Positions 1-64,000 of a stretch of 64,000 bases of DNA are shown here, in pieces (the stretch's first letter is position 1; the number at the start of each line of letters is the position of its first letter). The DNA lies in contig CAMAUZ010000039.1 of the NCBI GenBank assembly GCA_945861535.1, positions 1 through 64,000 on the forward strand. The letters are read 5' to 3'. A program made the position numbers and the translations under genes. The stretch is from Akkermansia muciniphila. GTDB taxonomy: Bacteria; Verrucomicrobiota; Verrucomicrobiia; Limisphaerales; BJHT01. Under the pieces are notes generated by a model. The model was not told where the DNA came from, did no database searches, and saw only the letters and a program-made list of their open reading frames with translations.

Positions 1-2
1 GC

Positions 3-848
3 AACCGCGTGCTCTACGACGTGCCCGCGCGCAAGGGCTCTGGCTACACGGCCATGCACGGCGGGGCGTTCCTGATGGCCAACGACCCGTGGTTCCGCTC
101 CACGGTGCAAATCACCGGTCCCGACGGCGGCGTGTTCATCGCCGACTGGAGCGACCTCGGCGAGTGCCACGACAACGATGGTTCGTATCGCAGCAGCGGG
201 CGCATCTACAAGGTCACGCATGGCACGCCGAAGCCAGTGGTGGACTTGAACCTCGCGAAGCTCAGTGACACGGAGCTGGTCAAGTTGCTCGGCCACGCGA
301 ACGAGTGGCAGCGCCGCCATGCGCAGCGGCTGCTGCAAGAGCGCAGTGCGGCGGGCAAGCTGGCGGCGGGCACGGGACCGTCCCTGCTGAACGCACTGAA
401 CTCGGCCAAGACCCGCCGCGACCACTTGCGCGCACTTTGGGCCTGCTGGGTGACGGGCGCTTTGCACCGGGAAGAGTTCGGCAAGGGTCTCGCGAGCACT
501 GACGAGCACAGTCGTTGGTGGGCCATCCGACTGCTGACTGAGGACGGCAAGCTGAACGATTGGGAGCGGTCCACCTTCGCGCGAATGGCGAAGAGCGACT
601 CGTCCAGTTTCGTGCGGCTCGGACTGGCCTCCGCGTTGCAGCGGATGCCGCTCGCCGACCGCTGGCCCATCGCTGAGGCATTGCTGTCCCACGCCGAGGA
701 CGCCACGGACAAAGACCTCCCGCTGCTCATCTGGTATGGCATCGAGCCAGCCGTCGCTGCCGATCAGACCAAGGCTGCGTTGCTGCTCGCCAAATGTCAG
801 ATCCCGCAAGTGCGCCAGTTCATCACCCGCCGGCTGACGGTGAAGTGA
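3..848 (+). CDS. C-terminal part of a PVC-type propeller/HEAT-repeat protein (5' truncated by window)
   Basis: The reading frame is open from the first complete codon and ends at TGA 846-848, so the gene starts outside the window. The GTG at position 9 is probably an internal Val. The first ~80 residues (VFIADWSDLGECHD, GRIYKVTHG) resemble the last blade of the glucose/sorbosone-dehydrogenase-like propeller found in large Planctomycetes/Verrucomicrobia secreted proteins. The remaining ~200 residues are helical with Leu/Ala-rich repeats, typical of HEAT repeats (LVKLLGHANEWQRRHAQRLL). In this family a haem-binding cytochrome domain often follows, but no CxxCH occurs here. The catalytic role is unknown; secretion is inferred from the family only. 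Confidence 0.7.
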   Translation, partial: NRVLYDVPARKGSGYTAMHGGAFLMANDPWFRSTVQITGPDGGVFIADWSDLGECHDNDGSYRSSGRIYKVTHGTPKPVVDLNLAKLSDTELVKLLGHANEWQRRHAQRLLQERSAAGKLAAGTGPSLLNALNSAKTRRDHLRALWACWVTGALHREEFGKGLASTDEHSRWWAIRLLTEDGKLNDWERSTFARMAKSDSSSFVRLGLASALQRMPLADRWPIAEALLSHAEDATDKDLPLLIWYGIEPAVAADQTKAALLLAKCQIPQVRQFITRRLTVK

Positions 849-980
849 GTGGCGAGCCGCGTCGAAGCGGTGCCCGGTCGAACTTTGGGCTTGGAGGCAA
901 AAGCGCTTCCTCTACAGTCATGGCCCGTCAGCAAACACACCCGTCGCACACGCGGCGACGAACCTTAACTCAACTCACTT

Positions 981-1898
981 ATGGCAGAGAAAATTGGCAT
1001 CGTCGGAGTCGGCCGGATGGGCGCGAACATGGCGCGTCGGCTCAAGGAAGTCGGTTATCCCGTCACCGCCGTCTATGATATGCGCGCCGCCGCCGCGCAG
1101 ACGCTCGCGCAGGAACTCGGCTGCGAGGCGTGTTCCACGCTCGCCCGCGTGACTGCACTTGCGGATGTCATCATCACCGTGGTCACCGATGACCAAGCGA
1201 TGCGGAACATCTTCACGAACAAGCGCGACAACCTGCTCAAGGGCAAAGGCGTCGCCGCTGGCAAGGTCTTCATCAACTGCGCGACCGTCTCGCCGAAGGT
1301 CCACGTCGAGGTCTCCAAGCTCGCGAAGAAGGCCAAGGCCGCGACGCTCGAAGCCTGCATGGCTTCCAGCATCAATCAGGCGCGCGCAGGCACGCTCTAC
1401 CTGATGTGCGGCGGCGACGAGACGACCTACAATCAGGTCAAGCCTCTGCTCGTGAAGCTCTCCGACGAGGGCAAGCTGCTGCGTTACATCGGCACCGCCG
1501 GCAAGGCCGCGCAGCTCAAAGCGCTAGTCAACATGGTGATGAACATCAACACCGCCGGCCTCGCGGAAGGCCTCGGCCTCGCCAGCTCCCTCGGCCTCGA
1601 CCTCAAAACGGTCATGGAAGTGTTCAGCCAGACCGGCGCGAACTCCCGCGTGCTCGCCACGGACGGCGAAGACATGGTCAACCGCGACCACTCCTGTTTC
1701 TTCAGCGCGTCCCACGCCGCGAAGGACAGCGGCATTGCATTACGCGTAGCGAAGGAACAGAAGCTGAACCTCCCGCTGGCTGATGCGACTTGGCGGCAAT
1801 ACACGAAGTTGACCAAGCTCGGCCTCGGCGAACTCGACAAGTCCGGCATCGCCGAACTCACCTTCCCCGGTCGCGGACCCAAGAAGGGGAAGAAGTAG
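981..1898 (+). CDS. NAD(P)-dependent beta-hydroxyacid dehydrogenase (3-hydroxyisobutyrate dehydrogenase / GLYR1-like)
   Basis: This 305-residue protein has the usual length for the family. An N-terminal Rossmann fold carries GVGRMG at residues 9-14, followed by a substrate-contact segment near 126-139 (CMASSINQARAGTL). The helical C-terminal domain has Lys180 and Asn184, a K-x3-N spacing like that of glyoxylate/succinic-semialdehyde reductases. It probably oxidises a 3-hydroxyacid or reduces a short aldehyde-acid in the cytoplasm. The substrate cannot be read from sequence. The ATG at 981 places the Rossmann motif at the expected position. The gene stands alone, 132 bp after the previous gene, with a hairpin after its stop. 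Confidence 0.85.
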   Translation: MAEKIGIVGVGRMGANMARRLKEVGYPVTAVYDMRAAAAQTLAQELGCEACSTLARVTALADVIITVVTDDQAMRNIFTNKRDNLLKGKGVAAGKVFINCATVSPKVHVEVSKLAKKAKAATLEACMASSINQARAGTLYLMCGGDETTYNQVKPLLVKLSDEGKLLRYIGTAGKAAQLKALVNMVMNINTAGLAEGLGLASSLGLDLKTVMEVFSQTGANSRVLATDGEDMVNRDHSCFFSASHAAKDSGIALRVAKEQKLNLPLADATWRQYTKLTKLGLGELDKSGIAELTFPGRGPKKGKK

Positions 1899-1915
1899 CC
1901 GCCTCAGATTTCACG

Positions 1916-1948
1916 CGCCTCCTACCGCCCGTCGGCAGGAGGCGTTTC
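1916..1948. terminator. Hairpin between convergent genes
   Basis: CGCCTCCT (1916-1923) pairs with AGGAGGCG (1937-1944), followed by a short T run. It lies between the dehydrogenase gene (plus) and the formate dehydrogenase genes (minus) and could serve both. The T tract is short, so efficiency is uncertain. Confidence 0.5.
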
Positions 1949-2007
1949 CATTCCAACCCTCCGTCGAGGTAGAGTCGGGCTCCAAGGTTCCGCAACCGCC
2001 CTGCGTT

Positions 2008-4707
2008 TCACTTCGCTCCCACGGCCGCGAGCTTCTCGATGCGCACGGCGGTGATCTTGTATTCCGGCGTCTTTGTGTAGCGATCGCGCTGCGAGGTGGT
2101 GATCTGGTTCAGGAAGACGCGCGTGGAGTGGAACGTGGTGTAAACCTCGCCGTCCTTCACGCGGTCGCTGATCTTCACGGGCAAGTCCGCCGAGCCTTGT
2201 TCGCTGCGCAGACGGACGGACTCGCCGTCGGTGAGGCCGAGACTCGCGGCATCGCTCGGCGAGAGTTGCAGGTAGTCGGTGGGGTGGATGCCGTCGTTAG
2301 GCGTGCGCGCGGTCTGCGTGGCGGCGTTGTATTGGTAGAGGTTCCGGCCGGTCGTGAGGAGGAAGGGGAACTCCGGCGTCGTCAGCTTCGGCGGCGCGAC
2401 GTATTCGATGCGGCGCAGCGCGGTGGTCTTGCCGTGCGTGAAGTGGTCCGCGTGCAGCGTGGGGGTGCCGGGGTCGTTCTCGTCGAGGCACGGCCACTGG
2501 AGGCCACCGAGTTGGTCCATGCGGGCGTAGCTGATGCCGGCGGCTTCGGGCCAGAGCGAACGGACTTCATCCCAGATTTCCTCGGCGGACTTCCAGGCGA
2601 AGTGCTCGCCCTTGCCCATGAGCTTGGCGATGTCGCAGACGATCTCCCAATCCGAGCGCGCCTCGCCCTGCGGCGGCACGGCCTGGCGCACGCGCTGGAT
2701 GCGGCGCTCGCCGTTCATGAAGGTGCCGTCCTTCTCGAACGACGACGCCGCGGGCAAAAACACGTCGCCGAATTCCTTCGCGGTCTCGTTGATGAAAATG
2801 TCCTGCACGATGACGAGGTCGAGCTTCTCCATCGCCCGGCGCGTGAAGTGCATGTTCGGGTTCGTCATCACGATGTCGTAGCCGATCGACCACAGCACCT
2901 TCAGCTTCCCGGCGTCGGCGGCGTCCATCATCTCAATCATGTTGATGCCGGGATTCGTCGGAAGCGGAACTTGCCACGCGGCCTCGAAGCGCCCGCGATG
3001 TTCAGTGAGCGGCACGTAGCCGGCGAGCAGCTTCGGCTCGGAGCCCATGTGCGGCGCGCCCTGCACGTTGTTCTGGCCGCGCAACGGATTGATGCCGCAG
3101 CCGGGCTTGCCGATGTTGCCGGTGAGCAGCGCGAGGTTCACGAGCGCCATGATGCCCTCGGTGCCCTGGATGTGCTCGGTCATGCCGAGGCCGTGGACGG
3201 AGAGCGACGGCTTGTTCGTGGCGTAAAGGCGCGCAGCCTCGCGAATCTTGGCAGCCGTCACCCCGGTGATGTGCTCCACCTTCTCCGGCGCGAACTCTTT
3301 CACGAACTCGCGATACTCGTTGAACTCCGTCAGCCGCGTGCGGATGAACTCCTCGTCCACGAGACCCTCCTCGACGATCACCGCGCCCATCGAGTTAAAG
3401 AGCACGACGTTCGTGCCGGCGCGCAACTGGAGGTGCAGTGTGGCGAACTCGCACAACTCGATCTCACGCGGATCGATGACGATGAGCTTCGCGCCGTGTC
3501 GCGCGGCCTGCTTGATGCGCGCGCCGGTGACGGGATGGCCCTCCGTCGGATTGACGCCGCAGACCATGATCGTCCGCGCGAGCGCGATGTCGTCGAGCGA
3601 ATTGGTCGCCGCGCCGGTGCCGAGGGTCATCTTCATCGCGGCGGCAGTGGGGGAATGGCAGACGCGCGCGCAGCAATCAATGTTGTTCGTGCCAAGCACG
3701 ACGCGGGCGAACTTCTGTGCAACGTAATTCTCCTCATTCGTCCCGCGCGCGGAACTGAGAACGCCGATGCTGTCCGGCCCGTGCTTCGCCGCCGCCTCGC
3801 GCAGTTTGTCGGCGATGAACTTGTTCACCTCGTCCCAACTCACCTTCTGCCACTCGCCGTTGCGCCGAATCATCGGCGAGAGCGGGCGGTCCTTGGCGGT
3901 GATGTAGTCGAACGCGTAGCGGCCCTTCACGCAGGTGTGGCCGTGATTGCTCGGGCCTTCCATCGAGGCGCGGATGGTGGTGATTTGGCCGTTGCGCGTG
4001 CCGACGTTCACCTCGCAGCCGGTGCCGCAGTAGGAGCAGATGGTTTTCGCCCAGTTCGTCGGCACGCCGCGCATGAGGATGCTGATGTCTTCGAGCGCGC
4101 CGGACGGGCAGGTGTCCACGCACGCGCCGCAGCTCACGCAACCGCCATCCTGCAACGTCTCCCCGCGCACCGGTCCGATGCGCGTCTGGTCGCCGCGATT
4201 CCACGCCTTCCACACGAACTGCCCCTGCACCTCCTCGCAGATGCGCACGCAGCGGTAGCACGTCACGCACTGCGTCATGTCCACGTTGATGTAGGGATGC
4301 GTGGTGTCCTTCATGAAGGGCACGGCGGGCTGCGGTGCGTTGCGCGAGCCGCGGGCTTTCACACCGTATTCGCCGAGGTAGCGGTGGAATTGTTTTTCAG
4401 GAAACTGCGCGACGGCTTCGGCGGGATAATCCTTCGCGAGCAGGCCGAGCAGCGTTTTGCGCACGCCGGTCACGGTTTCGGAGTGCGTGAGAATTTCCAT
4501 GCCGTCGCGGAGCTGCGTGTTGCACGCGGTCACGAGGCCGCCGAAGCCCTTGACCTCGACGGTGCAGAGGCGGCACGAGCCGTAGGGCTGGATGCGGTCG
4601 TCGTGGCAGAGCGTCGGGACCTCGATGGCGAGCTGCTTGAGCGCCTGATTGATGGTGAGGCCCTCAGCGAACTGGCGGGGCTGGCCGTTGATGGTTACTT
4701 GAAGCAT
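2008..4707 (-). CDS. fdhA: NAD-dependent formate dehydrogenase, molybdopterin catalytic (alpha) subunit
   Basis: The 899-residue protein oxidises formate to CO2 at a Mo/W bis-MGD centre. Domains in order: a [2Fe-2S] ferredoxin domain with Cys34, 45, 48 and 62; a His-Cys-type segment and two [4Fe-4S] motifs (Cys147/150/153/157 and 190/193/196/200); the molybdopterin oxidoreductase domain with its own [4Fe-4S] set (Cys224/227/231/259); and a C-terminal molybdopterin-dinucleotide-binding domain. ARVCHSP places Cys350-His351 at the metal-ligand position, so this is a Cys rather than a selenocysteine enzyme. The start overlaps the 3' end of the NADH-binding subunit gene by 13 bp, indicating translational coupling. 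No fdhD or third (gamma) subunit gene is adjacent. Confidence 0.93.
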   Translation of the reverse strand: MLQVTINGQPRQFAEGLTINQALKQLAIEVPTLCHDDRIQPYGSCRLCTVEVKGFGGLVTACNTQLRDGMEILTHSETVTGVRKTLLGLLAKDYPAEAVAQFPEKQFHRYLGEYGVKARGSRNAPQPAVPFMKDTTHPYINVDMTQCVTCYRCVRICEEVQGQFVWKAWNRGDQTRIGPVRGETLQDGGCVSCGACVDTCPSGALEDISILMRGVPTNWAKTICSYCGTGCEVNVGTRNGQITTIRASMEGPSNHGHTCVKGRYAFDYITAKDRPLSPMIRRNGEWQKVSWDEVNKFIADKLREAAAKHGPDSIGVLSSARGTNEENYVAQKFARVVLGTNNIDCCARVCHSPTAAAMKMTLGTGAATNSLDDIALARTIMVCGVNPTEGHPVTGARIKQAARHGAKLIVIDPREIELCEFATLHLQLRAGTNVVLFNSMGAVIVEEGLVDEEFIRTRLTEFNEYREFVKEFAPEKVEHITGVTAAKIREAARLYATNKPSLSVHGLGMTEHIQGTEGIMALVNLALLTGNIGKPGCGINPLRGQNNVQGAPHMGSEPKLLAGYVPLTEHRGRFEAAWQVPLPTNPGINMIEMMDAADAGKLKVLWSIGYDIVMTNPNMHFTRRAMEKLDLVIVQDIFINETAKEFGDVFLPAASSFEKDGTFMNGERRIQRVRQAVPPQGEARSDWEIVCDIAKLMGKGEHFAWKSAEEIWDEVRSLWPEAAGISYARMDQLGGLQWPCLDENDPGTPTLHADHFTHGKTTALRRIEYVAPPKLTTPEFPFLLTTGRNLYQYNAATQTARTPNDGIHPTDYLQLSPSDAASLGLTDGESVRLRSEQGSADLPVKISDRVKDGEVYTTFHSTRVFLNQITTSQRDRYTKTPEYKITAVRIEKLAAVGAK

Positions 4708-6179
4708 GGCTCAATCTCCGTGGGGTAATAGCGCAGGATGGATTCGGCGAATCGCGCGAGGCCGGTGCCGTGACCGCAGAGGCTGGCGAGCTTGAGCGCG
4801 ACGACGAGGTCGCGGCATTCCTGCAAGTCGGCCTTGGTGGCGTCGCCGGCGAGGACGTTGGTGAAAAGTTCCTCGATGCGTCCGGCGCCGCTGCGGCAGG
4901 GAGTGCATTTGCCGCAGGATTCGTACGCTCCGAACGAGAAGACGTGCTCGACGAGCGCGGGGATGGACGTGTTCTGGTCGAAGGCAACGACGCCGCCGTG
5001 ACCGACGCCCGCGCCGATGGCGGCGAGTTCCTCGAAGCCGAGCTGTGTGTCGATGAGGTGCGGCGGAATCATGCCGATGATCGGGCCGCCGATGATGACG
5101 CCTTTCAACGTGCCGCCGCCGCGCAAGCCGCCGCCGATTTCCTCGACGATGTGGCGCACGGTGACGCCGAACTCGACTTCGTAAAGGCCGGGGCGGTTGA
5201 AGAGGGAATTGAGCGAGAGCGCCTTGGTGCCGCGGCTTTTCGAGAAGCCGAGCGCGGCGTAGGCGTCGGCGCCGTGGGTGACGATCCACGGGACGTTGAC
5301 GAGGGTCTCGACGTTGTTGAGCAGCGTGGGTTTGTCGAAGAGTCCGCGTTCGGTGGGGTAGGGGGGGCGGGCCATGACTTCGGGGCGTTTGCCTTCGAGC
5401 GAACGGAGTAGCGAAGTCTCCTCGCCGCAAACGTAGCTGCCGTGGCCGACGTACACTTCGAGGTCGAAGGTGAAATTTTTCCCACCGACGCGCGGGCCGA
5501 GCCAGCCGGCGGCGCGGGCCTCGGCGAGTGCGGCATTCAGCACGGTGGCGGCGAGCGGGTATTCGAGGCGCACGTAAATGTAGCCCTTGCTCGCGCCAAC
5601 GGCGTAGCCCGCGAGGATCATGCCCTCGATCAGCGCGTGGGGATCATCCTCCATGAGGTAGCGGTCGATGTAAGCGCCGGCGTCGCCTTCGTCGGCGTTG
5701 GCGACGACGTATTTTTGACCGGGCGGCTGGGAGGCGACGGCGCGCCATTTGCGGCCAGTGGGGAAGCCCGCGCCGCCGCGCCCGCGCAGGCCGGAGGCTT
5801 CGACGGCGGCGAGGATCTTCTCGGGCGGATGATCGAGTGCCTGGGCAAGCGCGGCGTAGCCACCGTGCTTCGCGTAGGCGGGGAGCGTGCGCGCGCCACC
5901 AGCGGCGACGCGGCCGAGCACGATGCCTTCGCGGGAGAAAACTTTCACGGGCGGACGCGGATGAGTCTGGCCCTTGGCCGGCGCGGCGAAGCATTCACCG
6001 AGGCAATAGATGCGGGGGTTTTGCGCCGACGCCTCGGCCCAGCGACCGGGATTGAAGTGACGCGCGGCGAAGCACGCGGTGCCCTGGCAGGCTTTGCCTA
6101 GGTGGTCGCCGTGCGGCAGGTGGTAGAAGGACTCGACGTCCGGGGCGAGCGTGTGCGGGGCGGTGGCGGTGGCGTGCAT
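4695..6179 (-). CDS. fdhB: Formate dehydrogenase NAD/FMN-binding (beta) subunit, NuoF-like with short NuoE-like N-terminus
   Basis: This subunit passes electrons from the iron-sulfur chain of the alpha subunit to NAD+ through FMN. Residues ~25-70 keep only the cluster-binding part of a thioredoxin-like [2Fe-2S] domain (Cys31, 36, 59, 63). NuoF-type motifs follow: GRGGAGFPTG (FMN, from residue 133), GHGSYVCGEETSLL (from 246), and a [4Fe-4S] site at Cys422/425/428 plus Cys468. The protein has 494 residues, shorter than HoxF-type fusions of about 600. It is the first gene of the pair, and fdhA follows with a 13-bp overlap. The lack of a separate NuoE/FdsG gene fits the partial N-terminal fusion. 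Confidence 0.9.
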   Translation of the reverse strand: MHATATAPHTLAPDVESFYHLPHGDHLGKACQGTACFAARHFNPGRWAEASAQNPRIYCLGECFAAPAKGQTHPRPPVKVFSREGIVLGRVAAGGARTLPAYAKHGGYAALAQALDHPPEKILAAVEASGLRGRGGAGFPTGRKWRAVASQPPGQKYVVANADEGDAGAYIDRYLMEDDPHALIEGMILAGYAVGASKGYIYVRLEYPLAATVLNAALAEARAAGWLGPRVGGKNFTFDLEVYVGHGSYVCGEETSLLRSLEGKRPEVMARPPYPTERGLFDKPTLLNNVETLVNVPWIVTHGADAYAALGFSKSRGTKALSLNSLFNRPGLYEVEFGVTVRHIVEEIGGGLRGGGTLKGVIIGGPIIGMIPPHLIDTQLGFEELAAIGAGVGHGGVVAFDQNTSIPALVEHVFSFGAYESCGKCTPCRSGAGRIEELFTNVLAGDATKADLQECRDLVVALKLASLCGHGTGLARFAESILRYYPTEIEPCFK

Positions 6180-6629
6180 GGTGGCGGCGCGTGGTGAGTT
6201 GCCGGAGCGGGCGGGATCAGCGTTGACGGTGGTGAAGCGCAGCGGGTGCGAACGCGAAGGTGGGGTCGGGCGAAGCGGCGTGGTTCCGGCAGGATTGGTT
6301 GGTCGTCGGCTTCATTTCACTGCGAGCATCGGCACCTGCGGCGGAGCGGCAACATTTTTCTTGGGAAGTTTTTTCGCTGCGGGCGCGCCGGTGCGGGAAT
6401 GGGAGCGGGCCCGGCGCATCCGGCGACGGCCCGTGGTCAGCGGCCCCCGTTCGAGCGCGAGGCGAAGCGGAAACCCGGTGTCCTCCGCGGTGGCCCGGCA
6501 ATCGCGCGATTCCGACAATCTGCTTGCAATGCGAACAAATCCGTCCCTAATGCGTCGCTATTCGGGCATTTCACAAATGCTCAAAATTAAGCTCAACTGC
6601 ATGGTCACATATCAACAGGAGAGGGTGTC
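6180..6629. other. Divergent spacer: promoter region of fdhB and long leader of infC
   Basis: This 450-bp spacer separates the divergent fdhBA and infC units. The half near fdhB is GC-rich and shows no motif I recognise. The last ~110 bp before infC are AT-richer, as expected for a promoter and leader. A weak sigma70-like pair, TTGCAA (6524-6529) and CCTAAT (6546-6551) with 16 bp between, is only a suggestion. No riboswitch was recognised. Confidence 0.4.
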
Positions 6630-6632
6630 TTG
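6616..6632 (+). promoter_or_regulatory. Shine-Dalgarno and TTG start of infC
   Basis: AGGAGAGGG sits a few bases before the TTG at 6630-6632, ideal ribosome-binding spacing. No ATG or GTG in this frame gives a complete IF3 N-terminus. A non-ATG start in infC is a known feature, because IF3 itself discriminates against rare starts; the same feedback is inferred here. Confidence 0.75.
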
Positions 6633-7403
6633 AACCGCCCTAACTTTTCCTCCCGCGGTCCGTCTTCTTTCGTCAGGGTCAACGGCAAAATTCGCGCACG
6701 CGAAGTCCGGCTCATCGGGCCGGAGGGCCAACAGGTCGGAGTGGTTTCCCTCGGCGATGCCCTTAACATGGCGCGCATCCAGGGCGTGGACTTGGTCGAG
6801 GTGGCGCCCAACGCGACGCCGCCCGTCTGCCGCCTCGTGGATTACGGGAAGTTCCGCTACGAGCAGTCCAAGAAGGAAAAGGAGTCCCGCAAGAAGCAGC
6901 ACGCGACCAAGCTCAAGGAAATCCAGCTCAGCGCCAACATTGATCCGCATGACTTCGGTGTGAAGCTGACCCATGCCATCGACTTCCTGTGCGATGACAT
7001 GAAGGTCAAACTGAGCCTGCGGTTTCGCGGTCGCGAGATGGCGCATCAGGAGTTCGGCCACAAGGTGGTCGCCAAATTTATCACGGACACCGCGCCTTTC
7101 GCGGTGCCGGATGCGGCGCCGAAGCTCATCGGCAAGAGCATCACGGTGATTCTGTCGCCGCTCCCCCGCAACAAGCGCGCCAAGAATCCGAACATGAACG
7201 AAGATGGCAGCTTGAAGGACGAGGGTTCCAAGCATCTCAAAGATACTGAAGAGGAAACAGAGGAAGAAGAGCAGGGGAACGAGGAACCGGCGTCGGACGA
7301 AGAGGGGGCCGAGACGGAGGCGGCTGGGAGTGGGCCGGACGCCGGGACGGGCGCTTCGGCGACCACGGAGTCTGCCGCGCCGGATACGACGGGCCAGTCG
7401 TGA
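6630..7403 (+). CDS. infC: Translation initiation factor IF-3 with acidic C-terminal extension
   Basis: The IF3 N-terminal domain (residues ~16-85, VNGKIRAREVRLIGPEG) and C-terminal domain (~95-180, IQLSANIDPHDFGVKL, FRGREMAHQEFG) are complete. IF3 binds the 30S subunit and proofreads start-codon and initiator-tRNA selection. Most bacterial IF3 proteins end near residue 180. This one has a further ~75-residue low-complexity tail rich in Glu, Asp, Ala and Thr (residues ~183-257), probably disordered. The gene uses TTG with a strong Shine-Dalgarno. rpmI and rplT do not follow, unlike the common infC-rpmI-rplT order. The last 54 bp of coding sequence are part of a 202-bp tandem duplication. Confidence 0.95.
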   Translation: MNRPNFSSRGPSSFVRVNGKIRAREVRLIGPEGQQVGVVSLGDALNMARIQGVDLVEVAPNATPPVCRLVDYGKFRYEQSKKEKESRKKQHATKLKEIQLSANIDPHDFGVKLTHAIDFLCDDMKVKLSLRFRGREMAHQEFGHKVVAKFITDTAPFAVPDAAPKLIGKSITVILSPLPRNKRAKNPNMNEDGSLKDEGSKHLKDTEEETEEEEQGNEEPASDEEGAETEAAGSGPDAGTGASATTESAAPDTTGQS

Positions 7404-7450
7404 ACGACGGCGGATTCTTCGTCCGCGCCGGGGCCGCGAACTGACGGGGA

Positions 7451-7524
7451 AATCCCGCAGATTCAGGGCGACCACAGATGGGAATTTGAATCTGTGGGTG
7501 CTTTGAATCTGCGGGATTTTTTTT
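7451..7524 (+). terminator. infC rho-independent terminator, copy 1
   Basis: A 15-bp perfect stem pairs AATCCCGCAGATTCA (7451-7465) with its complement at 7504-7518, followed by eight T residues. A smaller inner inverted repeat (CACAGAT/ATCTGTG) lies in the loop. This is a strong intrinsic terminator directly after infC. Confidence 0.85.
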
Positions 7525-7652
7525 CTTCGGGACGCGGGCGCGTCCTCAGGCGGCGCTTCGGCGACCACGGAGTCTGCCGCGCCGGATACGACGGGCCAGT
7601 CGTGAACGACGGCGGATTCTTTGTCCGCGCCGGGGCCGCGAACTGACGGGGA

Positions 7653-7727
7653 AATCCCGCAGATTCAGGGCGACCACAGATGGGAATTTGAATCTGTGGG
7701 TGCTTTGAATCCTGCGGGATTTTTTTC
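7653..7727 (+). terminator. infC terminator, duplicated copy 2
   Basis: Same hairpin as copy 1, with arms at 7653-7667 and 7705-7721. The right arm has one extra C, leaving a bulge, and the T run is intact. It faces the 3' end of the minus-strand PPC gene. Confidence 0.75.
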
Positions 7728-7747
7728 TTCGGGACCCGAGCGCGTTC

Positions 7748-10144
7748 TCAGCGAGTGCTGGCGGTGGTGTCGGGGACGAGTTCGAGCTTGGTCTCGCCGA
7801 TGTGGGTTGCGCCGTTGAGCAGGGCGGTACCGCGAATGGTGACGGGCAGGTTGAACGGTCCGGGGCGCACGCCGAATCGCAGCTTCAAAATTCCTTCGGA
7901 TTTTTCTCCGGGCACCGTGACCGCGTCGGCTTGCACGTCGCGGAGGTGCGAGGGGCAGAGCAATTCGAGATGCACGGGCACGCCCGCAAGCGCGCGGTCG
8001 CGGTGGAGTTTGATCCGCACTTCGGCGGTTTCGTTCGGGCGGCCCAGCGCGGCAGGGCGGTCGAGGTCGAGGGTGAGCAGGCCGGGTTCGGGCAGGATGA
8101 TGATCTGGTCGTTCTGCTCGTTGGAGCTGTAGCTGACGACGTGCTCGGTGCCGTCGTGATCGCGGACGACGCCCCACACCATGATCGCGGTGCGGCTGGT
8201 GCGGCCGATCTCGAGCCACGTCGGGCTGGTCACCGGATAATCAAAGCTGTCCGCGTCGGGCGGCACCGTGAGCGTCGGCCCCGTGACGCCCTGGAGATGG
8301 CGCCCCTGCCGGTCCGTGAGTCGCACGTAGAGCGGTCCCGTGAAGCCGCCGCGTTCGATGCGGTAGGGCCGGCGCGAGACCGAGCCGCGCGGGATGTAGG
8401 AGAGGAGGAAATCACTCGCGCTCTTGAAGGGCGTGGGCAGCGCCACCGCGAGCAGCAGCGTGTCGATTGGCGGTTGGCCGGGCAGGAACGCGGTGCGTGT
8501 GACGGGCTTGCCATCGATGACCGCCTTGCCGGTGATCGTGAGGCGATGGGCGGCGATCTTGGCCTCGGGTTCGGCGGTGAAGCTCACATCGGCGAAGGGT
8601 TTGTTCACGGCGATTTTCGTGGCGGCGGCGGTGACGCCGGCGGGGAGGCCTTCGACGGTGAGTTCGATCTCGCCGGTGAAGCCGGCGGTGCGGAGGGCGG
8701 TCACCTTGGCCTGGCCGGGCTTTTGTTTGGTGCGTTTCTTGGTTTCGGTGACCGGGCCATCGGCGCTTTCGCGCAGCACGCGCAGGACTTCGGCGGTGAG
8801 GGTGAGTTGAAAATCGGGCGCGGGTACGGGCACGGGGCGAACTCGGAGGCGGTAGGCGAAATCCGGTCCGCCGCGGGAGGCGAAGCGTTCGGTGATGCGA
8901 ACGTGATAGATGCCGTCGGCCAGCGGCTTGAAGGTGAGCTGCGCGTCGGCGAGTTCGCCCGCGGCAGCCTCGGCGCGTTGGAGAATCTGATTGGTCGCGC
9001 CGTGAACGGTGAGCACCGGCGTCATCGGGCTGCCGAGGCGTCCCGTGATGGCGGTGAGTTCCACGGCTTCACCTTTCTGCAATTGCAACGGCCAGTAATC
9101 GGCATCGCCGGGTTGGTCGATGCGGCCGTTGAGCACCGCGGGCGGCGTGAACGGCGCACGGTCCGTCGGCGAATTGTTGGGTTCTTTTTCCAGGACTTCG
9201 GGGAAGTCGGAAACATCAAGGAGCACGGGGTTGGCGCTGAGATTGCCGAATTTGGCGGCGACGGCGAAGGCGTCGGGCGCATCGGCGGGGAGTGGCAAGG
9301 TGAGGGTTTTCTGTGGCAGCGCCTGACCGGCGAGCGCAAGCGTGAGCGGTTTGGCGCGCTGTCCGCCGAGCGGATACACGGAGTTGATCCACGGCTCGCC
9401 GGTGATCGTGAGGCGATAGACGTAGTGCTGGAGGCCGCCGAAATTCAGGTCGTGGAGGCGGAGGCGGAACTGGCCGTCCACTCCGGCGCGGAAGGCGATC
9501 TGCGGATCGCGGCGTTGCGTGGCGGTGGCCTCGGCGATTTCCTGGCCGCGCGGATCGACGAGGATGAGCCGCGCCAGCAGCGGTGAGCCGAAGCTCTGCG
9601 CCTCCACGCGGCAGGTGAACTCCTGTCCGGCCTTTGCGGCGAAGGTCCACACGTCGATGTTTTCGCGCGGGAAGATGCGGCCGTTGATCGTGAGCGGCGG
9701 TTTCACTTCGACCGGTATGGGTTCGCCGTCGATCTCGTGTTCGATGATTTCGGGCAGGGTGCCGACGATGAATTTCATCGCGGGCGTCGCACCCTGCGAA
9801 GTCCAGGTGCGCCACGGACGCGGGCCGGTCGCGGCGCCGGCGGCGATCTTCACTTCGCCGGCGTAGTCGCGCGGGTAGTCCTCCTTGGCCTGCGACGGCG
9901 GTTGTGGAATCACCGGACCTTCAAACCACTGCGTGTTGGTTTCGATGATGCGCGTGGAGGCGGTGACGCCGGGGCCGAGCATCTCGAAGCCCGCATTGCC
10001 GTGGAGAAAACAGCCGCCGACATGGAATTTCACGGTCGTCCCGCGCTGGCCGCCGGCGGGGAAGATGTAGGAGACGAAGGGTTCCTCGGCGCGCGGAGCG
10101 GCGGGGGCGAGGACGAGGAGGAGAAGTAGGAGTCGCGGGATCAT
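7748..10144 (-). CDS. Secreted PPC-domain protein of the PSD1/DUF1501 cluster
   Basis: The chosen ATG (10142-10144) opens a clear signal peptide (MIPRLLLLLLVLAPAAPRAEEP), giving 798 residues. The frame extends 51 codons upstream without coding character. At least two prepeptidase-like PPC beta-sandwich domains are visible: near residue 170 (RIFPRENIDVWTFAAKAGQEF) and near 365 (EPNNSPTDR, GDADYWPLQLQKGE). C-terminal Ig-like regions follow. No catalytic motif is seen. In Planctomycetes and Verrucomicrobia such proteins are commonly encoded beside PSD1 and DUF1501 genes, as here on the same strand. A role in periplasmic or surface binding of polymer is inference. Confidence 0.8.
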   Translation of the reverse strand: MIPRLLLLLLVLAPAAPRAEEPFVSYIFPAGGQRGTTVKFHVGGCFLHGNAGFEMLGPGVTASTRIIETNTQWFEGPVIPQPPSQAKEDYPRDYAGEVKIAAGAATGPRPWRTWTSQGATPAMKFIVGTLPEIIEHEIDGEPIPVEVKPPLTINGRIFPRENIDVWTFAAKAGQEFTCRVEAQSFGSPLLARLILVDPRGQEIAEATATQRRDPQIAFRAGVDGQFRLRLHDLNFGGLQHYVYRLTITGEPWINSVYPLGGQRAKPLTLALAGQALPQKTLTLPLPADAPDAFAVAAKFGNLSANPVLLDVSDFPEVLEKEPNNSPTDRAPFTPPAVLNGRIDQPGDADYWPLQLQKGEAVELTAITGRLGSPMTPVLTVHGATNQILQRAEAAAGELADAQLTFKPLADGIYHVRITERFASRGGPDFAYRLRVRPVPVPAPDFQLTLTAEVLRVLRESADGPVTETKKRTKQKPGQAKVTALRTAGFTGEIELTVEGLPAGVTAAATKIAVNKPFADVSFTAEPEAKIAAHRLTITGKAVIDGKPVTRTAFLPGQPPIDTLLLAVALPTPFKSASDFLLSYIPRGSVSRRPYRIERGGFTGPLYVRLTDRQGRHLQGVTGPTLTVPPDADSFDYPVTSPTWLEIGRTSRTAIMVWGVVRDHDGTEHVVSYSSNEQNDQIIILPEPGLLTLDLDRPAALGRPNETAEVRIKLHRDRALAGVPVHLELLCPSHLRDVQADAVTVPGEKSEGILKLRFGVRPGPFNLPVTIRGTALLNGATHIGETKLELVPDTTASTR

Positions 10145-10173
10145 AACGAGGAGAGGGAGCTTCGGTGCGTGAG

Positions 10174-10252
10174 GTAGGGCGCGTCTGTCCCCAGTGCGCC
10201 GCGAGACTGTGCGAACGCCGCAGCGGCGCGCTGGGGACAGACGCGCCCTACC
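10174..10252. repeat. Near-perfect 30-bp inverted repeat
   Basis: GGTAGGGCGCGTCTGTCCCC... at 10174-10203 pairs with 10223-10252, with one mismatch in 30 and a 19-bp loop. It lies just upstream of the PPC gene start. No T run follows on either strand, so it is a palindromic repeat rather than a terminator. A decayed related word (GGGCGTGTCTGTCC) occurs near 19,588. Confidence 0.85.
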
Positions 10253-10345
10253 GTGGGAGATGCGGGCAATTCGTCGCTCACGGCGGAGATGCCGCATTTT
10301 GCGGGCGGCCTGCTGGGCCGCCGAAAGACGGACACGGCGCGTCGT

Positions 10346-10759
10346 TTAGCCCTCATCGTAAAAGTATTGTCTGTCATTCGCTATCAACTGGAAAGCCGTG
10401 CTCTCAAGCTCGGCTTGATGTGTATCAATCCAGCGGTCCAACTCGTTACAACCATCCGGCTGCTTCCAACTCTCCATTCCGGAGCGATACCGCGCAGCCA
10501 ACTCAGGGAAACCAAATCGCTCCAACGCGGATGCGACGGCCTCGAAATCATCCCTTGAAATCGCCTCGTAATACTGCCAGATGCCAGATCGACTCCACCC
10601 GCACCACGCAAACAGGCGCTTGGAAAGCCAGAACTGCTCCGGCAACTGGCGGTCTCTGCTTACCACGTCAATCACACCCTCCAGCGCGGACATGTCCTTC
10701 GCGTCGTAAAGCTGGTCAACATACGATTTGGCGTAGCGCACGACCATTAGAGCTAACAT
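10346..10759 (-). CDS. Small cytoplasmic protein, possibly DUF4375/DMP19-like
   Basis: The protein has 137 residues, no signal peptide, and is rich in Trp, Tyr and Arg. The segment GIWQYYEAISRDDFEAVASA followed by a helix ending in ARYRSG resembles the core of DUF4375 (DMP19) proteins, in which an aromatic N-x-G-F/W-x-Q-Y/F-like turn precedes a helix. The C-terminus NDRQYFYDEG fits the acidic tail common in that family. The match is by eye and tentative. The gene lies between the DUF1501 and PPC genes on the same strand but is unlike its secreted neighbours. Its upstream region contains the palindromic word GCGGGCGGGACGCCCGC. Confidence 0.55.
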   Translation of the reverse strand: MLALMVVRYAKSYVDQLYDAKDMSALEGVIDVVSRDRQLPEQFWLSKRLFAWCGWSRSGIWQYYEAISRDDFEAVASALERFGFPELAARYRSGMESWKQPDGCNELDRWIDTHQAELESTAFQLIANDRQYFYDEG

Positions 10760-10793
10760 GGCACTCGCGGGCGGGACGCCCGCGCTCCGCCCG

Positions 10794-12140
10794 TCAGATC
10801 AGTTCCTTGATCACGCGGCCGCCGTTGACGATGGCGATGGGGCGGCCGTCGGGCGTGTGGACTTCGGATTTCGGATCAATGCCCAGCAGCGTGAACATCG
10901 TGGCCGCGAGATCCTCGGGGCCGAAGGGATTCTCCGCCGGATCCTCGGCCCACTTGTCGCTCTTGCCGATGACGCGTCCGCCCTGGATGCCTCCGCCGCC
11001 GAGCATGACCGTGAAGCACCGACTCCAGTGGTCGCGGCCCGCGTTCTTGTTGATCTTGGGTGTGCGACCGAATTCGCCGGTGACGAGCACGAGCGTTTTT
11101 TCGTACAGCCCACGTTCTTGCAAATCACGGAACAGCGAGGACATCGCCATGTCGAGTTTCGGGAGCAGTTCGTCGCGCAGCACCTTGAAGTTCGCGTCGT
11201 GCGTGTCCCAGTTCGAGTGGTCGATGGTGACGCAGCGTACGCCAGCCTCGACCATGCGGCGGGCCATGATGCACGACTGGCCGAGCGTGTTGCGGCCGTA
11301 GGCGTCGCGGAGTTTTTCCGATTCGGCGGAGAGATCGAACGCGCGCTTGGCGGCGGGCGAGGTCATCAGGTCAAAGGCGCGCTGGCTGAAGACGCTGTAG
11401 CTCTTCGCGCCGGAGTTCGCGGCGACTTCGGCGGAGTGCTGGAAGCGGTCCACCTGCCCGAGCAGGTCGCGGCGCGCGTTCAGGCGGGTGCTGTCGATCA
11501 ACAGCGGCGGGGCCATGTCCGGGACGTGGAAATTGGCCGCGCTCGGGTCGGCCTCGATCACGAACGGCACCGCGCTCGGGCCGAGGTAAGCCGAGCCGCC
11601 GCTCGGGTGCATGTTGGGCAGGCAGACGTAAGGCGGCACGCTGCCGCGCGGCCCGAGCTTGTGCGAAATGTAGGAGCCGAAGGCGGGATGCTGATTGTTG
11701 GGCTTGAGTCCGCCGTTGAAGCCGGCGGTCGGATTGTGGCCCGTGAGCATGTAATGATCCGCGCCGCCGTGGTCCGCGTTGCGATGCGTGAAGGAGCGCA
11801 CCTGCGAAAATTTGTCCATGATCTTCGCCACGCGCGGCAGGTGCTCGCACACGCGCACACCGGGCAGGTTGGTCGGGATGGAGCCGAAGTCGCCGCGGAT
11901 GTCGGAGGGGGCGTCGGGCTTCAGGTCAAACGTGTCGATCGTGCTAAGGCCGCCCTTGAGAAAAACATAGATGACGTTGAGGTCGGAGGTGATCGCCTTG
12001 CCGGGGCCGCTGGTCGCGCCGTGGGCCTGGAGTTGCAGCAGGTTCGGCAGGCCGAGCGGCAGCCCGAGCAGGCTCGCCGCGCCGACGCGGAGGAAATCGC
12101 GGCGGCTCGAACCATCGCAGAAGAGAGAGGCGTTTTTCAT
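10794..12140 (-). CDS. DUF1501 protein (Tat-exported, alkaline-phosphatase/sulfatase-fold)
   Basis: The 448-residue protein starts with a twin-arginine signal (SRRDFLRVGAASLLGLP), so it should be exported folded. The body matches DUF1501: IYVFLKGGLSTIDTFDLKPD near the N-terminus, HRNADHGGADHYMLTGHNP, and the C-terminal VTGEFGRTPKINKNAGRDHW and VMLGGGGIQGG. The His/Asp-rich positions fit a metal-dependent phosphatase/sulfatase fold. The substrate is unknown. It lies 12 bp downstream of the PSD1 gene on the same strand, the usual pairing in PVC bacteria. Confidence 0.9.
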   Translation of the reverse strand: MKNASLFCDGSSRRDFLRVGAASLLGLPLGLPNLLQLQAHGATSGPGKAITSDLNVIYVFLKGGLSTIDTFDLKPDAPSDIRGDFGSIPTNLPGVRVCEHLPRVAKIMDKFSQVRSFTHRNADHGGADHYMLTGHNPTAGFNGGLKPNNQHPAFGSYISHKLGPRGSVPPYVCLPNMHPSGGSAYLGPSAVPFVIEADPSAANFHVPDMAPPLLIDSTRLNARRDLLGQVDRFQHSAEVAANSGAKSYSVFSQRAFDLMTSPAAKRAFDLSAESEKLRDAYGRNTLGQSCIMARRMVEAGVRCVTIDHSNWDTHDANFKVLRDELLPKLDMAMSSLFRDLQERGLYEKTLVLVTGEFGRTPKINKNAGRDHWSRCFTVMLGGGGIQGGRVIGKSDKWAEDPAENPFGPEDLAATMFTLLGIDPKSEVHTPDGRPIAIVNGGRVIKELI

Positions 12141-12152
12141 AATCAGGCGGGG

Positions 12153-14696
12153 CTAGTGGTTGAAAATAAACTCGAGGGAATTCATCAGGCTCCAAGCCAA
12201 ATCTTCGGCGGACTCGCGGCGCTGGCCGGCGCTGGTTTGCAAGTGTGCGAGCGCCGCCTTGCGTTCCACAGCGGTCGGGAGGCGGCTGAAGCAGGTGAGA
12301 TAAAGTTCATCGGCCAGCTTTTCATCATCGCGCGAGGCCGCCACGAGTCGCGCGACCGCGCCGGCGTCGTGCGTGAGTTTGCCGTGGATTTCCGGCGAGT
12401 TCAGCAGATGCAGCACCTGCGCGACGCTGGCATCGGACTGGCGCTCGCATTCGCACGGCGAGGTGCGCAGCGGACGGCCGAAAATTTTCAGGAAGTAATG
12501 CTTCACGTCGCTGTCCCAGACCTGCGTGGCGCGATAGCCGGCGGGCACGCCATCGAACTTCTCCGGCACGCCGGTGATCTGGCAGACGGCATCGAAAAGC
12601 ACCTCGGCGGGCAGGCGGCGGAACAGCGCGCGGGAATAATTCTGCTCATCGAATTCGTTCGTCTCGTTCGGCGTGGCGGAAAGCTGGTAGGTGCGCGAGG
12701 CCGTGAGCGTGCGGATGATCTGCTTGAGATCGAATTTGTGATCGACCGCGTACTTCGCCAGCGCGTCGAGCAGTTCGGGATTGCTCGCCGGGTTGGTCAG
12801 GCGCGCGTCATCCACCGGCTCGATCAGGCCGCGGCCGTAAAAATGCGCGACCAGGCGGTTGACCAGCGTGCGGGCGAACCACGGATTGCCCGGCGCGGTG
12901 AGCCAGCTCGCGAGCGCGGGGCGGCGGTCGCCCTCGAGCTTGGCGTCGAGCGCGTCGGCGCCGAGCGGCTGCGGCGGGACGAGTTCGCCGGTGCGGGGAT
13001 TGCGCGTGGCGGGATTGCCCTCGGCGAGCAGGACTTCGCCGGCCGCGCCTTTGCGGAAGCTGACCTGCTGAAAGAACGCGGTCATGCCGTAGTAGTCGTT
13101 CTGGCTCCAGCGGTCGTGCGGATGATGATGGCACTCGGCGCACGCGATGCGGACGCCGAGGAACACCTGCGAGAACATGCTGGCCATCTCGCCGGGCTTG
13201 CTCGCGACCTTGTAAAAGTAGCTGGCGCCGGATTCATCCACCGGCCCCTCGCTGGTCAACAACTCGCGCGCCAACTGGTCGAACGGCCGGTTCGCCGCAA
13301 GGAGTCCGCGAATCCAGCGATAGTAGAGATACGCCTCCTTATGGCTCAGTTTCTGGCGGTCCACGCGGAGGAGGTCGGACCATTTCAGCGCCCACAGGTC
13401 GGCGTATTCGGGGCGTTCGAGCAGCGTGTCCACGAGGCGCGCGCGCTTGTCGGGACGCGGGTCGTTGAGGAATTTGCGAGCCTCGTCGGGCGTCGGCAGC
13501 GTGCCGATGAGATCAAGCGAGGCGCGCCGGAGAAACTCGGTGTCGGTGCAAAGCTCGGACGGCCGCAGATTCAGCTTCCGCAATTTCGCATCCACCAGGC
13601 CGTCGATGAAATTCAACCGCGGGGCAGGGGAGTGCACCGCGATTTTCCCCTCGCGCGGGATCAGCGCGAGGAACACCGCCACCTCGCCCATGAACCGCGC
13701 CATCACCGCCGCCTGCCCCGGCAGCGTGCCGGCGGTGACGACGCCGTCATCCGACACGCGCGCGAACAACTCCTGATTCGACTGGAATTGCGCGAGCCGC
13801 GTGACATCGACCTTGCGCCCGTCGCTGTAGGTCGCGAGCACCCGTAATTGCTGCGTGCCGCCCGCGCTCAGGATGCGCTCGGTGGGCGCGAGTTCGATGC
13901 CGGTGACGCGTGCGTCGTTGGTCGTGCCGAAGGGCGTGCCCGCGGCGATCCACGCACGGAAGGTCGCCAGCTCGGGCGTGTCCGCGTGCAGACGAACGCC
14001 GCCGCGATGCGAGATGTCACCGCTGGGTTTGCGCAAAACCAAGCTCAGGTCCGGCGCGGCGGGGGTCACACGGCGGCCCTTGCCTTCCTTCACGATGGCC
14101 CGGTAATCGGCCACCGGATCGAAGCCGAACACGGACAGTTTGAAACCCGCCTGCCCCTCGGCCTTCGCATGACACGACGACCCATTGCACCCGAGCCGGT
14201 TGAGCAACGGTGTGATGTCGTGCTCAAAACTGTAGCGCCGCACGCTCTCCGGCGGACGCACCTCGACCGTCGCCCGCGCCGTCTGCCCGGCGGCGCGCAC
14301 CTCGAGCGTGCCGCGTCCGTCACGCGATGCCTGCAATTCGCCGCGCGCGCTCACTTGAAACACTGCCGCGTCCTGCGAGCGAAACTCCGCCGCGTGCGTC
14401 AGGTCGATCAGCCGCCCCGCCGCCGTCTTGCCGCTCACGAGCACGCGGAACTGCCCGCCCGGGCTGTCCACCGCGATCTTGGGCGGGTCGATGAAAATCT
14501 CGGCGATGACCTCGGCGGGCCTAGCGCTACCGATGGCGGCGGGCGCTGCCGCAGCGGTCGGAGCGGCTGGGGCGATGAACGGGAGGAAGAAGAAAGCCGC
14601 CGCCAAGAGCAGTGCTCGCCGGCGGATCGCGCGGGAATTTCCGGCACCCTCGAGGTGTCGGCGCAGAGCGGCGAAAGTTGGCGGTACGGTCGTCAA
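12153..14696 (-). CDS. PSD1 protein: cytochrome-like, Ig-like, DUF1549 and DUF1553 domains
   Basis: A secreted protein of about 847 residues. The frame is open up to 15092 with no ATG near a signal sequence. The TTG at 14694-14696 is the closest start upstream of the hydrophobic segment RRRALLLAAAFFFLPFIAP, but its Shine-Dalgarno is poor, so the exact start is uncertain. Order: Ig-like (BIG2) domain, a planctomycete-cytochrome-like region with CNGSSCH instead of CxxCH-type spacing, a second Ig-like domain, DUF1549 (FIDGLVDAKLRKLNLRPSEL, LDLIGTLPT) and DUF1553 (PWFARTLVNRLVAHFYGRG). Probably surface or periplasmic, co-expressed with DUF1501. The biochemical activity of the family is not established. 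Confidence 0.85.
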   Translation of the reverse strand: MTTVPPTFAALRRHLEGAGNSRAIRRRALLLAAAFFFLPFIAPAAPTAAAAPAAIGSARPAEVIAEIFIDPPKIAVDSPGGQFRVLVSGKTAAGRLIDLTHAAEFRSQDAAVFQVSARGELQASRDGRGTLEVRAAGQTARATVEVRPPESVRRYSFEHDITPLLNRLGCNGSSCHAKAEGQAGFKLSVFGFDPVADYRAIVKEGKGRRVTPAAPDLSLVLRKPSGDISHRGGVRLHADTPELATFRAWIAAGTPFGTTNDARVTGIELAPTERILSAGGTQQLRVLATYSDGRKVDVTRLAQFQSNQELFARVSDDGVVTAGTLPGQAAVMARFMGEVAVFLALIPREGKIAVHSPAPRLNFIDGLVDAKLRKLNLRPSELCTDTEFLRRASLDLIGTLPTPDEARKFLNDPRPDKRARLVDTLLERPEYADLWALKWSDLLRVDRQKLSHKEAYLYYRWIRGLLAANRPFDQLARELLTSEGPVDESGASYFYKVASKPGEMASMFSQVFLGVRIACAECHHHPHDRWSQNDYYGMTAFFQQVSFRKGAAGEVLLAEGNPATRNPRTGELVPPQPLGADALDAKLEGDRRPALASWLTAPGNPWFARTLVNRLVAHFYGRGLIEPVDDARLTNPASNPELLDALAKYAVDHKFDLKQIIRTLTASRTYQLSATPNETNEFDEQNYSRALFRRLPAEVLFDAVCQITGVPEKFDGVPAGYRATQVWDSDVKHYFLKIFGRPLRTSPCECERQSDASVAQVLHLLNSPEIHGKLTHDAGAVARLVAASRDDEKLADELYLTCFSRLPTAVERKAALAHLQTSAGQRRESAEDLAWSLMNSLEFIFNH

Positions 14697-15233
14697 AATT
14701 AGTTTCGGAAAATCTCCAAAACTCGCTGGCGTTGCGAGGCTTGGAAACACGCGTTTAACGACGGGGGCGCTCCGGGGGCAATTCACCGGCCTGCCAACGT
14801 ACCTCACTCCGCTCGCCGAGCACGGTGGTCCAGATGCCGCACCGTCGCGACGTTCGAGTTTTCGGCACGTCGGCGCCGGCGGCGGTCTGTCGAACGCGTC
14901 GCGGCCAACCGGAATCGGCACACCGCTCGCCGAACCGGATATGGCAAAGGAATGGCGGCAAAGGAATGGGGACAAGAAGTTTTTCCATCGCCCTTCCTTT
15001 GCCTCCCATCCTTTGCCAATAACTCCGCTGCCTCCATTCCGCCGCCCCATCGGCACCCTGCCGTTCGGGGCCGACGCCCCTTCGCCATTCAAGTGCGATG
15101 GCCCCTGCTACGCCGTTTCGGTGCTCGGGTTCTCCTCCCGTCGTCGGCTACGGCAAACCGGCGGTTTTCATTCAGCCGGTGAGGACCGCGCGCAGCATGG
15201 TTACGCCGCCGCCGCTCACGCCCGCGCGGAAGT
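14697..15233. other. Spacer upstream of the PSD1 gene with inverted heptad-type repeats
   Basis: No convincing gene. The spacer contains a directly repeated 14-mer (GGCAAAGGAATGGC, then a near copy) at 14943-14973 and its inverted counterpart at 14985-15017, i.e. paired heptanucleotide arrays. The upstream extension of the PSD1 frame runs through this repeat, which argues against coding use. Confidence 0.55.
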
Positions 15234-16019
15234 TCATTTGGCCTTGCCCGTCGGGGTGAAGATTTTTTGCAGCAGGTCGGTGGTGCGCGCGGCCGGGTTG
15301 GTGCGGATGTTTTTCTCCTCGGCGGCGACCATTTTGAACAGGCCGTCCAGGGTCTTTTTGGTCACGTAATTGTCCACGTCCAACGCCTCGGGAGCGGCGG
15401 CGACTTTGCGGCCGAAGAGGCCGAGGAAGGGCTTCGCGGCGGCAGCGGTGCCGGTGAGGGCTTTGTAATGTTGCGTGACGCCGACGCGGTCGGTGGCGGC
15501 TTTCACAATCGGGAGGAAGCGGGTCTCGAGGCTCTGTTCAGTGGTGCGGCGGAAGAACTGCGTCGCGGCGTCCTCCGGGCCTTTGAGGATCGCCTGCGCG
15601 TCGGCGAGGCTCATCTTGGTGATGCTGTCGGCGAGAATGGTGAGGCCCTCGGGAACGGCTTTTTCGGCGGCGCGGTTCATGGCGAGGATGAAGTTGTCGG
15701 CGAGCTGCCCCTGTCCGGCGAGGCGGGCGGCGCTCTCGGCGGTCTTCAAGCTGTCGGGCAGCGGGATTTTCACGTCGAGGTTTTTGAGGAAGCCGTCTTC
15801 CTTGCCAAGGCTGGCGGTGGCCTTTTGCGCGCCTTTTTGCAGCGCCTCTTTCAGGCCGCGCGTGATCTCGTCGGTATTCAGCACGCCGGCGGGCAGGCCG
15901 AGCGTCGGGGCGTTCGTGCCGAGGAGCGTGCGCACGCCGCCGAGGAAATCTGCGGCGTTGAGCGTGGGGGTGGCGGCGACCGGCAGGGCGAGGGCGAGGA
16001 GGAGGGCGGGGAGTTTCAT
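15234..16019 (-). CDS. DUF4197 secreted protein
   Basis: The ATG at 16017-16019 begins a signal peptide (MKLPALLLALALPVAATPTL), giving 261 residues. The upstream frame extension is rejected because it precedes the signal. Recognisable DUF4197 features are the repeated helical segments (ITRGLKEALQKGAQKA, FILAMNRAAEKAVPEG, DAQAILKGPEDAATQFFR) and the C-terminal YVTKKTLDGLFKMVAAEEKNIR. The family is periplasmic, alpha-helical and of unknown function. The gene is monocistronic here. Confidence 0.85.
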   Translation of the reverse strand: MKLPALLLALALPVAATPTLNAADFLGGVRTLLGTNAPTLGLPAGVLNTDEITRGLKEALQKGAQKATASLGKEDGFLKNLDVKIPLPDSLKTAESAARLAGQGQLADNFILAMNRAAEKAVPEGLTILADSITKMSLADAQAILKGPEDAATQFFRRTTEQSLETRFLPIVKAATDRVGVTQHYKALTGTAAAAKPFLGLFGRKVAAAPEALDVDNYVTKKTLDGLFKMVAAEEKNIRTNPAARTTDLLQKIFTPTGKAK

Positions 16020-16269
16020 GTTTTTGCGTGGGTTGGTTGGCAGAGCCGCGCCAGCGTCGTCGTGGCGGTGGGGAGTGTCAATTTTGTGCTGCCGGGGCCG
16101 CCGGACACGGACGACATTTTCGCCACGGCAGGGCTGGGGAAAGGGGCAGGGGAGTGGAGCCAAAGGATGGGGGCGAGGGGCGGTATCCGCAGATGGGAAT
16201 GAAAGTCTGAGTTTTCAGTCCATTGCCTCGAATCCATTGCCCGGTCATGCGGCCATGCGTTGTCGGTGC

Positions 16270-16701
16270 TCAAAGACTGATTCCTCCGGACCGTTTCCCT
16301 CCCTGCCGCTCCGTCGCCTTGGGCTGCCGGGATGGCACGTTGGACAACTTGATGCGCTGGTAGGCACCGCGCTTCTGATCTTCAGGATGCGGCTCGATCG
16401 CGAGAATGGTGATGTCTCCCTGATCCGGGCCATACGCCCAGAACAAGCGCCCTGCGGCAGGTGTGTGGTTCTCGAGATAGGATTGGAAAATCTTGATCCC
16501 GTGGTGGCGCGTCAGTTCGTCAATCTCGTGAGACGCCAGCCCCGGATGGCGCGGATTCTGTCCGAGAAAACCCAGTGTCTTGACCAGTTTCTTGAAAAAC
16601 TTCTCCTCGTCCCGGTCCAGTTGGCCGCGAAGTTTCCGCGCCGAGAGATCGTTCCAAAACGCCGCCATTTCCGGCAGACCCATGCGAATGCGGAACGCCA
16701 T
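16270..16701 (-). CDS. RelE/ParE-superfamily-like toxin candidate
   Basis: A basic protein of 143 residues. MAFRIRMGLPEMAAFWNDLS and KKLVKTLGFLGQNPRHPGLASH resemble the start and the central strand-helix of RelE/HigB-type toxins, and GRLFWAYGPDQGDITILAIEPHPE gives the characteristic beta strands (R-x-x-W-x-Y, I-L-x-I). Such toxins cleave mRNA at the ribosome or act as kinases/gyrase poisons; which applies here is unknown. It is encoded 9 bp downstream of a small AbrB-like protein on the same strand, as expected for an antitoxin-toxin operon. The last ~20 residues are basic and low-complexity and may not be part of the fold. Confidence 0.7.
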   Translation of the reverse strand: MAFRIRMGLPEMAAFWNDLSARKLRGQLDRDEEKFFKKLVKTLGFLGQNPRHPGLASHEIDELTRHHGIKIFQSYLENHTPAAGRLFWAYGPDQGDITILAIEPHPEDQKRGAYQRIKLSNVPSRQPKATERQGGKRSGGISL

Positions 16702-16710
16702 GTCACCTCC

Positions 16711-17001
16711 TCACTCCTGGCCGAACGCCGTCAGGTCAATGGGTGGCGAGGCCAGGCCCTGTTTCAAGTTGGCCACCGATTGTTCGAGCAGCCGGCGCGT
16801 GCGGGCCGAGACGGCTTGCGGCGGCACCAGCACGCGCGGCTCCAGCAGATAGCGGCCGTCGGACAGGGCTTGGACGTGAAAGTGCTTGGTCTTGGCGTTT
16901 CGCAGGCTGATGCGTTTTTTTGCGTCGGCGGACACATCGTAGCGGTCGATGACGGTGACCCCGCCGGTGTCTTTTTTGCGGCTGATGGTGGGTGTCGGCA
17001 T
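16711..17001 (-). CDS. Putative antitoxin with AbrB/SpoVT-like swapped-hairpin motif
   Basis: This 96-residue protein is encoded immediately upstream of the RelE-like toxin. Residues ~24-58 (VSADAKKRISL, FHVQALSDGRYLLEP) match the beta-hairpin pattern of AbrB/MazE-type DNA-binding antitoxins (D-x-x-x-R-I-x-L ... D-G-x-x-L-x-P). The helical C-terminal half (ARTRRLLEQSVANLKQGLAS) is the likely toxin-neutralising part. A perfect palindrome overlaps its promoter, consistent with autorepression. Alternatively it is a regulator of unknown partner, but the tight spacing supports a TA module. Confidence 0.65.
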   Translation of the reverse strand: MPTPTISRKKDTGGVTVIDRYDVSADAKKRISLRNAKTKHFHVQALSDGRYLLEPRVLVPPQAVSARTRRLLEQSVANLKQGLASPPIDLTAFGQE

Positions 17002-17007
17002 GGGCGA

Positions 17008-17036
17008 AGTTTGGTGGGATTTCCCACCGGGGTCAA
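17008..17036 (-). promoter_or_regulatory. Candidate promoter and operator of the antitoxin-toxin operon
   Basis: GGTGGGA-TT-TCCCACC (17013-17028) is a perfect palindrome 11 bp upstream of the antitoxin ATG. Reading the minus strand, TTGACC (17031-17036) could be the -35 and CAAACT (17008-17013) a weak -10 with a 17-bp spacer, placing the palindrome between them. That is the usual site for antitoxin autorepression. The transcript would start at or very near the ATG (leaderless). Confidence 0.5.
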
Positions 17037-17183
17037 GGCGGTCCCGCCGCGCGGGCGAATCCCCCCCGCAGAGGTGACGTTCCGATCTGTCATCCGCGAT
17101 TCAATGCGGAAATGGTTCTTCCTTTTTGGCGGGTCGTTTCTACAGTCCGCCGCCGAATTTGGAACTGAACTCGAATAATCTTT

Positions 17184-19250
17184 ATGGCCGCTGATACCTC
17201 CGTTGTGAAACCCGTGGAAGCCCCGCCGCTTTCCCCGCTCCAACTCAAATCCCGCCTCGCCGGCACGCCCGGCGCGCCGAAATACCCCGCGAAAGTCAAA
17301 AACGCCGCCGGCCAGGAAGTCCTCCTCGGCTGCCCGCGGGTGACCCGCGGTTTGGTGGCTTTGATGAACGTTCACGCGGTCAACGGCGGCGCGGCCTGTC
17401 ACTGGGGCGGCCCGGCGGCGTTTGCGGAAATCATGTCGGCGGTGCATGGCCTCATGTTCGCGACGGCGGGCCGCGCGTGGCACGAGGCGTACAATTTCAT
17501 CAACGACGCCGGCCACACGGAAAACGGCGTTTACGCGCTGCGGGCCAACTACGGTTTCGATGGCCTGACCTTCGAGTCCCTCAAGGGCTTTCGCAGCATA
17601 AAGAGCAAGCTCACCGGGCACGGCGAGGCGCATCTGAATCCCGAGGGCGTGCTCGTCAGCAACGGCCCGCTCGGCTCGAGCCTGCCGCAGGCGCAGGGGC
17701 TGGCGATTGCCGACAAGGTGACCAAATCGGATCGCGTCACCATCTGCACCGTTTCCGACGGTGCGGCGATGGAAGGCGAGGCGAAGGAAGCGTTCTCGGC
17801 CATTCCCGGCCTCGCGGCGAAGGATCGCATCAATCCCTTCGTGCTCATTCTCTCCGACAACGACACGAAGCTCTCCGGCCGCATCACCAAGGATTCCTTC
17901 TCGATGCAGCGTTCGCTCCAAGCCATGGGCGCGCTCGGGTGGAATGTCATCTCGGTGCCGAACGGCCACGATTTGCAGGCGGTGTATCTCTCGGTCGAGA
18001 AAGGCATCGAGCAGGCGCGGCGCAATCCCAACGTGCCCGTCTGCCTGTGGGTGCGGACGATCAAGGGCTACGGCGTCAAATCGACTGAGACGAGTGATTC
18101 TGGCGGGCACGGTTTTCCGCTGGCGAATGGCGAGAAGATCGTCGAGTTCGTGAACGAAATCTTCGGCGGGCAGGCACCGGAGGAGTTTGCGATTTGGGCG
18201 AAAGCCTTGCGCACGGACTGGGAGAACGCGGAAGCCGCGAAGAAGGCCAAGGCCGCGGCGGCTCCGGCGTCGGCGACGCCTGCGGTCAAGAAGGACAAGG
18301 TCCAGAGCGGCCTGGCCAAGGCGGCGATTCGCGCGGCGACCGAGGGTTTCCCGGTGTACTCAGTCTCCGCCGACGTGCAGGGATCGACCGGCATCAGCTC
18401 GTTTCAGAAGAGCTTTCCCGACCGCTACATCGAGGTCGGCATCGCCGAGGCCAACATGATCAGCGTCGGCGCGGGCTTTGCCAAAGTGGGTTTCATCCCG
18501 ATCGTCGATACGTTCGGCCAGTTCGGTGTCACCAAGGGCAATCTGCCGCTCACGATGGCGGCGCTGTCGCAGGCGCCGGTGATCGCGATGTTTTCGCACG
18601 TTGGGTTTCAGGATGCCGCGGATGGCGCGTCGCATCAGGCCACGACTTATTTCGCGGCGACCTCGGCGTTGCCGCACACGGTGGTGATCGCGCCGTCCTG
18701 CTCGGATGAAGCCGAGGCGCTGATGTATGAGGCGATCCGGCGCTACGCGGACGTGCGCGGCAAAGGCGGCGATGGCGAGAGCTACATCTTCTTTGTCGGT
18801 CGCGAGAATTATCCGCTGACCTGGATCGCCGGCGCGACGTTCCCGTGGGGCAAGGCGCAGGTGCTGCAAACCGGCGGCGACGTGGTGCTGATCGGCTGCG
18901 GGCCGCTGTTGAGCAAAGCCATCGAGGCCGGCAAAAAGCTGGCCGAGAAGGGCATCAAGGCGACCGTCATCAACAACCCGTTCATCAATCAGGTGGACCT
19001 CGAGACCATCGGCGCGGCGGTGACGGCGTGCGGCGGGCGCGTGGTGACGATCGAGGATCACCAGATCATCGGCGGCATGGGCGCGCAGGTTTCGCACGCG
19101 CTGTCGCAGGCGGGCATCGCGCACCGGATGAAAACGCTGGGCATTGACGGCGAGTTCGGACAGTCCGCCTATCTGGCCGAGGAGCTGTATGTGCAGCACG
19201 GCCTCACGACCGTGAAGCTGATCGAGGCGGCGGAGCAGTTGCTGAAGTAG
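17184..19250 (+). CDS. tkt: Transketolase
   Basis: This 688-residue enzyme is close to the normal transketolase length. It transfers two-carbon ketol units in the non-oxidative pentose phosphate pathway using thiamine diphosphate. The TPP/Mg site runs from residue 191 (SDGAAMEGEAKEAF) to Asp/Asn at 225-226 (LSDND). SDG replaces the usual GDG. The central pyrimidine-binding domain starts near residue 375 (STGISSFQKSFPDRYIEVGI AEAN) and the C-terminal domain near 560. The Pro/Ala/Lys-rich linker near 350-365 is longer than usual. The ATG at 17184 is preceded by an AT-rich stretch. A strong terminator follows. Confidence 0.93.
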   Translation: MAADTSVVKPVEAPPLSPLQLKSRLAGTPGAPKYPAKVKNAAGQEVLLGCPRVTRGLVALMNVHAVNGGAACHWGGPAAFAEIMSAVHGLMFATAGRAWHEAYNFINDAGHTENGVYALRANYGFDGLTFESLKGFRSIKSKLTGHGEAHLNPEGVLVSNGPLGSSLPQAQGLAIADKVTKSDRVTICTVSDGAAMEGEAKEAFSAIPGLAAKDRINPFVLILSDNDTKLSGRITKDSFSMQRSLQAMGALGWNVISVPNGHDLQAVYLSVEKGIEQARRNPNVPVCLWVRTIKGYGVKSTETSDSGGHGFPLANGEKIVEFVNEIFGGQAPEEFAIWAKALRTDWENAEAAKKAKAAAAPASATPAVKKDKVQSGLAKAAIRAATEGFPVYSVSADVQGSTGISSFQKSFPDRYIEVGIAEANMISVGAGFAKVGFIPIVDTFGQFGVTKGNLPLTMAALSQAPVIAMFSHVGFQDAADGASHQATTYFAATSALPHTVVIAPSCSDEAEALMYEAIRRYADVRGKGGDGESYIFFVGRENYPLTWIAGATFPWGKAQVLQTGGDVVLIGCGPLLSKAIEAGKKLAEKGIKATVINNPFINQVDLETIGAAVTACGGRVVTIEDHQIIGGMGAQVSHALSQAGIAHRMKTLGIDGEFGQSAYLAEELYVQHGLTTVKLIEAAEQLLK

Positions 19251-19277
19251 GCGACGACCGCGGAATCCAGAACGGGC

Positions 19278-19306
19278 AAAGAGGCGCTGCGGCGCCTCTT
19301 TCGCTT
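19278..19306 (+). terminator. tkt rho-independent terminator
   Basis: AAAGAGGCGC (19278-19287) pairs perfectly with GCGCCTCTTT (19292-19301) across a TGCG loop, followed by a T-rich stretch ending near 19310. It lies 27 bp after the tkt stop. Confidence 0.9.
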
Positions 19307-19705
19307 TTTTGTGCCTAGTGCGGTGACTGATCCTGCCTTTTCGACGCAGTTCAAAACGGCCAAACACTCCGCCGTCCAGGCGGAGCGCCGAATTCCATTT
19401 TGCCACGCCCCTCCGCGCCGCTGGGAACGTGCCGAATCCGAGCTCGGCACTCCGCCCGCAGGTGCGCCTCTGCACCCGACGCCGGAGCGCGACCGGTCGT
19501 GGGGCAGCGCATCGAATGCCAAGGGAGCGGCGGAACACTCGGCCAAACTTTGCGTGCGGGAGCGCTGCGAGGCCAGCGAGTCGGGGGGGGCGTGTCTGTC
19601 CGTGGCGGGCTGTGGAGTGTCGGAACGCGCCACCGGCGCTCTCTGTGCCGCGACCTCCGGCCATCCCCGCTCGTCGCTTCCGCCCATCCGACACCGGGCG
19701 CGGCG
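19307..19705. other. Gene-free spacer between tkt and fliD with decayed palindromic words
   Basis: No gene is supported. The sequence is GC-rich and holds degraded inverted-repeat words: GGCGGAGCGCC near 19,378 and its inverted relative near 19,445 (CTCGGCACTCCGCC), plus GGGCGTGTCTGTCC near 19,588. These resemble better-preserved words in the helicase gene and at 10,174-10,252, so the spacer is probably an old repeat graveyard. Confidence 0.5.
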
Positions 19706-21406
19706 TTACGCAAACCGCTTTTGCAGGAACTGGAGCTGCTGGTTGATCCGGGACTGCGCGGTCTCCATGGCGACGAAGCTGGCAGTGAGACGATCTTTGC
19801 TCGAGAGGACCAGGCGCTCCATGTCACTCACCTGGGTGTCGATGGCGGCGGATTGCTTGGTGAGATTGGCCTGCTTGGTTTTTAGGAAGCCATCGTCGCC
19901 GCTGACCTTGTCGATGTAGGTGTCGAGCTTGGCGGCGAGGCCGGTGGTCGAGTTGGTGAAGAAATCCTTTACCGCGGTGAGATTGTTCGCCAAGGCGTTG
20001 TCGAGCTTGGTCGAATCGGTGAGCGCGAGCGTGTTGTTCGTGCCGTTGCTGGCGATGCCGAGGTCGTCGAGAAACTTTATGACGCCGGACGAATCGCTCT
20101 GGGCATTGACCTGGCTGCGCAGGCTGGAGGCGAGGGAGAAGGCGTCGCTCTCGCCCGCGAGGGTGCCGGCGGTGACGGTGCCCTTGGCGTCGGTGGTGCT
20201 GGCGGTCTGGGAATCGATCAGGCTTTGCGCGCGGTTGTATTCGGAGATGAAGCTGTTGATCGCGCTTTTGATCGTCGTCGTGTCGGTGCCGATGGTGACT
20301 TTGGTCGTCGCTTCCTTCAGGGCGGTGACAGTGAGTCCGGTGATGCCTGAGCTGTCTGCCGTGACTGTGTTGGAGTGACTGACCAACTGTCCGCCGCCGT
20401 TGATGGTGTAGAGCAGGTCCTTGCCGCGCTCGAGCGTGCCGCCGGAGAGACCGGTGGCGGCGAGAAAATTGCCGGTGACATCCTCGAGGGCAACGCCGAC
20501 GTCACCCGTGATCTTATTGGTCAGGGAGAAGCGGTCGTTGACGCTGTCATAGGCGGCTGTGACTCCGGCGGTCGAGTCATTGATGCGCTTGAGGACGTCG
20601 GACACACTGTCGGTGCCGGCGTTGAAGCTGAGGGAAACCCCGTTGATCTTGAACGCGCCCGCGCCCGCGCCGCCGTCGGAAATCGTAGTCGCCAAGTTGG
20701 CGCTGCTCAGGACGCCGGATTGTTTCACCACCCCGAGAGTGTTGCGGCTGGCGACGGTGGCGGTGCCGTTATTGAAGAGTTGGGCGGAAGTAAGGAAATT
20801 GCTGGTGTCAGTCGCGCTGCCGAGGACGACGGGGCTGCTGCCGGACAAAGTAACTTTGTCAGTGGCGCTGTCGTAAGCACCAGTGACTGCGCCGCCGGTG
20901 GCGGTGCTGATCTTATCGAACACACCCTGGAGAGTGTCCGAAGTCTCGATGGTGATCTGTTGGTTGTTGACCGTGAATTTTCCGGCGGTGATGGGACTGG
21001 CGAAGGCGGCGGTGCTGAGGGTCAGGCCGGAGACGTCGTTGGTGGCGTTCAGGTTCGCACCGGCATTGGCCGAGCCGCGCTGCACGGCGGCGGTGGCCAG
21101 TTGGGTGAAATTAAAATCGTAGGTGCCCAGCGCCGTGTCGGTGGTGGCGGTGGCGGAGGCGACGGTGGCGTCGCCAGCCGTGGTCTGGCGGGTGCCAAAG
21201 AGGGAGGCTTCCTTGAGCGTCTTGACGCGGTTGGAAAGGACGGACAACTGGGTCTGGATGCTGCTGTAGGAATTGTTCCGCTGGAGAATCTTGTTCTGCT
21301 CGCTGCGCAGCCGTTGCTGGGGCGCGCGCGAAATCTGGGTCAGTTGATCGACCACAGATTTCCAGTCGAAGCCTGTGGCCAAGCCGGAGATGGAGAGGTC
21401 TGCCAT
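19706..21406 (-). CDS. fliD: Flagellar hook-associated protein 2 (filament cap)
   Basis: FliD caps the growing filament and folds flagellin subunits outside the cell. The 566-residue protein starts with the conserved MADLSISGLATGFDWKSVVDQL and has coiled-coil ends: residues ~25-70 and a C-terminal FliD_C region (TKQSAAIDTQVSDMERLV and a final Gln-rich helix). The middle is Ser/Thr/Ala-rich with flagellin-hook repeats (IETSDTLQGVFDKI). It is encoded downstream of the two flagellin genes on the same strand. GCCGATAG on the minus strand (21413-21420) matches a sigma28 -10 element but lies only ~7 bp before the ATG, so its use is doubtful. No other flagellar genes are in the window. Confidence 0.92.
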   Translation of the reverse strand: MADLSISGLATGFDWKSVVDQLTQISRAPQQRLRSEQNKILQRNNSYSSIQTQLSVLSNRVKTLKEASLFGTRQTTAGDATVASATATTDTALGTYDFNFTQLATAAVQRGSANAGANLNATNDVSGLTLSTAAFASPITAGKFTVNNQQITIETSDTLQGVFDKISTATGGAVTGAYDSATDKVTLSGSSPVVLGSATDTSNFLTSAQLFNNGTATVASRNTLGVVKQSGVLSSANLATTISDGGAGAGAFKINGVSLSFNAGTDSVSDVLKRINDSTAGVTAAYDSVNDRFSLTNKITGDVGVALEDVTGNFLAATGLSGGTLERGKDLLYTINGGGQLVSHSNTVTADSSGITGLTVTALKEATTKVTIGTDTTTIKSAINSFISEYNRAQSLIDSQTASTTDAKGTVTAGTLAGESDAFSLASSLRSQVNAQSDSSGVIKFLDDLGIASNGTNNTLALTDSTKLDNALANNLTAVKDFFTNSTTGLAAKLDTYIDKVSGDDGFLKTKQANLTKQSAAIDTQVSDMERLVLSSKDRLTASFVAMETAQSRINQQLQFLQKRFA

Positions 21407-21521
21407 GGGTGGCTATCGGCGGATTCGGGTGGCCGCTTGAGCAATAAGTTGGAACGGGCGAAGTGACTCCGGTGCGCCAGGGGGCGGCGGCAGGCTGCCG
21501 CCCTCCGGGGAAGGGAGGCGC

Positions 21522-22325
21522 TTAACCCAACAGGCGGAGGGCCGTCTGCGGTGCGGTGTTCGCTTGGGCGAGCATCGCGGTGCCGGCCTGGACAAGGATG
21601 TTGTACTTGGCGAACCGCGTACTCTCCTCGGCCACATCCACATCCTTGATGCGACTGTTGGCGGCCTGGAGGTTTTGATTGAGCACGCTGAGTTGCTCGC
21701 TCGTGGCGGTGAGCCGTGACACGTTGGCACCGACCGTGGCGCGGTCCGTGGCGAGCTGGTTGATCGCGGTCTTCACCGCGGTCAGGGCGCTCGCGGCAGC
21801 GGTGGTGGTGCCGATGGTGGCGCTGGTCGCCCCCGTGTAGCTGGCCGTGCTGAGGTCCGCGGCCCCGAGCGTGAACGTGCTCCCCTCCGAGTCCTGGGTG
21901 ACGGCCTGGCCGACACTCCCGAAGAGGCTGACGCCATTGAAGTCCTTCGTGCCCGCGTTCGTGACGAACGCCGCCAGATTGGTGAACTCCTTGTTGTACA
22001 ACGCACGGTCCGAGTCGGACTTGGTGATGTCCTGCGACATCACGGACAGCTCGCTCATGCGGTCCAGCGCCTTGCCGACCTGCTGCAGGAAACCATCCTG
22101 CGTCTGGCTGAAGGACTGGGCGTTGCCGAGGTTGTTGCCCGCGGCCGTGGTCCGGTTGATTTGCGCGTCCAGGCGGCTGGAAACCGCCAGTCCTGCTGCG
22201 TCATCCTCCGGTGAGACTATCTTCGAACCGGAAGATAAACGGGCCAGCGATTTCGCCAGCATCCTTGAAGACTCTGCGAGCAGCCTGCTGCTGCTCAGTG
22301 CAGAGACGTTGGTATTTATCACCAT
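21522..22325 (-). CDS. fliC: Flagellin (first of two paralogues)
   Basis: The ATG at 22323-22325 gives the canonical start MVINTNVSALSSSRLLAES and 267 residues, preceded by AAGGAG at good spacing. The upstream frame extension is rejected. Only the conserved D0/D1 helices are present: N-terminal ~1-140 (LARLSSGSKIVSPEDDAAGLAV) and C-terminal (TRFAKYNILVQAGTAMLAQANTAPQTALRLLG). The central domain is minimal, giving a short flagellin. It is exported by the flagellar type III system. It is paralogous to the gene at 23,337. A hairpin (GGCGGCAG/CTGCCGCC near 21,484-21,500) follows but lacks a T run. Confidence 0.95.
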   Translation of the reverse strand: MVINTNVSALSSSRLLAESSRMLAKSLARLSSGSKIVSPEDDAAGLAVSSRLDAQINRTTAAGNNLGNAQSFSQTQDGFLQQVGKALDRMSELSVMSQDITKSDSDRALYNKEFTNLAAFVTNAGTKDFNGVSLFGSVGQAVTQDSEGSTFTLGAADLSTASYTGATSATIGTTTAAASALTAVKTAINQLATDRATVGANVSRLTATSEQLSVLNQNLQAANSRIKDVDVAEESTRFAKYNILVQAGTAMLAQANTAPQTALRLLG

Positions 22326-22469
22326 AACTAACTCCTTCCTTGAGTCGCCCCGTGGTGGGGCCTTGTGAAACGGCATCCCTGCCGCCGACAGGATTTAATC
22401 GGAGGATCCTATCATTGCCTCCTGGGGTGATCAGGGGCCACCCCGCCCCGGTCTTGCGACCAATGGCTA

Positions 22470-22496
22470 AGATCGGCGAGGAAGGGAACTACTTGA
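22470..22496 (-). promoter_or_regulatory. Candidate sigma28 (FliA) promoter of the first flagellin gene
   Basis: On the minus strand TCAAGTAG and GCCGATCT are separated by exactly 11 bp, close to TAAAGTTT-N11-GCCGATAA. It lies about 145 bp upstream of the ATG. The second flagellin gene has a similar site at the same distance. Confidence 0.5.
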
Positions 22497-22761
22497 GTAG
22501 AATATTGCAACAGAGTAACAACGCTCGTTCGTAGAGCGTGATTCAATCGGAGCCGGAACACGCTGTCCCCAGCGTGACATTCCACTCATCAACGGACGGA
22601 CAATGCCTGCGATTGACATGGACCACCCCGTTGAGTTGAACGGACACCGCCCGGAAATGGTAGGTAGTGATCTCCCGCCCACGGAGCCGGAGGTAGAAAG
22701 CCGGCCGCTTCCGGGAGATAGAGATATACTCCATCCTATTCCGAAGAAATGGGGGAACGAT

Positions 22762-23221
22762 GGGCGCATCTCAGTCTTGTGCCGCCGATTCCCATCTCAT
22801 TAGCACCCGGCTGTAGCCGGGTGTCTGGGACGGCGAATCGACACAACCGCTTTAGCGGTTTCTTTGTCGGGTGGATGTGTCCGGCATCTCCGCCAAAGCC
22901 GTCAAAACGGCTGCCCAATTCTTCCGCCCGGCAACCCCCGGCTGAAGCCGGGTATGTGTTTAGCGCCAAAGGCGCGGCTCATACCAGCCTGGGGCAACGC
23001 CCCAGGTCAGATGCCAGCCAATGAATTCAGGGCTGAAAGCCCGTTCCATCTTCCTGCTGAAGGATGATCCGTTCCCGCGATGGACCGCGCTTTCAGCGCT
23101 CAAATAGTAAATGGCTCGCTTCCTGGGGCGTTGCCCCAGGCTGGAATAAATCCGCGCCTTTGGCGCTAAACAGATACGAAGCCGGGTGCTAAGCAGAAGT
23201 GCAGGAAACTGAGATGCGCCC
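22762..23221. mobile_element. Non-autonomous hairpin-array element with TIRs and perfect 9-bp target-site duplication
   Basis: Terminal inverted repeats: GGGCGCATCTCAGTCTTGTG from 22762, and the complement of GGGCGCATCTCAGTTTCCTG ending at 23221. GGGAACGAT directly flanks both ends (22753-22761 and 23222-23230), a perfect 9-bp target duplication. Inside are about ten small hairpins, e.g. ACCCGGCTGTAGCCGGGT, AACCGCTTTAGCGGTT, GCGCCAAAGGCGC, TGGGGCAACGCCCCA, and the inverted forms TGGGGCGTTGCCCCA and GCGCCTTTGGCGC near 23,125-23,170. No open reading frame of substance is present. It fills most of the 1-kb gap between the flagellin genes. Confidence 0.8.
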
Positions 23222-23281
23222 GGGAACGATTGACTGAATAGTCGGGAGGCAGCCGGCGCGGGAGGTCACAGAAATGCAAAG

Positions 23282-23309
23282 GCCGGACGGTGCTCCTGCG
23301 CCGTCCGGC
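23282..23309 (-). terminator. Probable terminator of the second flagellin gene
   Basis: GCCGGACGG (23282-23290) pairs with CCGTCCGGC (23301-23309). Reading the minus strand, the stem follows the flagellin stop by about 28 bp and is followed by CTTTGCATTTCT, a moderately U-rich tail. Confidence 0.6.
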
Positions 23310-23336
23310 TGCGTACCATCCGAGTGACACCAGGCT

Positions 23337-24140
23337 CTAACTGATGAGCCGGAGCGCCGCCTGCGGGCTGGCGTTTGCCTGGGCCAACATCGCGGTGCCT
23401 GCCTGTACCAGGATGTTATACTTGGCAAATCGAGTGCTCTCCTCCGCGACATCGACATCCTTGATGCGACTGTTGGCCGCGGCGAGGTTGTCGCCCAGCA
23501 CGCCGAGTTGGTCGTAGGTGCTGTTGAGGCGGGAGACATTGGCCCCGACCGTGGCGCGGTCGGTGGCAAGCTGGGTGATGGCGTTCTTGACGTTGGTCAG
23601 CGCCGTGGCGGCGGTGGTGGTCGTCGAGATGGTCGAGCTGGTGGCGGTGGTGTAGCTCGCCGCGCCGAGGTCCACGCCGGTCATGCTGAAGGAAGCGCCT
23701 TCCGAATCGATGCTGACATCGCGGGCGGCGCTGACAAACAGACTCACCCCGTTGAAATCCTTGGTCGCCGAGTTGGTGACAAAGGCGGCGAGGTTGGTGA
23801 ATTCCTTGTTGTAGAGCGCACGGTCCGCGTCGTTCTTGGTGATGTCCGCGGACATGACCGAGAGTTCGCTCATGCGGTCGAAGGCCTTGCCGACCTTCTG
23901 GAGGAAACCATCCTGTGTCTGGCTGAACGAGATGGCGTTGCCGACGTTGTTTTTGGCGGCCGTATTCCGGTTGGTCTGCGCATCCAAACGGGTGGAGACG
24001 GCCGAGCCGCCGACATCGTCGCCGACGGACGCGAGTTTGGAGCCTGAGGACAGGCGGGCGAGTGATTTCGCCAACATGCCAGAGGATTCGTTGAGGAGAC
24101 GGCTGCTTGTCAGGGCTTGGACGTTAGTATTGATTACCAT
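23337..24140 (-). CDS. Flagellin (second paralogue)
   Basis: The start MVINTNVQALTSSRLLNES at 24138-24140 is preceded by AAGGAGT at optimal spacing, giving 267 residues, the same length as the neighbouring flagellin. The D0/D1 regions are almost identical to it (LARLSSGSKLASVGDDVGGSAV; TRFAKYNILVQAGTAMLAQANASPQAALRLIS), and differences concentrate in the central segment (~140-190). The pair arose by duplication and could form a mixed filament. The 460-bp mobile element separates the two genes. Confidence 0.95.
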   Translation of the reverse strand: MVINTNVQALTSSRLLNESSGMLAKSLARLSSGSKLASVGDDVGGSAVSTRLDAQTNRNTAAKNNVGNAISFSQTQDGFLQKVGKAFDRMSELSVMSADITKNDADRALYNKEFTNLAAFVTNSATKDFNGVSLFVSAARDVSIDSEGASFSMTGVDLGAASYTTATSSTISTTTTAATALTNVKNAITQLATDRATVGANVSRLNSTYDQLGVLGDNLAAANSRIKDVDVAEESTRFAKYNILVQAGTAMLAQANASPQAALRLIS

Positions 24141-24287
24141 AAGAGACTCCTTCCATGAGTCACCCCTCGCGGGGTATTGGAACACCGCGGCTTCCTTGCC
24201 ACGGACGGAGTTTTTTCAGAGGTTTCCGCCTTGGTCCTCGCTGGCTCTTTCCGGCTGCCAGCCGCCGTTGTCTTAGCGACACCCATG

Positions 24288-24314
24288 ACATCGGAAGGCA
24301 ACCGAAAGACTTAA
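24288..24314 (-). promoter_or_regulatory. Candidate sigma28 (FliA) promoter of the second flagellin gene
   Basis: On the minus strand TTAAGTCT and TCCGATGT are separated by 11 bp, about 148 bp before the ATG. Same geometry and leader length as the site before the first flagellin, which supports both. Confidence 0.5.
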
Positions 24315-24434
24315 CCGGGTTTGTGCGGCGATGTTTTCCGGGGTAGGGAGGCGAAGCAGGAGAAAATGGGATGAGACTGAGTGATGAAAGGAGGAGGGAC
24401 TAAGTCGTGATGGGCCGCGATTGGGCGCGGGCCG

Positions 24435-24530
24435 TTGTAGGAGACGACGTAAGGAGACTCTAACTCTTTCCACGGCAGGCGCGTGGTTGGGTAAAAGGAG
24501 GTTAGAGTCTCCTTGCGTCGTCTCCTACAA
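24435..24530. repeat. 30-bp inverted repeat, 'GTTAGAGTCTCC' family
   Basis: TTGTAGGAGACGACGTAAGG... (24435-24464) pairs with 24501-24530 with one mismatch; the 36-bp loop is unrelated. A single arm of the same family lies just before queE (38438-38467) and a diverged inverted pair before the DUF6797 gene (47263-47445). The flanking sequence up to 24,589 shows no gene. Confidence 0.85.
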
Positions 24531-24589
24531 GGGAGGCTTTGTGGCAAGCGATCGCCGCCCGCGGCCGTGAGCCGCCCGTGGCCGCGATG

Positions 24590-25723
24590 TCAGTGCAGAC
24601 AGACGAGGTCCTGGCGCGGGTCAATGCCCCAGCGCGCGCCGACGGCTTCGAGTTCGGGTGTCAGCGTCCAGCGGTCGGGTTGCGGGCCGCCCTCGTGGTC
24701 GGGGTTGCCGCCTTTGAGGGCCATGCAGCCGTGATTGTTGCCGATCGCGAGGAGTTGCTGGCATTCCTCCGCGGTAAAGCGGAGTTCGGGCAGGGCGGCC
24801 AGTTCTTCGACTTTCTTCTCGATGGGTTTGCAGTTGGGACTGGCTTCCTGAATGAGGGTGGGGATGACGCTTTTCACCGCGGGCTGGGATAGGTTCCAGA
24901 GACAAGCGAGCTGGAGCAGGGTAAGGCTGTGGGCCTCGGCAAAGGAGCGCATCCGTTCGAGCTTGGCATTACCCGCCTCGACCCAGCCGGCGGGGCGGAA
25001 GGCACGGTGATCTTGCTGTCCGAACTTATGCCCCGGCTTCACGTCGTCGTGGAAGAGACCGCCGTAGTCCACGACGCGAGTGAGCAGGTTGATGTCGAAT
25101 TTCGCGGCGGCGGGCAGGCAGAGACTGCCGGGCCAGGGTTCGAGCGGATTGAGGATGATCATCGCCCAGTCGATGAGTTCCGAGAATTTCTCGAAACTCT
25201 GGATGAGATCGAGCGTGAAGCCGTTGGCCGGTCCCGGCGCGATGCCGAGGCGCTGGGTCAGGCCGCTCCGTTTAACGCGGTCAAGGGCGTCCCAGACGGC
25301 GGGACTGGAGTAGCCGGTGGCGTCGGGATTGTGCAACAGGAGCAGGTCGAACTGTTTCACCCCGCAACGTTCCAGCGATTTCTCCGTCGCGAGTTTCAGG
25401 TAGTCGAAATACTTCTCGGGCCCGCGCAGGGCCGGGTCGGTGAACCGGGGAAACCCCTTCGAGCCATCCCGTTTGCCTTCATAGAAATCATGGCCCACCG
25501 CGCCGACCAGGCAGTAACTGTCACGCGGATAGGCCGCCAAGGCGCGGCCGAGCATGATGTCGGCGACGCCGACGCCATAGACATCGGCGGTCATAAAGGT
25601 GCGGATGCCTTGCTCATAGGCGTGGCGGATGACGGCGAGAAAGCGGTCGTCGGGCAGCGGTTCGCCGAAGTGCATGAAGCGGCCGCCGCTCCAGATTCCA
25701 TAGGCTGTGCGAGTAGGTTCCAT
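24590..25723 (-). CDS. Aldo/keto-reductase-fold protein lacking the catalytic lysine
   Basis: The ATG at 25721-25723 starts the protein at MEPTRTAYGIWSGGRFMHFG (377 residues); the upstream extension runs through a heptad-type repeat and is rejected. The AKR barrel is recognisable: TADVYG supplies the Asp47/Tyr49 pair, LLLLHNPD the catalytic His near residue 109, and AIGNN-like and SVIPT segments the cofactor end. The strand that normally carries the catalytic Lys (x-x-x-T-K-V-G) reads CLVGAVGHDFYEG, with Ala at the Lys position. A secondary C-terminal region (~300-377) has no recognisable motif. Substrate and activity are unknown. The Shine-Dalgarno is weak. Confidence 0.75.
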   Translation of the reverse strand: MEPTRTAYGIWSGGRFMHFGEPLPDDRFLAVIRHAYEQGIRTFMTADVYGVGVADIMLGRALAAYPRDSYCLVGAVGHDFYEGKRDGSKGFPRFTDPALRGPEKYFDYLKLATEKSLERCGVKQFDLLLLHNPDATGYSSPAVWDALDRVKRSGLTQRLGIAPGPANGFTLDLIQSFEKFSELIDWAMIILNPLEPWPGSLCLPAAAKFDINLLTRVVDYGGLFHDDVKPGHKFGQQDHRAFRPAGWVEAGNAKLERMRSFAEAHSLTLLQLACLWNLSQPAVKSVIPTLIQEASPNCKPIEKKVEELAALPELRFTAEECQQLLAIGNNHGCMALKGGNPDHEGGPQPDRWTLTPELEAVGARWGIDPRQDLVCLH

Positions 25724-26008
25724 AAAATCGGTAGTCTGAGTTAGGTAGTCTGAGTCAGTTGGTAACTTAGGCTGGCAGGGCCAGCCGTCCCCGGACGGTT
25801 CACGGGGGTGGCACGGCGAACTGACCAATCGCTGGCGAGAATCTTCCGCCGGACGTCGGAAGCAAAGCAAGCCTGCAGTCCCGTGAAGTTGCGGGCCGGC
25901 CAGTTCGTTGGCGCGATGGTGTCAGTCGGGCCCGGGCGGCGGCGGCGCCGGAAGATCTGGCGGCGGGTCGGGGACGGACGCGTGGGCGAACCGGTGGGGG
26001 CCGCGGGG

Positions 26009-26356
26009 TTATTCGAGCGTCATCCGCGTCGGCGTCAGCTCGTACCGATCCAGGACTTTGCGCACGAGGCCCGTGACTTTGGCCGGCTTGGTATCCGCAC
26101 AGACTTCCGGGTGGAAGCGTTTGGCGACCTCGTTGTGGACGATATAATACTTCGTCGGCACGCCACCCTTGTCGGCGATGAGCACGGTCTTGCAGTAGTC
26201 GTCTTCCTTCAGGCCGTTCTTCAGGCAGGTCGCGCGCCCCTTGAGGGTGATCACTTTCGAGCCGGCATCGACATCGACAACCGCCGCCCGAACGCCGCTG
26301 CCCATGGCCAGGCCGGTGAGGATTACCCATGTGACAAGATTTTTTTTCATCTGCAT
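26009..26356 (-). CDS. Small secreted Cys/His protein, paralogue A (possibly DUF6370-like)
   Basis: 115 residues with a signal peptide (MQMKKNLVTWVILTGLAMGS). The mature part shares with the downstream-numbered neighbour (26,610) the pattern L-K-G-R-x-x-C-x-K-x-x-L-K-E-x-D-x-C-x-x-V-L ... T-K-Y/F-Y ... V-x-K-x-F-H-x-E-x-C. Here the second Cys of the CxxC in paralogue B is Asn (CLKNG). The remaining Cys and His residues suggest metal binding or disulfides. Similarity to DUF6370 is by recollection and unconfirmed. The two genes lie in tandem on the minus strand, 253 bp apart, so a simple operon is uncertain. Confidence 0.65.
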   Translation of the reverse strand: MQMKKNLVTWVILTGLAMGSGVRAAVVDVDAGSKVITLKGRATCLKNGLKEDDYCKTVLIADKGGVPTKYYIVHNEVAKRFHPEVCADTKPAKVTGLVRKVLDRYELTPTRMTLE

Positions 26357-26609
26357 TTGCTGCTTCGCTGATTCCGTATGTCGCGCGGTGGGAGGGGCTG
26401 CCCCCGGCCTGATTCACCGCGTCCCGGAAATCTCCGGGCGGGCGGCCGGCAGTTGTTCGTCTGCCAACTTTGAACCGAACTCCATCGCCGCCGACGGCCG
26501 AACATCGCACGAACCGGCGGTGATTACCAAACAAGAAGCGCCCGCCGGGTTCCTGAAGGGTGCCCCAGCGGGCGGTCGTGGGTCTCAGCCAAAGTGTTCC
26601 CACCACGGT

Positions 26610-26939
26610 TTAGTCGGCGGTGATTTTGGCGGGCGTGACTTCGAATGTGTCACCTACCTTTTTGCACACGCCGACGACGGTGATTTTCTTCCGCTCGGTG
26701 CAGATTTCGGAGTGGAACTTTTTGCTGACGTCGTTTTGCACCAGATAGAACTTCGTTTCCTTGCCGTTCTTTTCAGTGACCAAGACGTTCTGGCAGCTAT
26801 CCGATTCCTTTAGGACGCACTTCATGCAGGCACCGCGACCCTTGAGGGGGATCTCCTTGCCGGCGGACTCGGCGGGCAAGGGCGTCGCGCCGACGATCAA
26901 TCCGGCGGCAGCTAATAGAATAACGAGTGATTTTTTCAT
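26610..26939 (-). CDS. Small secreted Cys/His protein, paralogue B (possibly DUF6370-like)
   Basis: The ATG at 26937-26939 begins a signal peptide (MKKSLVILLAAAGLIVGATPL), giving 109 residues. The core has GRGACMKCVLKESDSCQNVL, so a CxxC is intact, followed by KFYLVQNDVSKKFHSEICTE with conserved His and Cys. The arrangement C-x2-C ... C ... H-x3-C is reminiscent of a small metal or haem-like ligand set, but no known family function is claimed. It is upstream of paralogue A on the same strand and divergent from the DUF1080 genes. Confidence 0.65.
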   Translation of the reverse strand: MKKSLVILLAAAGLIVGATPLPAESAGKEIPLKGRGACMKCVLKESDSCQNVLVTEKNGKETKFYLVQNDVSKKFHSEICTERKKITVVGVCKKVGDTFEVTPAKITAD

Positions 26940-27218
26940 TATGGGGAATCTGGAGGTTGAATTTTGCGCTGTTATCTGACCTGGCCGCCGCTCAACTCGA
27001 GCAGCCCAAGCTCGGGTAGCCAGATGCAAATCCACGGGATCGGACCTCGCACAAATCGCCCAGAGTTGACCCTTTTTTTGCCTTTTCCGGTCCCGGCCGG
27101 TCTGCCGTGGGCCGTCCTGATCGGCTCGGCCAAACAAAGATTAAAGAACTTGCCTCGCCCCCCCGTCGCAGTGCTTGATCCGGTCGTTCATGCCCGTTAC
27201 CAATCTGCCCGCTAACCT

Positions 27219-27998
27219 ATGATACTCATGAAAAAACCTCTCCTGTCCTGCATTCCTTGCGGTGGTCTCGTCGCCACCGCCGCCGCGCTGCTGCTCGTCG
27301 GCAGTGCCCTGGCGGAAGTCCAACCGCCGCCGGGTTTCAAGGCCCTGTTCAACGGCAAAGACCTGTCCGGCTGGCGCGGCGGCACCACCTTTGACCATCG
27401 CAAACTGCTCGCGATGCCCGACGACAAACGCGCCGAGCAGATCAAAAAGTGGACCGCCCCCGACCAGAAAGGCTCGATGCTGGAAGTCAGCGCCAAGACC
27501 GGCAAAGCCCACTGGTACATCGAGGGCGACGAGTTGGTGAACGACGGCTACGGCATGTACGCGACCACCGAAAAGGACTACGGCGACTTCGAATTGCTCG
27601 TCGAGTACAAGACTGTCCCGCTCGCCGACAGCGGCATCTATTTGCGCGGCGTGCCGCAGGTCCAGATCTGGGATTACACCGAGAAGGCCAAGTTCAAGCT
27701 CGGCGCCGACAAAGGTTCCGGCGGCCTTTGGAACAACAGCGCCGGCGCACCTGGCAAAGACCCGCTTGTGCTTGCTGACAAGCCCTTCGGCGAATGGAAC
27801 GCCTTCCGCATCAAAATGGTCGGCGACAAGGTCACCATCCACCTCAACGGCAAGCTCGTCGTGGACAACGCCAAGCTCGAAAACTACTACGATCGCAAGC
27901 TCAGCGTGCCGGAAAAAGGCCCCATCCAGCTCCAGACCCATGGCGGCGAAATCCGCTGGCGCAACATTTTCATCAAGGAACTCACCGCGGGAAACTGA
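27219..27998 (+). CDS. DUF1080 (3-keto-disaccharide hydrolase-like) secreted protein, first
   Basis: 259 residues. ATG codons at 27219 and 27228 both precede a signal peptide (KKPLLSCIPCGGLVATAAALLLVGSA); the first is used here. The concanavalin-like DUF1080 domain begins FKALFNGKDLSGWRGG (residue ~42) and contains DFELLVEYKTVPLADSGIYLRG, WNAFRIKMVGDKVTIHLNG and ends GEIRWRNIFIKEL, all typical. The family acts on sugars; some members hydrolyse 3-ketoglycosides. It is followed after 45 bp by a second DUF1080 gene, so the two are probably co-transcribed. Confidence 0.88.
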   Translation: MILMKKPLLSCIPCGGLVATAAALLLVGSALAEVQPPPGFKALFNGKDLSGWRGGTTFDHRKLLAMPDDKRAEQIKKWTAPDQKGSMLEVSAKTGKAHWYIEGDELVNDGYGMYATTEKDYGDFELLVEYKTVPLADSGIYLRGVPQVQIWDYTEKAKFKLGADKGSGGLWNNSAGAPGKDPLVLADKPFGEWNAFRIKMVGDKVTIHLNGKLVVDNAKLENYYDRKLSVPEKGPIQLQTHGGEIRWRNIFIKELTAGN

Positions 27999-28043
27999 GC
28001 ACCAACCTCGCCTCTCATCGGCAGCAAATAAATTGAAATCCCC

Positions 28044-28700
28044 ATGAACCTCCGCCCCCTTCAACGCCTCGCCGCCCTCGCCGCGGCCCTCACCCTCACC
28101 GCCTTCTCCGCCGCGGCCGCGGACGAAGACGGCTTCGTTTCCCTCTTCAACGGCAAGGATCTCACCGGCTGGGCCGGTCCCGTGGACCAATATGAAGTCA
28201 AAGATGGCGCGATCGCCTGCAAGCCCGGCAAAGGCGGCACCCTGCACACCAAGGACGAATACGCCGACTTCATCGTCCGCCTTGAGATCAAGCTGCCGCC
28301 CGGCGGCAACAACGGACTGGCCATTCGTTATCCCGGCAAAGGCGACACTGCCTACGTCGGCATGTGCGAACTCCAGGTGCTCGACGATTCCAGCCCCAAG
28401 TACGCCAAGCTGAATCCCAGCCAATACCATGGCTCGGCCTACGGCATGGCCGCCGCCAAACGCGGCCACCAAAAACCCGTCGGCGAATGGAACGAGCAGG
28501 AAGTCACAGTCAAAGGCTCGACTATCAAGGTTGTGCTCAACGGCACCGTCATCCTCGATACCGATCTCAGCAAAGTTGATCCTGCGACCTACATGGGGAA
28601 ATCCAAACATCCCGGGGTAACCCGCACCACCGGCTACTTCGGATTCGCCGGGCACGGCGACGCCGTCCAGTTCCGTAACATCCGGATCAAGAAGCTGTAA
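28044..28700 (+). CDS. DUF1080 (3-keto-disaccharide hydrolase-like) secreted protein, second
   Basis: 218 residues with signal peptide MNLRPLQRLAALAAALTLTA. DUF1080 hallmarks: FVSLFNGKDLTGWAG, ADFIVRLEIKLPPGGNNGLA, GEWNEQEVTVKGSTIKVVLNG and GYFGFAGHGDAVQFRNIRIKKL. It is more diverged from the preceding paralogue than a recent duplication would be, suggesting distinct substrates. A hairpin terminator follows 43 bp after the stop. Confidence 0.88.
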   Translation: MNLRPLQRLAALAAALTLTAFSAAAADEDGFVSLFNGKDLTGWAGPVDQYEVKDGAIACKPGKGGTLHTKDEYADFIVRLEIKLPPGGNNGLAIRYPGKGDTAYVGMCELQVLDDSSPKYAKLNPSQYHGSAYGMAAAKRGHQKPVGEWNEQEVTVKGSTIKVVLNGTVILDTDLSKVDPATYMGKSKHPGVTRTTGYFGFAGHGDAVQFRNIRIKKL

Positions 28701-28742
28701 GTCGGGCAGTTCCGCGAGCCAACGCCGCACCGGAAAAAACAA

Positions 28743-28787
28743 CGCCCCTTGGCCGTCGCAACCGCGACGCCAAGGGGCGATTTGTTT
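28743..28787 (+). terminator. Terminator after the DUF1080 pair
   Basis: CGCCCCTTGGCCGTCGC (28743-28759) pairs with 28764-28779 (one bulge, AACC loop) and is followed by ATTTGTTT. Confidence 0.75.
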
Positions 28788-28879
28788 GCCGGTCGTATTC
28801 TGACTGATCTTCCCCTGTAGCAAGGGCCGGAGTGACCACGGTAAACTTGGGCTGGGCAACTACTCGGGGCACCAGACCA

Positions 28880-28993
28880 AAAACCACTAACCAGCACTAA
28901 CCTGCACTAATGGGAAGCAATCCAAGGCGTAGCGAAAAAGTGAAGTCGGACCATTCTCCTTATTAGTGCCGGTTAGTGCCGGTTAGTGGTTTT
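28880..28993. repeat. Inverted repeat of nonamer-type 'CACTAAC' arrays
   Basis: AAACCACTAACCAGCACTAA... at 28880-28914 pairs imperfectly with the array of GGTTAGTGCC units at 28961-28993. Units are repeated about every nine bases inside each arm. No ORF is present in the 359-bp gap before the prepilin gene. Confidence 0.7.
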
Positions 28994-29059
28994 AACTGGT
29001 TCGTAGTCCCGCAACTGCCGAATCCAAAGTTAGCTTTGCCGTCCCTGTTTCCCCCAATT

Positions 29060-29761
29060 TCACCACACCCCGTTGGCCGGGTCGTAAGTCTGCGTCGCGG
29101 GCCAGGTGTCGTACCCGTTGGGGAACTTGTAGAATTCCACATGTCCGTCGGCAAAAAAGCTGACCACCCGTCGTTCACCGACATAGTTGTGCCACCAGGT
29201 CTTTTGGGCCAGGACGTTGCGGTCCTTGTGCCAGATGTAATCGCCGAAGATAAATTTCTTATCCGGCGCGCCGCTGCAATCGGACTCCCGGCTGGTGTTG
29301 GCAATGGTCGTGCCCGTGACATGCCGGACTTGGAACCGGTCGAGGTTCCACTGCACCGAGTAGCTGTTGCCATAGCCGAAGAAACAACTGGCCACATTCC
29401 ACACATCGTCACCCCCGTCGGACGGGCAGCGGAACACATTGGTGCCGCCGACGTAGGGATTGAGCAGTCGGCTGGTCCCCGGGGTCAGGCCTGAGCCGGC
29501 GTTGTTGGTGCCCGTCTGGCCGCCCCAGTCATTCCACGAGGCGTGGATCGGATAGGCGTCGTCGTAGTCACTCACGTAAACCTTGAACGACAGCCCGATC
29601 TGTCGCGCATTGCTCAAGCACTGGGCCTTCTTCGATTTCTCCTTCGCCTTGGCCAGCGCTGGCAGCAACATGCCGGCCAGAATGCCGATGATCGCGATGA
29701 CCACCAGCAGTTCGATGAGGGTGAAAGCCGCGCGTGCCCCGGGGGGCGTGAATGTCTTCAT
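29060..29761 (-). CDS. Type II secretion/pseudopilin-like prepilin protein (H-X9-DG type)
   Basis: The ATG at 29759-29761 gives 233 residues. The prepilin cleavage/methylation motif ([26 protein letters not shown]) starts near residue 12: Gly/Ala-Phe at the cut, Glu at +5. The following [24 protein letters not shown] and the C-terminal FFADGHVEF are hallmarks of the PVC-specific DUF1559-like or H-X9-DG prepilin families. The protein is anchored in the inner membrane and processed by PilD. Its target (pseudopilus or surface sheet) is unknown. A second member lies at 59,898. Confidence 0.88.
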
Positions 29762-30075
29762 AGCTAGGGAAGCAATTTTGCGTTTCGTCCCGGACGATCG
29801 CCGCACCGCCGGTGCCCTTTATCAGCACGGTCCGGCGCGGTTGCCGTTGGGGATTCATTGACTGAATCATCGCACCTCATGGGCGGGAGTCACGGATTCT
29901 TAACTCCGTGCGGACGACCGGACGTTGCGTACCGCAGGCGTCCCCGCCTGCGAGTTCGGGCGGCGTTTCGCCGCCAGAACCGGTTCACGGTGCTTGAGCG
30001 TCCGGCGCGCTCACGTTCCAGGTTGATCGAACCCCCCGGCCGCCGGGCCGCAGAGTGAGTGGCTCCGCGCGCGGC
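29762..30075. other. Gene-free spacer with palindromic hairpin words
   Basis: No gene seen. CGCAGGCGTCCCCGCCTGCG (29933-29952) and GGCGGCGTTTCGCCGCC (29959-29975) are 7-8-bp stems with 3-4-nt loops, the same design as hairpin words elsewhere in the window. No TIR of the GGGCGCATC family was found here. Confidence 0.6.
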
Positions 30076-30855
30076 TCACCACAGCGTCTTCCCGCCATCC
30101 AGCACCACCATGCTGCCCGTCATGAAACTGCTCGCCTCGCTCGCCAGATACAGTGCCAGCGCACCGATCTCGCGCGGTTCGCCCCAGCGTCCCACCGGAA
30201 TCGCCGCCCGCACCTCGCCCTCGAACTCCGGCCGCTCGCGGATCCATCGCCGGTTCGCATCCGTCAGGAACGGCCCCGGCGCGATGCAATTCACCGTGAC
30301 CCCCTGCGCCGCCCAATCCGCCGCCACCGCCTTCGTGAACATCACCAGCGCCGCCTTCGCCGTTTCATACGAACGCCCGCGCATCGTCTTCCCCGCCCAG
30401 AACGCGTTGATCGACGCGATGTTGATCACCCGCCCCCACTTCCGCGGCAGCATCGCCCCACCAATGAGCTTCGTGCAGACAAACGCCTGCGTGAGGTTCA
30501 AATCCACGATCCGCTGCCAGTCCGCCAGCGCCAGGTCTTCCGTTGGAATGTTGATCCGCCGCCCGCCGACGTTGTTGATCAAAATATCGATCACCGGATA
30601 CGCCGCGAGCACCCGCCGGCAAAATTCCTCCGCCGCCTCCGGCGTTCCCAAATCCGCCTGCACGCCCTCTACCCGCACGCCGCCCGCGCGCAACTCCGCC
30701 ACCGCCGCCGCCAGATGACCCGGATCACTCCCCGCGATCAACACCTCCGCCCCCGCCTCGCCCAACGCCCGCGCCATTTCCAGGCCCAGCCCCCGGCTCC
30801 CGCCCGTGATCAACGCGCGCCGTCCCGTGAGTTTGAATTGATCGAGAATCGGCAT
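30076..30855 (-). CDS. SDR-family oxidoreductase (gluconate 5-dehydrogenase / KduD-like)
   Basis: A classical short-chain dehydrogenase of 259 residues. TGGSRGLG (17-24) binds NAD(P); NNVGG (94-98), Ser148, Tyr163 and Lys167 (YETAK) form the active site; and the C-terminal MTGSMVVLDGGKT is typical. FKLTGRRALITGG and the overall pattern resemble gluconate 5-dehydrogenase and KduD enzymes that interconvert sugar-acid keto groups. It lies 39 bp downstream of an enolase-superfamily sugar-acid dehydratase-like gene on the same strand, so joint catabolism of a sugar acid is inferred. Confidence 0.88.
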   Translation of the reverse strand: MPILDQFKLTGRRALITGGSRGLGLEMARALGEAGAEVLIAGSDPGHLAAAVAELRAGGVRVEGVQADLGTPEAAEEFCRRVLAAYPVIDILINNVGGRRINIPTEDLALADWQRIVDLNLTQAFVCTKLIGGAMLPRKWGRVINIASINAFWAGKTMRGRSYETAKAALVMFTKAVAADWAAQGVTVNCIAPGPFLTDANRRWIRERPEFEGEVRAAIPVGRWGEPREIGALALYLASEASSFMTGSMVVLDGGKTLW

Positions 30856-30894
30856 GGTTTGTTCCCATCAAAGCCTGCGCCCGTGCATCATCGC

Positions 30895-32028
30895 TCAATC
30901 CAGCAACCGCTCGCCGCCAGTGTATTTCTTCACCGCCTCGCGATCCAACGTCAGCCCCAGCCCCGGCTTTGTCGGAATCGCCAGCATCCCGTCCGCATCC
31001 AGCTTCCAGCCGCCCGCCGTGATTTCATCAATGAACGGCGAACCCGTCAGATACTCGACCAGTTCCGTCCCCGGAAACGCTGACGCCAGTTGCAAATCCG
31101 CCGCCAGCCCGACCGCCGTATTCCAGCCATGCGGAATGAACCGCACCCCGTGCTCCTGCGCCATCCACGCGATGCGCCGCTCCTCGCTGATGCCCCCGCA
31201 CTTCGTCACGTCCGGCTGGATGATGTCGAACGCCCGCGCCTCCAGCCACGGCTGAAACCCCTGCCGCCGCGTCAACACCTCGCCGCCCGCAATCGGCACC
31301 GGCGAATGCTCGCGCAGCTTCACGAAATCCTCGAGCGCATCCGGCACCAGCGCCTCCTCGAACCAATGCACGTCGTATTCCGCGAGCATCTTCGCCGTGT
31401 TCAGCGCCCACTTGTAGCCATTGCACCAATGCGCGTCGCTCCCGCCCGCGTCCACCATCAGCTTGTTCTCCGGCCCCACCGCCTCGCGTGCCGCCGCCAC
31501 AATCGCCCGGTCCACCGCCGCGCTGCGCCGCCCGAACGGCCCCCAGCCAATCTTGAACGCGCGAAACCCCTGCGCCTTCACGCGCAACAAATGATCCCGC
31601 AGCTTCGCCGGCTCATCCATCAACAGCGACGCATACGGCTGCACCCGCTCGCGATAACGCCCGCCCAGCAACCGCCCCACCGGCTGCCCCGTCGCCTGTC
31701 CGAGCAAATCCCACAGCGCGATGTCGATCCCGCTGATCGCGTGCGTGATCGACCCGCCGCGCCCAAGCCAGAACATGTTTTGATGCAGCTTCTCGCTCAC
31801 GCGCTCCGGCTCCAGCGCGTTCTCGCCGCGATACAGCGGCTCCAAGACCGCCAGCGACGCCCGCACCAGCGCGTCATTGGTGAACACACTCCCCAGCCCC
31901 ACCGCGCCCTCGTCCGTATGCACAGCGACCAGCGTGTGAACACAATCCTCCGGCCGCAGCTCATTGCTCCAGCCGCCTTCGGGTGTCGCGCCGCGCAGTC
32001 CCGCGCAGCGAATTTCGCGTATTTTCAT
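30895..32028 (-). CDS. Mandelate racemase / muconate lactonizing enzyme family (enolase superfamily)
   Basis: A full-length enzyme of 377 residues. The N-terminal cap (1-130) has ISGIDIALWDLLGQATGQPVG. The barrel carries metal ligands Asp193 (VDAGGSD), Glu224 or Glu225 (HWFEEAL) and Glu250 (AGGEV), with Lys159 and His300 (FIPHGW) as the likely acid/base residues. This constellation is used for dehydration of acid sugars (galactarate, rhamnonate, fuconate type). The exact substrate is not inferable. The SDR follows downstream; together they probably degrade a sugar acid. Confidence 0.88.
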   Translation of the reverse strand: MKIREIRCAGLRGATPEGGWSNELRPEDCVHTLVAVHTDEGAVGLGSVFTNDALVRASLAVLEPLYRGENALEPERVSEKLHQNMFWLGRGGSITHAISGIDIALWDLLGQATGQPVGRLLGGRYRERVQPYASLLMDEPAKLRDHLLRVKAQGFRAFKIGWGPFGRRSAAVDRAIVAAAREAVGPENKLMVDAGGSDAHWCNGYKWALNTAKMLAEYDVHWFEEALVPDALEDFVKLREHSPVPIAGGEVLTRRQGFQPWLEARAFDIIQPDVTKCGGISEERRIAWMAQEHGVRFIPHGWNTAVGLAADLQLASAFPGTELVEYLTGSPFIDEITAGGWKLDADGMLAIPTKPGLGLTLDREAVKKYTGGERLLD

Positions 32029-32177
32029 AATTTGGTAAGCAAAGAACTTTGGGTGATCTCAAATGTGAATGGTGGCCAAACAATCAAAAAACGACTGCGA
32101 AACTCCTTCGGCCCCTCGGCCGCCTTGGGTTGCTGGTCGTGCAATGCGCATGTCGCGTTTCTCTCGCTTCCGCCAAG

Positions 32178-35100
32178 CTAGGGCAGTTTAACCGCCCGAT
32201 AAAATCTTCGGTTTTGATTGGTGAGAGTCGTATCCGAGAAGAACACGGCATTTGAGAGGCTTTCCAAGCTTCCCAGAGAGTTCCAATCGACCAAGTTGGT
32301 GGAAAACTCGACGCGATAGCTGCCACTGTTGGTTGTGCCCAAGGCCATCTCAAATCGCTTGCTCGGCGTTTCGACGAGGGATCCGGTCGGCTGAGGCGGA
32401 CGAATACCGATGCGGAGCGGACTGGAAGTCGAGGCTGCTCCGCGGTCGTCGTAGGCACGAAGGTGATAGCGGTGGAACCCTGCGCGAAAGTTGCTTGCGG
32501 AGATGGAAGTGAAGGGCGCATTCGTGCGGGTAAACAGAAGCCGACTCCCTTCATACAACTCGACCTTGGCGATGCTCCCATCGGGATCGGTAGCGTTGTA
32601 GGTCATGGTGAAATTGGCTGGGGAGGTGAAAACGCTTCCGTCCGCGGGGCCAGTGAATGCAATATTCGGAGGACCGTTTGTGGCAATGTAGGTGCCACGC
32701 CGGTAGGTGACGCCGACGGGCGAGTCAAAACGCCACAATGCTCGGTTGCCTGACGCACTGAGTTTGTCAGGGCTCAAGGCAAGGCGGTAGAGAGAAGCCC
32801 CGCTCGATGCGGTTACGTCGGATGCAGCGTAAACTATCGCTGTGTCGTCACCGGTGAAACACGCGCGAGCAAACTTGCCGAGAGTGTTTGCGATGTAACC
32901 GATCGTGCCAGTCTCCAAGTCGGCAACGTGCACGTGAGAGTCCGATTGATACAGAACCTCGAAAAGCAGGAAGCGGCTGCTTGTGCGACTGAAGAAAGGT
33001 TGGAGGCTTTCGAAATGGGAGTTTGGCGGGATAAGGGGCTTGATTGACGAAGAGGCAAGGTCGAGCAAGTAAATGGTCCAAGCCGAGATGCTGTTCCCGT
33101 CAGGATCAACGGTCCTTGATTGCGCGGTGTAGGCCAGAGATTTGCCGTCCGCCGAAAACGACATCGCGCCCGCTGAAGTGATGTTCTTGACCGGGGGTCC
33201 ATCGAGGACCGGAGTAACAAGATCAACCGTGGTGCTGGTGCGATTCACGGTATCCAAGATTATAATCTGATTGGTTGGCTGACCGTTGCCCAATACCACA
33301 AACGCTGCGCGGTCAGCTAACGGAGAAAAGGTCATTGTGGAGACCCGACCGGTGCCGAACAGAGTGGGTACTCCACCAGTGGTTTCGAGCAGTGCGAGCG
33401 AGTTATCAGTAGTAACAAACGCCACAAGAGCTCCGCCACCTGAAACGGATGGGCGGGTGATCCTGGCGCTGGTCGCAATCCTGATTCCCTTACCGGGATC
33501 GCCCAGTGCCGCCTCGTAGCGTGCGAGGGAATAGCCAGAGATGCTGGGGTCGGGATAAACCCACATTGTCGAATCGGGCGCTGAAACTGAAGGGAGGTTG
33601 GTAGAAGATTGCGGAACATTGACTGGTGAGGCGAACAACTCAATAGCATCGAACCCTTCTGCGACTTTCAAGGCTTGGCGCGAGCCAACCCCAAACAACT
33701 CCTCTGCCGAGGCAATGCAACCAAGGCGCGCGTCAATGAACTGGGACTGTGGCAGGAACTTCGTCGTGAGGCAGCAATAGAAAATTGCTTCCGAGTCAGG
33801 GATGCCGAGGTGCCCGCTTAGTCCGGATGCGATCAAGTAATAAGCGCGATTCACGATGCTGCTATTGATGTGAACACCGCCAGCGTCGCGGTCTGGAAAC
33901 CAGTTCAGCCGTGAGTCTGTCGGGGCTATCAACTCGCTCATTCGCTTCGGGTAAGGAAATTCAGCCCCACTTGGAATTGCAGGTGGGTTGGTCATATTCC
34001 TAATGTTTTGATTCAACACAGAGCCAATAATCCAATCGGGCATCCCTCCATTGTGCCGAGCTTCAGTCATCTCCCCGAAGATGTCAGAAAAAGACTCATT
34101 GAGCGCTCCCGATTGGTTTACGTAGTCCAGAATGGGTTTGCTGCCAATGCTCGAAATAACACCATGAGTGACCTCATGTCCCGTGACATCTAATGAAGCC
34201 GGATAGCGGTCAGCATCCCCAAAAACCATCAGTTTCTGGACGGGATTCCAAAACGCATTCGCGAAGTTCATACCATAACGGACCACCGCAAAAAGATTGC
34301 TCCCAAGCCCATTAAATGAGTCTCGCCCATGTCGCTCGAGGTAGTAGTCGTAAACAGCGGAAAGACTGAAGGCGGCGCTCACCGCGTCCTCGTTTGCCCA
34401 CGAATTCGGTGAGCTTGAAAGCACATGGTAAAGTGGTGCTGTCCCATTTGCAGCATCAACGACCTCAATGATACCATTGCCGGTCGCGGGATTGAACATC
34501 GGCTTAGAAAGACTTCGCATGTAGTAGAAGCTTCCCTGCTGGTCAACGTTCAGTGGGCGATTGACACCCCGCAAATCCACTCCGGAGCCCGCCACGTTGG
34601 CACACATGCACATGTTGACCGCCTTGAGGTTGCTGCCGGTCTGCGCGTCTACAACCACCTGCCAGTGCTGGGCCAGCCCGAAGGAGAGCTCGAGTTTCCA
34701 AGCCAATTTGGCGGGTTGGTCGAGCGGCGCGTAAATGAGGAGTTTCGGCTCCGTGTTCGTGCCGCTCAGTCCGCCGGGCACGCTGGCACGCGCCCGTTGC
34801 GTGGCCTGCTCGGCCGTGAACCGTGGAGTGGTGTCCATGCCCTCCGGCGTGGGAACCGTGGTGGTGTGCACCAAGTTAATTGCTCCCGCCGCGTCCGAGT
34901 GGACGCCTATTTCGCCGGGCCAGACTTCCAACCCACGGTAGAACTGCGAGAAGCGCAGCACGGTGCGGCCGAGCTTGTCCGTCTCCCGATGGTTCAGCCG
35001 TAACTCGTCATCCGGCTGGGTCAGGAGCAATACGTCGCGGTTCGTCTGAAGAAAGCGTTTTGCCATGAGTTCGTCGCCGTTGGGCTGGCCCACGAGTGCC

Positions 35101-35528
35101 GGGTCCGGCTCGGCAAGCGGATAGCCCTTGAGTTGTACTGGTACATGGGATTCCGGCCGGAGATATGCTTGCAGGGTGTTGCCGGATGCCGCTTGCAGGC
35201 GCTGCAATGATCCGACCTGTCGCGGCAGAGGCTGGTCGGCGGTGTAAAGCTTCCGGCCGGGAGGAGACGCCTGCGGATTGCTCGCAGCTTGTAATCGACC
35301 GGTGGCGGCAATGAGTTCCTTGATGGTCTGGTTGGTGACGGCATCAAAAGGTACCACGGTAGCCCGGAGATTTGCCGTGGGCGCATTGGTCGCCCGGTAG
35401 TGCTGAAGGCTGCGAAGTGCCTGCGGCAACCCTTTTGAAGGGCTCTGCCGAGGTCGAGAAATCACCACCAAAAAACAGAGTGCCAGTGCGCATCCTATCA
35501 GTGTCCTTCTCCACATTCTCGGGGTCAT
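32178..35528 (-). CDS. Secreted thermolysin-family (M4) metallopeptidase with C-terminal propeller/Ig/PVC tail domains
   Basis: 1116 residues. A signal anchor (RRTLIGCALALCFLVVI) is followed by an FTP/PepSY propeptide (KLGRTVLRFSQFYRGLEVWPG, ~residues 190-260). The M4 catalytic domain has GHEVTHG (HExxH near residue 450) and GALNESFSDIFGEM with the third zinc ligand Glu. After the M4 domain come TolB/WD-like repeats (MSFSADGKSLAYTAQS), an Ig-like domain (SPANFTMTYNATDPDGSIAK) and a C-terminal ~60-residue module ending RFYRAVKLP that also ends the Calx-beta protein at 53,912. Codon use is more AT-rich than most neighbours. Extracellular protein degradation is the likely role. Confidence 0.9.
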   Translation of the reverse strand: MTPRMWRRTLIGCALALCFLVVISRPRQSPSKGLPQALRSLQHYRATNAPTANLRATVVPFDAVTNQTIKELIAATGRLQAASNPQASPPGRKLYTADQPLPRQVGSLQRLQAASGNTLQAYLRPESHVPVQLKGYPLAEPDPALVGQPNGDELMAKRFLQTNRDVLLLTQPDDELRLNHRETDKLGRTVLRFSQFYRGLEVWPGEIGVHSDAAGAINLVHTTTVPTPEGMDTTPRFTAEQATQRARASVPGGLSGTNTEPKLLIYAPLDQPAKLAWKLELSFGLAQHWQVVVDAQTGSNLKAVNMCMCANVAGSGVDLRGVNRPLNVDQQGSFYYMRSLSKPMFNPATGNGIIEVVDAANGTAPLYHVLSSSPNSWANEDAVSAAFSLSAVYDYYLERHGRDSFNGLGSNLFAVVRYGMNFANAFWNPVQKLMVFGDADRYPASLDVTGHEVTHGVISSIGSKPILDYVNQSGALNESFSDIFGEMTEARHNGGMPDWIIGSVLNQNIRNMTNPPAIPSGAEFPYPKRMSELIAPTDSRLNWFPDRDAGGVHINSSIVNRAYYLIASGLSGHLGIPDSEAIFYCCLTTKFLPQSQFIDARLGCIASAEELFGVGSRQALKVAEGFDAIELFASPVNVPQSSTNLPSVSAPDSTMWVYPDPSISGYSLARYEAALGDPGKGIRIATSARITRPSVSGGGALVAFVTTDNSLALLETTGGVPTLFGTGRVSTMTFSPLADRAAFVVLGNGQPTNQIIILDTVNRTSTTVDLVTPVLDGPPVKNITSAGAMSFSADGKSLAYTAQSRTVDPDGNSISAWTIYLLDLASSSIKPLIPPNSHFESLQPFFSRTSSRFLLFEVLYQSDSHVHVADLETGTIGYIANTLGKFARACFTGDDTAIVYAASDVTASSGASLYRLALSPDKLSASGNRALWRFDSPVGVTYRRGTYIATNGPPNIAFTGPADGSVFTSPANFTMTYNATDPDGSIAKVELYEGSRLLFTRTNAPFTSISASNFRAGFHRYHLRAYDDRGAASTSSPLRIGIRPPQPTGSLVETPSKRFEMALGTTNSGSYRVEFSTNLVDWNSLGSLESLSNAVFFSDTTLTNQNRRFYRAVKLP

Positions 35529-35574
35529 AGTTGTCCTCCAATTTCAGTGCTTGATGCTCTTGCGTGGGTCGGGG

Positions 35575-37098
35575 TTATCTTCCGAGAAGCCTAGGGTGCT
35601 GTGCTCCGCGCGTAAACAATTTGACCTGCGGTGGGAATTCCGCGCCCGCATCCAGCGGGAAAATCGGCCGCGCGCATTTCGTGTGACCCAAGCTCCGTAG
35701 ATTCGCGCTCGTTGAACCCGGCGCATCCACATCCACGTACCGCGCCGCCCACGCCTTGAACATCTGCGGTTCGCAGTGCGGTGACTTCACCACGACCGCG
35801 CCGAAGTGCCGCGGGTCGCAACCGTGCGCGAGGAAGAGCGCCCGATCATACAAGCTCACCGCCCGGCTCGTAAGCACGAGCGTGAATCCACCGCTCTGCA
35901 CCACCGCCGTCCGCCCCGCCTGCCACAGCTCGTGCGTCGTCTCGCTGTGAAACCAGCCGTCCGACAGCATCCGCACGCGCCCCTCGATCATCAGCGGCGT
36001 GAACCGCCCGCGATCCAGCGCGCCGCCGACCGTGGTCTTCACCGCGTTCCCCACGCCCGCCGCAAACGCCGCCGCCACCGCGCCCGGATCGACAATGGGA
36101 ATCAGCGCCGTCCCCGCAAACCCCGCGTCGAGTAGAGCGCGCAAAATCGCATTGCTGTCCCCAGAAGCCCCCGAACTCGTCGCATCCGCCGCATCCACCA
36201 GCACCACCGTGCCGGACGTGTTCTCCTTCGTGATGCGCGCCGCGTCGGCGAGACCCGTCAACGGCACCTGCATTTTCTCGTGATGCTCCCAGAACAAATT
36301 CGCGATCCGCACGGCCTCGCGCTCAGCCCGCGCCGGATCGTTGTCCGTCACCACGAAACTGTTCGAGGCCAGCGCCGGCACATCTGTGAACGGATTCCCC
36401 CACATCATCGCCGCCGACAACCCGCCCGCGCTCGCCTCGATGGCCTTCGCCGCATTCACCGCGTGCCGGATCGACCCCGTCTCCGTGATGAGTTCATCCC
36501 CACGCACCAGCGCCGGCACCGTCACCTTCGCCGTCACCGGTTTCACTTCGCCCGCCACGATGCGCAACAGCAGCCGCGCCGCCCGCGCGCCGGTCCCGAA
36601 AAAATCCACATGCGGATACGTATGAAACGCCACCGCCGCATCGCTGTGCTCCAGCATCCGGTCCGTCAGGATGCCGTGCAGATCGAGCGAAATCACAATC
36701 GGCACCCGCTCTCCGAGAATCTTCCGCAACTCCGCCAGCAAAAACCCCTCGGGATCACCCTCGCTCTCCGTCGCCATCGCCCCGTGCAGTGAAAAATAAA
36801 CTCCATCCACCGCCGGCGCCTCTCTCACACTCACCAGCAACTCCCGCGCAATCCGTGCGAACGCCCCATCCGCCAGCGTCCCGCCCGACGTGATGAAATG
36901 CGCGCTATACGTCGGCACCAGTTCCACGCCCGCCGCCGCATCGAACACGCTCAACGCCCCGCCCACCTCGCTCCGCACGGTGCGATGATACTGGAGAATC
37001 TCCGCGCCCCGGCGGATCGTGAAATCCTCGTACCCGCTCAATACGGGGTTGAACGTGGACACTTCCTGTTTGCACTCGGCGATAAGGATGCGCGGCAT
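35575..37098 (-). CDS. M81-family metallopeptidase (MlrC-like)
   Basis: 507 residues, the usual MlrC length. Start motif RILIAECKQEVSTFNP, GVYFSLHGAM, VISLDLHGILTDRM and FHTYPHVDFFGTG are all conserved; the Asp/His residues in DLHG and HTYPH coordinate zinc. The C-terminal half has the MlrC_C motifs ASDNP-like DNPARAEREAVR, VLVDAADATSSGASGDS and GNAVKTTVGG. MlrC proteins cleave linear microcystin or related small peptides; the natural substrate here is unknown. No signal peptide is seen. Confidence 0.9.
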   Translation of the reverse strand: MPRILIAECKQEVSTFNPVLSGYEDFTIRRGAEILQYHRTVRSEVGGALSVFDAAAGVELVPTYSAHFITSGGTLADGAFARIARELLVSVREAPAVDGVYFSLHGAMATESEGDPEGFLLAELRKILGERVPIVISLDLHGILTDRMLEHSDAAVAFHTYPHVDFFGTGARAARLLLRIVAGEVKPVTAKVTVPALVRGDELITETGSIRHAVNAAKAIEASAGGLSAAMMWGNPFTDVPALASNSFVVTDNDPARAEREAVRIANLFWEHHEKMQVPLTGLADAARITKENTSGTVVLVDAADATSSGASGDSNAILRALLDAGFAGTALIPIVDPGAVAAAFAAGVGNAVKTTVGGALDRGRFTPLMIEGRVRMLSDGWFHSETTHELWQAGRTAVVQSGGFTLVLTSRAVSLYDRALFLAHGCDPRHFGAVVVKSPHCEPQMFKAWAARYVDVDAPGSTSANLRSLGHTKCARPIFPLDAGAEFPPQVKLFTRGAQHPRLLGR

Positions 37099-37392
37099 GG
37101 TAAATTCGCCGCGACGCTACCCGCCCGCCCGCGCCGGGAGCAAGCAGCTTGAACTCGCCGCGCCGCCTCGGAGCGTACCCCGTGCACGGCCCCGGTAGCG
37201 CACACCGCCAAATCTCCGGTATCGCAGATTTCCAGCCTGACAATTCGGGCGGTATCCTTGCCGCCCGTTCCCACGGCGGCGGTGCGACTCTATTACCCTG
37301 CAACCCTTTTAACCTTTCCCCCCGCCCCGATTCATTGCCTCATACGTCGGCCCGCCCCGCGCCCGCGCGCGACCGGCGGCACACGAACTCTT

Positions 37393-38256
37393 ATGGCAGA
37401 CCAACGCATCGGCATCATCGGCGGCAGCGGCCTCTATCACATCGAGGGCTTCACCGAGCAGAAATGGGTGAAGGTCAGGACGCCCTTCGGCGCGACCTCC
37501 GACGACCTCCTCACCGGCCGTCTCGCGGGGCGCGATGTCGTCTTTCTCCCGCGCCACGGCCGCGGTCATCGCCTCCTCCCGACCGAGTTGAACCACCGCG
37601 CCAACATCTGGGCGATGAAACAACTCGGCGTCCACTGGATCATCAGCGTCAGCGCCGTTGGCGCGCTCCAGAAGAAATACCGGCCGTGCGACATCGTGCT
37701 GATCGACCAGTTCATCGACCGCACCAAGCAATCCACCGCGCACACGTTTTTCGGCCGCGGCATTGTCGCGCACGTCTCCTTCGCCGATCCGATTTGCGAG
37801 GAACTGCGCCAGCTTCTGCTCCAATCCGCCCGCGCCCTCAAGGCCCGCGTCCACGACGGCGGCACGTATGTGAACATGGAAGGCTCCGCCTTCAGCACCC
37901 GCGCCGAATCCATTAGCAATCACCAAGCCGGCTACGACGTCATCGGCATGACCAACCTCGGCGAAGCCAAGTGCGCGCGCGAAGCCGAGATCGCCTACGC
38001 CACGCTCGCCATGTCTACCGACTACGATTGCTGGAAGGTCGATGAAGCCCACGTCACCGTGGAAATGGTCATCGCCAACCTCCATCGCAACGCCGACCAG
38101 GCCAAACGCATCATCGCCCACGTCATCCCCACCATCCCCACGACGCCCGATTGGAAATGCCATCGCGCCCTCAAGAACGCGATCATGACCGACCGCAAAC
38201 TGTGGCCGAAGAAAACGATCCGCGAGCTGGGGCCGCTGTTGGGGAAATATCTTTGA
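37393..38256 (+). CDS. mtnP: S-methyl-5'-thioadenosine phosphorylase
   Basis: The ATG at 37393 (MADQRIGIIGGSGLYHIEGF) gives 287 residues; the longer frame upstream is non-coding. The enzyme cleaves MTA to adenine and methylthioribose-1-phosphate in methionine salvage. The phosphate site is GGSG (10-13) with RHGRGH (54-59), and YVNMEGSAFSTRAES and MSTDYDCWKVDEAHV form the nucleoside site. The Asp in the TDYDCW loop favours 6-aminopurine (MTA) over guanosine/inosine. The gene is monocistronic, followed by a palindromic repeat. Confidence 0.92.
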   Translation: MADQRIGIIGGSGLYHIEGFTEQKWVKVRTPFGATSDDLLTGRLAGRDVVFLPRHGRGHRLLPTELNHRANIWAMKQLGVHWIISVSAVGALQKKYRPCDIVLIDQFIDRTKQSTAHTFFGRGIVAHVSFADPICEELRQLLLQSARALKARVHDGGTYVNMEGSAFSTRAESISNHQAGYDVIGMTNLGEAKCAREAEIAYATLAMSTDYDCWKVDEAHVTVEMVIANLHRNADQAKRIIAHVIPTIPTTPDWKCHRALKNAIMTDRKLWPKKTIRELGPLLGKYL

Positions 38257-38289
38257 AATACGAGAGCACATCGCCGCACACCGGCGTGC

Positions 38290-38408
38290 CCTATGGAGTG
38301 CGCCGGCAAAGCGCAGCGACGACGGCGCTTTCGAACGCACGAACGTGCGGACACTCGCCGAGATGCGAAAGCGGTGTCGCGCTCCGCTTGCCACCGCACT
38401 CCATACAG
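38290..38408. repeat. Palindromic repeat (~119 bp) after mtnP
   Basis: The outer arms CCTATGGAGTGCGCCGGCAA (from 38290) and the complement at 38380-38408 pair imperfectly, and AAAGCGC/GCGCTTT form an inner stem. It is a mosaic of short stems similar to other intergenic elements and ends 29 bp before the single-arm repeat upstream of queE. Confidence 0.65.
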
Positions 38409-38437
38409 GCTGCGGCGTCTTCGAGCGTCCGGAAAAA

Positions 38438-38467
38438 GTTAGAGTCTCCTTACGTCGTCACCTACCA
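38438..38467. repeat. Single arm of the 'GTTAGAGTCTCC' family before queE
   Basis: GTTAGAGTCTCCTTACGTCG... matches the 24,501-24,530 arm at about 27 of 30 positions. It ends 8 bp before the queE ATG and so occupies the ribosome-binding and leader region. Confidence 0.8.
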
Positions 38468-38475
38468 GCCCAGCC

Positions 38476-39210
38476 ATGTCTGAATCTCTCGTCGTCAATG
38501 AAATCTTCCTGAGCGTGCAGGGCGAGAGCACGTTCGCGGGGTGGCCGTGCATCTTCATCCGGCTCACGGCGTGCAACCTGCGCTGCTCGTATTGCGACAC
38601 GGCCTACGCCTTCACCACCGGCACGCGGATGACCCTCGACGCCATCCGCGCGCGCGTTCGCGAACTCGCCGCTCCCTTCGCGATCCCCGCCGCCGCCCAG
38701 CGTCTCCCGCTCATCGAACTCACCGGCGGCGAGCCGCTGCTCCAACCCAACTCGCTGCCCCTCATGCGCTCGTTCTGCGACGACGGCTTCACCGTGCTCG
38801 TCGAGACCAGCGGCGCGCTTGATCTCGCGCCCGTGGACCCGCGCGTGCGGCGCATCATGGACCTCAAATGCCCGAGCAGCGGCGAGGTCGCGCGCAACCG
38901 ATTGGAAAACCTGGCGCTGCTCCGCGCCACCGACGAAATCAAATTCGTCATCGGCACGCGCGAGGACTACGACTGGGCGCGCACGCAGATCAGCACGCAC
39001 CAACTCCAGCGCGTCTGCCCGTTGCTCTTCTCGTGGGTCTCGCCGCTCACCGACGGACAGCAGGATGCGTCGCTGGAAAAAGTGCCCGCCGGCCAGACAC
39101 CCCTCACCCGCCAGGAACTCGTCGAGCGCCTCCTCGCCGACGCGCTGCCCGTGCGCTTCCAGCTCCAGATGCACAAGTTCATCTGGCCGCCGGATCAACG
39201 CGGCGTCTGA
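38476..39210 (+). CDS. queE: 7-carboxy-7-deazaguanine synthase (radical SAM)
   Basis: 244 residues. Radical-SAM cluster motif CNLRCSYC (Cys33, 37, 40), preceded by FLSVQGESTFAGWPCIFIRL, the QueE signature. TGGEPLLQ binds SAM and ETSG is conserved. It converts 6-carboxytetrahydropterin to 7-carboxy-7-deazaguanine, the second committed step to queuosine (or 7-deaza DNA modification). No queC or queD gene is in the window. The start is directly preceded by a repeat arm rather than a clear Shine-Dalgarno. Confidence 0.93.
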   Translation: MSESLVVNEIFLSVQGESTFAGWPCIFIRLTACNLRCSYCDTAYAFTTGTRMTLDAIRARVRELAAPFAIPAAAQRLPLIELTGGEPLLQPNSLPLMRSFCDDGFTVLVETSGALDLAPVDPRVRRIMDLKCPSSGEVARNRLENLALLRATDEIKFVIGTREDYDWARTQISTHQLQRVCPLLFSWVSPLTDGQQDASLEKVPAGQTPLTRQELVERLLADALPVRFQLQMHKFIWPPDQRGV

Positions 39211-39288
39211 GCCGGAACTTTTCAAGCGAAGCAATTTTGATGAACCACAGAGACGCGATGAACACAGAGCCGCAGAGCCGCAGCCCAA

Positions 39289-39417
39289 GGAGCGCGGCTG
39301 TGTCCGCCGAGGACCAGCCGCAGCGGCCCCGAAACCTCGCAAGCACCCGTTGGAATCAGCGGCGTCCCTTGCAGCCAACCCGCTGCGGCTGGTGCTCCGC
39401 GCACGCAGCCGCGCTCC
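39289..39417. repeat. 129-bp TIR element, copy 1
   Basis: Ends GGAGCGCGGCTGTGT and the complement near 39403-39417; inner arms CCAGCCGCAGC/GCTGCGGCTGG. Same length (129 bp) and alignable without gaps to copies at 44,794 and 52,277; this one is in opposite orientation to both. Confidence 0.9.
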
Positions 39418-39506
39418 GGGCAAAACCCTCGCGCGCCGCGAGGATTTTGCCGTGGCGCTGGCAAGCATCCGATCACCGGAGAGTGGTCGCCGACACCTGC
39501 CTTTTG

Positions 39507-39816
39507 GTCCCGGAGGGACACCGCAGGAGATTAGCCGGGGGCAAGCCCGCGCCAGCGGGCGCGGCCCCCGGTTGCCACGCCGAACGGAGCATGCCCCAGC
39601 GGGGCATCGGAGAAGTTTTTGCCGTAGTCCGCCCCGCAACCTCGCAGCCAGCGCACGTCGCCTCGGGCAGATCGGGGCGCCGGCCATCACCCCGCATCCA
39701 GGGCCATTTCTTCGATGCCCCGCTGGGGCACGGAGCCACCCGGCACCGTTTCCGGGGGCGGCGTCCGCTGGCGCGGACTTGCCCCCGGCTAATCTCCTCC
39801 GGCGTCCCTCCGGGAC
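39507..39816. repeat. Nested palindrome 'GTCCCGGAGGGAC' family, copy 1
   Basis: Word order A-B-C ... C'-B'-A'. A: GTCCCGGAGGGAC; B: GCCGGGGGCAAG...GCCCCCGG; C: TGCCCCAGCGGGGCATCG. Mirror words follow in reverse order ending GTCCCTCCGGGAC at 39816. Other copies: 51,823-52,096 and 53,319-53,646. Confidence 0.9.
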
Positions 39817-39986
39817 GGGAACCGGGCGGCCACGCACTGCCCACGGGAAACCACCGGCGCGAGAATCGCGTTCCCGACTCGGTCGCTTGTGGCTTCGCCG
39901 CTCTGTGTTCATCGTGTCCCTGTGGTTCATCGGGAGCGGCCCGGCTGAATGGCTGCGGTTAGGCGCCGGCAACCAGCGCATCTCTC

Positions 39987-41375
39987 ATGTCCCGCACCGC
40001 TCCCCATTCCTCCGCGCCAACCCGCACCGCCGCCCTCCTCGCGCAGCTCGCCCGCTACGAGTCGCGCAATGTCACGTTCCTCGATCCCGACGGCACCTGG
40101 CCGATCGTGTGGGAACGCGCGCAGGGCACGCACGTTTGGGATGCCGAGGGCCGCCGCTATCTCGACCTCACCGCGGCCTTCGGCGTGGCGTCCGCCGGAC
40201 ACGCAAACGATGCGGTCGTGCGCGCGGGCAGCGAGCAGATGGCGAAGCTGCTGCACGCCATGGGCGATGTTCACCCGCACGCGCTCAAGGCCGAACTCGC
40301 GCGCGAACTCAGCCGCCTCACGTTCGAGCGGTGGACCAGTCCGTCCGATCGGTCCGATCCGCCCGCCCCGGCCATCCAGCACGCTGCGCCCGCCGCGCCC
40401 CTCCACGGCAAAACCATCTTCTGCAACTCCGGCTTCGAGGCCGTCGAAGCCGCGCTCAAGACCGCGCACCTGGCCACCGGAAGCCCTGGCATCATTGCGT
40501 TCCGAGGCGCTTATCACGGTCTCGGCTATGGGGCGCTCAATGCGACGCACCGCGGTTTTTTTCGCGATCCGTTTCGGCAACAGCTTCGCGAATTCGGCAA
40601 CTTCATCGCGTTCCCTGTCACCGCCGCCGAACTCCGCGCGACCGAGCGAGCGCTCAACGCCGCCGCGGGCAAAGCCAAGATCGGCGCGGTGTTGCTCGAA
40701 CCGATGCAGGCGCGCGGCGGCATCAACATCCCGCCCGCCGGCCTCCTGCCGCTGCTGCGCCGTTGGTGCGACCGTCACGGCGCGCTGCTGATCGTGGATG
40801 AAATTTACACCGGCTTCGGCCGCACCGGGCGCTGGTTTGCGAGCGAACACGCGGCCACCGTGCCGGACCTGATCTGCCTCGGCAAAGCGCTCACCGGCGG
40901 CTTCCCGCTGTCCGCCTGCGTCGGCCGCGCGGACGTGATGGACGCGGCGTGGCCCGCTTCCACCGGCGAGGCGATTCACACCAGCACCTTCCTCGGCCAC
41001 CCGGTCGGCTGCGCGATGGCGCTGGCGCAAATCCGCGAGCTCACGCGGCGCAATCTTCCCGCCCGCGCCGCCGCCCTCGGCGCCCGCGCGCTCGATGCCT
41101 TGCGCCAGCTCGAAATCCCCGCCGGCCTGCGCGCCGAAGCACGTGGCGTCGGCCTGCTGCTCGGCCTCGAACTCCGCCTCGCCGACGGCGCGCCGGCCAC
41201 CGCCGCGTCGCTCGCGATCATCAAGGCGCTGCTGCACCGTGGCTTCATTCTCCTGCCCGAAGGCGAGCACGCGAATGTCATCAGTTTCACCCCGCCGCTC
41301 ACGATTACCTGGCGCGAATTCGCCACCGCCCTCCGCGCGCTCCAAACCGAACTCCGCCGCGTCGCATTGCCATGA
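39987..41375 (+). CDS. Class III PLP-dependent aminotransferase (acetylornithine/GABA type)
   Basis: 462 residues. VWDAEGRRYLDLTAAFGVASAGHA opens the fold. The PLP region has FRGAYHGLGYG (phosphate and ring contacts), LIVDEIYTGFGRTG with the ring-binding Asp, and CLGKALTGGFPLSACVG with the Schiff-base Lys. It transfers an amino group, usually between 2-oxoglutarate/glutamate and an omega-amino acid or acetylornithine; which one is not clear. A 40-residue insertion near 110-130 (RSDPPAPAIQHAAPAAPLHG) is Pro/Ala-rich. The gene stands apart from arginine genes. Confidence 0.85.
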   Translation: MSRTAPHSSAPTRTAALLAQLARYESRNVTFLDPDGTWPIVWERAQGTHVWDAEGRRYLDLTAAFGVASAGHANDAVVRAGSEQMAKLLHAMGDVHPHALKAELARELSRLTFERWTSPSDRSDPPAPAIQHAAPAAPLHGKTIFCNSGFEAVEAALKTAHLATGSPGIIAFRGAYHGLGYGALNATHRGFFRDPFRQQLREFGNFIAFPVTAAELRATERALNAAAGKAKIGAVLLEPMQARGGINIPPAGLLPLLRRWCDRHGALLIVDEIYTGFGRTGRWFASEHAATVPDLICLGKALTGGFPLSACVGRADVMDAAWPASTGEAIHTSTFLGHPVGCAMALAQIRELTRRNLPARAAALGARALDALRQLEIPAGLRAEARGVGLLLGLELRLADGAPATAASLAIIKALLHRGFILLPEGEHANVISFTPPLTITWREFATALRALQTELRRVALP

Positions 41376-41415
41376 AACCGGAGGCCGAGATCCAAATCGG
41401 GCGCAGCCCGACGCC

Positions 41416-41566
41416 CCGGGGAGCGCCCGCCGCTGGCGGGCCGTTTTCGGCGGCCCGCCGAAAACTTCGTTCCCTGAGCTTGCTTTTCGGGAGCAGCAGG
41501 CAGACCGGGGAACGATGGTTTGGGCGGGCCGCCCAAACCGGCACGCGGGCCGCGTGCGCTCCCCGG
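41416..41566. repeat. Palindromic hairpin array between the aminotransferase gene and rsmA
   Basis: Outer arms CCGGGGAGCGC (41416-41426) and GCGCTCCCCGG (41556-41566). Inside are TTTTCGGCGG...CCGCCGAAAA (41444-41464) and GGTTTGGGCGG...GCCCAAACC (41517-41539). No gene in the 238-bp spacer. Confidence 0.75.
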
Positions 41567-41613
41567 CGCGGCGCGCTCCGCGCTCATGCGCAAGACGACC
41601 TTCGGTATTCGCG

Positions 41614-42483
41614 ATGAAACTCACCGACATGCGGCACATCCTGGCCACGCGCGACATCCGGCTCACCAAGTCGCTCGGGCAGAACTTTCTCCACGACGGC
41701 AATCAGATCCGCCGCATCATCGCTGCCGCGGAACTCACGCCCGCCGATCGCGTTCTTGAGATCGGTCCCGGCCTTGGGCCGCTCACCGAGGCGCTGCTCC
41801 CGGCTTGTGCCGAGGTGCTCGCCATCGAGAAGGACCAGCGGCTCGTCGAGGTGCTCGCCGAGCGCTTTGCCGCCGAGCCGCGCCTGCGTCTGCTGCACGC
41901 CGATGCGCTCGCGTACTTGCAGGAAAACACGCTCGACTGGAGCGCGTGGAAACTGGTCGCAAACCTCCCTTACTCCGTCGCCTCGCCCATGCTCGTCGAG
42001 CTGTGCCTGCGGTCACGCGGTCCGCAGCGCGTGGTCGCCACGTTGCAGCTCGAGGTCGCGCAACGCCTCATGGCCGCGGCCGACACCGATGATTATGGCC
42101 TGTTGTCGCTGCTCATCCAAATCCGCTACGAGCCGCGGGGTTGCTTCCGCATTCCTGCGAGCTGCTTCTTTCCCGCGCCGGAGATCGACTCGGCGTGCGT
42201 CACGCTGGTGCGCCGCGAAACGCCGCTGCTCACCGACGCCGAGATCACGATTTTCGAGCGCCTGATCCGCCGGGGCTTTTCGCAACGCCGCAAAAAACTT
42301 TTCAAGCTGCTCAAGGAAGACTGGACGGAAGCGGCGTTGACCGCGGCTTTTGCGGTGGCCAAATTGGCCCCTGAAATCCGGGCCGAGCAGGTCAGCTTGG
42401 AACAGTTCGCCAGCCTCGCCCGCCATTTGGAAAACACACATCATGTACACTCCCGCTCGCTCGAACAAACGGTCCGCCGGTGA
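41614..42483 (+). CDS. rsmA: 16S rRNA (adenine1518-N6/adenine1519-N6) dimethyltransferase
   Basis: The ATG at 41614 (MKLTDMRHILATRDIRLTKS) yields 289 residues; the open frame upstream is GC-driven and runs through repeats. KsgA motifs: KSLGQNFLHD (19-28), EIGPGLGPLT (49-58, SAM binding), NLPYS (117-121, catalytic) and FFPAPEIDSACV. It dimethylates two adenines in helix 45 during 30S assembly. The last 41 bp overlap the start of the NUDIX gene in another frame, indicating translational coupling. Confidence 0.95.
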   Translation: MKLTDMRHILATRDIRLTKSLGQNFLHDGNQIRRIIAAAELTPADRVLEIGPGLGPLTEALLPACAEVLAIEKDQRLVEVLAERFAAEPRLRLLHADALAYLQENTLDWSAWKLVANLPYSVASPMLVELCLRSRGPQRVVATLQLEVAQRLMAAADTDDYGLLSLLIQIRYEPRGCFRIPASCFFPAPEIDSACVTLVRRETPLLTDAEITIFERLIRRGFSQRRKKLFKLLKEDWTEAALTAAFAVAKLAPEIRAEQVSLEQFASLARHLENTHHVHSRSLEQTVRR

Positions 42484-42985
42484 TCCGATCAAAGAAGAAT
42501 ACTTCGACGTGGTGAATGACCGCGACGAAGTCATCGGCCAGGAATTGCGCCGCGAGGTGCATCGCAAGGGCCTCAAGCATCGCGCCGTGCATGTGCTCGT
42601 GTTCAACGCCAAGGGCCATGTCTTCCTGCAGAAGCGTTCGCAGAAAAAAGATCAGTTCCCGGGCACCTGGGATTCCTCCGCCTCGGGGCATCTCGCGCCG
42701 GGCGAGACCTACGATGATGCGGCGGTGCGCGAGACCTTCGAGGAGATCGGGCTGAAGCTGGAGGCCGTGCCCACGCGGCTGTTCAAAATCCCGGCGTGCA
42801 AGGAAACCGGTCAGGAATTCGTGTGGGTGTACCGCTGTGCCTCCGAAGGCCCGTTCAAGCTCGATCCCACCGAGGTCGAGCACGGCAACTGGTTCCGCGC
42901 CGACGACATCACGCGCTGGATCACGAACCGGCCGAAAGATTTCGCCGAGGCGTTCATCTTTTTGTGGAAGCTGGGGAAATTCTGA
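42443..42985 (+). CDS. NUDIX hydrolase, IPP-isomerase-like
   Basis: The ATG at 42443 lies inside the rsmA 3' end. 180 residues. The Nudix box is exact: G82-x5-E88-x7-R96-E97-x-x-E100-E101-x-G103. The surrounding EEYFDVVNDRDEVIGQELRREVHRK and HRAVHVLVFN and KDQFPGTWDSSASGHL are typical of the isopentenyl-diphosphate-isomerase-like NUDIX subgroup (YfcD type), many of which are hydrolases of unknown substrate rather than isomerases. The context does not reveal a pathway. Confidence 0.88.
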   Translation: MYTPARSNKRSAGDPIKEEYFDVVNDRDEVIGQELRREVHRKGLKHRAVHVLVFNAKGHVFLQKRSQKKDQFPGTWDSSASGHLAPGETYDDAAVRETFEEIGLKLEAVPTRLFKIPACKETGQEFVWVYRCASEGPFKLDPTEVEHGNWFRADDITRWITNRPKDFAEAFIFLWKLGKF

Positions 42986-43000
42986 GGATCGCCGCCCAGC

Positions 43001-43101
43001 CCGGAGTGCGGCCGTCCCGGCCGCTGCGATGTCCGCCGGCACGGGGCCGGGAGAACTTACCAGCGCCTTACGCCGCTCCACGCTGCTGCGCCCGGGGACG
43101 G
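43001..43101. repeat. 'GTGCGGCCGTCCCGG' palindromic element, copy 1
   Basis: CCGTCCCGGCCGCTGC (43012-43027) pairs with GCTGCGCCCGGGGACGG (43085-43101). A second copy with the same arms is at 63,616-63,719. Located between the NUDIX stop and the flavoprotein stop. Confidence 0.7.
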
Positions 43102-43142
43102 GCGCGCTCCGCTGCCGCGACCCGGAGTGCGGCCGTCTTTGG

Positions 43143-44525
43143 TCAGAGAAACTTCCCCGGATTCAAAATCCCCTGCGGATCGAGGGCGTGTTTGACGCGT
43201 TGATGGAGGTCGCGAACGGCGGGCGAGGCGGCCTGTTCCCACCACGGTTTCTTGGCGAGGCCGATGCCGTGTTCGCCGGTGATGGCGCCGCCGAGTTCGA
43301 GAATCTTGCGGAACAAATCATCCAGCGCGGCTGCCTGGCGCGCGGCGATGCCCGGCGCAGATTCGTCGATCATCAGGTTCACATGGATGTTGCCGTCGCC
43401 GGCGTGGCCGAAGCAGGCGACGGGGAGGTCGTGCTGGCGGGAGAGTTCGGCGGCGAAGGTGAAGAGTTCCTCGAGCCGGCCGCGTGGCACGACGATGTCT
43501 TCGTTCAACTTGGTGAGACCGGTGTCGCGCAGGGCGTAGGAGAATTCGCGGCGGAGCTGCCAGATTTTTTCGCACGGTTTGGGGCCGATGGCGCGCTGGA
43601 TGAAGCGCGGTTTCGCTTTGGCGACGAGTTTTTCGAGGTCGAGAATTTCGCGGGCGACGCTGGTTTTCTGGCCGTCGATTTCCACGATGAACAGGGCCTC
43701 GCAGCCGGCGAGCAGTTTGCTGCCGGTGCGTTTGCGGGCGGCGGCGAGCGTGAAGGCGTCGGCGAGTTCGAGGGCGCACGGGAGGAAGCCGGCGGCGAAG
43801 ATGGATTGCAGGGCGCGGATGGCGGACTTCATCGTGGCGCAGCCGACGACGAGGCAGGCGCGCGAGGGCGGGAGCGGGAGGAGTTTCAACGTGGCGCCGG
43901 TGACGACCCCCAGCATGCCCTCGGAGCCGACGAAGAGGCGGTGAAGATCGAAGCCGGTTTTGTTTTTGTGCGTGCGCGTGCCGAGGCGCACGGGCGTGCC
44001 GTCCGCGAGCACGACATCGAGGCCGAGGACGTAGTCGCGGGTGACGCCGTATTTGAGGCAGCGGGGGCCGCCGGCGTTGGTGGCGATGTTGCCACCGAGG
44101 CTGCAATCCGCGCGGCTCGCGGGGTCGGGCGGATAGAAGAGACCGAGTTTTTCGACGGCGGTCTGGAACTGGCCGGTGATGACGCCCGGCTCGACGACGG
44201 CGACGAAATCGCGCGCGTTGATTTCGAGGATGCGATTCATCCGCGCCACCGAGAGCGCGATGCCGCCGTGAACCGGCACGCACCCGCCGACATAGCCGTA
44301 GCCCGCGCCACGCGGGGTCACGGGAATGCGGTGGGCGTGGGCGAAACGCAGGATCGTCGCGACGGCCGCCGGCGTGCGCGGGAGCGCGACGACATCGGGG
44401 AGGGCGGAGGCGAACCATTTGTCGCCGGCGTGGGCCTGACGGGTCGGTTCGTCGCGGGTGAGTTCGTCGGGAGCCAGTTGCGCTTGCAGGCGCGGGAGGA
44501 GGCGATGCCAAGCGGGAGATTTCAT
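43143..44525 (-). CDS. FAD-linked oxidase, GlcD / D-lactate dehydrogenase family
   Basis: 460 residues. The VAO-type FAD domain runs from RTPAAVATILRFAHAHRIPV to PLPPSRACLV, with the pyrophosphate loop VTPRGAGYGYVGG and SLGGNIATNAGGPRCLKYG, and the C-terminal FAD-oxidase domain contains HAGDGNIHVNLMID and ITGEHGIG. It oxidises a 2-hydroxyacid (D-lactate, glycolate or similar). No GlcE or GlcF gene is nearby, so it may work alone with a quinone or cytochrome acceptor. The start overlaps the DUF2007 stop (ATGA). Confidence 0.9.
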   Translation of the reverse strand: MKSPAWHRLLPRLQAQLAPDELTRDEPTRQAHAGDKWFASALPDVVALPRTPAAVATILRFAHAHRIPVTPRGAGYGYVGGCVPVHGGIALSVARMNRILEINARDFVAVVEPGVITGQFQTAVEKLGLFYPPDPASRADCSLGGNIATNAGGPRCLKYGVTRDYVLGLDVVLADGTPVRLGTRTHKNKTGFDLHRLFVGSEGMLGVVTGATLKLLPLPPSRACLVVGCATMKSAIRALQSIFAAGFLPCALELADAFTLAAARKRTGSKLLAGCEALFIVEIDGQKTSVAREILDLEKLVAKAKPRFIQRAIGPKPCEKIWQLRREFSYALRDTGLTKLNEDIVVPRGRLEELFTFAAELSRQHDLPVACFGHAGDGNIHVNLMIDESAPGIAARQAAALDDLFRKILELGGAITGEHGIGLAKKPWWEQAASPAVRDLHQRVKHALDPQGILNPGKFL

Positions 44526-44746
44526 GCTGCGGCGGGAGCGGGCACGGGATCGGCGAGGATGGTATCAGCGAACTCGGCCTCGTCGTCGGGGACTTGCACG
44601 AGGATGCCGCCGGCGGCCAGCGCATAGCCATCGAGACTCAGCGAGGAGAGCTCGTGGAGCACGTCAGGATGCAGGCCGGACGCTTCGAGCAGCGAGCGGA
44701 CAAGCTGGGCGTCGGCGGAATTAAAACAGCAGCGAACGGTAACCAT
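44522..44746 (-). CDS. Small DUF2007-like protein
   Basis: 74 residues: VTVRCCFNSADAQLVRSLLEASGL and ILVQVPDDEAEFADTIL are the strand-helix pattern of DUF2007 (putative signal-transducing protein). Immediately upstream of the flavoprotein gene with an ATGA overlap, so co-translated. Function unknown. Confidence 0.75.
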   Translation of the reverse strand: MVTVRCCFNSADAQLVRSLLEASGLHPDVLHELSSLSLDGYALAAGGILVQVPDDEAEFADTILADPVPAPAAA

Positions 44747-44793
44747 CGTGGGCGAACGATGCGCGCGGGCCGGGGGGATTTCAACTTAAACGG

Positions 44794-44922
44794 GGAGCGC
44801 GGCTGTGTGCGCGGAGCACCAGCCGCAGCAGGGTGACCGCATGTGACGTCTCTGATTCCACTGGGTGCCTCCGTGGATTTGGGGCCGCTGCGGCTGGTCC
44901 TCGGCGGACACAGCCGCGCTCC
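44794..44922. repeat. 129-bp TIR element, copy 2
   Basis: GGAGCGCGGCTGTGT and ACACAGCCGCGCTCC form perfect 15-bp terminal inverted repeats; inner arms pair CCAGCCGCAGC with GCTGCGGCTGG. Flanked by 'GTGTTCATCG'-type sequence also seen around copy 1. Confidence 0.92.
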
Positions 44923-44985
44923 TTCAGGTGCGGCTCCGCCGCCCTGTGTTCATCGTAACTCTGCGGCCTGCTCTCCCTTCCCACC

Positions 44986-45993
44986 TCACGCCGCCATCGC
45001 CGACTTGAGGTCGGCAAAAACAATGGTGCCCGTGCCCGTTTGCAACAGGCTCAGGACCTGCACTGCGGCCTGCTGACCGACCAGGCGCTGGGATTGGTTT
45101 ACAACCACCATGGTGCCGTCGCTGAGATAGGCGACCCCTTGCCCTTTCTCGCGGCCTTCGCGGACGATGTGGACCTCGAGGGTCTCCCCGGGATGCACCA
45201 GCGGTTTGAGCCAGCGCGCGAGTTCCGTGATGCTGACGTAGGGGACGGACTGCAGCTCGGCGATTTTCCCGAGGTTGTAATCGTTGGTGAACAATTTCGC
45301 GCCGAGCATTTTGGCCAGGCGCACGAGCTTGGCATCGACTGCCTGTTCGTCGGCGAAATCGGCCTCGTGAATCTTCACGTCGAGCTTCGGGCTGCGCTGG
45401 AGGCGACTGAGCATTTCCAAACCACGCCGTCCGCGCGCCTGGCGGATGGGATCGTTGGAGTCGGCAATCGCCTGCAATTCCCGCAGCACAAAGCGCGGCA
45501 CGACGACGATGCCCTCGACAAAGCCCGCCTCGATCAGGTCCGCGATGCGCCCGTCGATGATCACGCTGGTGTCGAGGACGAGCAGATTTTCGGGCCGATT
45601 TTGCGGGGCGAAGCGCACGTACGGAATGATGAGCGAGAAATCCTCCTTGTTGCTACGCAGGGCGAGGATGACGCCGATGTAGCCGAAGCCGAGGAACAGG
45701 CAGAGCCGGATCAGCCAGCGCGTGGCCTCGTCCGTGGTGTCAAACAAGCCCGAGCGATCGACCATCATCGCGATGAGCGTGCCCAGCACCATGGCGAAGG
45801 TGACGGCGGAAAAAGTGCGGAGGGAAAAGCCCTTCACCAGTTCGTCCAGCGCGATGAGCACACCGCCGAAGAGGAGCCCGGCCGCCAATCCCAGCCCGCC
45901 GTCCTGAATCATCTCGGGGCGCACCTGGCTGACGGCGTACCCGCCGAGCGCGCAGAGAAACAAAAACGGAATTCGGATTTGCCAGAGCGCCAT
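44986..45993 (-). CDS. Membrane-anchored PIN-TRAM domain protein (YacL-like)
   Basis: The ATG at 45991-45993 gives 335 residues. Four predicted TM segments occupy residues 1-115 (FLFLCALGGYAV, GLAAGLLFGGVLIAL, FAMVLGTLIAMMV, LCLFLGFGYIGVIL). The PIN nuclease domain follows: LVLDTSVIIDGRI with the first acidic residue, FVLRELQAIADSND and KLFTNDYNLGKIAEL. A TRAM RNA-binding domain (HPGETLEVHIVREGREKGQGVAYLSDGTMVVV) ends the protein. An RNase or RNA-binding regulator is inferred; no partner antitoxin is adjacent. Confidence 0.9.
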   Translation of the reverse strand: MALWQIRIPFLFLCALGGYAVSQVRPEMIQDGGLGLAAGLLFGGVLIALDELVKGFSLRTFSAVTFAMVLGTLIAMMVDRSGLFDTTDEATRWLIRLCLFLGFGYIGVILALRSNKEDFSLIIPYVRFAPQNRPENLLVLDTSVIIDGRIADLIEAGFVEGIVVVPRFVLRELQAIADSNDPIRQARGRRGLEMLSRLQRSPKLDVKIHEADFADEQAVDAKLVRLAKMLGAKLFTNDYNLGKIAELQSVPYVSITELARWLKPLVHPGETLEVHIVREGREKGQGVAYLSDGTMVVVNQSQRLVGQQAAVQVLSLLQTGTGTIVFADLKSAMAA

Positions 45994-46162
45994 GAGTTTC
46001 AGGAATTGTGCGACACGACCGGAATCTGCTGGGTACGTCGGCGGAAATGGCGTGGAGTATGAGCACAAAACTGCGGAAAGAGCGCGAAGCTCCAAGCATA
46101 AAGCTCAAAGCTCAAGGGAAGGGCCAAGTCTCCAAGGTACAGCGGGCGCGCCGCTTGTGGCC

Positions 46163-46440
46163 TGGCGCATCTCAGTTTCTTGCAACGATCAGTGCGCATT
46201 GGCTCAGTCCCGCAGGGACGACCGAAAATAGCCCAGCACTTCAGTGCTGGGTTGGTGGCCGGGGAACCGGAAAGTCCCGTCAGGGACGGAAGAGGCTCGA
46301 CGGCGCACGGATTCTTTCGTCCCTGACGGGACTTGGTTCGCTACCGCCGCGGACCCAGCACTGAAGTGCTGGGCTATTCTCTTTCGGCCGCTGGGCTGGC
46401 GCGGGGAACCAGGCCATCCACAATAGACTGAGATGCGCCC
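46163..46440. mobile_element. Hairpin-array element sharing the GGCGCATCTCAG termini, with degenerate 9-bp flanking repeat
   Basis: Left terminus TGGCGCATCTCAGTTTCTTG (46163), right terminus complement of GGGCGCATCTCAGTC (ends 46440). Flanks CTTGTGGCC (46154-46162) and CTTTTGGCT (46441-46449) match at 7 of 9. Hairpins: GTCCCGCAGGGAC, CCCAGCACTTCAGTGCTGGG (46232-46251), GTCCCGTCAGGGAC, GTCCCTGACGGGAC and CCCAGCACTGAAGTGCTGGG (46354-46373). Outside it lies an inverted pair of heptad arrays (46090-46136 and 46448-46492), the right one running into the stop codon of the ABC gene. This accounts for the 489-bp gap. Confidence 0.7.
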
Positions 46441-46482
46441 CTTTTGGCTTGGAGGCTTGGACCTTCCCTTGAGCTTTGAGCT

Positions 46483-47187
46483 TTAGGCTTGGTCCTTTTT
46501 TTTCTGCACTTCGTCGGACACCACTGCGCCGCCACGGAGGCGGATGACGCGCCGGGTGCGCTGCGCCAGTTCGAGGTCGTGCGTCACCAGCACCAGCGTG
46601 GTGCCGAGCGAGGTGTTCAAATCGAAGAGCAGTTCCACGATCCGACCGCTCGTCTCGGCGTCGAGGTTGCCGGTCGGCTCGTCGGCGAAGAGGATTTGCG
46701 GGCGATTGATGAAGGCGCGGGCGAGGGCCACGCGCTGCTGTTCGCCGCCGGAGAGTTGCGCGGGATAATGCCCGAGGCGCTCGGCGAGACCGACCCGCCC
46801 GAGCAATTCCACCGCGAAGCCGCGAATGTTGCGCTCGCCGCGCAGTTCGAGCGGGACCATCACATTCTCCAACGCCGTGAGCGTCGGGATGAGTTGGAAA
46901 TTCTGGAACACAAAGCCCACCGACTCGTTGCGCACGCGCGCCCGGGCGTCCTCGTCGAGCTGTTCGAGGCGGTGGCCGTTGAGCGTGACCGAGCCGGACG
47001 ACGGGCTGTCCAGCCCCGCGGAGAGCGCGAGCAGCGTGGTCTTGCCGCTGCCCGACGGCCCGAGAATCGCGCAGGTCTCGCCGCGGACGAGGGTGAACGA
47101 CACCGCGCGCAACACCGTCAGCGGCTGCCCGCCGCTCGGGTAGGTCTTCGTCAACTGGTTCGCGGTCAGGATGGGCGTTGAAATCAT
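46483..47187 (-). CDS. ABC transporter ATP-binding protein (LolD/MacB type)
   Basis: The ATG at 47185-47187 gives 234 residues. Walker A GPSGSGKTT (43-51), Q-loop FVFQNFQ (near 95), signature LSGGEQQR (145-152), Walker B ILFADEP (165-171) and His203 are intact. LolD/FtsE-type features (LRAVSFTLVRGE, ADEPTGNLD, GTTLVLVTHDLELA) suggest export or lipoprotein release with a FtsX-like permease, but no permease gene is adjacent within the window, so its partner is encoded elsewhere. The stop codon TAA (46483-46485) lies inside a heptad repeat. Confidence 0.9.
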   Translation of the reverse strand: MISTPILTANQLTKTYPSGGQPLTVLRAVSFTLVRGETCAILGPSGSGKTTLLALSAGLDSPSSGSVTLNGHRLEQLDEDARARVRNESVGFVFQNFQLIPTLTALENVMVPLELRGERNIRGFAVELLGRVGLAERLGHYPAQLSGGEQQRVALARAFINRPQILFADEPTGNLDAETSGRIVELLFDLNTSLGTTLVLVTHDLELAQRTRRVIRLRGGAVVSDEVQKKKDQA

Positions 47188-47262
47188 CGCGCCCCTCTGT
47201 CGCACGGAATTGAGCGGGCGGTCAAACGGGAACCCCGGGCGGGAAACTTGCTGCGGCCAGTT

Positions 47263-47445
47263 CTTGTCGGAGTCGCGGTAACGAGACTCGAACCTCCTTC
47301 TGCGAGTGACCCGCCCAAAAACACCCCACGCCGCGTCATGAAACCAAGTTTCCGGTCCCACACGCCTCCTCCAAGTCAGCCCACAAGACTCAGTCCGCTT
47401 CCCGCGCCGAAAAGGTCAGAGTCTCGTTACTTCGACTCCTACAAG
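47263..47445. repeat. Diverged inverted pair of the 'GTTAGAGTCTCC' family
   Basis: CTTGTCGGAGTCGCGGTAAC... (47263-47294) and GGTCAGAGTCTCGTTACTTC... (47414-47445) are inverted relatives of the 24,435-24,530 arms. They occupy the upstream spacer of the DUF6797 gene. The GGTTCGAGTC motif here is part of the repeat, not a tRNA. Confidence 0.75.
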
Positions 47446-47567
47446 GGCCGCTCGCGGACGAGCCGACCGCGCTCCCGATGGCGGCGCCGCTGGAACAGCG
47501 GAAATTGAAGTTTGATTTGCCAAGCCGCGCGAAACCACCGACAAATCGCCGCACCAAAAAATCAATT

Positions 47568-49949
47568 ATGCGTTCTTCCTTCCTCTCTCTTGTCGCGTTG
47601 CTCGCGCTCGCTCCCCATTCCCCCGCCGCCCCGGCCCCGCCGCCGCCGCTCGCCGCCACCGGGCCGGGCAATGCCGCCGATGGCATCGTCCGCGGGCCGT
47701 TCTTCTCCGGCACCATCATGGGCAGCGGCCGCAAGACGGTCGCGGCCAACAAAGGCCTCGTCGTCACCGTCGGTGCGGACAAGCGCGCCTACGTGTGCTA
47801 CGACGCCGACACGCTGCGCGCGGCGCTGGCGTGGACGGGCGACTACCTCGAGTTCGGCAACACGCAGACGCAAATCGCCTGGCCGCCGCCGCCGGTCGCC
47901 AAGGGCGCGGTCACGTTCGAGACCCCCGTCGGTCCGGGCTGGGCGGCGGATGGCAACTTCACTGACTCGCGGAAAAAGCAGCAAGGCCCGCTGCCCAAGA
48001 CGCAGGCGCATTACCGCGGCCTGTATGTGAATGGCGACAACGTCGTGCTCAGCTACACCGTCGGTGCGGCGGAAGTAATGGAAATGCCCGGCTTCAAAAA
48101 CCTCGACGGCATCGGTGTTTTCACCCGCAGCTTCCAAACCAAAAATCTCGGCGCGCAATCGCTCGTGATCTGCAACGCCCCCGCCGGCAGCAACAAGGCC
48201 AGCGGCCCCAGCGCCGTGCTGATCATCTCCGGTGCCGGCCCCAACGACCCAACCCTCGGCATCGCGTTACTCGGCGCTGGCTACGGTGCCACGCTCGAAA
48301 GGGCCGATGGCCGCGTGGTCGCCAAGCTCGACGCGCAGACGCCCGGCAATTTCCAAATTGCCATCTGGCGCGGTCCCGCCGCGGATGCGGACAAATTCAA
48401 GGCCGCCGTGAAACAGCTCGGCGCCGCGCCCGATCTCGCCGCGCTCACCAAGGGCGGCCCGGCGCTCTTCCCCGACGAGGTCGTCACCCAGGGCACGGTC
48501 GGCACGAACGACGGCCCCTACGCCGTGGACATCGTCGCCGAGGGCTTGCCGAACAAATGGAACGCCAAGACTTTCTTCGGTGGCTTCGACTTTTTCGCCG
48601 ACGGACGCGCAGCCATCTGCACCTTCCACGGCGACGTGTGGGTGGTGAGCGGCTTGGATGACCAGCTCGCCAAGCTCACCTGGCGGCGCTTCGCCACCGG
48701 GATGTTCCAGCCGCTCGGCTTGAAGATTGTGGATGACAAAATCTACGTCCTCGGCCGCGACCAGATCACGCGCCTGCACGATGTGAACGGCGACGGCGCG
48801 GCGGACTTTTATGAAAACTTCAACAACGACACGATCGTCACGCCCAACTACCACGAGTTCTGTCTCGACCTGCACACCGATTCCAAGGGCAACTTTCTCT
48901 TCCTCAAAGGCTCGCCGTGGACGCCCGCCGTCGAGTCGCCGCATCAAGGCACGTTGCTGCGCGTGTCCAAGGACGGCTCCAAGCTGGACGTCGTCGCCAC
49001 CGGCTTCCGCGCGCCCAACGGCATGACCGTCGGCCCCAACGACGAAATCCTCACCGGCGACAACCAGGGCCACTGGATTCCCTCCGCCAAATTGAACTTT
49101 GTGAAACAGGGCGGTTTCTACGGCATGACGCCCGCCGCGCAACGCGAACTGACCCTCACCCGCAAAGGCACCAACATTGTCATCAACCCCAGCGACTCCG
49201 AGGCGCGCGCCGCGGTGAAGCTCGTCGGTTGGGACAAGGACGCGCCGATCCCGACCAGCTATGACCAGCCGATCACCTGGGTGCCGCACGGAGTGGACAA
49301 CTCCAGCGGCGGTCAGGTCTATGTCACCAGCGACAAGTGGGGGCCGTTCAAAGGGCACGCGCTCTTCCAGTCCTACGGCAAATGCACGCTCTTCCATGTG
49401 ATGACCGAGGAGGTCGAGGGCGTGATGCAGGCGGGCTTGGTGCAGTTCCCGCTCAAGTTCAACAGCGGCCTGATGCGCGCGCGCTTCAATCCCAAGGACG
49501 GCCAGCTCTATCAATGCGGTCTCAAAGGCTGGCAGACCAGTGCGACCAAGGACGGCGGCTTCTATCGCGTGCGCTACACCGGCAAGACGGTCCACGGCCC
49601 GAGCGAATTCCACGTCCGCAAGAACGGCATCGAGATCACCTTCACCACGCCGCTCGACACCGCGACCGCAGCCGACGCGGGCAACTGGAGCATCGAGCAG
49701 TGGAACCTGATCTACTCCGGCGGCTACGGCTCCCCGGAAGTTTCGACCGACGATCCCACCAAACGCTCCCACGACAAAGTAACGCTCACCGGCGTGAAGG
49801 TCATGCCCGATCAGAAGACCGTGCTGCTCGAAATCCCCGGCCTCAAGCCGGTGAACCAGATGAAGATCAAGTTCAGCCTCAAGGCCGCGGACGGCACGGC
49901 GATCAACCAGGAGTTGTTCAATACCATTCATAAGGTGCCGGGGAAGTGA
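47568..49949 (+). CDS. Secreted DUF6797 / propeller-dehydrogenase-like protein
   Basis: The ATG at 47568 starts a signal peptide (MRSSFLSLVALLALAPHSPA), giving 793 residues. The N-terminal DUF6797-like domain (~30-310: SGTIMGSGRKTVAANKGL, YRGLYVNGDNVVLSYTVG) precedes a propeller similar to glucose/sorbosone dehydrogenase (RFATGMFQPLGLKIVDDKIY, RAPNGMTVGPNDEILTGDNQG). A C-terminal Ig-like segment follows. No cytochrome motif. Such proteins are common beside PSD1 clusters in PVC bacteria; an oxidoreductase or lectin role is inferred. Confidence 0.8.
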   Translation: MRSSFLSLVALLALAPHSPAAPAPPPPLAATGPGNAADGIVRGPFFSGTIMGSGRKTVAANKGLVVTVGADKRAYVCYDADTLRAALAWTGDYLEFGNTQTQIAWPPPPVAKGAVTFETPVGPGWAADGNFTDSRKKQQGPLPKTQAHYRGLYVNGDNVVLSYTVGAAEVMEMPGFKNLDGIGVFTRSFQTKNLGAQSLVICNAPAGSNKASGPSAVLIISGAGPNDPTLGIALLGAGYGATLERADGRVVAKLDAQTPGNFQIAIWRGPAADADKFKAAVKQLGAAPDLAALTKGGPALFPDEVVTQGTVGTNDGPYAVDIVAEGLPNKWNAKTFFGGFDFFADGRAAICTFHGDVWVVSGLDDQLAKLTWRRFATGMFQPLGLKIVDDKIYVLGRDQITRLHDVNGDGAADFYENFNNDTIVTPNYHEFCLDLHTDSKGNFLFLKGSPWTPAVESPHQGTLLRVSKDGSKLDVVATGFRAPNGMTVGPNDEILTGDNQGHWIPSAKLNFVKQGGFYGMTPAAQRELTLTRKGTNIVINPSDSEARAAVKLVGWDKDAPIPTSYDQPITWVPHGVDNSSGGQVYVTSDKWGPFKGHALFQSYGKCTLFHVMTEEVEGVMQAGLVQFPLKFNSGLMRARFNPKDGQLYQCGLKGWQTSATKDGGFYRVRYTGKTVHGPSEFHVRKNGIEITFTTPLDTATAADAGNWSIEQWNLIYSGGYGSPEVSTDDPTKRSHDKVTLTGVKVMPDQKTVLLEIPGLKPVNQMKIKFSLKAADGTAINQELFNTIHKVPGK

Positions 49950-49988
49950 GATAGGGCCGAAGTTGAAGAGTTAAAGAGTTGAAGGGTT

Positions 49989-50190
49989 TAAGAGCGCGTT
50001 TGGAAAGTCGTCTCCGGGTAGCATAGGCGACCCGCCTGTGCCGTCGGGCGACCCGCCCGACGGAACGGGAGAAACGCTTCGAGCCAATAGCGACGGCCTT
50101 TTCGTCGAGTTGCGCTCCGCCTTTCCGGTCGGCGAGCCGCCGACCGGGGCGGGCGGGTCGCCCGCAATACCCCTTCAAAAACACGCTCTA
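49989..50190. repeat. Hairpin array with TIRs 'AAGAGCGCGTTT'
   Basis: TAAGAGCGCGTTTGGAAAG (49989-50007) is complementary to CTTCAAAAACACGCTCTA (50173-50190). Inside: GTCGGGCGACCCGCCCGAC, GGTCGGCGAGCCGCCGACC and GCGGGCGGGTCGCCCGC, each a 7-8-bp stem with a 3-nt loop. No 9-bp flanking duplication seen. Confidence 0.7.
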
Positions 50191-50212
50191 AGCCGTGGTT
50201 CGGTTTGCTCAC

Positions 50213-50413
50213 ATGTTCATCCTACGATTCATCGTTGAGTGTTTGTTCTTCAGTGTTTGTGGATGGATCGGACACGTCGTGGTTAAGGCTGTCACATTGG
50301 GTCGAGTGAACCTCGATTGGGGTTCAGGGGCAGAGTCGATCCTCTCAGAATGGATTGGCTTTTTCTTCCTGCTCTTGGTGGCGGGGTTCAGCACATGGAT
50401 GATTCGGAGTTAG
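50213..50413 (+). CDS. Small two-TM membrane protein
   Basis: ATG 50213 gives 66 residues: FILRFIVECLFFSVCGWIGH and GFFFLLLVAGFSTWMI are hydrophobic helices with a polar loop. No family recognised. A GTG at 50195 in frame would add six residues. The AT-rich codon usage contrasts with the surroundings, and the preceding repeat array ends only 22 bp upstream. Confidence 0.45.
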   Translation: MFILRFIVECLFFSVCGWIGHVVVKAVTLGRVNLDWGSGAESILSEWIGFFFLLLVAGFSTWMIRS

Positions 50414-50511
50414 AACCGGAGCGGTCCACGCGCCCCGAGATGGTGAGGGGCGGGGCCGGAGTTGAAGAGTGAGATCAGTTGAATCAGTTGTTCGACCTAC
50501 CTGAAATACCT

Positions 50512-51063
50512 ATGGCCCCACTGAGATTTCCCCCGCCGTTTCTGGCGTGCTCCGCCTTGATACTCGGGCTGCTGGCCTTGCCAGTTTCAGGCGTTGAACC
50601 CGTCGGCGAGCATGTCCGTGGCGATGCTGGGGCCGCACAGAGTCTCCAAGTTTACGCGTCCACCGGTTCCGGTCTCACCCAGATTCGCAGCATTGTGGGG
50701 TATCGAAAGTCAGTAACCGATACGAATCGAGCACAGTTACTACCGCCAGTAGCTCCGACTGCGGTCTTTAAGATATACCCACTTACAGAAGAGGAGCAGG
50801 CGGCGTTCGCGGCGATTCTGTCGCGGGTGAGAGTGAGTCACGACGTGACCATAGGTAGGTCGCTGGCGCATTTCGAGTTCTCGGACACGACAAAAAACAA
50901 ACAGATTTTCGTGCAGTGCTACCCCGATGACGCCATCGAGTTTCAGGTGTACGACCGGCAAAACCGGAAGTTCTCTCCTTGGACCAGCTTACTGTGCGAT
51001 GGGGTCACGCAGTTTGTCCGGGCAGTTCTCGCCAGCGAGCAGCCTGTCGCGCCGACTAAGTGA
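50512..51063 (+). CDS. Secreted hypothetical protein
   Basis: ATG 50512 starts a signal peptide (MAPLRFPPPFLACSALILGL) with cleavage near SGVEP; 183 residues. A TTG 33 bp upstream would lengthen the N-region and is less likely. The mature part has a strand-rich pattern (HFEFSDTTKNKQIFVQCYPD, IEFQVYDRQNRKF) without Cys pairs or catalytic motif. No family recognised. It is followed after 75 bp by the DUF2809 gene on the same strand. Confidence 0.6.
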   Translation: MAPLRFPPPFLACSALILGLLALPVSGVEPVGEHVRGDAGAAQSLQVYASTGSGLTQIRSIVGYRKSVTDTNRAQLLPPVAPTAVFKIYPLTEEEQAAFAAILSRVRVSHDVTIGRSLAHFEFSDTTKNKQIFVQCYPDDAIEFQVYDRQNRKFSPWTSLLCDGVTQFVRAVLASEQPVAPTK

Positions 51064-51138
51064 CATCAGCGGTGAAACACTCTCGCACACCACGCACAGC
51101 GCATCGTTGCGCGAGACCGAAGCTGCCTCCACTACCGA

Positions 51139-51639
51139 GTGAACAGACTTGATGCTACCCGGCGAAGCGAGGCGCTACTCCGACTCTTAACCCCGGCAGT
51201 TGAGTCTTTTACAAAGGCACTTGTGCGCGCAAACAGGTTTCCACTTGAACGAAACCGCCCGGCATACGCGCTGGCGACGACCTGCGTGATTGGGACTGGC
51301 CTGTTGTGGCGCTCGGGGCTGCTTCCGCTCCCTAACTTCATAGCCAAATACGGCGGAGACTCGCTTTGGGCGCTGGTCGTATTTCTCGGCTTTGGCTTCG
51401 TTTATCCCCGCATAACTACGACGCGACTTGGGGTAATTGCAGTTAGCTTCGCGTGGGCCATCGAGTTTTCGCAGCTTTATCATGCCGACTGGATTGATGG
51501 AATCCGGGCGACGCTCCCGGGCCGGCTGATCCTTGGCACGACGTTCAACAGTCCGGATCTGCTGGCCTACGTGGTTGGCATTGCGCTGGGGATGCTGGCG
51601 GAGCGCGCTTTTCTCAATGGAAATCAACGAGCCGGCTAA
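51139..51639 (+). CDS. DUF2809 family membrane protein
   Basis: 166 residues starting at GTG 51139. Recognisable DUF2809 features: PAYALATTCVIGTGLLWRSG, FIAKYGGDSLWALVVFLGF, WAIEFSQLYHADWIDGIRAT and GTTFNSPDLLAYVVGIALG. Four TM segments are predicted. A family of uncharacterised small integral membrane proteins, sometimes linked to VanZ-like proteins; the start is less certain than the rest. Confidence 0.85.
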   Translation: MNRLDATRRSEALLRLLTPAVESFTKALVRANRFPLERNRPAYALATTCVIGTGLLWRSGLLPLPNFIAKYGGDSLWALVVFLGFGFVYPRITTTRLGVIAVSFAWAIEFSQLYHADWIDGIRATLPGRLILGTTFNSPDLLAYVVGIALGMLAERAFLNGNQRAG

Positions 51640-51822
51640 TGGAACTCACCTCGATATTCACGCAGCTTCGGGACATTACCAATCAGTGAACCTATTCGTG
51701 ACGGCGAGTCTTTGTCTTCTCTGGACCACAACTCCGTAAAATCCACGTGCGCCGCGAGGATTTTGCCGTTGCCCTGACCGTCGGCCGCCGGCCGAAGAAT
51801 GGTCGCCAACGCTTCGCTCTTC

Positions 51823-52096
51823 GTCCCGGAGGGACGCCGCAGGAAATTAGCCGGGGGTAAGTCCGCGCAGCGGGCGCGGCCCCCGGTTGCGCCGCCGAAC
51901 GGGCCATGCCCCAGCGGGGCATCGAAGAAGTTTTTGGTGGCGGCCTCCCCGCAGCATTCCCGCCACCCCTCGTCGCCTCGGGCCATTTTCTTCGATGCCC
52001 CGTTGGGGCACCGAGCCATGTGGCACGGTTTCCGGGGGCTGCGTCCGCCCGGGCGGACTTGCCCCCGGCTAATCTCCTCCGGCGTCCCTCCGGGAC
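51823..52096. repeat. Nested palindrome 'GTCCCGGAGGGAC' family, copy 2
   Basis: Same word order as copy 1 (39,507): GTCCCGGAGGGAC, GCCGGGGG..., TGCCCCAGCGGGGCATCG, then mirror words ending GTCCCTCCGGGAC at 52096. Upstream flank shares the 'CGCCGCGAGGATTTTGCCG' sequence with copy 1. Together with the 129-bp element it fills the 854-bp spacer between DUF2809 and the GDSL gene. Confidence 0.9.
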
Positions 52097-52276
52097 GGGG
52101 ACCGGGCGTTGCCGCGAGCGGCGCGGGCGCAGTGCGGCGGTCGTCAGAAACTTCCGCCGCTCCCGTGCCGCCCCGCACGCTGCGACCCGGACGGTCGCGC
52201 TCCGGTTTAGTTGCGGCCTCGCCGCTCTGTACCACAACTCTGCAAAACCCTCGCGCGCGCCGCGAGGATTTTTCCC

Positions 52277-52405
52277 GGAGCGCGGCTGTATGCACAGAGC
52301 ACCCGCCGCAGCAGGTTGGCCGCAGGGAACGCCGCTGATTCCAACGGGTGCCTCCGCGGTTTCAGGGCCGCTGCGGCCGGTCCTCGGCGGACACAACCGC
52401 GCTCC
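52277..52405. repeat. 129-bp TIR element, copy 3
   Basis: Begins GGAGCGCGGCTG and ends CCGCGCTCC at 52405; alignable base-for-base with copies at 39,289 (inverted) and 44,794. The spacer outside this element shows no gene. Confidence 0.9.
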
Positions 52406-52493
52406 GCTTTGGTTGCGGCGGCGCAACGCACCCTGAACTCTCAAGGTAGAAACTGGCCTGACTCGCCGACGTTTTCAGCCATATTATCGACCG

Positions 52494-53189
52494 ATGAAAT
52501 CAATGAGCGTTTGGAAGGTGACTCAGTGGTGGCGCAGCCGGCTCGCGGTCATCGTCTGTTTGCTCGCGCACGGCGCGCCGGGCGTGGCGTTGGGACAGAT
52601 GTCGTCGTCATCGCCGCCCGCGCCCCGCACCGTCGTGATCCTCGGCGACAGTCTGGCGGCGGGATATGGCGTCGATTCCTCCGAGGCGTTTCCGGCGCTG
52701 TTGCAGCAGAAGGTCGTGGCGGCGGGATTGCCGTTCAAGGTCGTGAGCGCGGGCGTGAGCGGGGACACGACGGCGGGCGGCTTGCGGCGGCTGGACTGGG
52801 TGCTGAAGCGTCCCGTGGACGTACTCCTGATCGAGCTGGGCGGCAACGACGGCCTGCGCGGTCTCGCGCCCGAGGCGACGCGCACGAACCTCCAGCAGAT
52901 CATCGACAAAACCCGCGCCCAGCGGCCCGGCGCGCGCTTCATCATCGCCGGGATGCAACTGCCGCCGAACCTCGGCGAGGATTACATCCGCAAATTCGAG
53001 CGCATCTTCCCCGACGTGGCCAAGGCCAACGGCGCGGCCTTGATCCCGCAGTTGCTCGCCGGCGTGGGCGGCGATCCCAAGCTGAATCTCCCCGACCGCA
53101 TCCATCCCACGCCCGCCGGTCACAAGCTCGTGGCGGAGACGGTGTGGAAGGTGTTACGACCGGTGCTGGAGGAGGAGGCGAAGCGATGA
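52494..53189 (+). CDS. Secreted GDSL/SGNH arylesterase-lysophospholipase (TesA-like)
   Basis: 231 residues with a signal peptide (RLAVIVCLLAHGAPGVALGQ; N-region slightly long, start at 52494 or the ATG three codons later). Block I VVILGDSLAAGYG (Ser53), block II VVSAGVSGDTTAGGL (Gly90), block III GGND (116-119) and block V DRIHPT (Asp201, His204) make a complete SGNH set. Acts on short-chain esters or lysophospholipids in the periplasm. No operon partner. Confidence 0.92.
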   Translation: MKSMSVWKVTQWWRSRLAVIVCLLAHGAPGVALGQMSSSSPPAPRTVVILGDSLAAGYGVDSSEAFPALLQQKVVAAGLPFKVVSAGVSGDTTAGGLRRLDWVLKRPVDVLLIELGGNDGLRGLAPEATRTNLQQIIDKTRAQRPGARFIIAGMQLPPNLGEDYIRKFERIFPDVAKANGAALIPQLLAGVGGDPKLNLPDRIHPTPAGHKLVAETVWKVLRPVLEEEAKR

Positions 53190-53318
53190 GGTGCGGCGGT
53201 GGGCTTCGGTTTTTCGCTCTCAGAAGCGAGGTCGGCAGGAGCAAAACTCCCACGAAACCGGGCAACGATTGCTCACGCCGTTTCTTCTCTCGATCTGTCG
53301 AGTGAGGTGCCTTCACTC

Positions 53319-53646
53319 ATCCCGGAGGGATGCCGCAGGAAATTAGCCGGGGGCAAGAACGCGCCAGCGGACGCGGCCCCCGGTCGGGGTGGAAAATATT
53401 TTTGCCCCAGCGGGGCATCGAAGAACTCGGCCCTGAACCTCAAGAATTGATTGGAGCCGCGAGCCAACCATCCGAGCGTCGCGCCGGGTTTCGGTGCTCA
53501 TGGAATGATCCGTCCGCCCCGGAGGTGCGGGGGAGATTTCTCCGATGCCCCGCTGGGGCATGCTCCCATTTGCCCCGCCAACCGGGGGCTGCGTCCGCTG
53601 GCGCGGTCTTGCCCCCGGCTAATCTCCGGGGGCGTCCCTCCGGGAC
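53319..53646. repeat. Nested palindrome 'GTCCCGGAGGGAC' family, copy 3
   Basis: Starts with the variant ATCCCGGAGGGAT (53319-53331), contains TTGCCCCAGCGGGGCATCG and TCGATGCCCCGCTGGGGCA-like inner words, and ends GTCCCTCCGGGAC at 53646. The 722-bp gap between the GDSL and Calx-beta genes is made of this repeat and a heptad array; no gene is supported. Confidence 0.88.
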
Positions 53647-53840
53647 GAAAAACAAATCACCGTGCGGGATGCGCCCAAGCGCCAATGGCTGTTTTTGACC
53701 CGACACCGAAACGGAATGACCGCAAAGAACGCAAGGATCCCCGAGAGAAGCGAACACGGGTGCCTTTCACGCCTTTCGTGGTTCAACTCAACCACCGTTT
53801 CCAAGCCCGATCACCAAACCGCCCGGTCCGCCTCGCGCCG

Positions 53841-53896
53841 CTTGGCACTTGGCATTTGGCGCTTCCCTTGAGCTTTGAGCTTTAGGCTTGGAGCTT
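53841..53896. repeat. Degenerate heptanucleotide array downstream of the Calx-beta gene
   Basis: Eight units of seven bases in register: CTTGGCA, CTTGGCA, TTTGGCG, CTTCCCT, TGAGCTT, TGAGCTT, TAGGCTT, GGAGCTT. It lies 16 bp beyond the stop of the minus-strand gene and is closely related to the arrays at 46,090 and 46,448. Confidence 0.75.
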
Positions 53897-53911
53897 CCCG
53901 CCCCCGTTCGC

Positions 53912-56900
53912 TCACGGCGTGACCACGCGATAAAACCTTGTGCCCACCGCGGCGCGATCGGGATCGGTGAAGGTCAGTTTGCCATCGATCACGAAGCCGT
54001 GGGTGAGGTAGCTCCATTCGTGCAGATCGTTGGCGACCTCGATGACGATCATCTGATCGTTTTCACCATTCACCGTGAGCGAACTGTTGGCTCGGTCGGC
54101 CTGCGGATGCTTCAGCCGCCAACCCGGCTGGGTCACGTCGCCGCGCACGGTCCCACCGGGAACCGGGGGCGGTCGCTGCGGCTCCGGCAGACGATCGAAG
54201 ATGAACACGGTGGCACACAGATGCGGCCCGCCCTGGTAGCGCGCGTTCTCGCGAACCACTCCGGCGACGTCGTCCGGCGGCAACAATGAAAGCGTCACGG
54301 TCTCGATGCCTTCAGTGAGGTCATCGTCGAGCGGAATGATTTCGATGTCGGCGGTGTTGGCACCCGCGGGGATCGTCACCACGCCGGGCAGCGCCACGTA
54401 GTCCACGCCGTTGCTGGCGCTGCCGCTGATGGCGTAGCGCACGACGAGATCGGCATTCGTGTCGCCCCGGCGGAACGCGCGGAACATCCCGTAGTTGGTG
54501 GTCTTTTCCTCGGCGTAGCGGTCGCTGGCGGCGAGGTGAACGATGGGTGCTGAATTGGCGGCCAGCACCGTGACCCGCGCGGGTCGCGACTCGCCGACCG
54601 CACCGCGGTCGTCCGTGGCGCGGACGGCTAGCGCGTAGGTGCCCGGCGCGAGATTGCTCCACACCAGACTGAAGGGATGCACGGGCGCGAGGACGAGCGG
54701 CTGATTCGTCACCACGCCGAGGCTGTTCGTGCCCGCGAAGAATTCCACCGTGTTGACCACGCCATCCTGGTCGTGAGCCTCCGCGACCAGCCTGATGACC
54801 GCGCCCGCGGCGAGCACGGAACCCTCGGTCGGATTAATCAGGCGGACGCTCGGCGGATGGTTGGTGACGACGAAATCATTGTCGTAAAGGTAAACGACCG
54901 CGCGGGCATTGCGCCCGATGAGGTAGTAGCAGCCTTCCGGCGGCGGGAACACCTGGATGCAGACCGGCGGCTCCAAGGTCAGCACGACGGATTCGGTCGG
55001 CTCCACGAGGTTGTCGTCGAGCGGCACCACCGGCACCGTGGCAGTCCATTGACCGGCGGGAATCGTGACCGCGCCGGGCAGTGCCGCGTAGTCCACGCCG
55101 TTGCTGGCGGTGCCGCTGAGCGAGTAAAAAACCGTGAGCGGCAGATTCGTTCCGCCTGTGCGCCGGAAGGTGAAGGCCGCCGGATGCGGCGGTTCAATCG
55201 GGGGCAAAACTCCATCCGGACCGGGGATAGTTCCCCGTTGTCCGGTGGCTGAACCGCCCGTTGGATCTCCCGGCGTCCCCGCCCGCGTTCCCTCGGCGGT
55301 TTCTTGCCGCGTCGCCGTCACCATGACCATGGGCTGGATATTTTCCCCCGCGACGCGAATCCGCATCGGCACAGAAACGCGGACCGCGCCTTCATTGTCC
55401 GTGGCCCGCGCCGTGAGCACGTATTCGCCGCGCGGAACATTCGTCCAGACCAATGAAAACGGACTCAGCGGCAGGGTGGAACCCGGCGCGGCGTTGGGTG
55501 TCATGACCAGCAGGTTGTTGGTGGCCAGACCCAGCGAGTTGGTTCCCGCAAAGAACTCGACGGTCGCCACCGTGCCATCCACGTCCCAGGCCGCCGCCAG
55601 CAGGAGAATGTTGGCGGGCGCGACAAACACCGCGTCGGCCGACGGGCTGTGGAGCACGACGGCGGGCGGATGATTGGTCGGCGGCGCCACGTCGTGGTCC
55701 GCGATGGTCACACGCGCCCGCGCCGGTTCGCCGATGAAATACGGCGCGCGAAAGGTCGGGAACGGCGGCGGCGTGAGCTGCAACTCGACCGTCTCCGGCC
55801 CTTCCACGATCCCATCGGCAAGGGGCAGCACCACCACCTCGGCGCTCCACGCGCCCGCCGGGATCGTGATCTCCCCGGGCAGCGCGGCGTAGTCCGCGCC
55901 ATTCTCCGCGGTGCCGCCCAGCCGGTAATAAACTGTGAGCGATTCATTCGTGGCGGTGGAGCGGCGGATCGTGAACGTGCCCGAATCCATGAAGACGGGC
56001 GGGCCGACAAGTCCAGCCAGCGGCAACGGATCGAAGCGCGGTTCCAACGCCTCCGGATCGGTGGCCGCGACCGACACGACGGGCGTGAAGATTTCCGCGG
56101 TCACCACGATGCGAACCGGCGGCGATTGCCGGCTCGCGCCCTCATTATCCGTCGCCACGGCGGTGACGGAATATTCGCCCGCTGGAACATTGGCCCAGAC
56201 GAAAGAAAACGCCGACACGAAATCAGCGCCCGCATTCGGAATCGGAGTGATCGTTCCGCCGCCGGGCAGACCCACGCCCGGCAAAGCCGCGCCGAGCAAG
56301 CGCGTGCCCGCAAAAAATTCGACTTTCGCCACCGAGCCATCCTCGTCCCGCGCCTGCGCGGCCAGCGTAATCGTCGCCGACGCACTGAACCGCGCGCCCT
56401 CGCCGGGCGCGAGCAGCGCGACCTGCGGCGGATGATTCGTCGCCGGCGGGCCGCCCGCGTCCGCAATCGCGACCACGGCCCGCGCCGGGAAACCGAGCCA
56501 ATACGGCGAAGTCGTCACGCTGCCATTGGCGTCGAGCGGGGGCGGCAGGATCAGTTCCAGTTCGACGTGCTCGGTCGGTTCCAGCACCGCATCCGGCAAC
56601 GGCGTGACGGGAATCGTGGCGCGGGTGTGGCCGGCCTCGATGACGACCATTTCCGGCAAGGCCGCGTAATCCACGCCGTTTTGCGCGGTGCCGTGCAGGC
56701 GGTAAAAAACCCTCAGGCTGCGATTGGTGTCGCCAATCCGCCCGACGGTGAACGCCCCGGAAATGGGGCCGGTTTCCGCCGCATTGGGCGTCGCGGCCAC
56801 CACGAGGACCACCGGCAACGGCGGCGGGAAAAAGTCTTGCTGGGCGGCCGCCGGTAGAGTGCCGAGCACCAGCAGCCACGTCAGCAGCGAGGACGGGAGC

Positions 56901-56935
56901 GACTGGCAAAGTCTGCGAATGAGGATCGTTTTCAT
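53912..56935 (-). CDS. Secreted Calx-beta / Ig-like surface protein
   Basis: 1007 residues with signal peptide (RLCQSLPSSLLTWLLVLGTL). It has four Calx-beta domains, each with FRRxG/RIGDTN-like strand, LTVxYxxxGTAxNGxDYxALPG and VxxLDDxxVEPxExV, alternating with Ig-like segments that open HPPxVxLxxPxEG and contain DxDGxVxxVEFFAGTNSLG. Calx-beta domains bind Ca2+; the protein likely sits on the cell surface or in the matrix. The last ~60 residues (EVANDLHEWSYLTHG ... GTRFYRVVTP) match the C-terminal module of the M4 peptidase at 32,178. A heptad array lies just after its stop. Confidence 0.88.
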   Translation of the reverse strand: MKTILIRRLCQSLPSSLLTWLLVLGTLPAAAQQDFFPPPLPVVLVVAATPNAAETGPISGAFTVGRIGDTNRSLRVFYRLHGTAQNGVDYAALPEMVVIEAGHTRATIPVTPLPDAVLEPTEHVELELILPPPLDANGSVTTSPYWLGFPARAVVAIADAGGPPATNHPPQVALLAPGEGARFSASATITLAAQARDEDGSVAKVEFFAGTRLLGAALPGVGLPGGGTITPIPNAGADFVSAFSFVWANVPAGEYSVTAVATDNEGASRQSPPVRIVVTAEIFTPVVSVAATDPEALEPRFDPLPLAGLVGPPVFMDSGTFTIRRSTATNESLTVYYRLGGTAENGADYAALPGEITIPAGAWSAEVVVLPLADGIVEGPETVELQLTPPPFPTFRAPYFIGEPARARVTIADHDVAPPTNHPPAVVLHSPSADAVFVAPANILLLAAAWDVDGTVATVEFFAGTNSLGLATNNLLVMTPNAAPGSTLPLSPFSLVWTNVPRGEYVLTARATDNEGAVRVSVPMRIRVAGENIQPMVMVTATRQETAEGTRAGTPGDPTGGSATGQRGTIPGPDGVLPPIEPPHPAAFTFRRTGGTNLPLTVFYSLSGTASNGVDYAALPGAVTIPAGQWTATVPVVPLDDNLVEPTESVVLTLEPPVCIQVFPPPEGCYYLIGRNARAVVYLYDNDFVVTNHPPSVRLINPTEGSVLAAGAVIRLVAEAHDQDGVVNTVEFFAGTNSLGVVTNQPLVLAPVHPFSLVWSNLAPGTYALAVRATDDRGAVGESRPARVTVLAANSAPIVHLAASDRYAEEKTTNYGMFRAFRRGDTNADLVVRYAISGSASNGVDYVALPGVVTIPAGANTADIEIIPLDDDLTEGIETVTLSLLPPDDVAGVVRENARYQGGPHLCATVFIFDRLPEPQRPPPVPGGTVRGDVTQPGWRLKHPQADRANSSLTVNGENDQMIVIEVANDLHEWSYLTHGFVIDGKLTFTDPDRAAVGTRFYRVVTP

Positions 56936-57018
56936 AGGCTGGTGAGCATCTAGGATCGACCGACTATCTGCCGCGCGCCGCGCGCCAGCAAGGAGGAGTA
57001 TTCAACCGAAAGGGCGCT

Positions 57019-57287
57019 GGGCGCAGTTCTGTTTCTTGCCCGCGGTCTGGCTCCCGCACCGCATGTGTGGGGCAGGCATCCTTGCCTGCCGGTTCACGGG
57101 GCATCCCTGCCCCGTGTTCCCACGCGGTGACCTGCCCGCCACCGGAAGTTAGGAACGGGCGGCAGGATGCCGCCCGAACCGGCAGGCTGGAAGCCTGCCC
57201 CACAGAGCCGGGGCTTCCGCACTCCTGGTCGTCCTTGCGGGACGGCGCCAACGCGCACTGATCGTTGCCAGAAACTGAGCTGCGCCT
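57019..57287. mobile_element. Hairpin-array element sharing the GGGCGCA..TCAG termini
   Basis: Left terminus GGGCGCAGTTCTGTTTCTTG (57019); right terminus is the complement of AGGCGCAGCTCAGTTTCTGG (ends 57287). The last 61 bp (57227-57287) are an inverted copy of 46163-46223. Cargo: GGCAGGCATCCTTGCCTGCC, ACGGGGCATCCCTGCCCCGT, GGGCGGCAGGATGCCGCCC and GGCAGGCTGGAAGCCTGCC. No flanking 9-bp duplication was found. It occupies most of the 416-bp gap before the helicase gene. Confidence 0.65.
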
Positions 57288-57351
57288 CTTCCGCGTTCCG
57301 CTCCCCACTTCCTTCTTGTTTCCCCGCCGTCCGGGAGTTCAATCCGCGCCC

Positions 57352-59529
57352 ATGTCACGCGACTACGAGTTGAAGCCCTTCCGTTCCCAGGTCGAGTTGC
57401 ACATCGACTACGCGGGCGAACTCAACCCGCAGCAGCACGCCGCCGTCACCGCCGTGCCCGGCCCCGCGCTCGTCATCGCGGGTGCCGGCTCCGGCAAAAC
57501 CCGCACGCTCACCTACCGCGTCGCCTACCTCATCGAGCAGGGCATTCCGCCCGACCGCATCCTCCTGCTCACCTTCACCAACAAGGCCGCAAAAGAAATG
57601 ATGCGCCGCGTCGCCGATCTGCTCGGCGCGGAATTGCAGGCCTTGTGGGGCGGCACCTTCCACTCGATTGGCGCGCGCGTCCTCCGCCGCCACGCCGACG
57701 TGCTCGGCTTCCGTCCCGACTTCACCATCCTCGACCGCGAGGACGCCACCGCGCTCCTCAAGACCTGCCTGGCCGAAGCCGAGATCGACATCAAAGCCAC
57801 GCGCTTCCCGAAGGCCGACGTCGTCGGTGACATCTGCTCGCTCGCCCTGAACACCAACCGCTCCGTCGCCGAAGTCGTCGCCGACGCCTATCCGTATTTT
57901 GTCCAGTTGACCCCGCAGATCGAAGACGTGGGCCGCCGCTACACCGCCCGCAAACGCACCGCCAACGTCATGGATTTCGACGACCTCCTCGCGCTCTGGC
58001 TGAAGCTCCTGCGCGAACACGCCGACGTCTGCGAACTCTACCAGCGCAAGTTTCAGTTCATCCTCGTGGACGAATACCAGGACACCAACAAACTCCAGAG
58101 CGACCTCATCGACCTCCTCGCCGCGCGCCACAAAAACGTGATGGTCGTCGGCGACGATTCGCAGAGCATCTACGCGTGGCGCGGCGCGCATTTCAAAAAC
58201 ATCCTCCAGTTTCCCCAGCGTTATCCCGGCGCGCAGACTTACAAGATCGAGGTCAACTACCGCAGCACACCCGAGATTCTCGCCGTCGCCAACGCCGCCA
58301 TCGCCGCCAACATCGAGCAATTCGCCAAGCAGCTCGCCCCCGCCCGCAAATCCGGCATGAAGCCCGTCCTCGTGCCCTGCGGCGACTCGCGCGAACAGGC
58401 CGCCTTTGTCGCCCAACGCATCCTCGAACTCCGCGAGGAAGGCGTGAACCTCAACCAACAGGCCGTCCTCTACCGCTCGCACTTTCACGCCTTCGATCTC
58501 CAGCTCGAACTCACCCGCCGCAACATCCCCTTCAGTATCACCAGCGGCATCCGCTTCTTCGAGCAGGCCCACATCAAAGACCTCACCGCCTACCTTCGCC
58601 TCGTCTGCAACCCCACCGACGAACTCGCCTTCAAGCGCATCGTCCAGCTCATGCCCGGCATCGGCGGCGGCGCGGCGGCGAAACTGTGGGACCTCTTCTC
58701 CGCGCACCGCCCGACACTCGCGCCCGCTCTCGAGCCGGAGCGCCGAGCATCGCTCGGCACGAATCCACCGCCGCCGCCGCTCCAGCCGAGCGATGCTCGG
58801 CGCTCCGCCTCGTCCGACGCAGCGACCGCGCCCGCCGCCCCCGACCTGAAATCTCAAATCCTCAAATCTCAAATTCCCACGCCCGCCCCCATCGCCACCG
58901 CCCTCCAAAAATGCGCTGCGAAGGTTCCGAAAAAAGCCGCCACCGCCTGGGCGCAATTCACCCCCACCATCGCCCAGCTCGAAGCCGACCCCGTCCGTCA
59001 CCAACCCGCCGCGATGATCCAGCTCGTCCTCGAAGCCGGCTACGAAGACTACCTGCAAGAGACCTTCCCCAACTTCCGCAATCGCCTCGAAGACCTCGAA
59101 CAACTCGCCGCCTTCGCCCTCCAGTTCACCGGCCCCGAAGATTTCCTCGCGCAGCTCGCCCTCCTCACCAACATCGAGGCCGACGACGAAGCGGCGAAAC
59201 GCAACGACCAGGAACAAGTCCGCCTCTCGAGCATCCACCAGGCCAAGGGCCTCGAGTTCGACGTCGTCTTCATCATCATGCTCTGCGACGGCCTCTTTCC
59301 CTCTGCCCGCTCCCTCGAAACCATCGACGGCCAGGAAGAAGAACGCCGCCTCTTCTACGTCGCCGTCACTCGCGCCCGCAACGAACTCTACCTCAGCTTC
59401 CCCCTCATCCGCATGACGCCCGGCAGCTACGGCGGCGACGCCATGCAACAACCCTCCCGCTTCCTCGGCGAAATCCCCAAAGACCTCCTCGACGAGTGGA
59501 ACCTCCGGTCGTTCCACTCGTATGAGTGA
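57352..59529 (+). CDS. UvrD/PcrA-family superfamily 1 DNA helicase
   Basis: The ATG at 57352 (MSRDYELKPFRSQVELHIDY) gives 725 residues. SF1 motifs: Q motif LNPQQHAAV (24-), Walker A GAGSGKT (44-50), motif Ia LTFTNKAAKEM, Walker B ILVDEYQDTN (~235), motif III VVGDDSQSIYAWRGA, motif IV YKIEVNYRST, motif V LSSIHQAKGLEFDVVF and motif VI LFYVAVTRAR. It unwinds 3'-5' in repair or replication restart. Residues ~462-510, in subdomain 2B, form a Pro/Ala/Ser-rich insertion encoded by a 22-bp perfect inverted repeat plus a heptad-like run. The stop codon lies in a heptanucleotide array. Confidence 0.93.
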   Translation: MSRDYELKPFRSQVELHIDYAGELNPQQHAAVTAVPGPALVIAGAGSGKTRTLTYRVAYLIEQGIPPDRILLLTFTNKAAKEMMRRVADLLGAELQALWGGTFHSIGARVLRRHADVLGFRPDFTILDREDATALLKTCLAEAEIDIKATRFPKADVVGDICSLALNTNRSVAEVVADAYPYFVQLTPQIEDVGRRYTARKRTANVMDFDDLLALWLKLLREHADVCELYQRKFQFILVDEYQDTNKLQSDLIDLLAARHKNVMVVGDDSQSIYAWRGAHFKNILQFPQRYPGAQTYKIEVNYRSTPEILAVANAAIAANIEQFAKQLAPARKSGMKPVLVPCGDSREQAAFVAQRILELREEGVNLNQQAVLYRSHFHAFDLQLELTRRNIPFSITSGIRFFEQAHIKDLTAYLRLVCNPTDELAFKRIVQLMPGIGGGAAAKLWDLFSAHRPTLAPALEPERRASLGTNPPPPPLQPSDARRSASSDAATAPAAPDLKSQILKSQIPTPAPIATALQKCAAKVPKKAATAWAQFTPTIAQLEADPVRHQPAAMIQLVLEAGYEDYLQETFPNFRNRLEDLEQLAAFALQFTGPEDFLAQLALLTNIEADDEAAKRNDQEQVRLSSIHQAKGLEFDVVFIIMLCDGLFPSARSLETIDGQEEERRLFYVAVTRARNELYLSFPLIRMTPGSYGGDAMQQPSRFLGEIPKDLLDEWNLRSFHSYE
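58737..58806. repeat. In-frame palindromic insertion inside the helicase gene
   Basis: GGAGCGCCGAGCATCGCTCG... (58737-58758) is perfectly complementary over 22 bp to 58785-58806, with a 26-bp loop encoding a proline run. It is followed by a heptad-like run (AAATCTC, AAATCCT, CAAATCT) at ~58,848-58,876. The encoded linker is absent from the expected core of the 2B subdomain. Confidence 0.88.
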
Positions 59530-59579
59530 CGAGTGACGAGTGACGGGTGACGCGTCGCGGGTGACGCGTCGCGGGTGAC
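59524..59579. repeat. Heptanucleotide array at the helicase stop codon
   Basis: Eight perfect-register heptads: GAGTGAC x3, GGGTGAC, GCGTCGC, GGGTGAC, GCGTCGC, GGGTGAC. The helicase stop TGA (59527-59529) lies in the first unit. The following spacer to 59,897 holds no gene apart from the decamer array below. Confidence 0.9.
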
Positions 59580-59780
59580 GCGATTCGCCCGGTCCGCTGG
59601 ATTTGCGCTCAGTCACCAGCGGAGCGCGGCTTGGGCGGTTTGGAATCCGCAGCAAAAGCCGGTCAACTTGGAAGCGGATGTTGGAGCTGAGGAACCCGGA
59701 TAAACCCCGATAAACACGGATGAAAACCGGCTTTCGCAACCTTCGTCGCCGGGCGAACACCGCAACAAAAGACGCCCGTT

Positions 59781-59850
59781 CCTATCCGTGTCCATCCGTG
59801 TCCATCCGTGTCCATCCGTGTCCATCCGTGTCCATCCGTGTCCATCCGTG
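59781..59850. repeat. Decamer tandem repeat (TCCATCCGTG)n
   Basis: Six perfect copies of TCCATCCGTG (59791-59850) preceded by one variant unit CCTATCCGTG. Short related words (TCATCCGTGT) occur near 61,905-61,925. It lies in the spacer between the helicase and the prepilin gene. Confidence 0.95.
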
Positions 59851-59897
59851 GTTAAACACCTTTTTCCCGGTTCACCCGCCGCCGCCGCGGCTCTCCC

Positions 59898-60680
59898 TTA
59901 CTGCCGGTCCCACAGCGACCGCGAGTCGCCGACCGGATATTGGAGTCCGATCGCGCTTACGCGCATGTTCTCGGTGTGGCCGTCCACAAAGCCGGCGACC
60001 GTCCGCACATTGTGGCGGGGCACGATGCGCACGGGCAGGGAGTTATAGGCGCCGTCGCCCGGCACGCGGAAATACACGGCCGAGGTGTTGGGGGCTTCCT
60101 TCCATTTGTCCGGGTCCGGCTCCAGCGGGACCGTCACCGTCCTGACATCGGCAAAGATCACCGTGGCGCTGGGCTGGGCGATCTCCGATTCATGCGCGCG
60201 GGTGAGACCGGTGTAGGCGATGCCATTGGCCCCGCGAAAACTCATGCCGATGCCCAGCGGCTGCGGGCTGGCCCCGGGCAGCGTCGAGCTCCCGACGACG
60301 GTCGAGACCGTCTTAAGCGCCGGGCAATCGAAGATCTTCGGGTCGGTGATTTGCTTGTGGATCTGATAAATCGCGTCGTTCCACCACAGGTCGTTGGGAG
60401 CTGGCACCAGGCACTGGGCCACGGGCGGATCGCTGGCAATCCGGGGGCGGTGGAGGTTGAGAAAAACGCCGTCGTGGTCGTCGAGATACAGCCGGTTGGC
60501 CAGGGCGATCTGCTTGTTGTTGTTCAGGCATTTCGCGCCGAACGCCTTCTGCTTCGCGCTGCCCAGCGCGGGCAGGAGCATGCCCGCCAGAATGCCAATG
60601 ATGGCAATCACGACGAGCAGTTCAATGAGCGTGAACCCCGCGAGCGCGGCCCGGAAATCCGTTTTTTTGCCAAGCTTCAT
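59898..60680 (-). CDS. Type II secretion/pseudopilin-like prepilin protein, second
   Basis: ATG 60678-60680 ([20 protein letters not shown]) gives 260 residues. The prepilin motif is [20 protein letters not shown] from residue 15, with Glu at +5. [21 protein letters not shown] and the C-terminal [16 protein letters not shown] place it in the same PVC prepilin group as the gene at 29,060 (GFVDGH replaces FFADGH). It is exported and processed by PilD. Function unknown; no other secretion-system genes nearby. Confidence 0.88.
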
Positions 60681-60854
60681 AACGTGTGCAACCAACGTGA
60701 AAAGCCGGTGAAGACTCTTCCAACTGCATTCGTGTGACGGCCCGAAGCTGGCATCGCGCGGGGGCGAACACAACCGTTTCGCCGGGGCCATTCCCGTGGC
60801 CGCTTGGAGGCATGAACCGCGCCGCACGGGAGTTCGGCGCTCCGCCTTGGCCCG

Positions 60855-61727
60855 TCACCGCGCCTTGGCCTTCAAGTCCGCCTCCTCGTCGCCGAGCAGC
60901 AGTTCCAGCATCCGCTCCGGGCGGTTCAGAAAATCCTTCGTGATGCGGAAATGCTCGGTGTCGGCGTAGGCGATTTCGCGAATGCCCTGCTCGCCGAACT
61001 CAAGAATGCGCGCGTGCGGATACGCCAGCAGGATTGGCGAATGCGTCGCGATGACCAACTGGCTCCGATGATACACCAGCCGGTGCAGCAACGGCAGCAC
61101 GCTCAACTGCCGCTGCGGCGAGAGCGCCGCCTCCGGCTCATCGAAGAGATAGATGCCGCCGCCTTGCAGCCGGTTGGTGAGCAGGGCGAGAAAGGATTCG
61201 CCGTGCGATTGCCCGTGCAGTGAACGCCCTCCGTAAGCGCGAAACGGCGGCCCGCTGCGCGACTCCTCCTCCGCCAGGTCCACCTCCGTCGCGAGATTGT
61301 AAAAACTCTCGGCGCGCAAAAACCAGCCATCCGTCGCGCGATTTCCCATCGTCCGCTCGACCTGGATGAACTCATGCAGAATCGAATGCGTGGGATGCGT
61401 GCTGACCTGATGATCGCGGCTCCCGCCCTCGGCATTGAAACCAAGCTGGACCGCGATGGCTTCGAGCAACGTGGATTTCCCCGAGCCGTTCTCGCCGATG
61501 AAAAACGTGACCGCCGGATGCAACGCGAGCCGGTCGAGCGTGCGGACCGCGGGGATGTTGAATGGATAATTTTCAAACGACGGAACCGCCTCCCGCCTCA
61601 GCCGGATGCCCTTGAGGAAGTTGCCGCCCGCAAACTGCGGTTCGGCCTCCGGGCCAAGCGCCAGTCGTGATTGCTTCGGTCTCGGGGCGGGTTTCACGGC
61701 GCAAACAACGGACGCGACCCACGCCAA
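60855..61727 (-). CDS. AAA/ABC-like ATPase, COG3910 type
   Basis: 290 residues. FLKGIRLRREAVPSFENYPF is the diagnostic N-terminal strand; Walker A GENGSGKST (78-86); signature-like LHGQSHGESFL (170-180); Walker B YLFDEPEAALSPQRQL (193-208); H-switch IATHSPILLAYP. No TOPRIM domain, so it is not an OLD nuclease by itself. Such ATPases are often orphan and of unknown function; occasional defence association is known but there is no neighbour to support it here. The start at 61727 lacks a strong Shine-Dalgarno; residues 1-25 are not conserved. Confidence 0.85.
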   Translation of the reverse strand: MAWVASVVCAVKPAPRPKQSRLALGPEAEPQFAGGNFLKGIRLRREAVPSFENYPFNIPAVRTLDRLALHPAVTFFIGENGSGKSTLLEAIAVQLGFNAEGGSRDHQVSTHPTHSILHEFIQVERTMGNRATDGWFLRAESFYNLATEVDLAEEESRSGPPFRAYGGRSLHGQSHGESFLALLTNRLQGGGIYLFDEPEAALSPQRQLSVLPLLHRLVYHRSQLVIATHSPILLAYPHARILEFGEQGIREIAYADTEHFRITKDFLNRPERMLELLLGDEEADLKAKAR

Positions 61728-61809
61728 GCCAAAAAAAGGATCCCCAGATAGATTTCAATTTTTGCGGACGTTCGCGCCGGAACCGGGGTAACGAATAGCA
61801 CCTCCTTCT

Positions 61810-61842
61810 CCCTCTCCCCGTGAGGCACGAACGGGGAGAGGG
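61810..61842. repeat. Short hairpin CCCTCTCCCCGT
   Basis: CCCTCTCCCCGT (61810-61821) pairs with ACGGGGAGAGGG (61831-61842) across a 9-nt loop. It lies in the 228-bp spacer between two minus-strand genes. No T run follows in either direction. Confidence 0.6.
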
Positions 61843-61955
61843 GTGCCCCGCCACGGCAACCGGTTTCACCAGTGCGAAGCGCCGCTCGCCCCCGCCGCCA
61901 TCCGTGTTCATCCGTGTTCATCTTTGGTTTCCCAATTCCCGCTTCGGTGCTGGGG

Positions 61956-63350
61956 TCAAATCTGCTCGAAATACCGCTGCTTCTCCCAGTCCGTCACCGC
62001 ATCGCCGAACGCCCGCTCCTCCAGCCGCGCGTGGTGCGTGTAGAAATCCACCACGCCCTCGCCGAACGCCGCCCGCGCCAGCTTCGATTTCTCAAACAAA
62101 TCCGTCGCCTCCCGCAGCGAACTCGGCAGCCGCGTGAGCTGCGGATCCACATACGCGTTGCCCTGATATTCGGCCCCGCAATCCAGCCCCTCGCGCACGC
62201 CCGCCAGACCCGCCGCCAGCATCGCCGCGAACGCCAGATACGGATTCGCATCCGCGCCCGGCATCCGGTTCTCGATGCGAAACGCCCCGCCCTCGCCCAC
62301 CACGCGAAACCCCGTCGTCCGATTGTCCACCGCCCACGCCATGCGCGTCGGCGCCCAGCTCCCCGCCTGATACCGCTTGTAACTGTTGATCGTCGGCCCG
62401 AAACACAAACACAGTTCCGGCGAGTATTTCATCAACCCACCCAGAAACTGCCGGAACAGTTTGGAGCCGATGTCCCCAGTTCCTTCCTTCTTTGAACGTT
62501 GAGCGTTGGACGTTGAACGTTCCCCATTTTCCTTTGCGAACAGGTTCCTCCCGCCCTGCCACAGACTGATATGAACGTGACACGAGCTCCCCGCCTCACC
62601 CGCCGCCGGCTTCGCCATGAACGTCACCGACTTGCCATGCTGCTCGGCGATTTCGCGCACGCCCTGCTTGAAGAGCACGTGCATGTCCGCCATCGGCAGC
62701 GGCGCGCCGCAGGTGAAATTGATCTCATGCTGACCGCGCCCCCATTCGCCCTTGCTGCTCTCCACCGGCACCCGCGCGGCGCACATGCCATTGCGGATCG
62801 CGCGCATCAACGGCTCGTCGCGCGTCGGCTGCATCAGGTGATAATCAATCCGATAATCACTCGACGGCTGGAGGTCGCGATGCCCAACCATGTGCGCCGC
62901 GTGATAGCTCTGATTGAAGAGATAAAACTCCAACTCGCTCGCGCACAAACACGTCAGCCCCTGCTCCGCGAGCGCGTCCAGTTGCCGCCGCAACACCGAC
63001 CGCGGCGCCTCCGCCACCAACCCGCCGCCATCGCGCACCACGTCGCACAACACCAGCGCCGCGCCCGGTTGCCACGGCAGCACCCGCAGCGTCTCCAGGT
63101 CCGGCCGAAACCCGAAATCGCCGAAGCCCGTGTCCCAGCTCGCGACCTTGAAGCCATCGAGCGGGTCCATCGGCAGATTCACCGTGAGCAGATAATTGCA
63201 CCCGTGCGTGCCCTGCTTCACCACCGAATCGAGAAAGAAGTCCGCGCAAAACCGTTTGCCCACCAGCCGCCCAAACGGGTCGGGGAAGGCGACGAGCACG
63301 GTGTCGATGGCGCCGGAGCGGATGAGTGATTTAAGTTTCGCGAGGTTCAT
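61956..63350 (-). CDS. Glutamine-synthetase-family enzyme (gamma-glutamylpolyamine or related ligase)
   Basis: 464 residues. Beta-grasp N-terminal domain (GAIDTVLVAFPDPFGRLVGKRF) and GS catalytic barrel with CASELEFYLF, SSKGEWGRGQHEINF, FMAKPAAGEAGSSCHVHISLW, NSYKRYQAGSWAP and RIENRMPGADANPYLAFAAML, all GS motifs for metal, ATP and glutamate. The SSCHVHIS variant and length suggest a GlnA-like gamma-glutamyl ligase (PuuA type) rather than housekeeping GlnA. Residues ~275-298 (ENGERSTSNAQRSKKEG) are an extra loop encoded by a heptad array. No neighbour genes of a polyamine pathway. Confidence 0.88.
   Translation of the reverse strand: MNLAKLKSLIRSGAIDTVLVAFPDPFGRLVGKRFCADFFLDSVVKQGTHGCNYLLTVNLPMDPLDGFKVASWDTGFGDFGFRPDLETLRVLPWQPGAALVLCDVVRDGGGLVAEAPRSVLRRQLDALAEQGLTCLCASELEFYLFNQSYHAAHMVGHRDLQPSSDYRIDYHLMQPTRDEPLMRAIRNGMCAARVPVESSKGEWGRGQHEINFTCGAPLPMADMHVLFKQGVREIAEQHGKSVTFMAKPAAGEAGSSCHVHISLWQGGRNLFAKENGERSTSNAQRSKKEGTGDIGSKLFRQFLGGLMKYSPELCLCFGPTINSYKRYQAGSWAPTRMAWAVDNRTTGFRVVGEGGAFRIENRMPGADANPYLAFAAMLAAGLAGVREGLDCGAEYQGNAYVDPQLTRLPSSLREATDLFEKSKLARAAFGEGVVDFYTHHARLEERAFGDAVTDWEKQRYFEQI
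62493..62520. repeat. In-frame heptad array in the glutamine-synthetase-like gene
   Basis: Units TTGAACG, TTGAGCG, TTGGACG, TTGAACG (plus strand) in exact 7-base register. On the coding strand they give ERSTSNAQRS. The reading frame stays open across the array. Confidence 0.85.
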
Positions 63351-63808
63351 GGTTAGGAGAGTGGCAGATCCACGCAGCTCGTGCGACTACCTCCCGACGC
63401 CGAAGCTCGCCTGCTTCCTGGAGTTGCCTGACTCCGGCAAATCCCCAAACCAACGTGCAGCCTCCGCGGAGAATCGACGACGTGGATCATGCTCCGACCA
63501 TGCGACGGCCGAGAACCCGCGTCAACGCACCCGCGTCCGGCCCCGTGGGTCAGGCTTCCAGCCTGACAGTTCGGGCGGCATCCGTGCCGCCCGTTCCCAC
63601 GGCGAACGTGCGCCGCCCCGGAGTGCGGCCGTCCCCGGCCGCAGCGACATCCGCGCGCGCCGCGTTACCCGAATAAGTTCGCGCCTCTCTGCGCTCTTCC
63701 TTGCTGCGCCCGGAGACGGCGCATTCCCCTCGCAAGCCGTGGCGCGCAGCACTCCAGACCGGAGCCAGAGCTGGTCTTTCCAACCATCTCGGCCTGCACC
63801 CCTCCCCT
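63351..63808. other. Gene-free spacer with two palindromic repeats
   Basis: No gene. TCAGGCTTCCAGCCTGA and GGGCGGCATCCGTGCCGCCC hairpins lie at ~63,546-63,592. The 'GTGCGGCCGTCCCCGG' element (63616-63719) is the second copy of the 43,001 repeat, with arms CCGTCCCCGGCCGCAGC (~63629-63645) and GCTGCGCCCGGAGACGG (63703-63719). Confidence 0.65.
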
Positions 63809-64000
63809 GGGCGCATCTCACTTCCCTGCAACCTTCGGCAGGCACGGGTGCCGCGCTCAAAAAAACCTGCGGCGCCAGGCGCGGGGGCGTGGTGGGGCAG
63901 GCATCCTTGCCTGCCAGTTCGGGCGGCATCCCTGCCGCCCGTTTCCATGCCCGAGCACCCCCACGGAACTGGGAACACGGGGCAGGGATGCCCCGCCAAC
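63809..64000. mobile_element. Left part of a GGGCGCATCTCA-terminus hairpin element, cut by the window end
   Basis: GGGCGCATCTCACTTCCCTG begins at 63809. Cargo hairpins follow: GGCAGGCATCCTTGCCTGCC, GGGCGGCATCCCTGCCGCCC and CACGGGGCAGGGATGCCCCG; the first two are the words used by the 57,019 element. The right terminus and any duplication lie beyond the window. Confidence 0.5.

Follow-up and report, generated by a model that had tools for sequence, protein, structure and literature searches.

The 460-base segment at 22762-23221 of the window (the whole stretch analyzed here, 64,000 nucleotides from an uncultured Verrucomicrobiota bacterium) is, as judged by comparison with the rest of the genome, a pair of nested miniature elements, with an inner element (B) lying inside a hairpin of an outer one (A). 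The segment separates two flagellin genes encoded on the minus strand and is probably a nest of gene-less elements in which A would be moved by an ISKra4 enzyme, B would be moved by an enzyme that is most likely IS66-like, and both carry a hairpin cargo of the type associated with Y1 (HUH) transposases of subclass 1.2. What can be seen directly in the DNA is that one element lies within the other, that both are flanked by duplications, that ISKra4 elements with matching ends exist, that three other A copies have empty sites, and that hairpins are associated with Y1 genes. The initial annotation described a single gene-free MITE with a body of about ten short perfect hairpins of differing sequence. 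No credible gene is indeed present within the 460 bp, and the hairpin array is real, with single-stranded DNA folding of the segment giving a z score of −13.4 relative to shuffled sequences (0/100 shuffles are as good). However, the middle 226 bp have ends and an 8-bp duplication of their own, as a second element, and the hairpins are not all different, most of them forming mirrored pairs, as units resembling those that flank Y1/HUH transposase genes.

The nesting is evident from two sets of copies. In a whole-genome comparison, query positions 10-201 and 426-469 recur elsewhere without the middle, and query positions 200-425 have more than 25 copies at ∼94% identity; because A copies thus exist without the middle and B copies stand alone, the two are separate elements, one within the other. 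Without B, A is ∼225 bp long and has ISKra4-family ends. B is 226 bp long (22952-23177), has the ends GTATGTGTTTAGCGCC and GTATCTGTTTAGCGCC, and is flanked by an 8-bp target duplication, GAAGCCGG, the left copy of which (22944-22951) is within the A hairpin, with the right copy at 23178-23185. When the target is restored, the insertion site of B in A is the hairpin CCCGGCTGAAGCCGGG.

Element A is itself bounded by the sequence GGGAACGAT at 22753-22761 and 23222-23230, which matches at 9/9 positions and is the perfect 9-bp target duplication that was originally proposed. Its ends had been described as inverted copies of each other, which holds for the first 14 bases, GGGCGCATCTCAGT, these being the same at both ends; over the full 21 nt, the left terminal inverted repeat (GGGCGCATCTCAGTCTTGTGC, plus strand, 22762-22782, an ISKra4-type end) and the right one (GGGCGCATCTCAGTTTCCTGC on the minus strand, 23201-23221) are imperfect, with 18/21 bases paired (86% complementary). 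The 14-mer occurs 151 times in the 7.9-Mb genome when up to one mismatch is allowed, versus a single occurrence of a reversed control, and among 23 closely spaced inverted pairs, the flanks match at ≥7/9 positions in 15 and at 9/9 in 5; with this excess over the control and flanking duplications in 15/23 pairs, the A ends are not due to chance. A genome-wide search for the termini together with their 9-bp flanks, as the initial annotation had proposed, thus recovers further elements with duplications, and a sister species (G001) lacks three of the other copies (L042, L051, and L031) at the orthologous sites, as seen in alignments that cross the junction. For the window element (22376-23337 compared with G001:C164), G001 has an extra flagellin gene at the element's position, and the flanks are not conserved. 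G001 also contains an ∼110- to 120-bp repeat in tandem arrays at many places (for example, C259:9228-9893), which matches flanks of L042 and L031.

The A ends are widespread, and what they enclose is varied. A 17-mer of the end is present in 24/58 genomes of the order, and the named genomes that match it are mostly Verrucomicrobiota MAGs. A-type ends surround several unrelated hairpin bodies, and a unit consisting of a hairpin with a CT[AG] foot, described in detail below, is present in some of these bodies but not in all. The window contains a second A element of 278 bp (46163-46440; flanks 7/9), which has the same ends as the 22762-23221 element and a body quite unlike it that includes an Acido-Lenti-1 unit at 46206-46251 (60 bits). 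At 63809-64000, another A-type end precedes a hairpin body of a third kind, which extends past the window edge, and L207 (G000:C18) contains two A elements that differ in body and are arranged end to end with ∼10 bp between them. A ends are combined with the TCTCATTAG body in G018 and G045 (L070 and L069) as well, with flanks of 8/9, and on this basis the ends and this body seem to travel as one unit.

Inverted ends are the cutting sites of DDE enzymes of the ISKra4 and IS66 types, whose activity produces short duplications. Four full-length UPF0236/ISKra4-type elements in the same order have GGGCGCA... ends together with perfect 9-bp duplications (L103, TTCACAAGC; L105, TTCACACTC; L108, TTTCAGGCC; and L147, CTTGGGGAG), which agrees well with the DDE-type transposition first suggested for the segment. 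Of these, L103, L105, and L108 score above the cut-off of the NCBIfam ISKra4 model, and L147 has GGGCGCATCTCAGATTTTCGGAAGGG at both ends. Two elements in other MAGs (L287 and L302, 1,473 bp each) have the ends GGGCGCATCTC[AG]GTTTCTTGCAGG and share at least 22 end bases with typical A copies; L287 scores 209.8 with the NCBIfam ISKra4 model (cut-off, 205) and L302 scores 173.7, which is below it, and as L287 begins at a contig end and L302 is without a duplication, neither counts as evidence for the duplication. An ISKra4-type gene fragment in L143 has its stop codon inside an exact A end. The 2,645-bp ISKra4 element L147 (G014:C35), one of the four with a perfect 9-bp duplication, also includes a DruA-domain gene at 276-1256 (PF14236, 116 bits); the domain is named after the Druantia defense system.

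A full-length transposase with termini matching those of A, which the initial annotation had suggested should be sought, is present in genomes of the same order, but the genome to which the window belongs has only a relic (C4:80231-80490). Searching this draft assembly, which is 96.6% complete, with the NCBIfam ISKra4 model recovered no intact gene, and Pfam PF06782 gave no matches in it. Because the assembly is a draft and MITEs can persist after their partner is lost, the missing intact partner does not exclude the ISKra4 family for A, which would be moved in trans by an ISKra4 enzyme. A resembles the ISKra4 family and its MITEs in having inverted ends that start with GGG, a 9-bp duplication, and ends that match full-length elements of the same order. 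It differs from ISKra4 MITEs in that its interior is a hairpin-pair element that is not derived from a transposase gene and in that the same ends hold several unrelated bodies.

Copies of B are also associated with target duplications, and among 33 of them, the 8-bp flanks match at 8/8 positions in 7 and at ≥6/8 in 19, compared to ∼1% for random sites. B favors palindromes, with a hairpin of at least 6 pairs at 7/17 distinct duplication-bearing sites versus 3.6% of control or random sites; copies sharing identical duplications were merged for this comparison, and hence L004 and L006 are left out. The enzyme that moves B would most likely be IS66-like, as suggested by one IS66 element (L460) with the ends GTATTTGATTACCGCC, in which 13/16 end bases are like those of B and the 8-bp repeat is offset by one base. 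IS66 ends in general were considered as a match for B and rejected, as the resolved ends, in L448 and L449, are GTAAGCG and differ from B, with L460 alone being similar. When a partner for B was sought in relatives by its end pattern, there were few matches outside the genus, and these appeared to be chance or unrelated sequence.

The hairpins within A are organized similarly to those at two loci with a Y1 gene. HUH Y1 enzymes act on single-stranded hairpins. In L394, from the same genus (G001), the Y1 gene lies between TCTCATTAG-[CACCCGGCTTTAGCCGGGTG] and [CACCCGGCTAAAGCCGGGTG]-CTAATGAGA, with the small hairpins AAACCGTTTCAACGGTTT and AAAACCGTTGAAACGGTTTT inside, and the arrangement at L339, from another family, is like that at L394. 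The A body is gene-less, and its feet, large hairpins, and small inner hairpins are ordered as at these loci. Its left, outward-facing end, which can be read as that of a Y1-type miniature element, has the foot TCTCATTAG and the large hairpin CACCCGGCTGTAGCCGGGTG (22795-22823, minus strand), which are common to the Y1-gene flanks in L394 and L339. This is followed by an inner pair of small hairpins, AACCGCTTTAGCGGTT (22845-22860), whose counterpart is the AAACCGTTTCAACGGTTT beside the L394 Y1 gene, and AGCCGTCAAAACGGCT (22897-22912). The right-end large hairpin, beginning with CCCGGCTGAAGCCGG (22937-22951, plus strand), is split by the B insertion and resumes at 23186, and it is followed by the right outward-facing foot, CTAAGCAGA (23189-23197, plus strand), which is CTAATGAGA in sister copies. 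Beyond the feet and hairpins, the A body and L394 have little sequence in common, A-type ends are absent from both of these Y1 loci, and the A-body units are without the outer small hairpin of the unit descriptor given below.

B also holds a mirrored pair, which is CTG-footed, with a left unit CCTGGGGCGTTGCCCCAGG-CTGGTATGAGCC-GCGCCTTTGGCGC (22963-23006, minus strand) and a right unit that mirrors it (23122-23166, plus strand); a similar unit (CCTGGGGCTTCGCCCCAGG-CTGGTATAGA-GGGCCTTCGGCCC) adjoins the Y1 gene of L331. Other hairpin pairs are present elsewhere in the window. An outward-facing pair of units at 39507-39817, CCGGGGGC...GCCCCCGG-CTAAT..-GTCCC TCC GGGAC, has the unit that is found beside the Y1 gene of L189 in the same genome, and there are L189-type hairpin-pair elements at 51822-52097 and 53318-53647.

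The association of such units with Y1 genes was evaluated at 78 Y1 (PF01797) loci, of which 58 code for proteins with the subclass 1.2 motif YI..Q..H[HQ], 6 code for other kinds, and 14 are without a recognizable ORF; the motif is thus present in 58/64 recognized Y1 proteins, with the subclass being assigned by motif and not by a tree. Units were scored within 450 bp of the Y1 gene by using the descriptor [large hairpin]-CT[AG]-spacer-[small hairpin], which is looser than the Rfam model. By this measure, a unit is present at 50/58 loci with the subclass 1.2 motif and absent from 8/58, with the descriptor having been written after the first loci were viewed, the CTG foot having been recognized on the combined set, and the loci being mutually related. 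Among the loci that were retrieved once the motif had been recognized, 27/31 have a unit, and if the CTA foot alone is considered, the count is 33/58. The density is 141 units in 155 kb of Y1 loci versus 5 in 121 kb of ISKra4 loci (some overlapping each other). Replacement of the foot with ten other trinucleotides gave 2 to 6 nearby units for nine of them and 9 for CGA, compared to 74 for CTA and 48 for CTG.

Of the 38 downstream same-strand units, 28 start 44 to 78 bp past the stop codon. Units are present on both sides of the gene in 33/58 loci and are mostly mirrored, and the 7-nt stems on the left and right have an identity of 0.98 within a locus (best pair) versus 0.64 between loci. The commonest foot is CTAAT, and the feet read TAG or CAG on the other strand. 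L187, L189, L190, and L318 score over the cut-off with Pfam PF01797/NCBIfam IS200, and these are Y1 genes with flanking units, not the gene-less window element. From these associations, we infer that the footed hairpins are recognized and moved by a subclass 1.2 Y1 enzyme. A plain ISKra4 MITE, in which the hairpins are inert filler or a favored landing target with no link to Y1, would accommodate the several unrelated bodies within A-type ends and the preference of B for palindromes (7/17 sites versus 3.6% of random sites), but it is improbable, as the arrangement of foot, large hairpin, and small inner hairpins in the A body is that of the Y1 loci L394 and L339 and the association of the unit with subclass 1.2 genes is far above that of the controls.

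In how it works, the hairpin/Y1 system is REP/REPIN-like, yet it fails two defining REP features. Similarly to REPINs and REP-RAYT systems (TnpA-REP, subclass 2), it has inverted hairpin pairs, a fixed foot, and many dispersed copies, some of which flank a low-copy Y1 gene. Unlike REP-RAYT, it has a CT[AG] foot located after the hairpin rather than GTAG/GGAG before it, proteins with subclass 1.2 motifs, and a second small hairpin in most units. REP feet are GTAG or GGAG, and motifs of the YI..NP type are found in the subclasses that Quentin et al. (2018; PMC6006769) associate with REPs. At the feet of the units described here, the GTAG/GGAG tetranucleotide is not conserved, and a subclass 2 (YI..NP) transposase does not fit as the partner of the units, as 58/64 of the proteins have YI..Q..H[HQ]. 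It is thus very unlikely that the hairpins represent the classical REPs associated with RAYT transposases, with a GTAG foot and a subclass 2 enzyme: the mirrored pairs are REPIN-like and the same genome has one classical system (L195, with GTAG-CTCGACATTCCAATGTCGAG repeats), but the feet are CTA or CTG and the proteins have DHVH, WQ, and YI..Q..HH motifs and not YI..NP. L195 (G000:C118) itself has a classical RAYT-like gene (ORF 1060-1806) with seven surrounding CTCGACATTCCAATGTCGAG-type repeats, several of which have a GTAG foot, and the genome therefore holds two kinds of Y1/hairpin system.

The Y1 proteins associated with the CT[AG] units are like those of TnpA-Y1 subclass 1.2, with DH[VIL]H, WQ, and YI..Q..HH motifs and a length of ∼150 aa. 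This subclass was described as having DH[IV]H, WQ, and YIKNQKEHH motifs, as being low copy and found mainly in Cyanobacteria and Bacteroidetes, and as being without REPs and generally without terminal structures (Quentin et al. 2018; PMC6006769), whereas most of the loci here do have flanking hairpin structures.

Some of the units correspond to a catalogued RNA family. The left B unit matches Acido-Lenti-1 (RF01687) with 37.3 bits (cut-off, 37), the right B unit scores 29.2 bits, which is below the cut-off, and the match in the second A body is the one with 60 bits. RF01687 is classed as an sRNA in Rfam, Weinberg et al. (2010; PMC2864571) regarded Acido-Lenti-1 as probably an RNA and not cis-regulatory, and a 2026 paper (PMC13298647) notes that little is known of its function and suggests that it regulates nearby proteases in Tannerella. 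These reports and the strong folding of the segment favor the hairpins being structured RNA, with Acido-Lenti-1 being a genuine small RNA or an element of mRNA ends that is merely transposon borne. We give this explanation a low probability, as the units are inverted, outward-facing copies at fixed places on both sides of Y1 genes (including the 44- to 78-bp spacing past the stop codon in 28/38 downstream units), each Y1 gene has its own hairpin sequence on both flanks, and there are dozens of unit copies per genome.

RF01687 is matched in 41/58 genomes of the order, some of which have at least 86 matches each. At many loci, it adjoins the Y1 gene, often on the minus strand upstream and on the plus strand downstream, and it has no match in 68 kb surrounding ISKra4 genes from these genomes. 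The left B unit and the second A body fit a model that is annotated as an sRNA, but their context here indicates a DNA end of a Y1-type mobile element, and the catalogued Acido-Lenti-1 "RNA" appears to be one version of the Y1-type DNA hairpin unit. A literature search, in which few subscription papers were covered, found no link between Acido-Lenti-1 and a transposase.

As a mechanism for the nest of elements, we propose that A (∼225 bp, with ISKra4-type ends) was inserted by an ISKra4 DDE transposase acting in trans, which would have created the 9-bp duplication, and that B (226 bp, with GTATSTGTTTAGCGCC ends), moved by a different DDE transposase, would have jumped into the A hairpin with formation of the 8-bp duplication. 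The cargo of both would be an outward-footed hairpin pair, a gene-less derivative of a TnpA-Y1 subclass 1.2-type element, and the hairpins would be single-stranded DNA recognition sites of the Y1 enzyme, with a REP-like role. Because A ends surround several different bodies, DDE ends may have enclosed Y1-type elements repeatedly.

A broader and more tentative proposal, which we put at somewhat short of an even chance, is that two orphans with no earlier link, the TnpA-Y1 subclass 1.2 proteins and the "RNA" Acido-Lenti-1, are parts of one mobile-DNA system of Verrucomicrobiota, and probably of other phyla, in which gene-less hairpin elements have been repeatedly captured between unrelated DDE ends (ISKra4 and IS66-like) and could be moved by two mechanistically different enzyme classes. 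Such a system would give a testable job to two orphans, the Rfam family RF01687 and a transposase subclass that was described without associated hairpins. If it is correct, genomic Acido-Lenti-1 matches would need to be treated as mobile DNA in annotations, and conclusions on RNA regulation drawn from them would need to be reexamined. Hairpin elements that ride between DDE-type ends would also account for many of the hairpin-rich intergenic repeats in these genomes.
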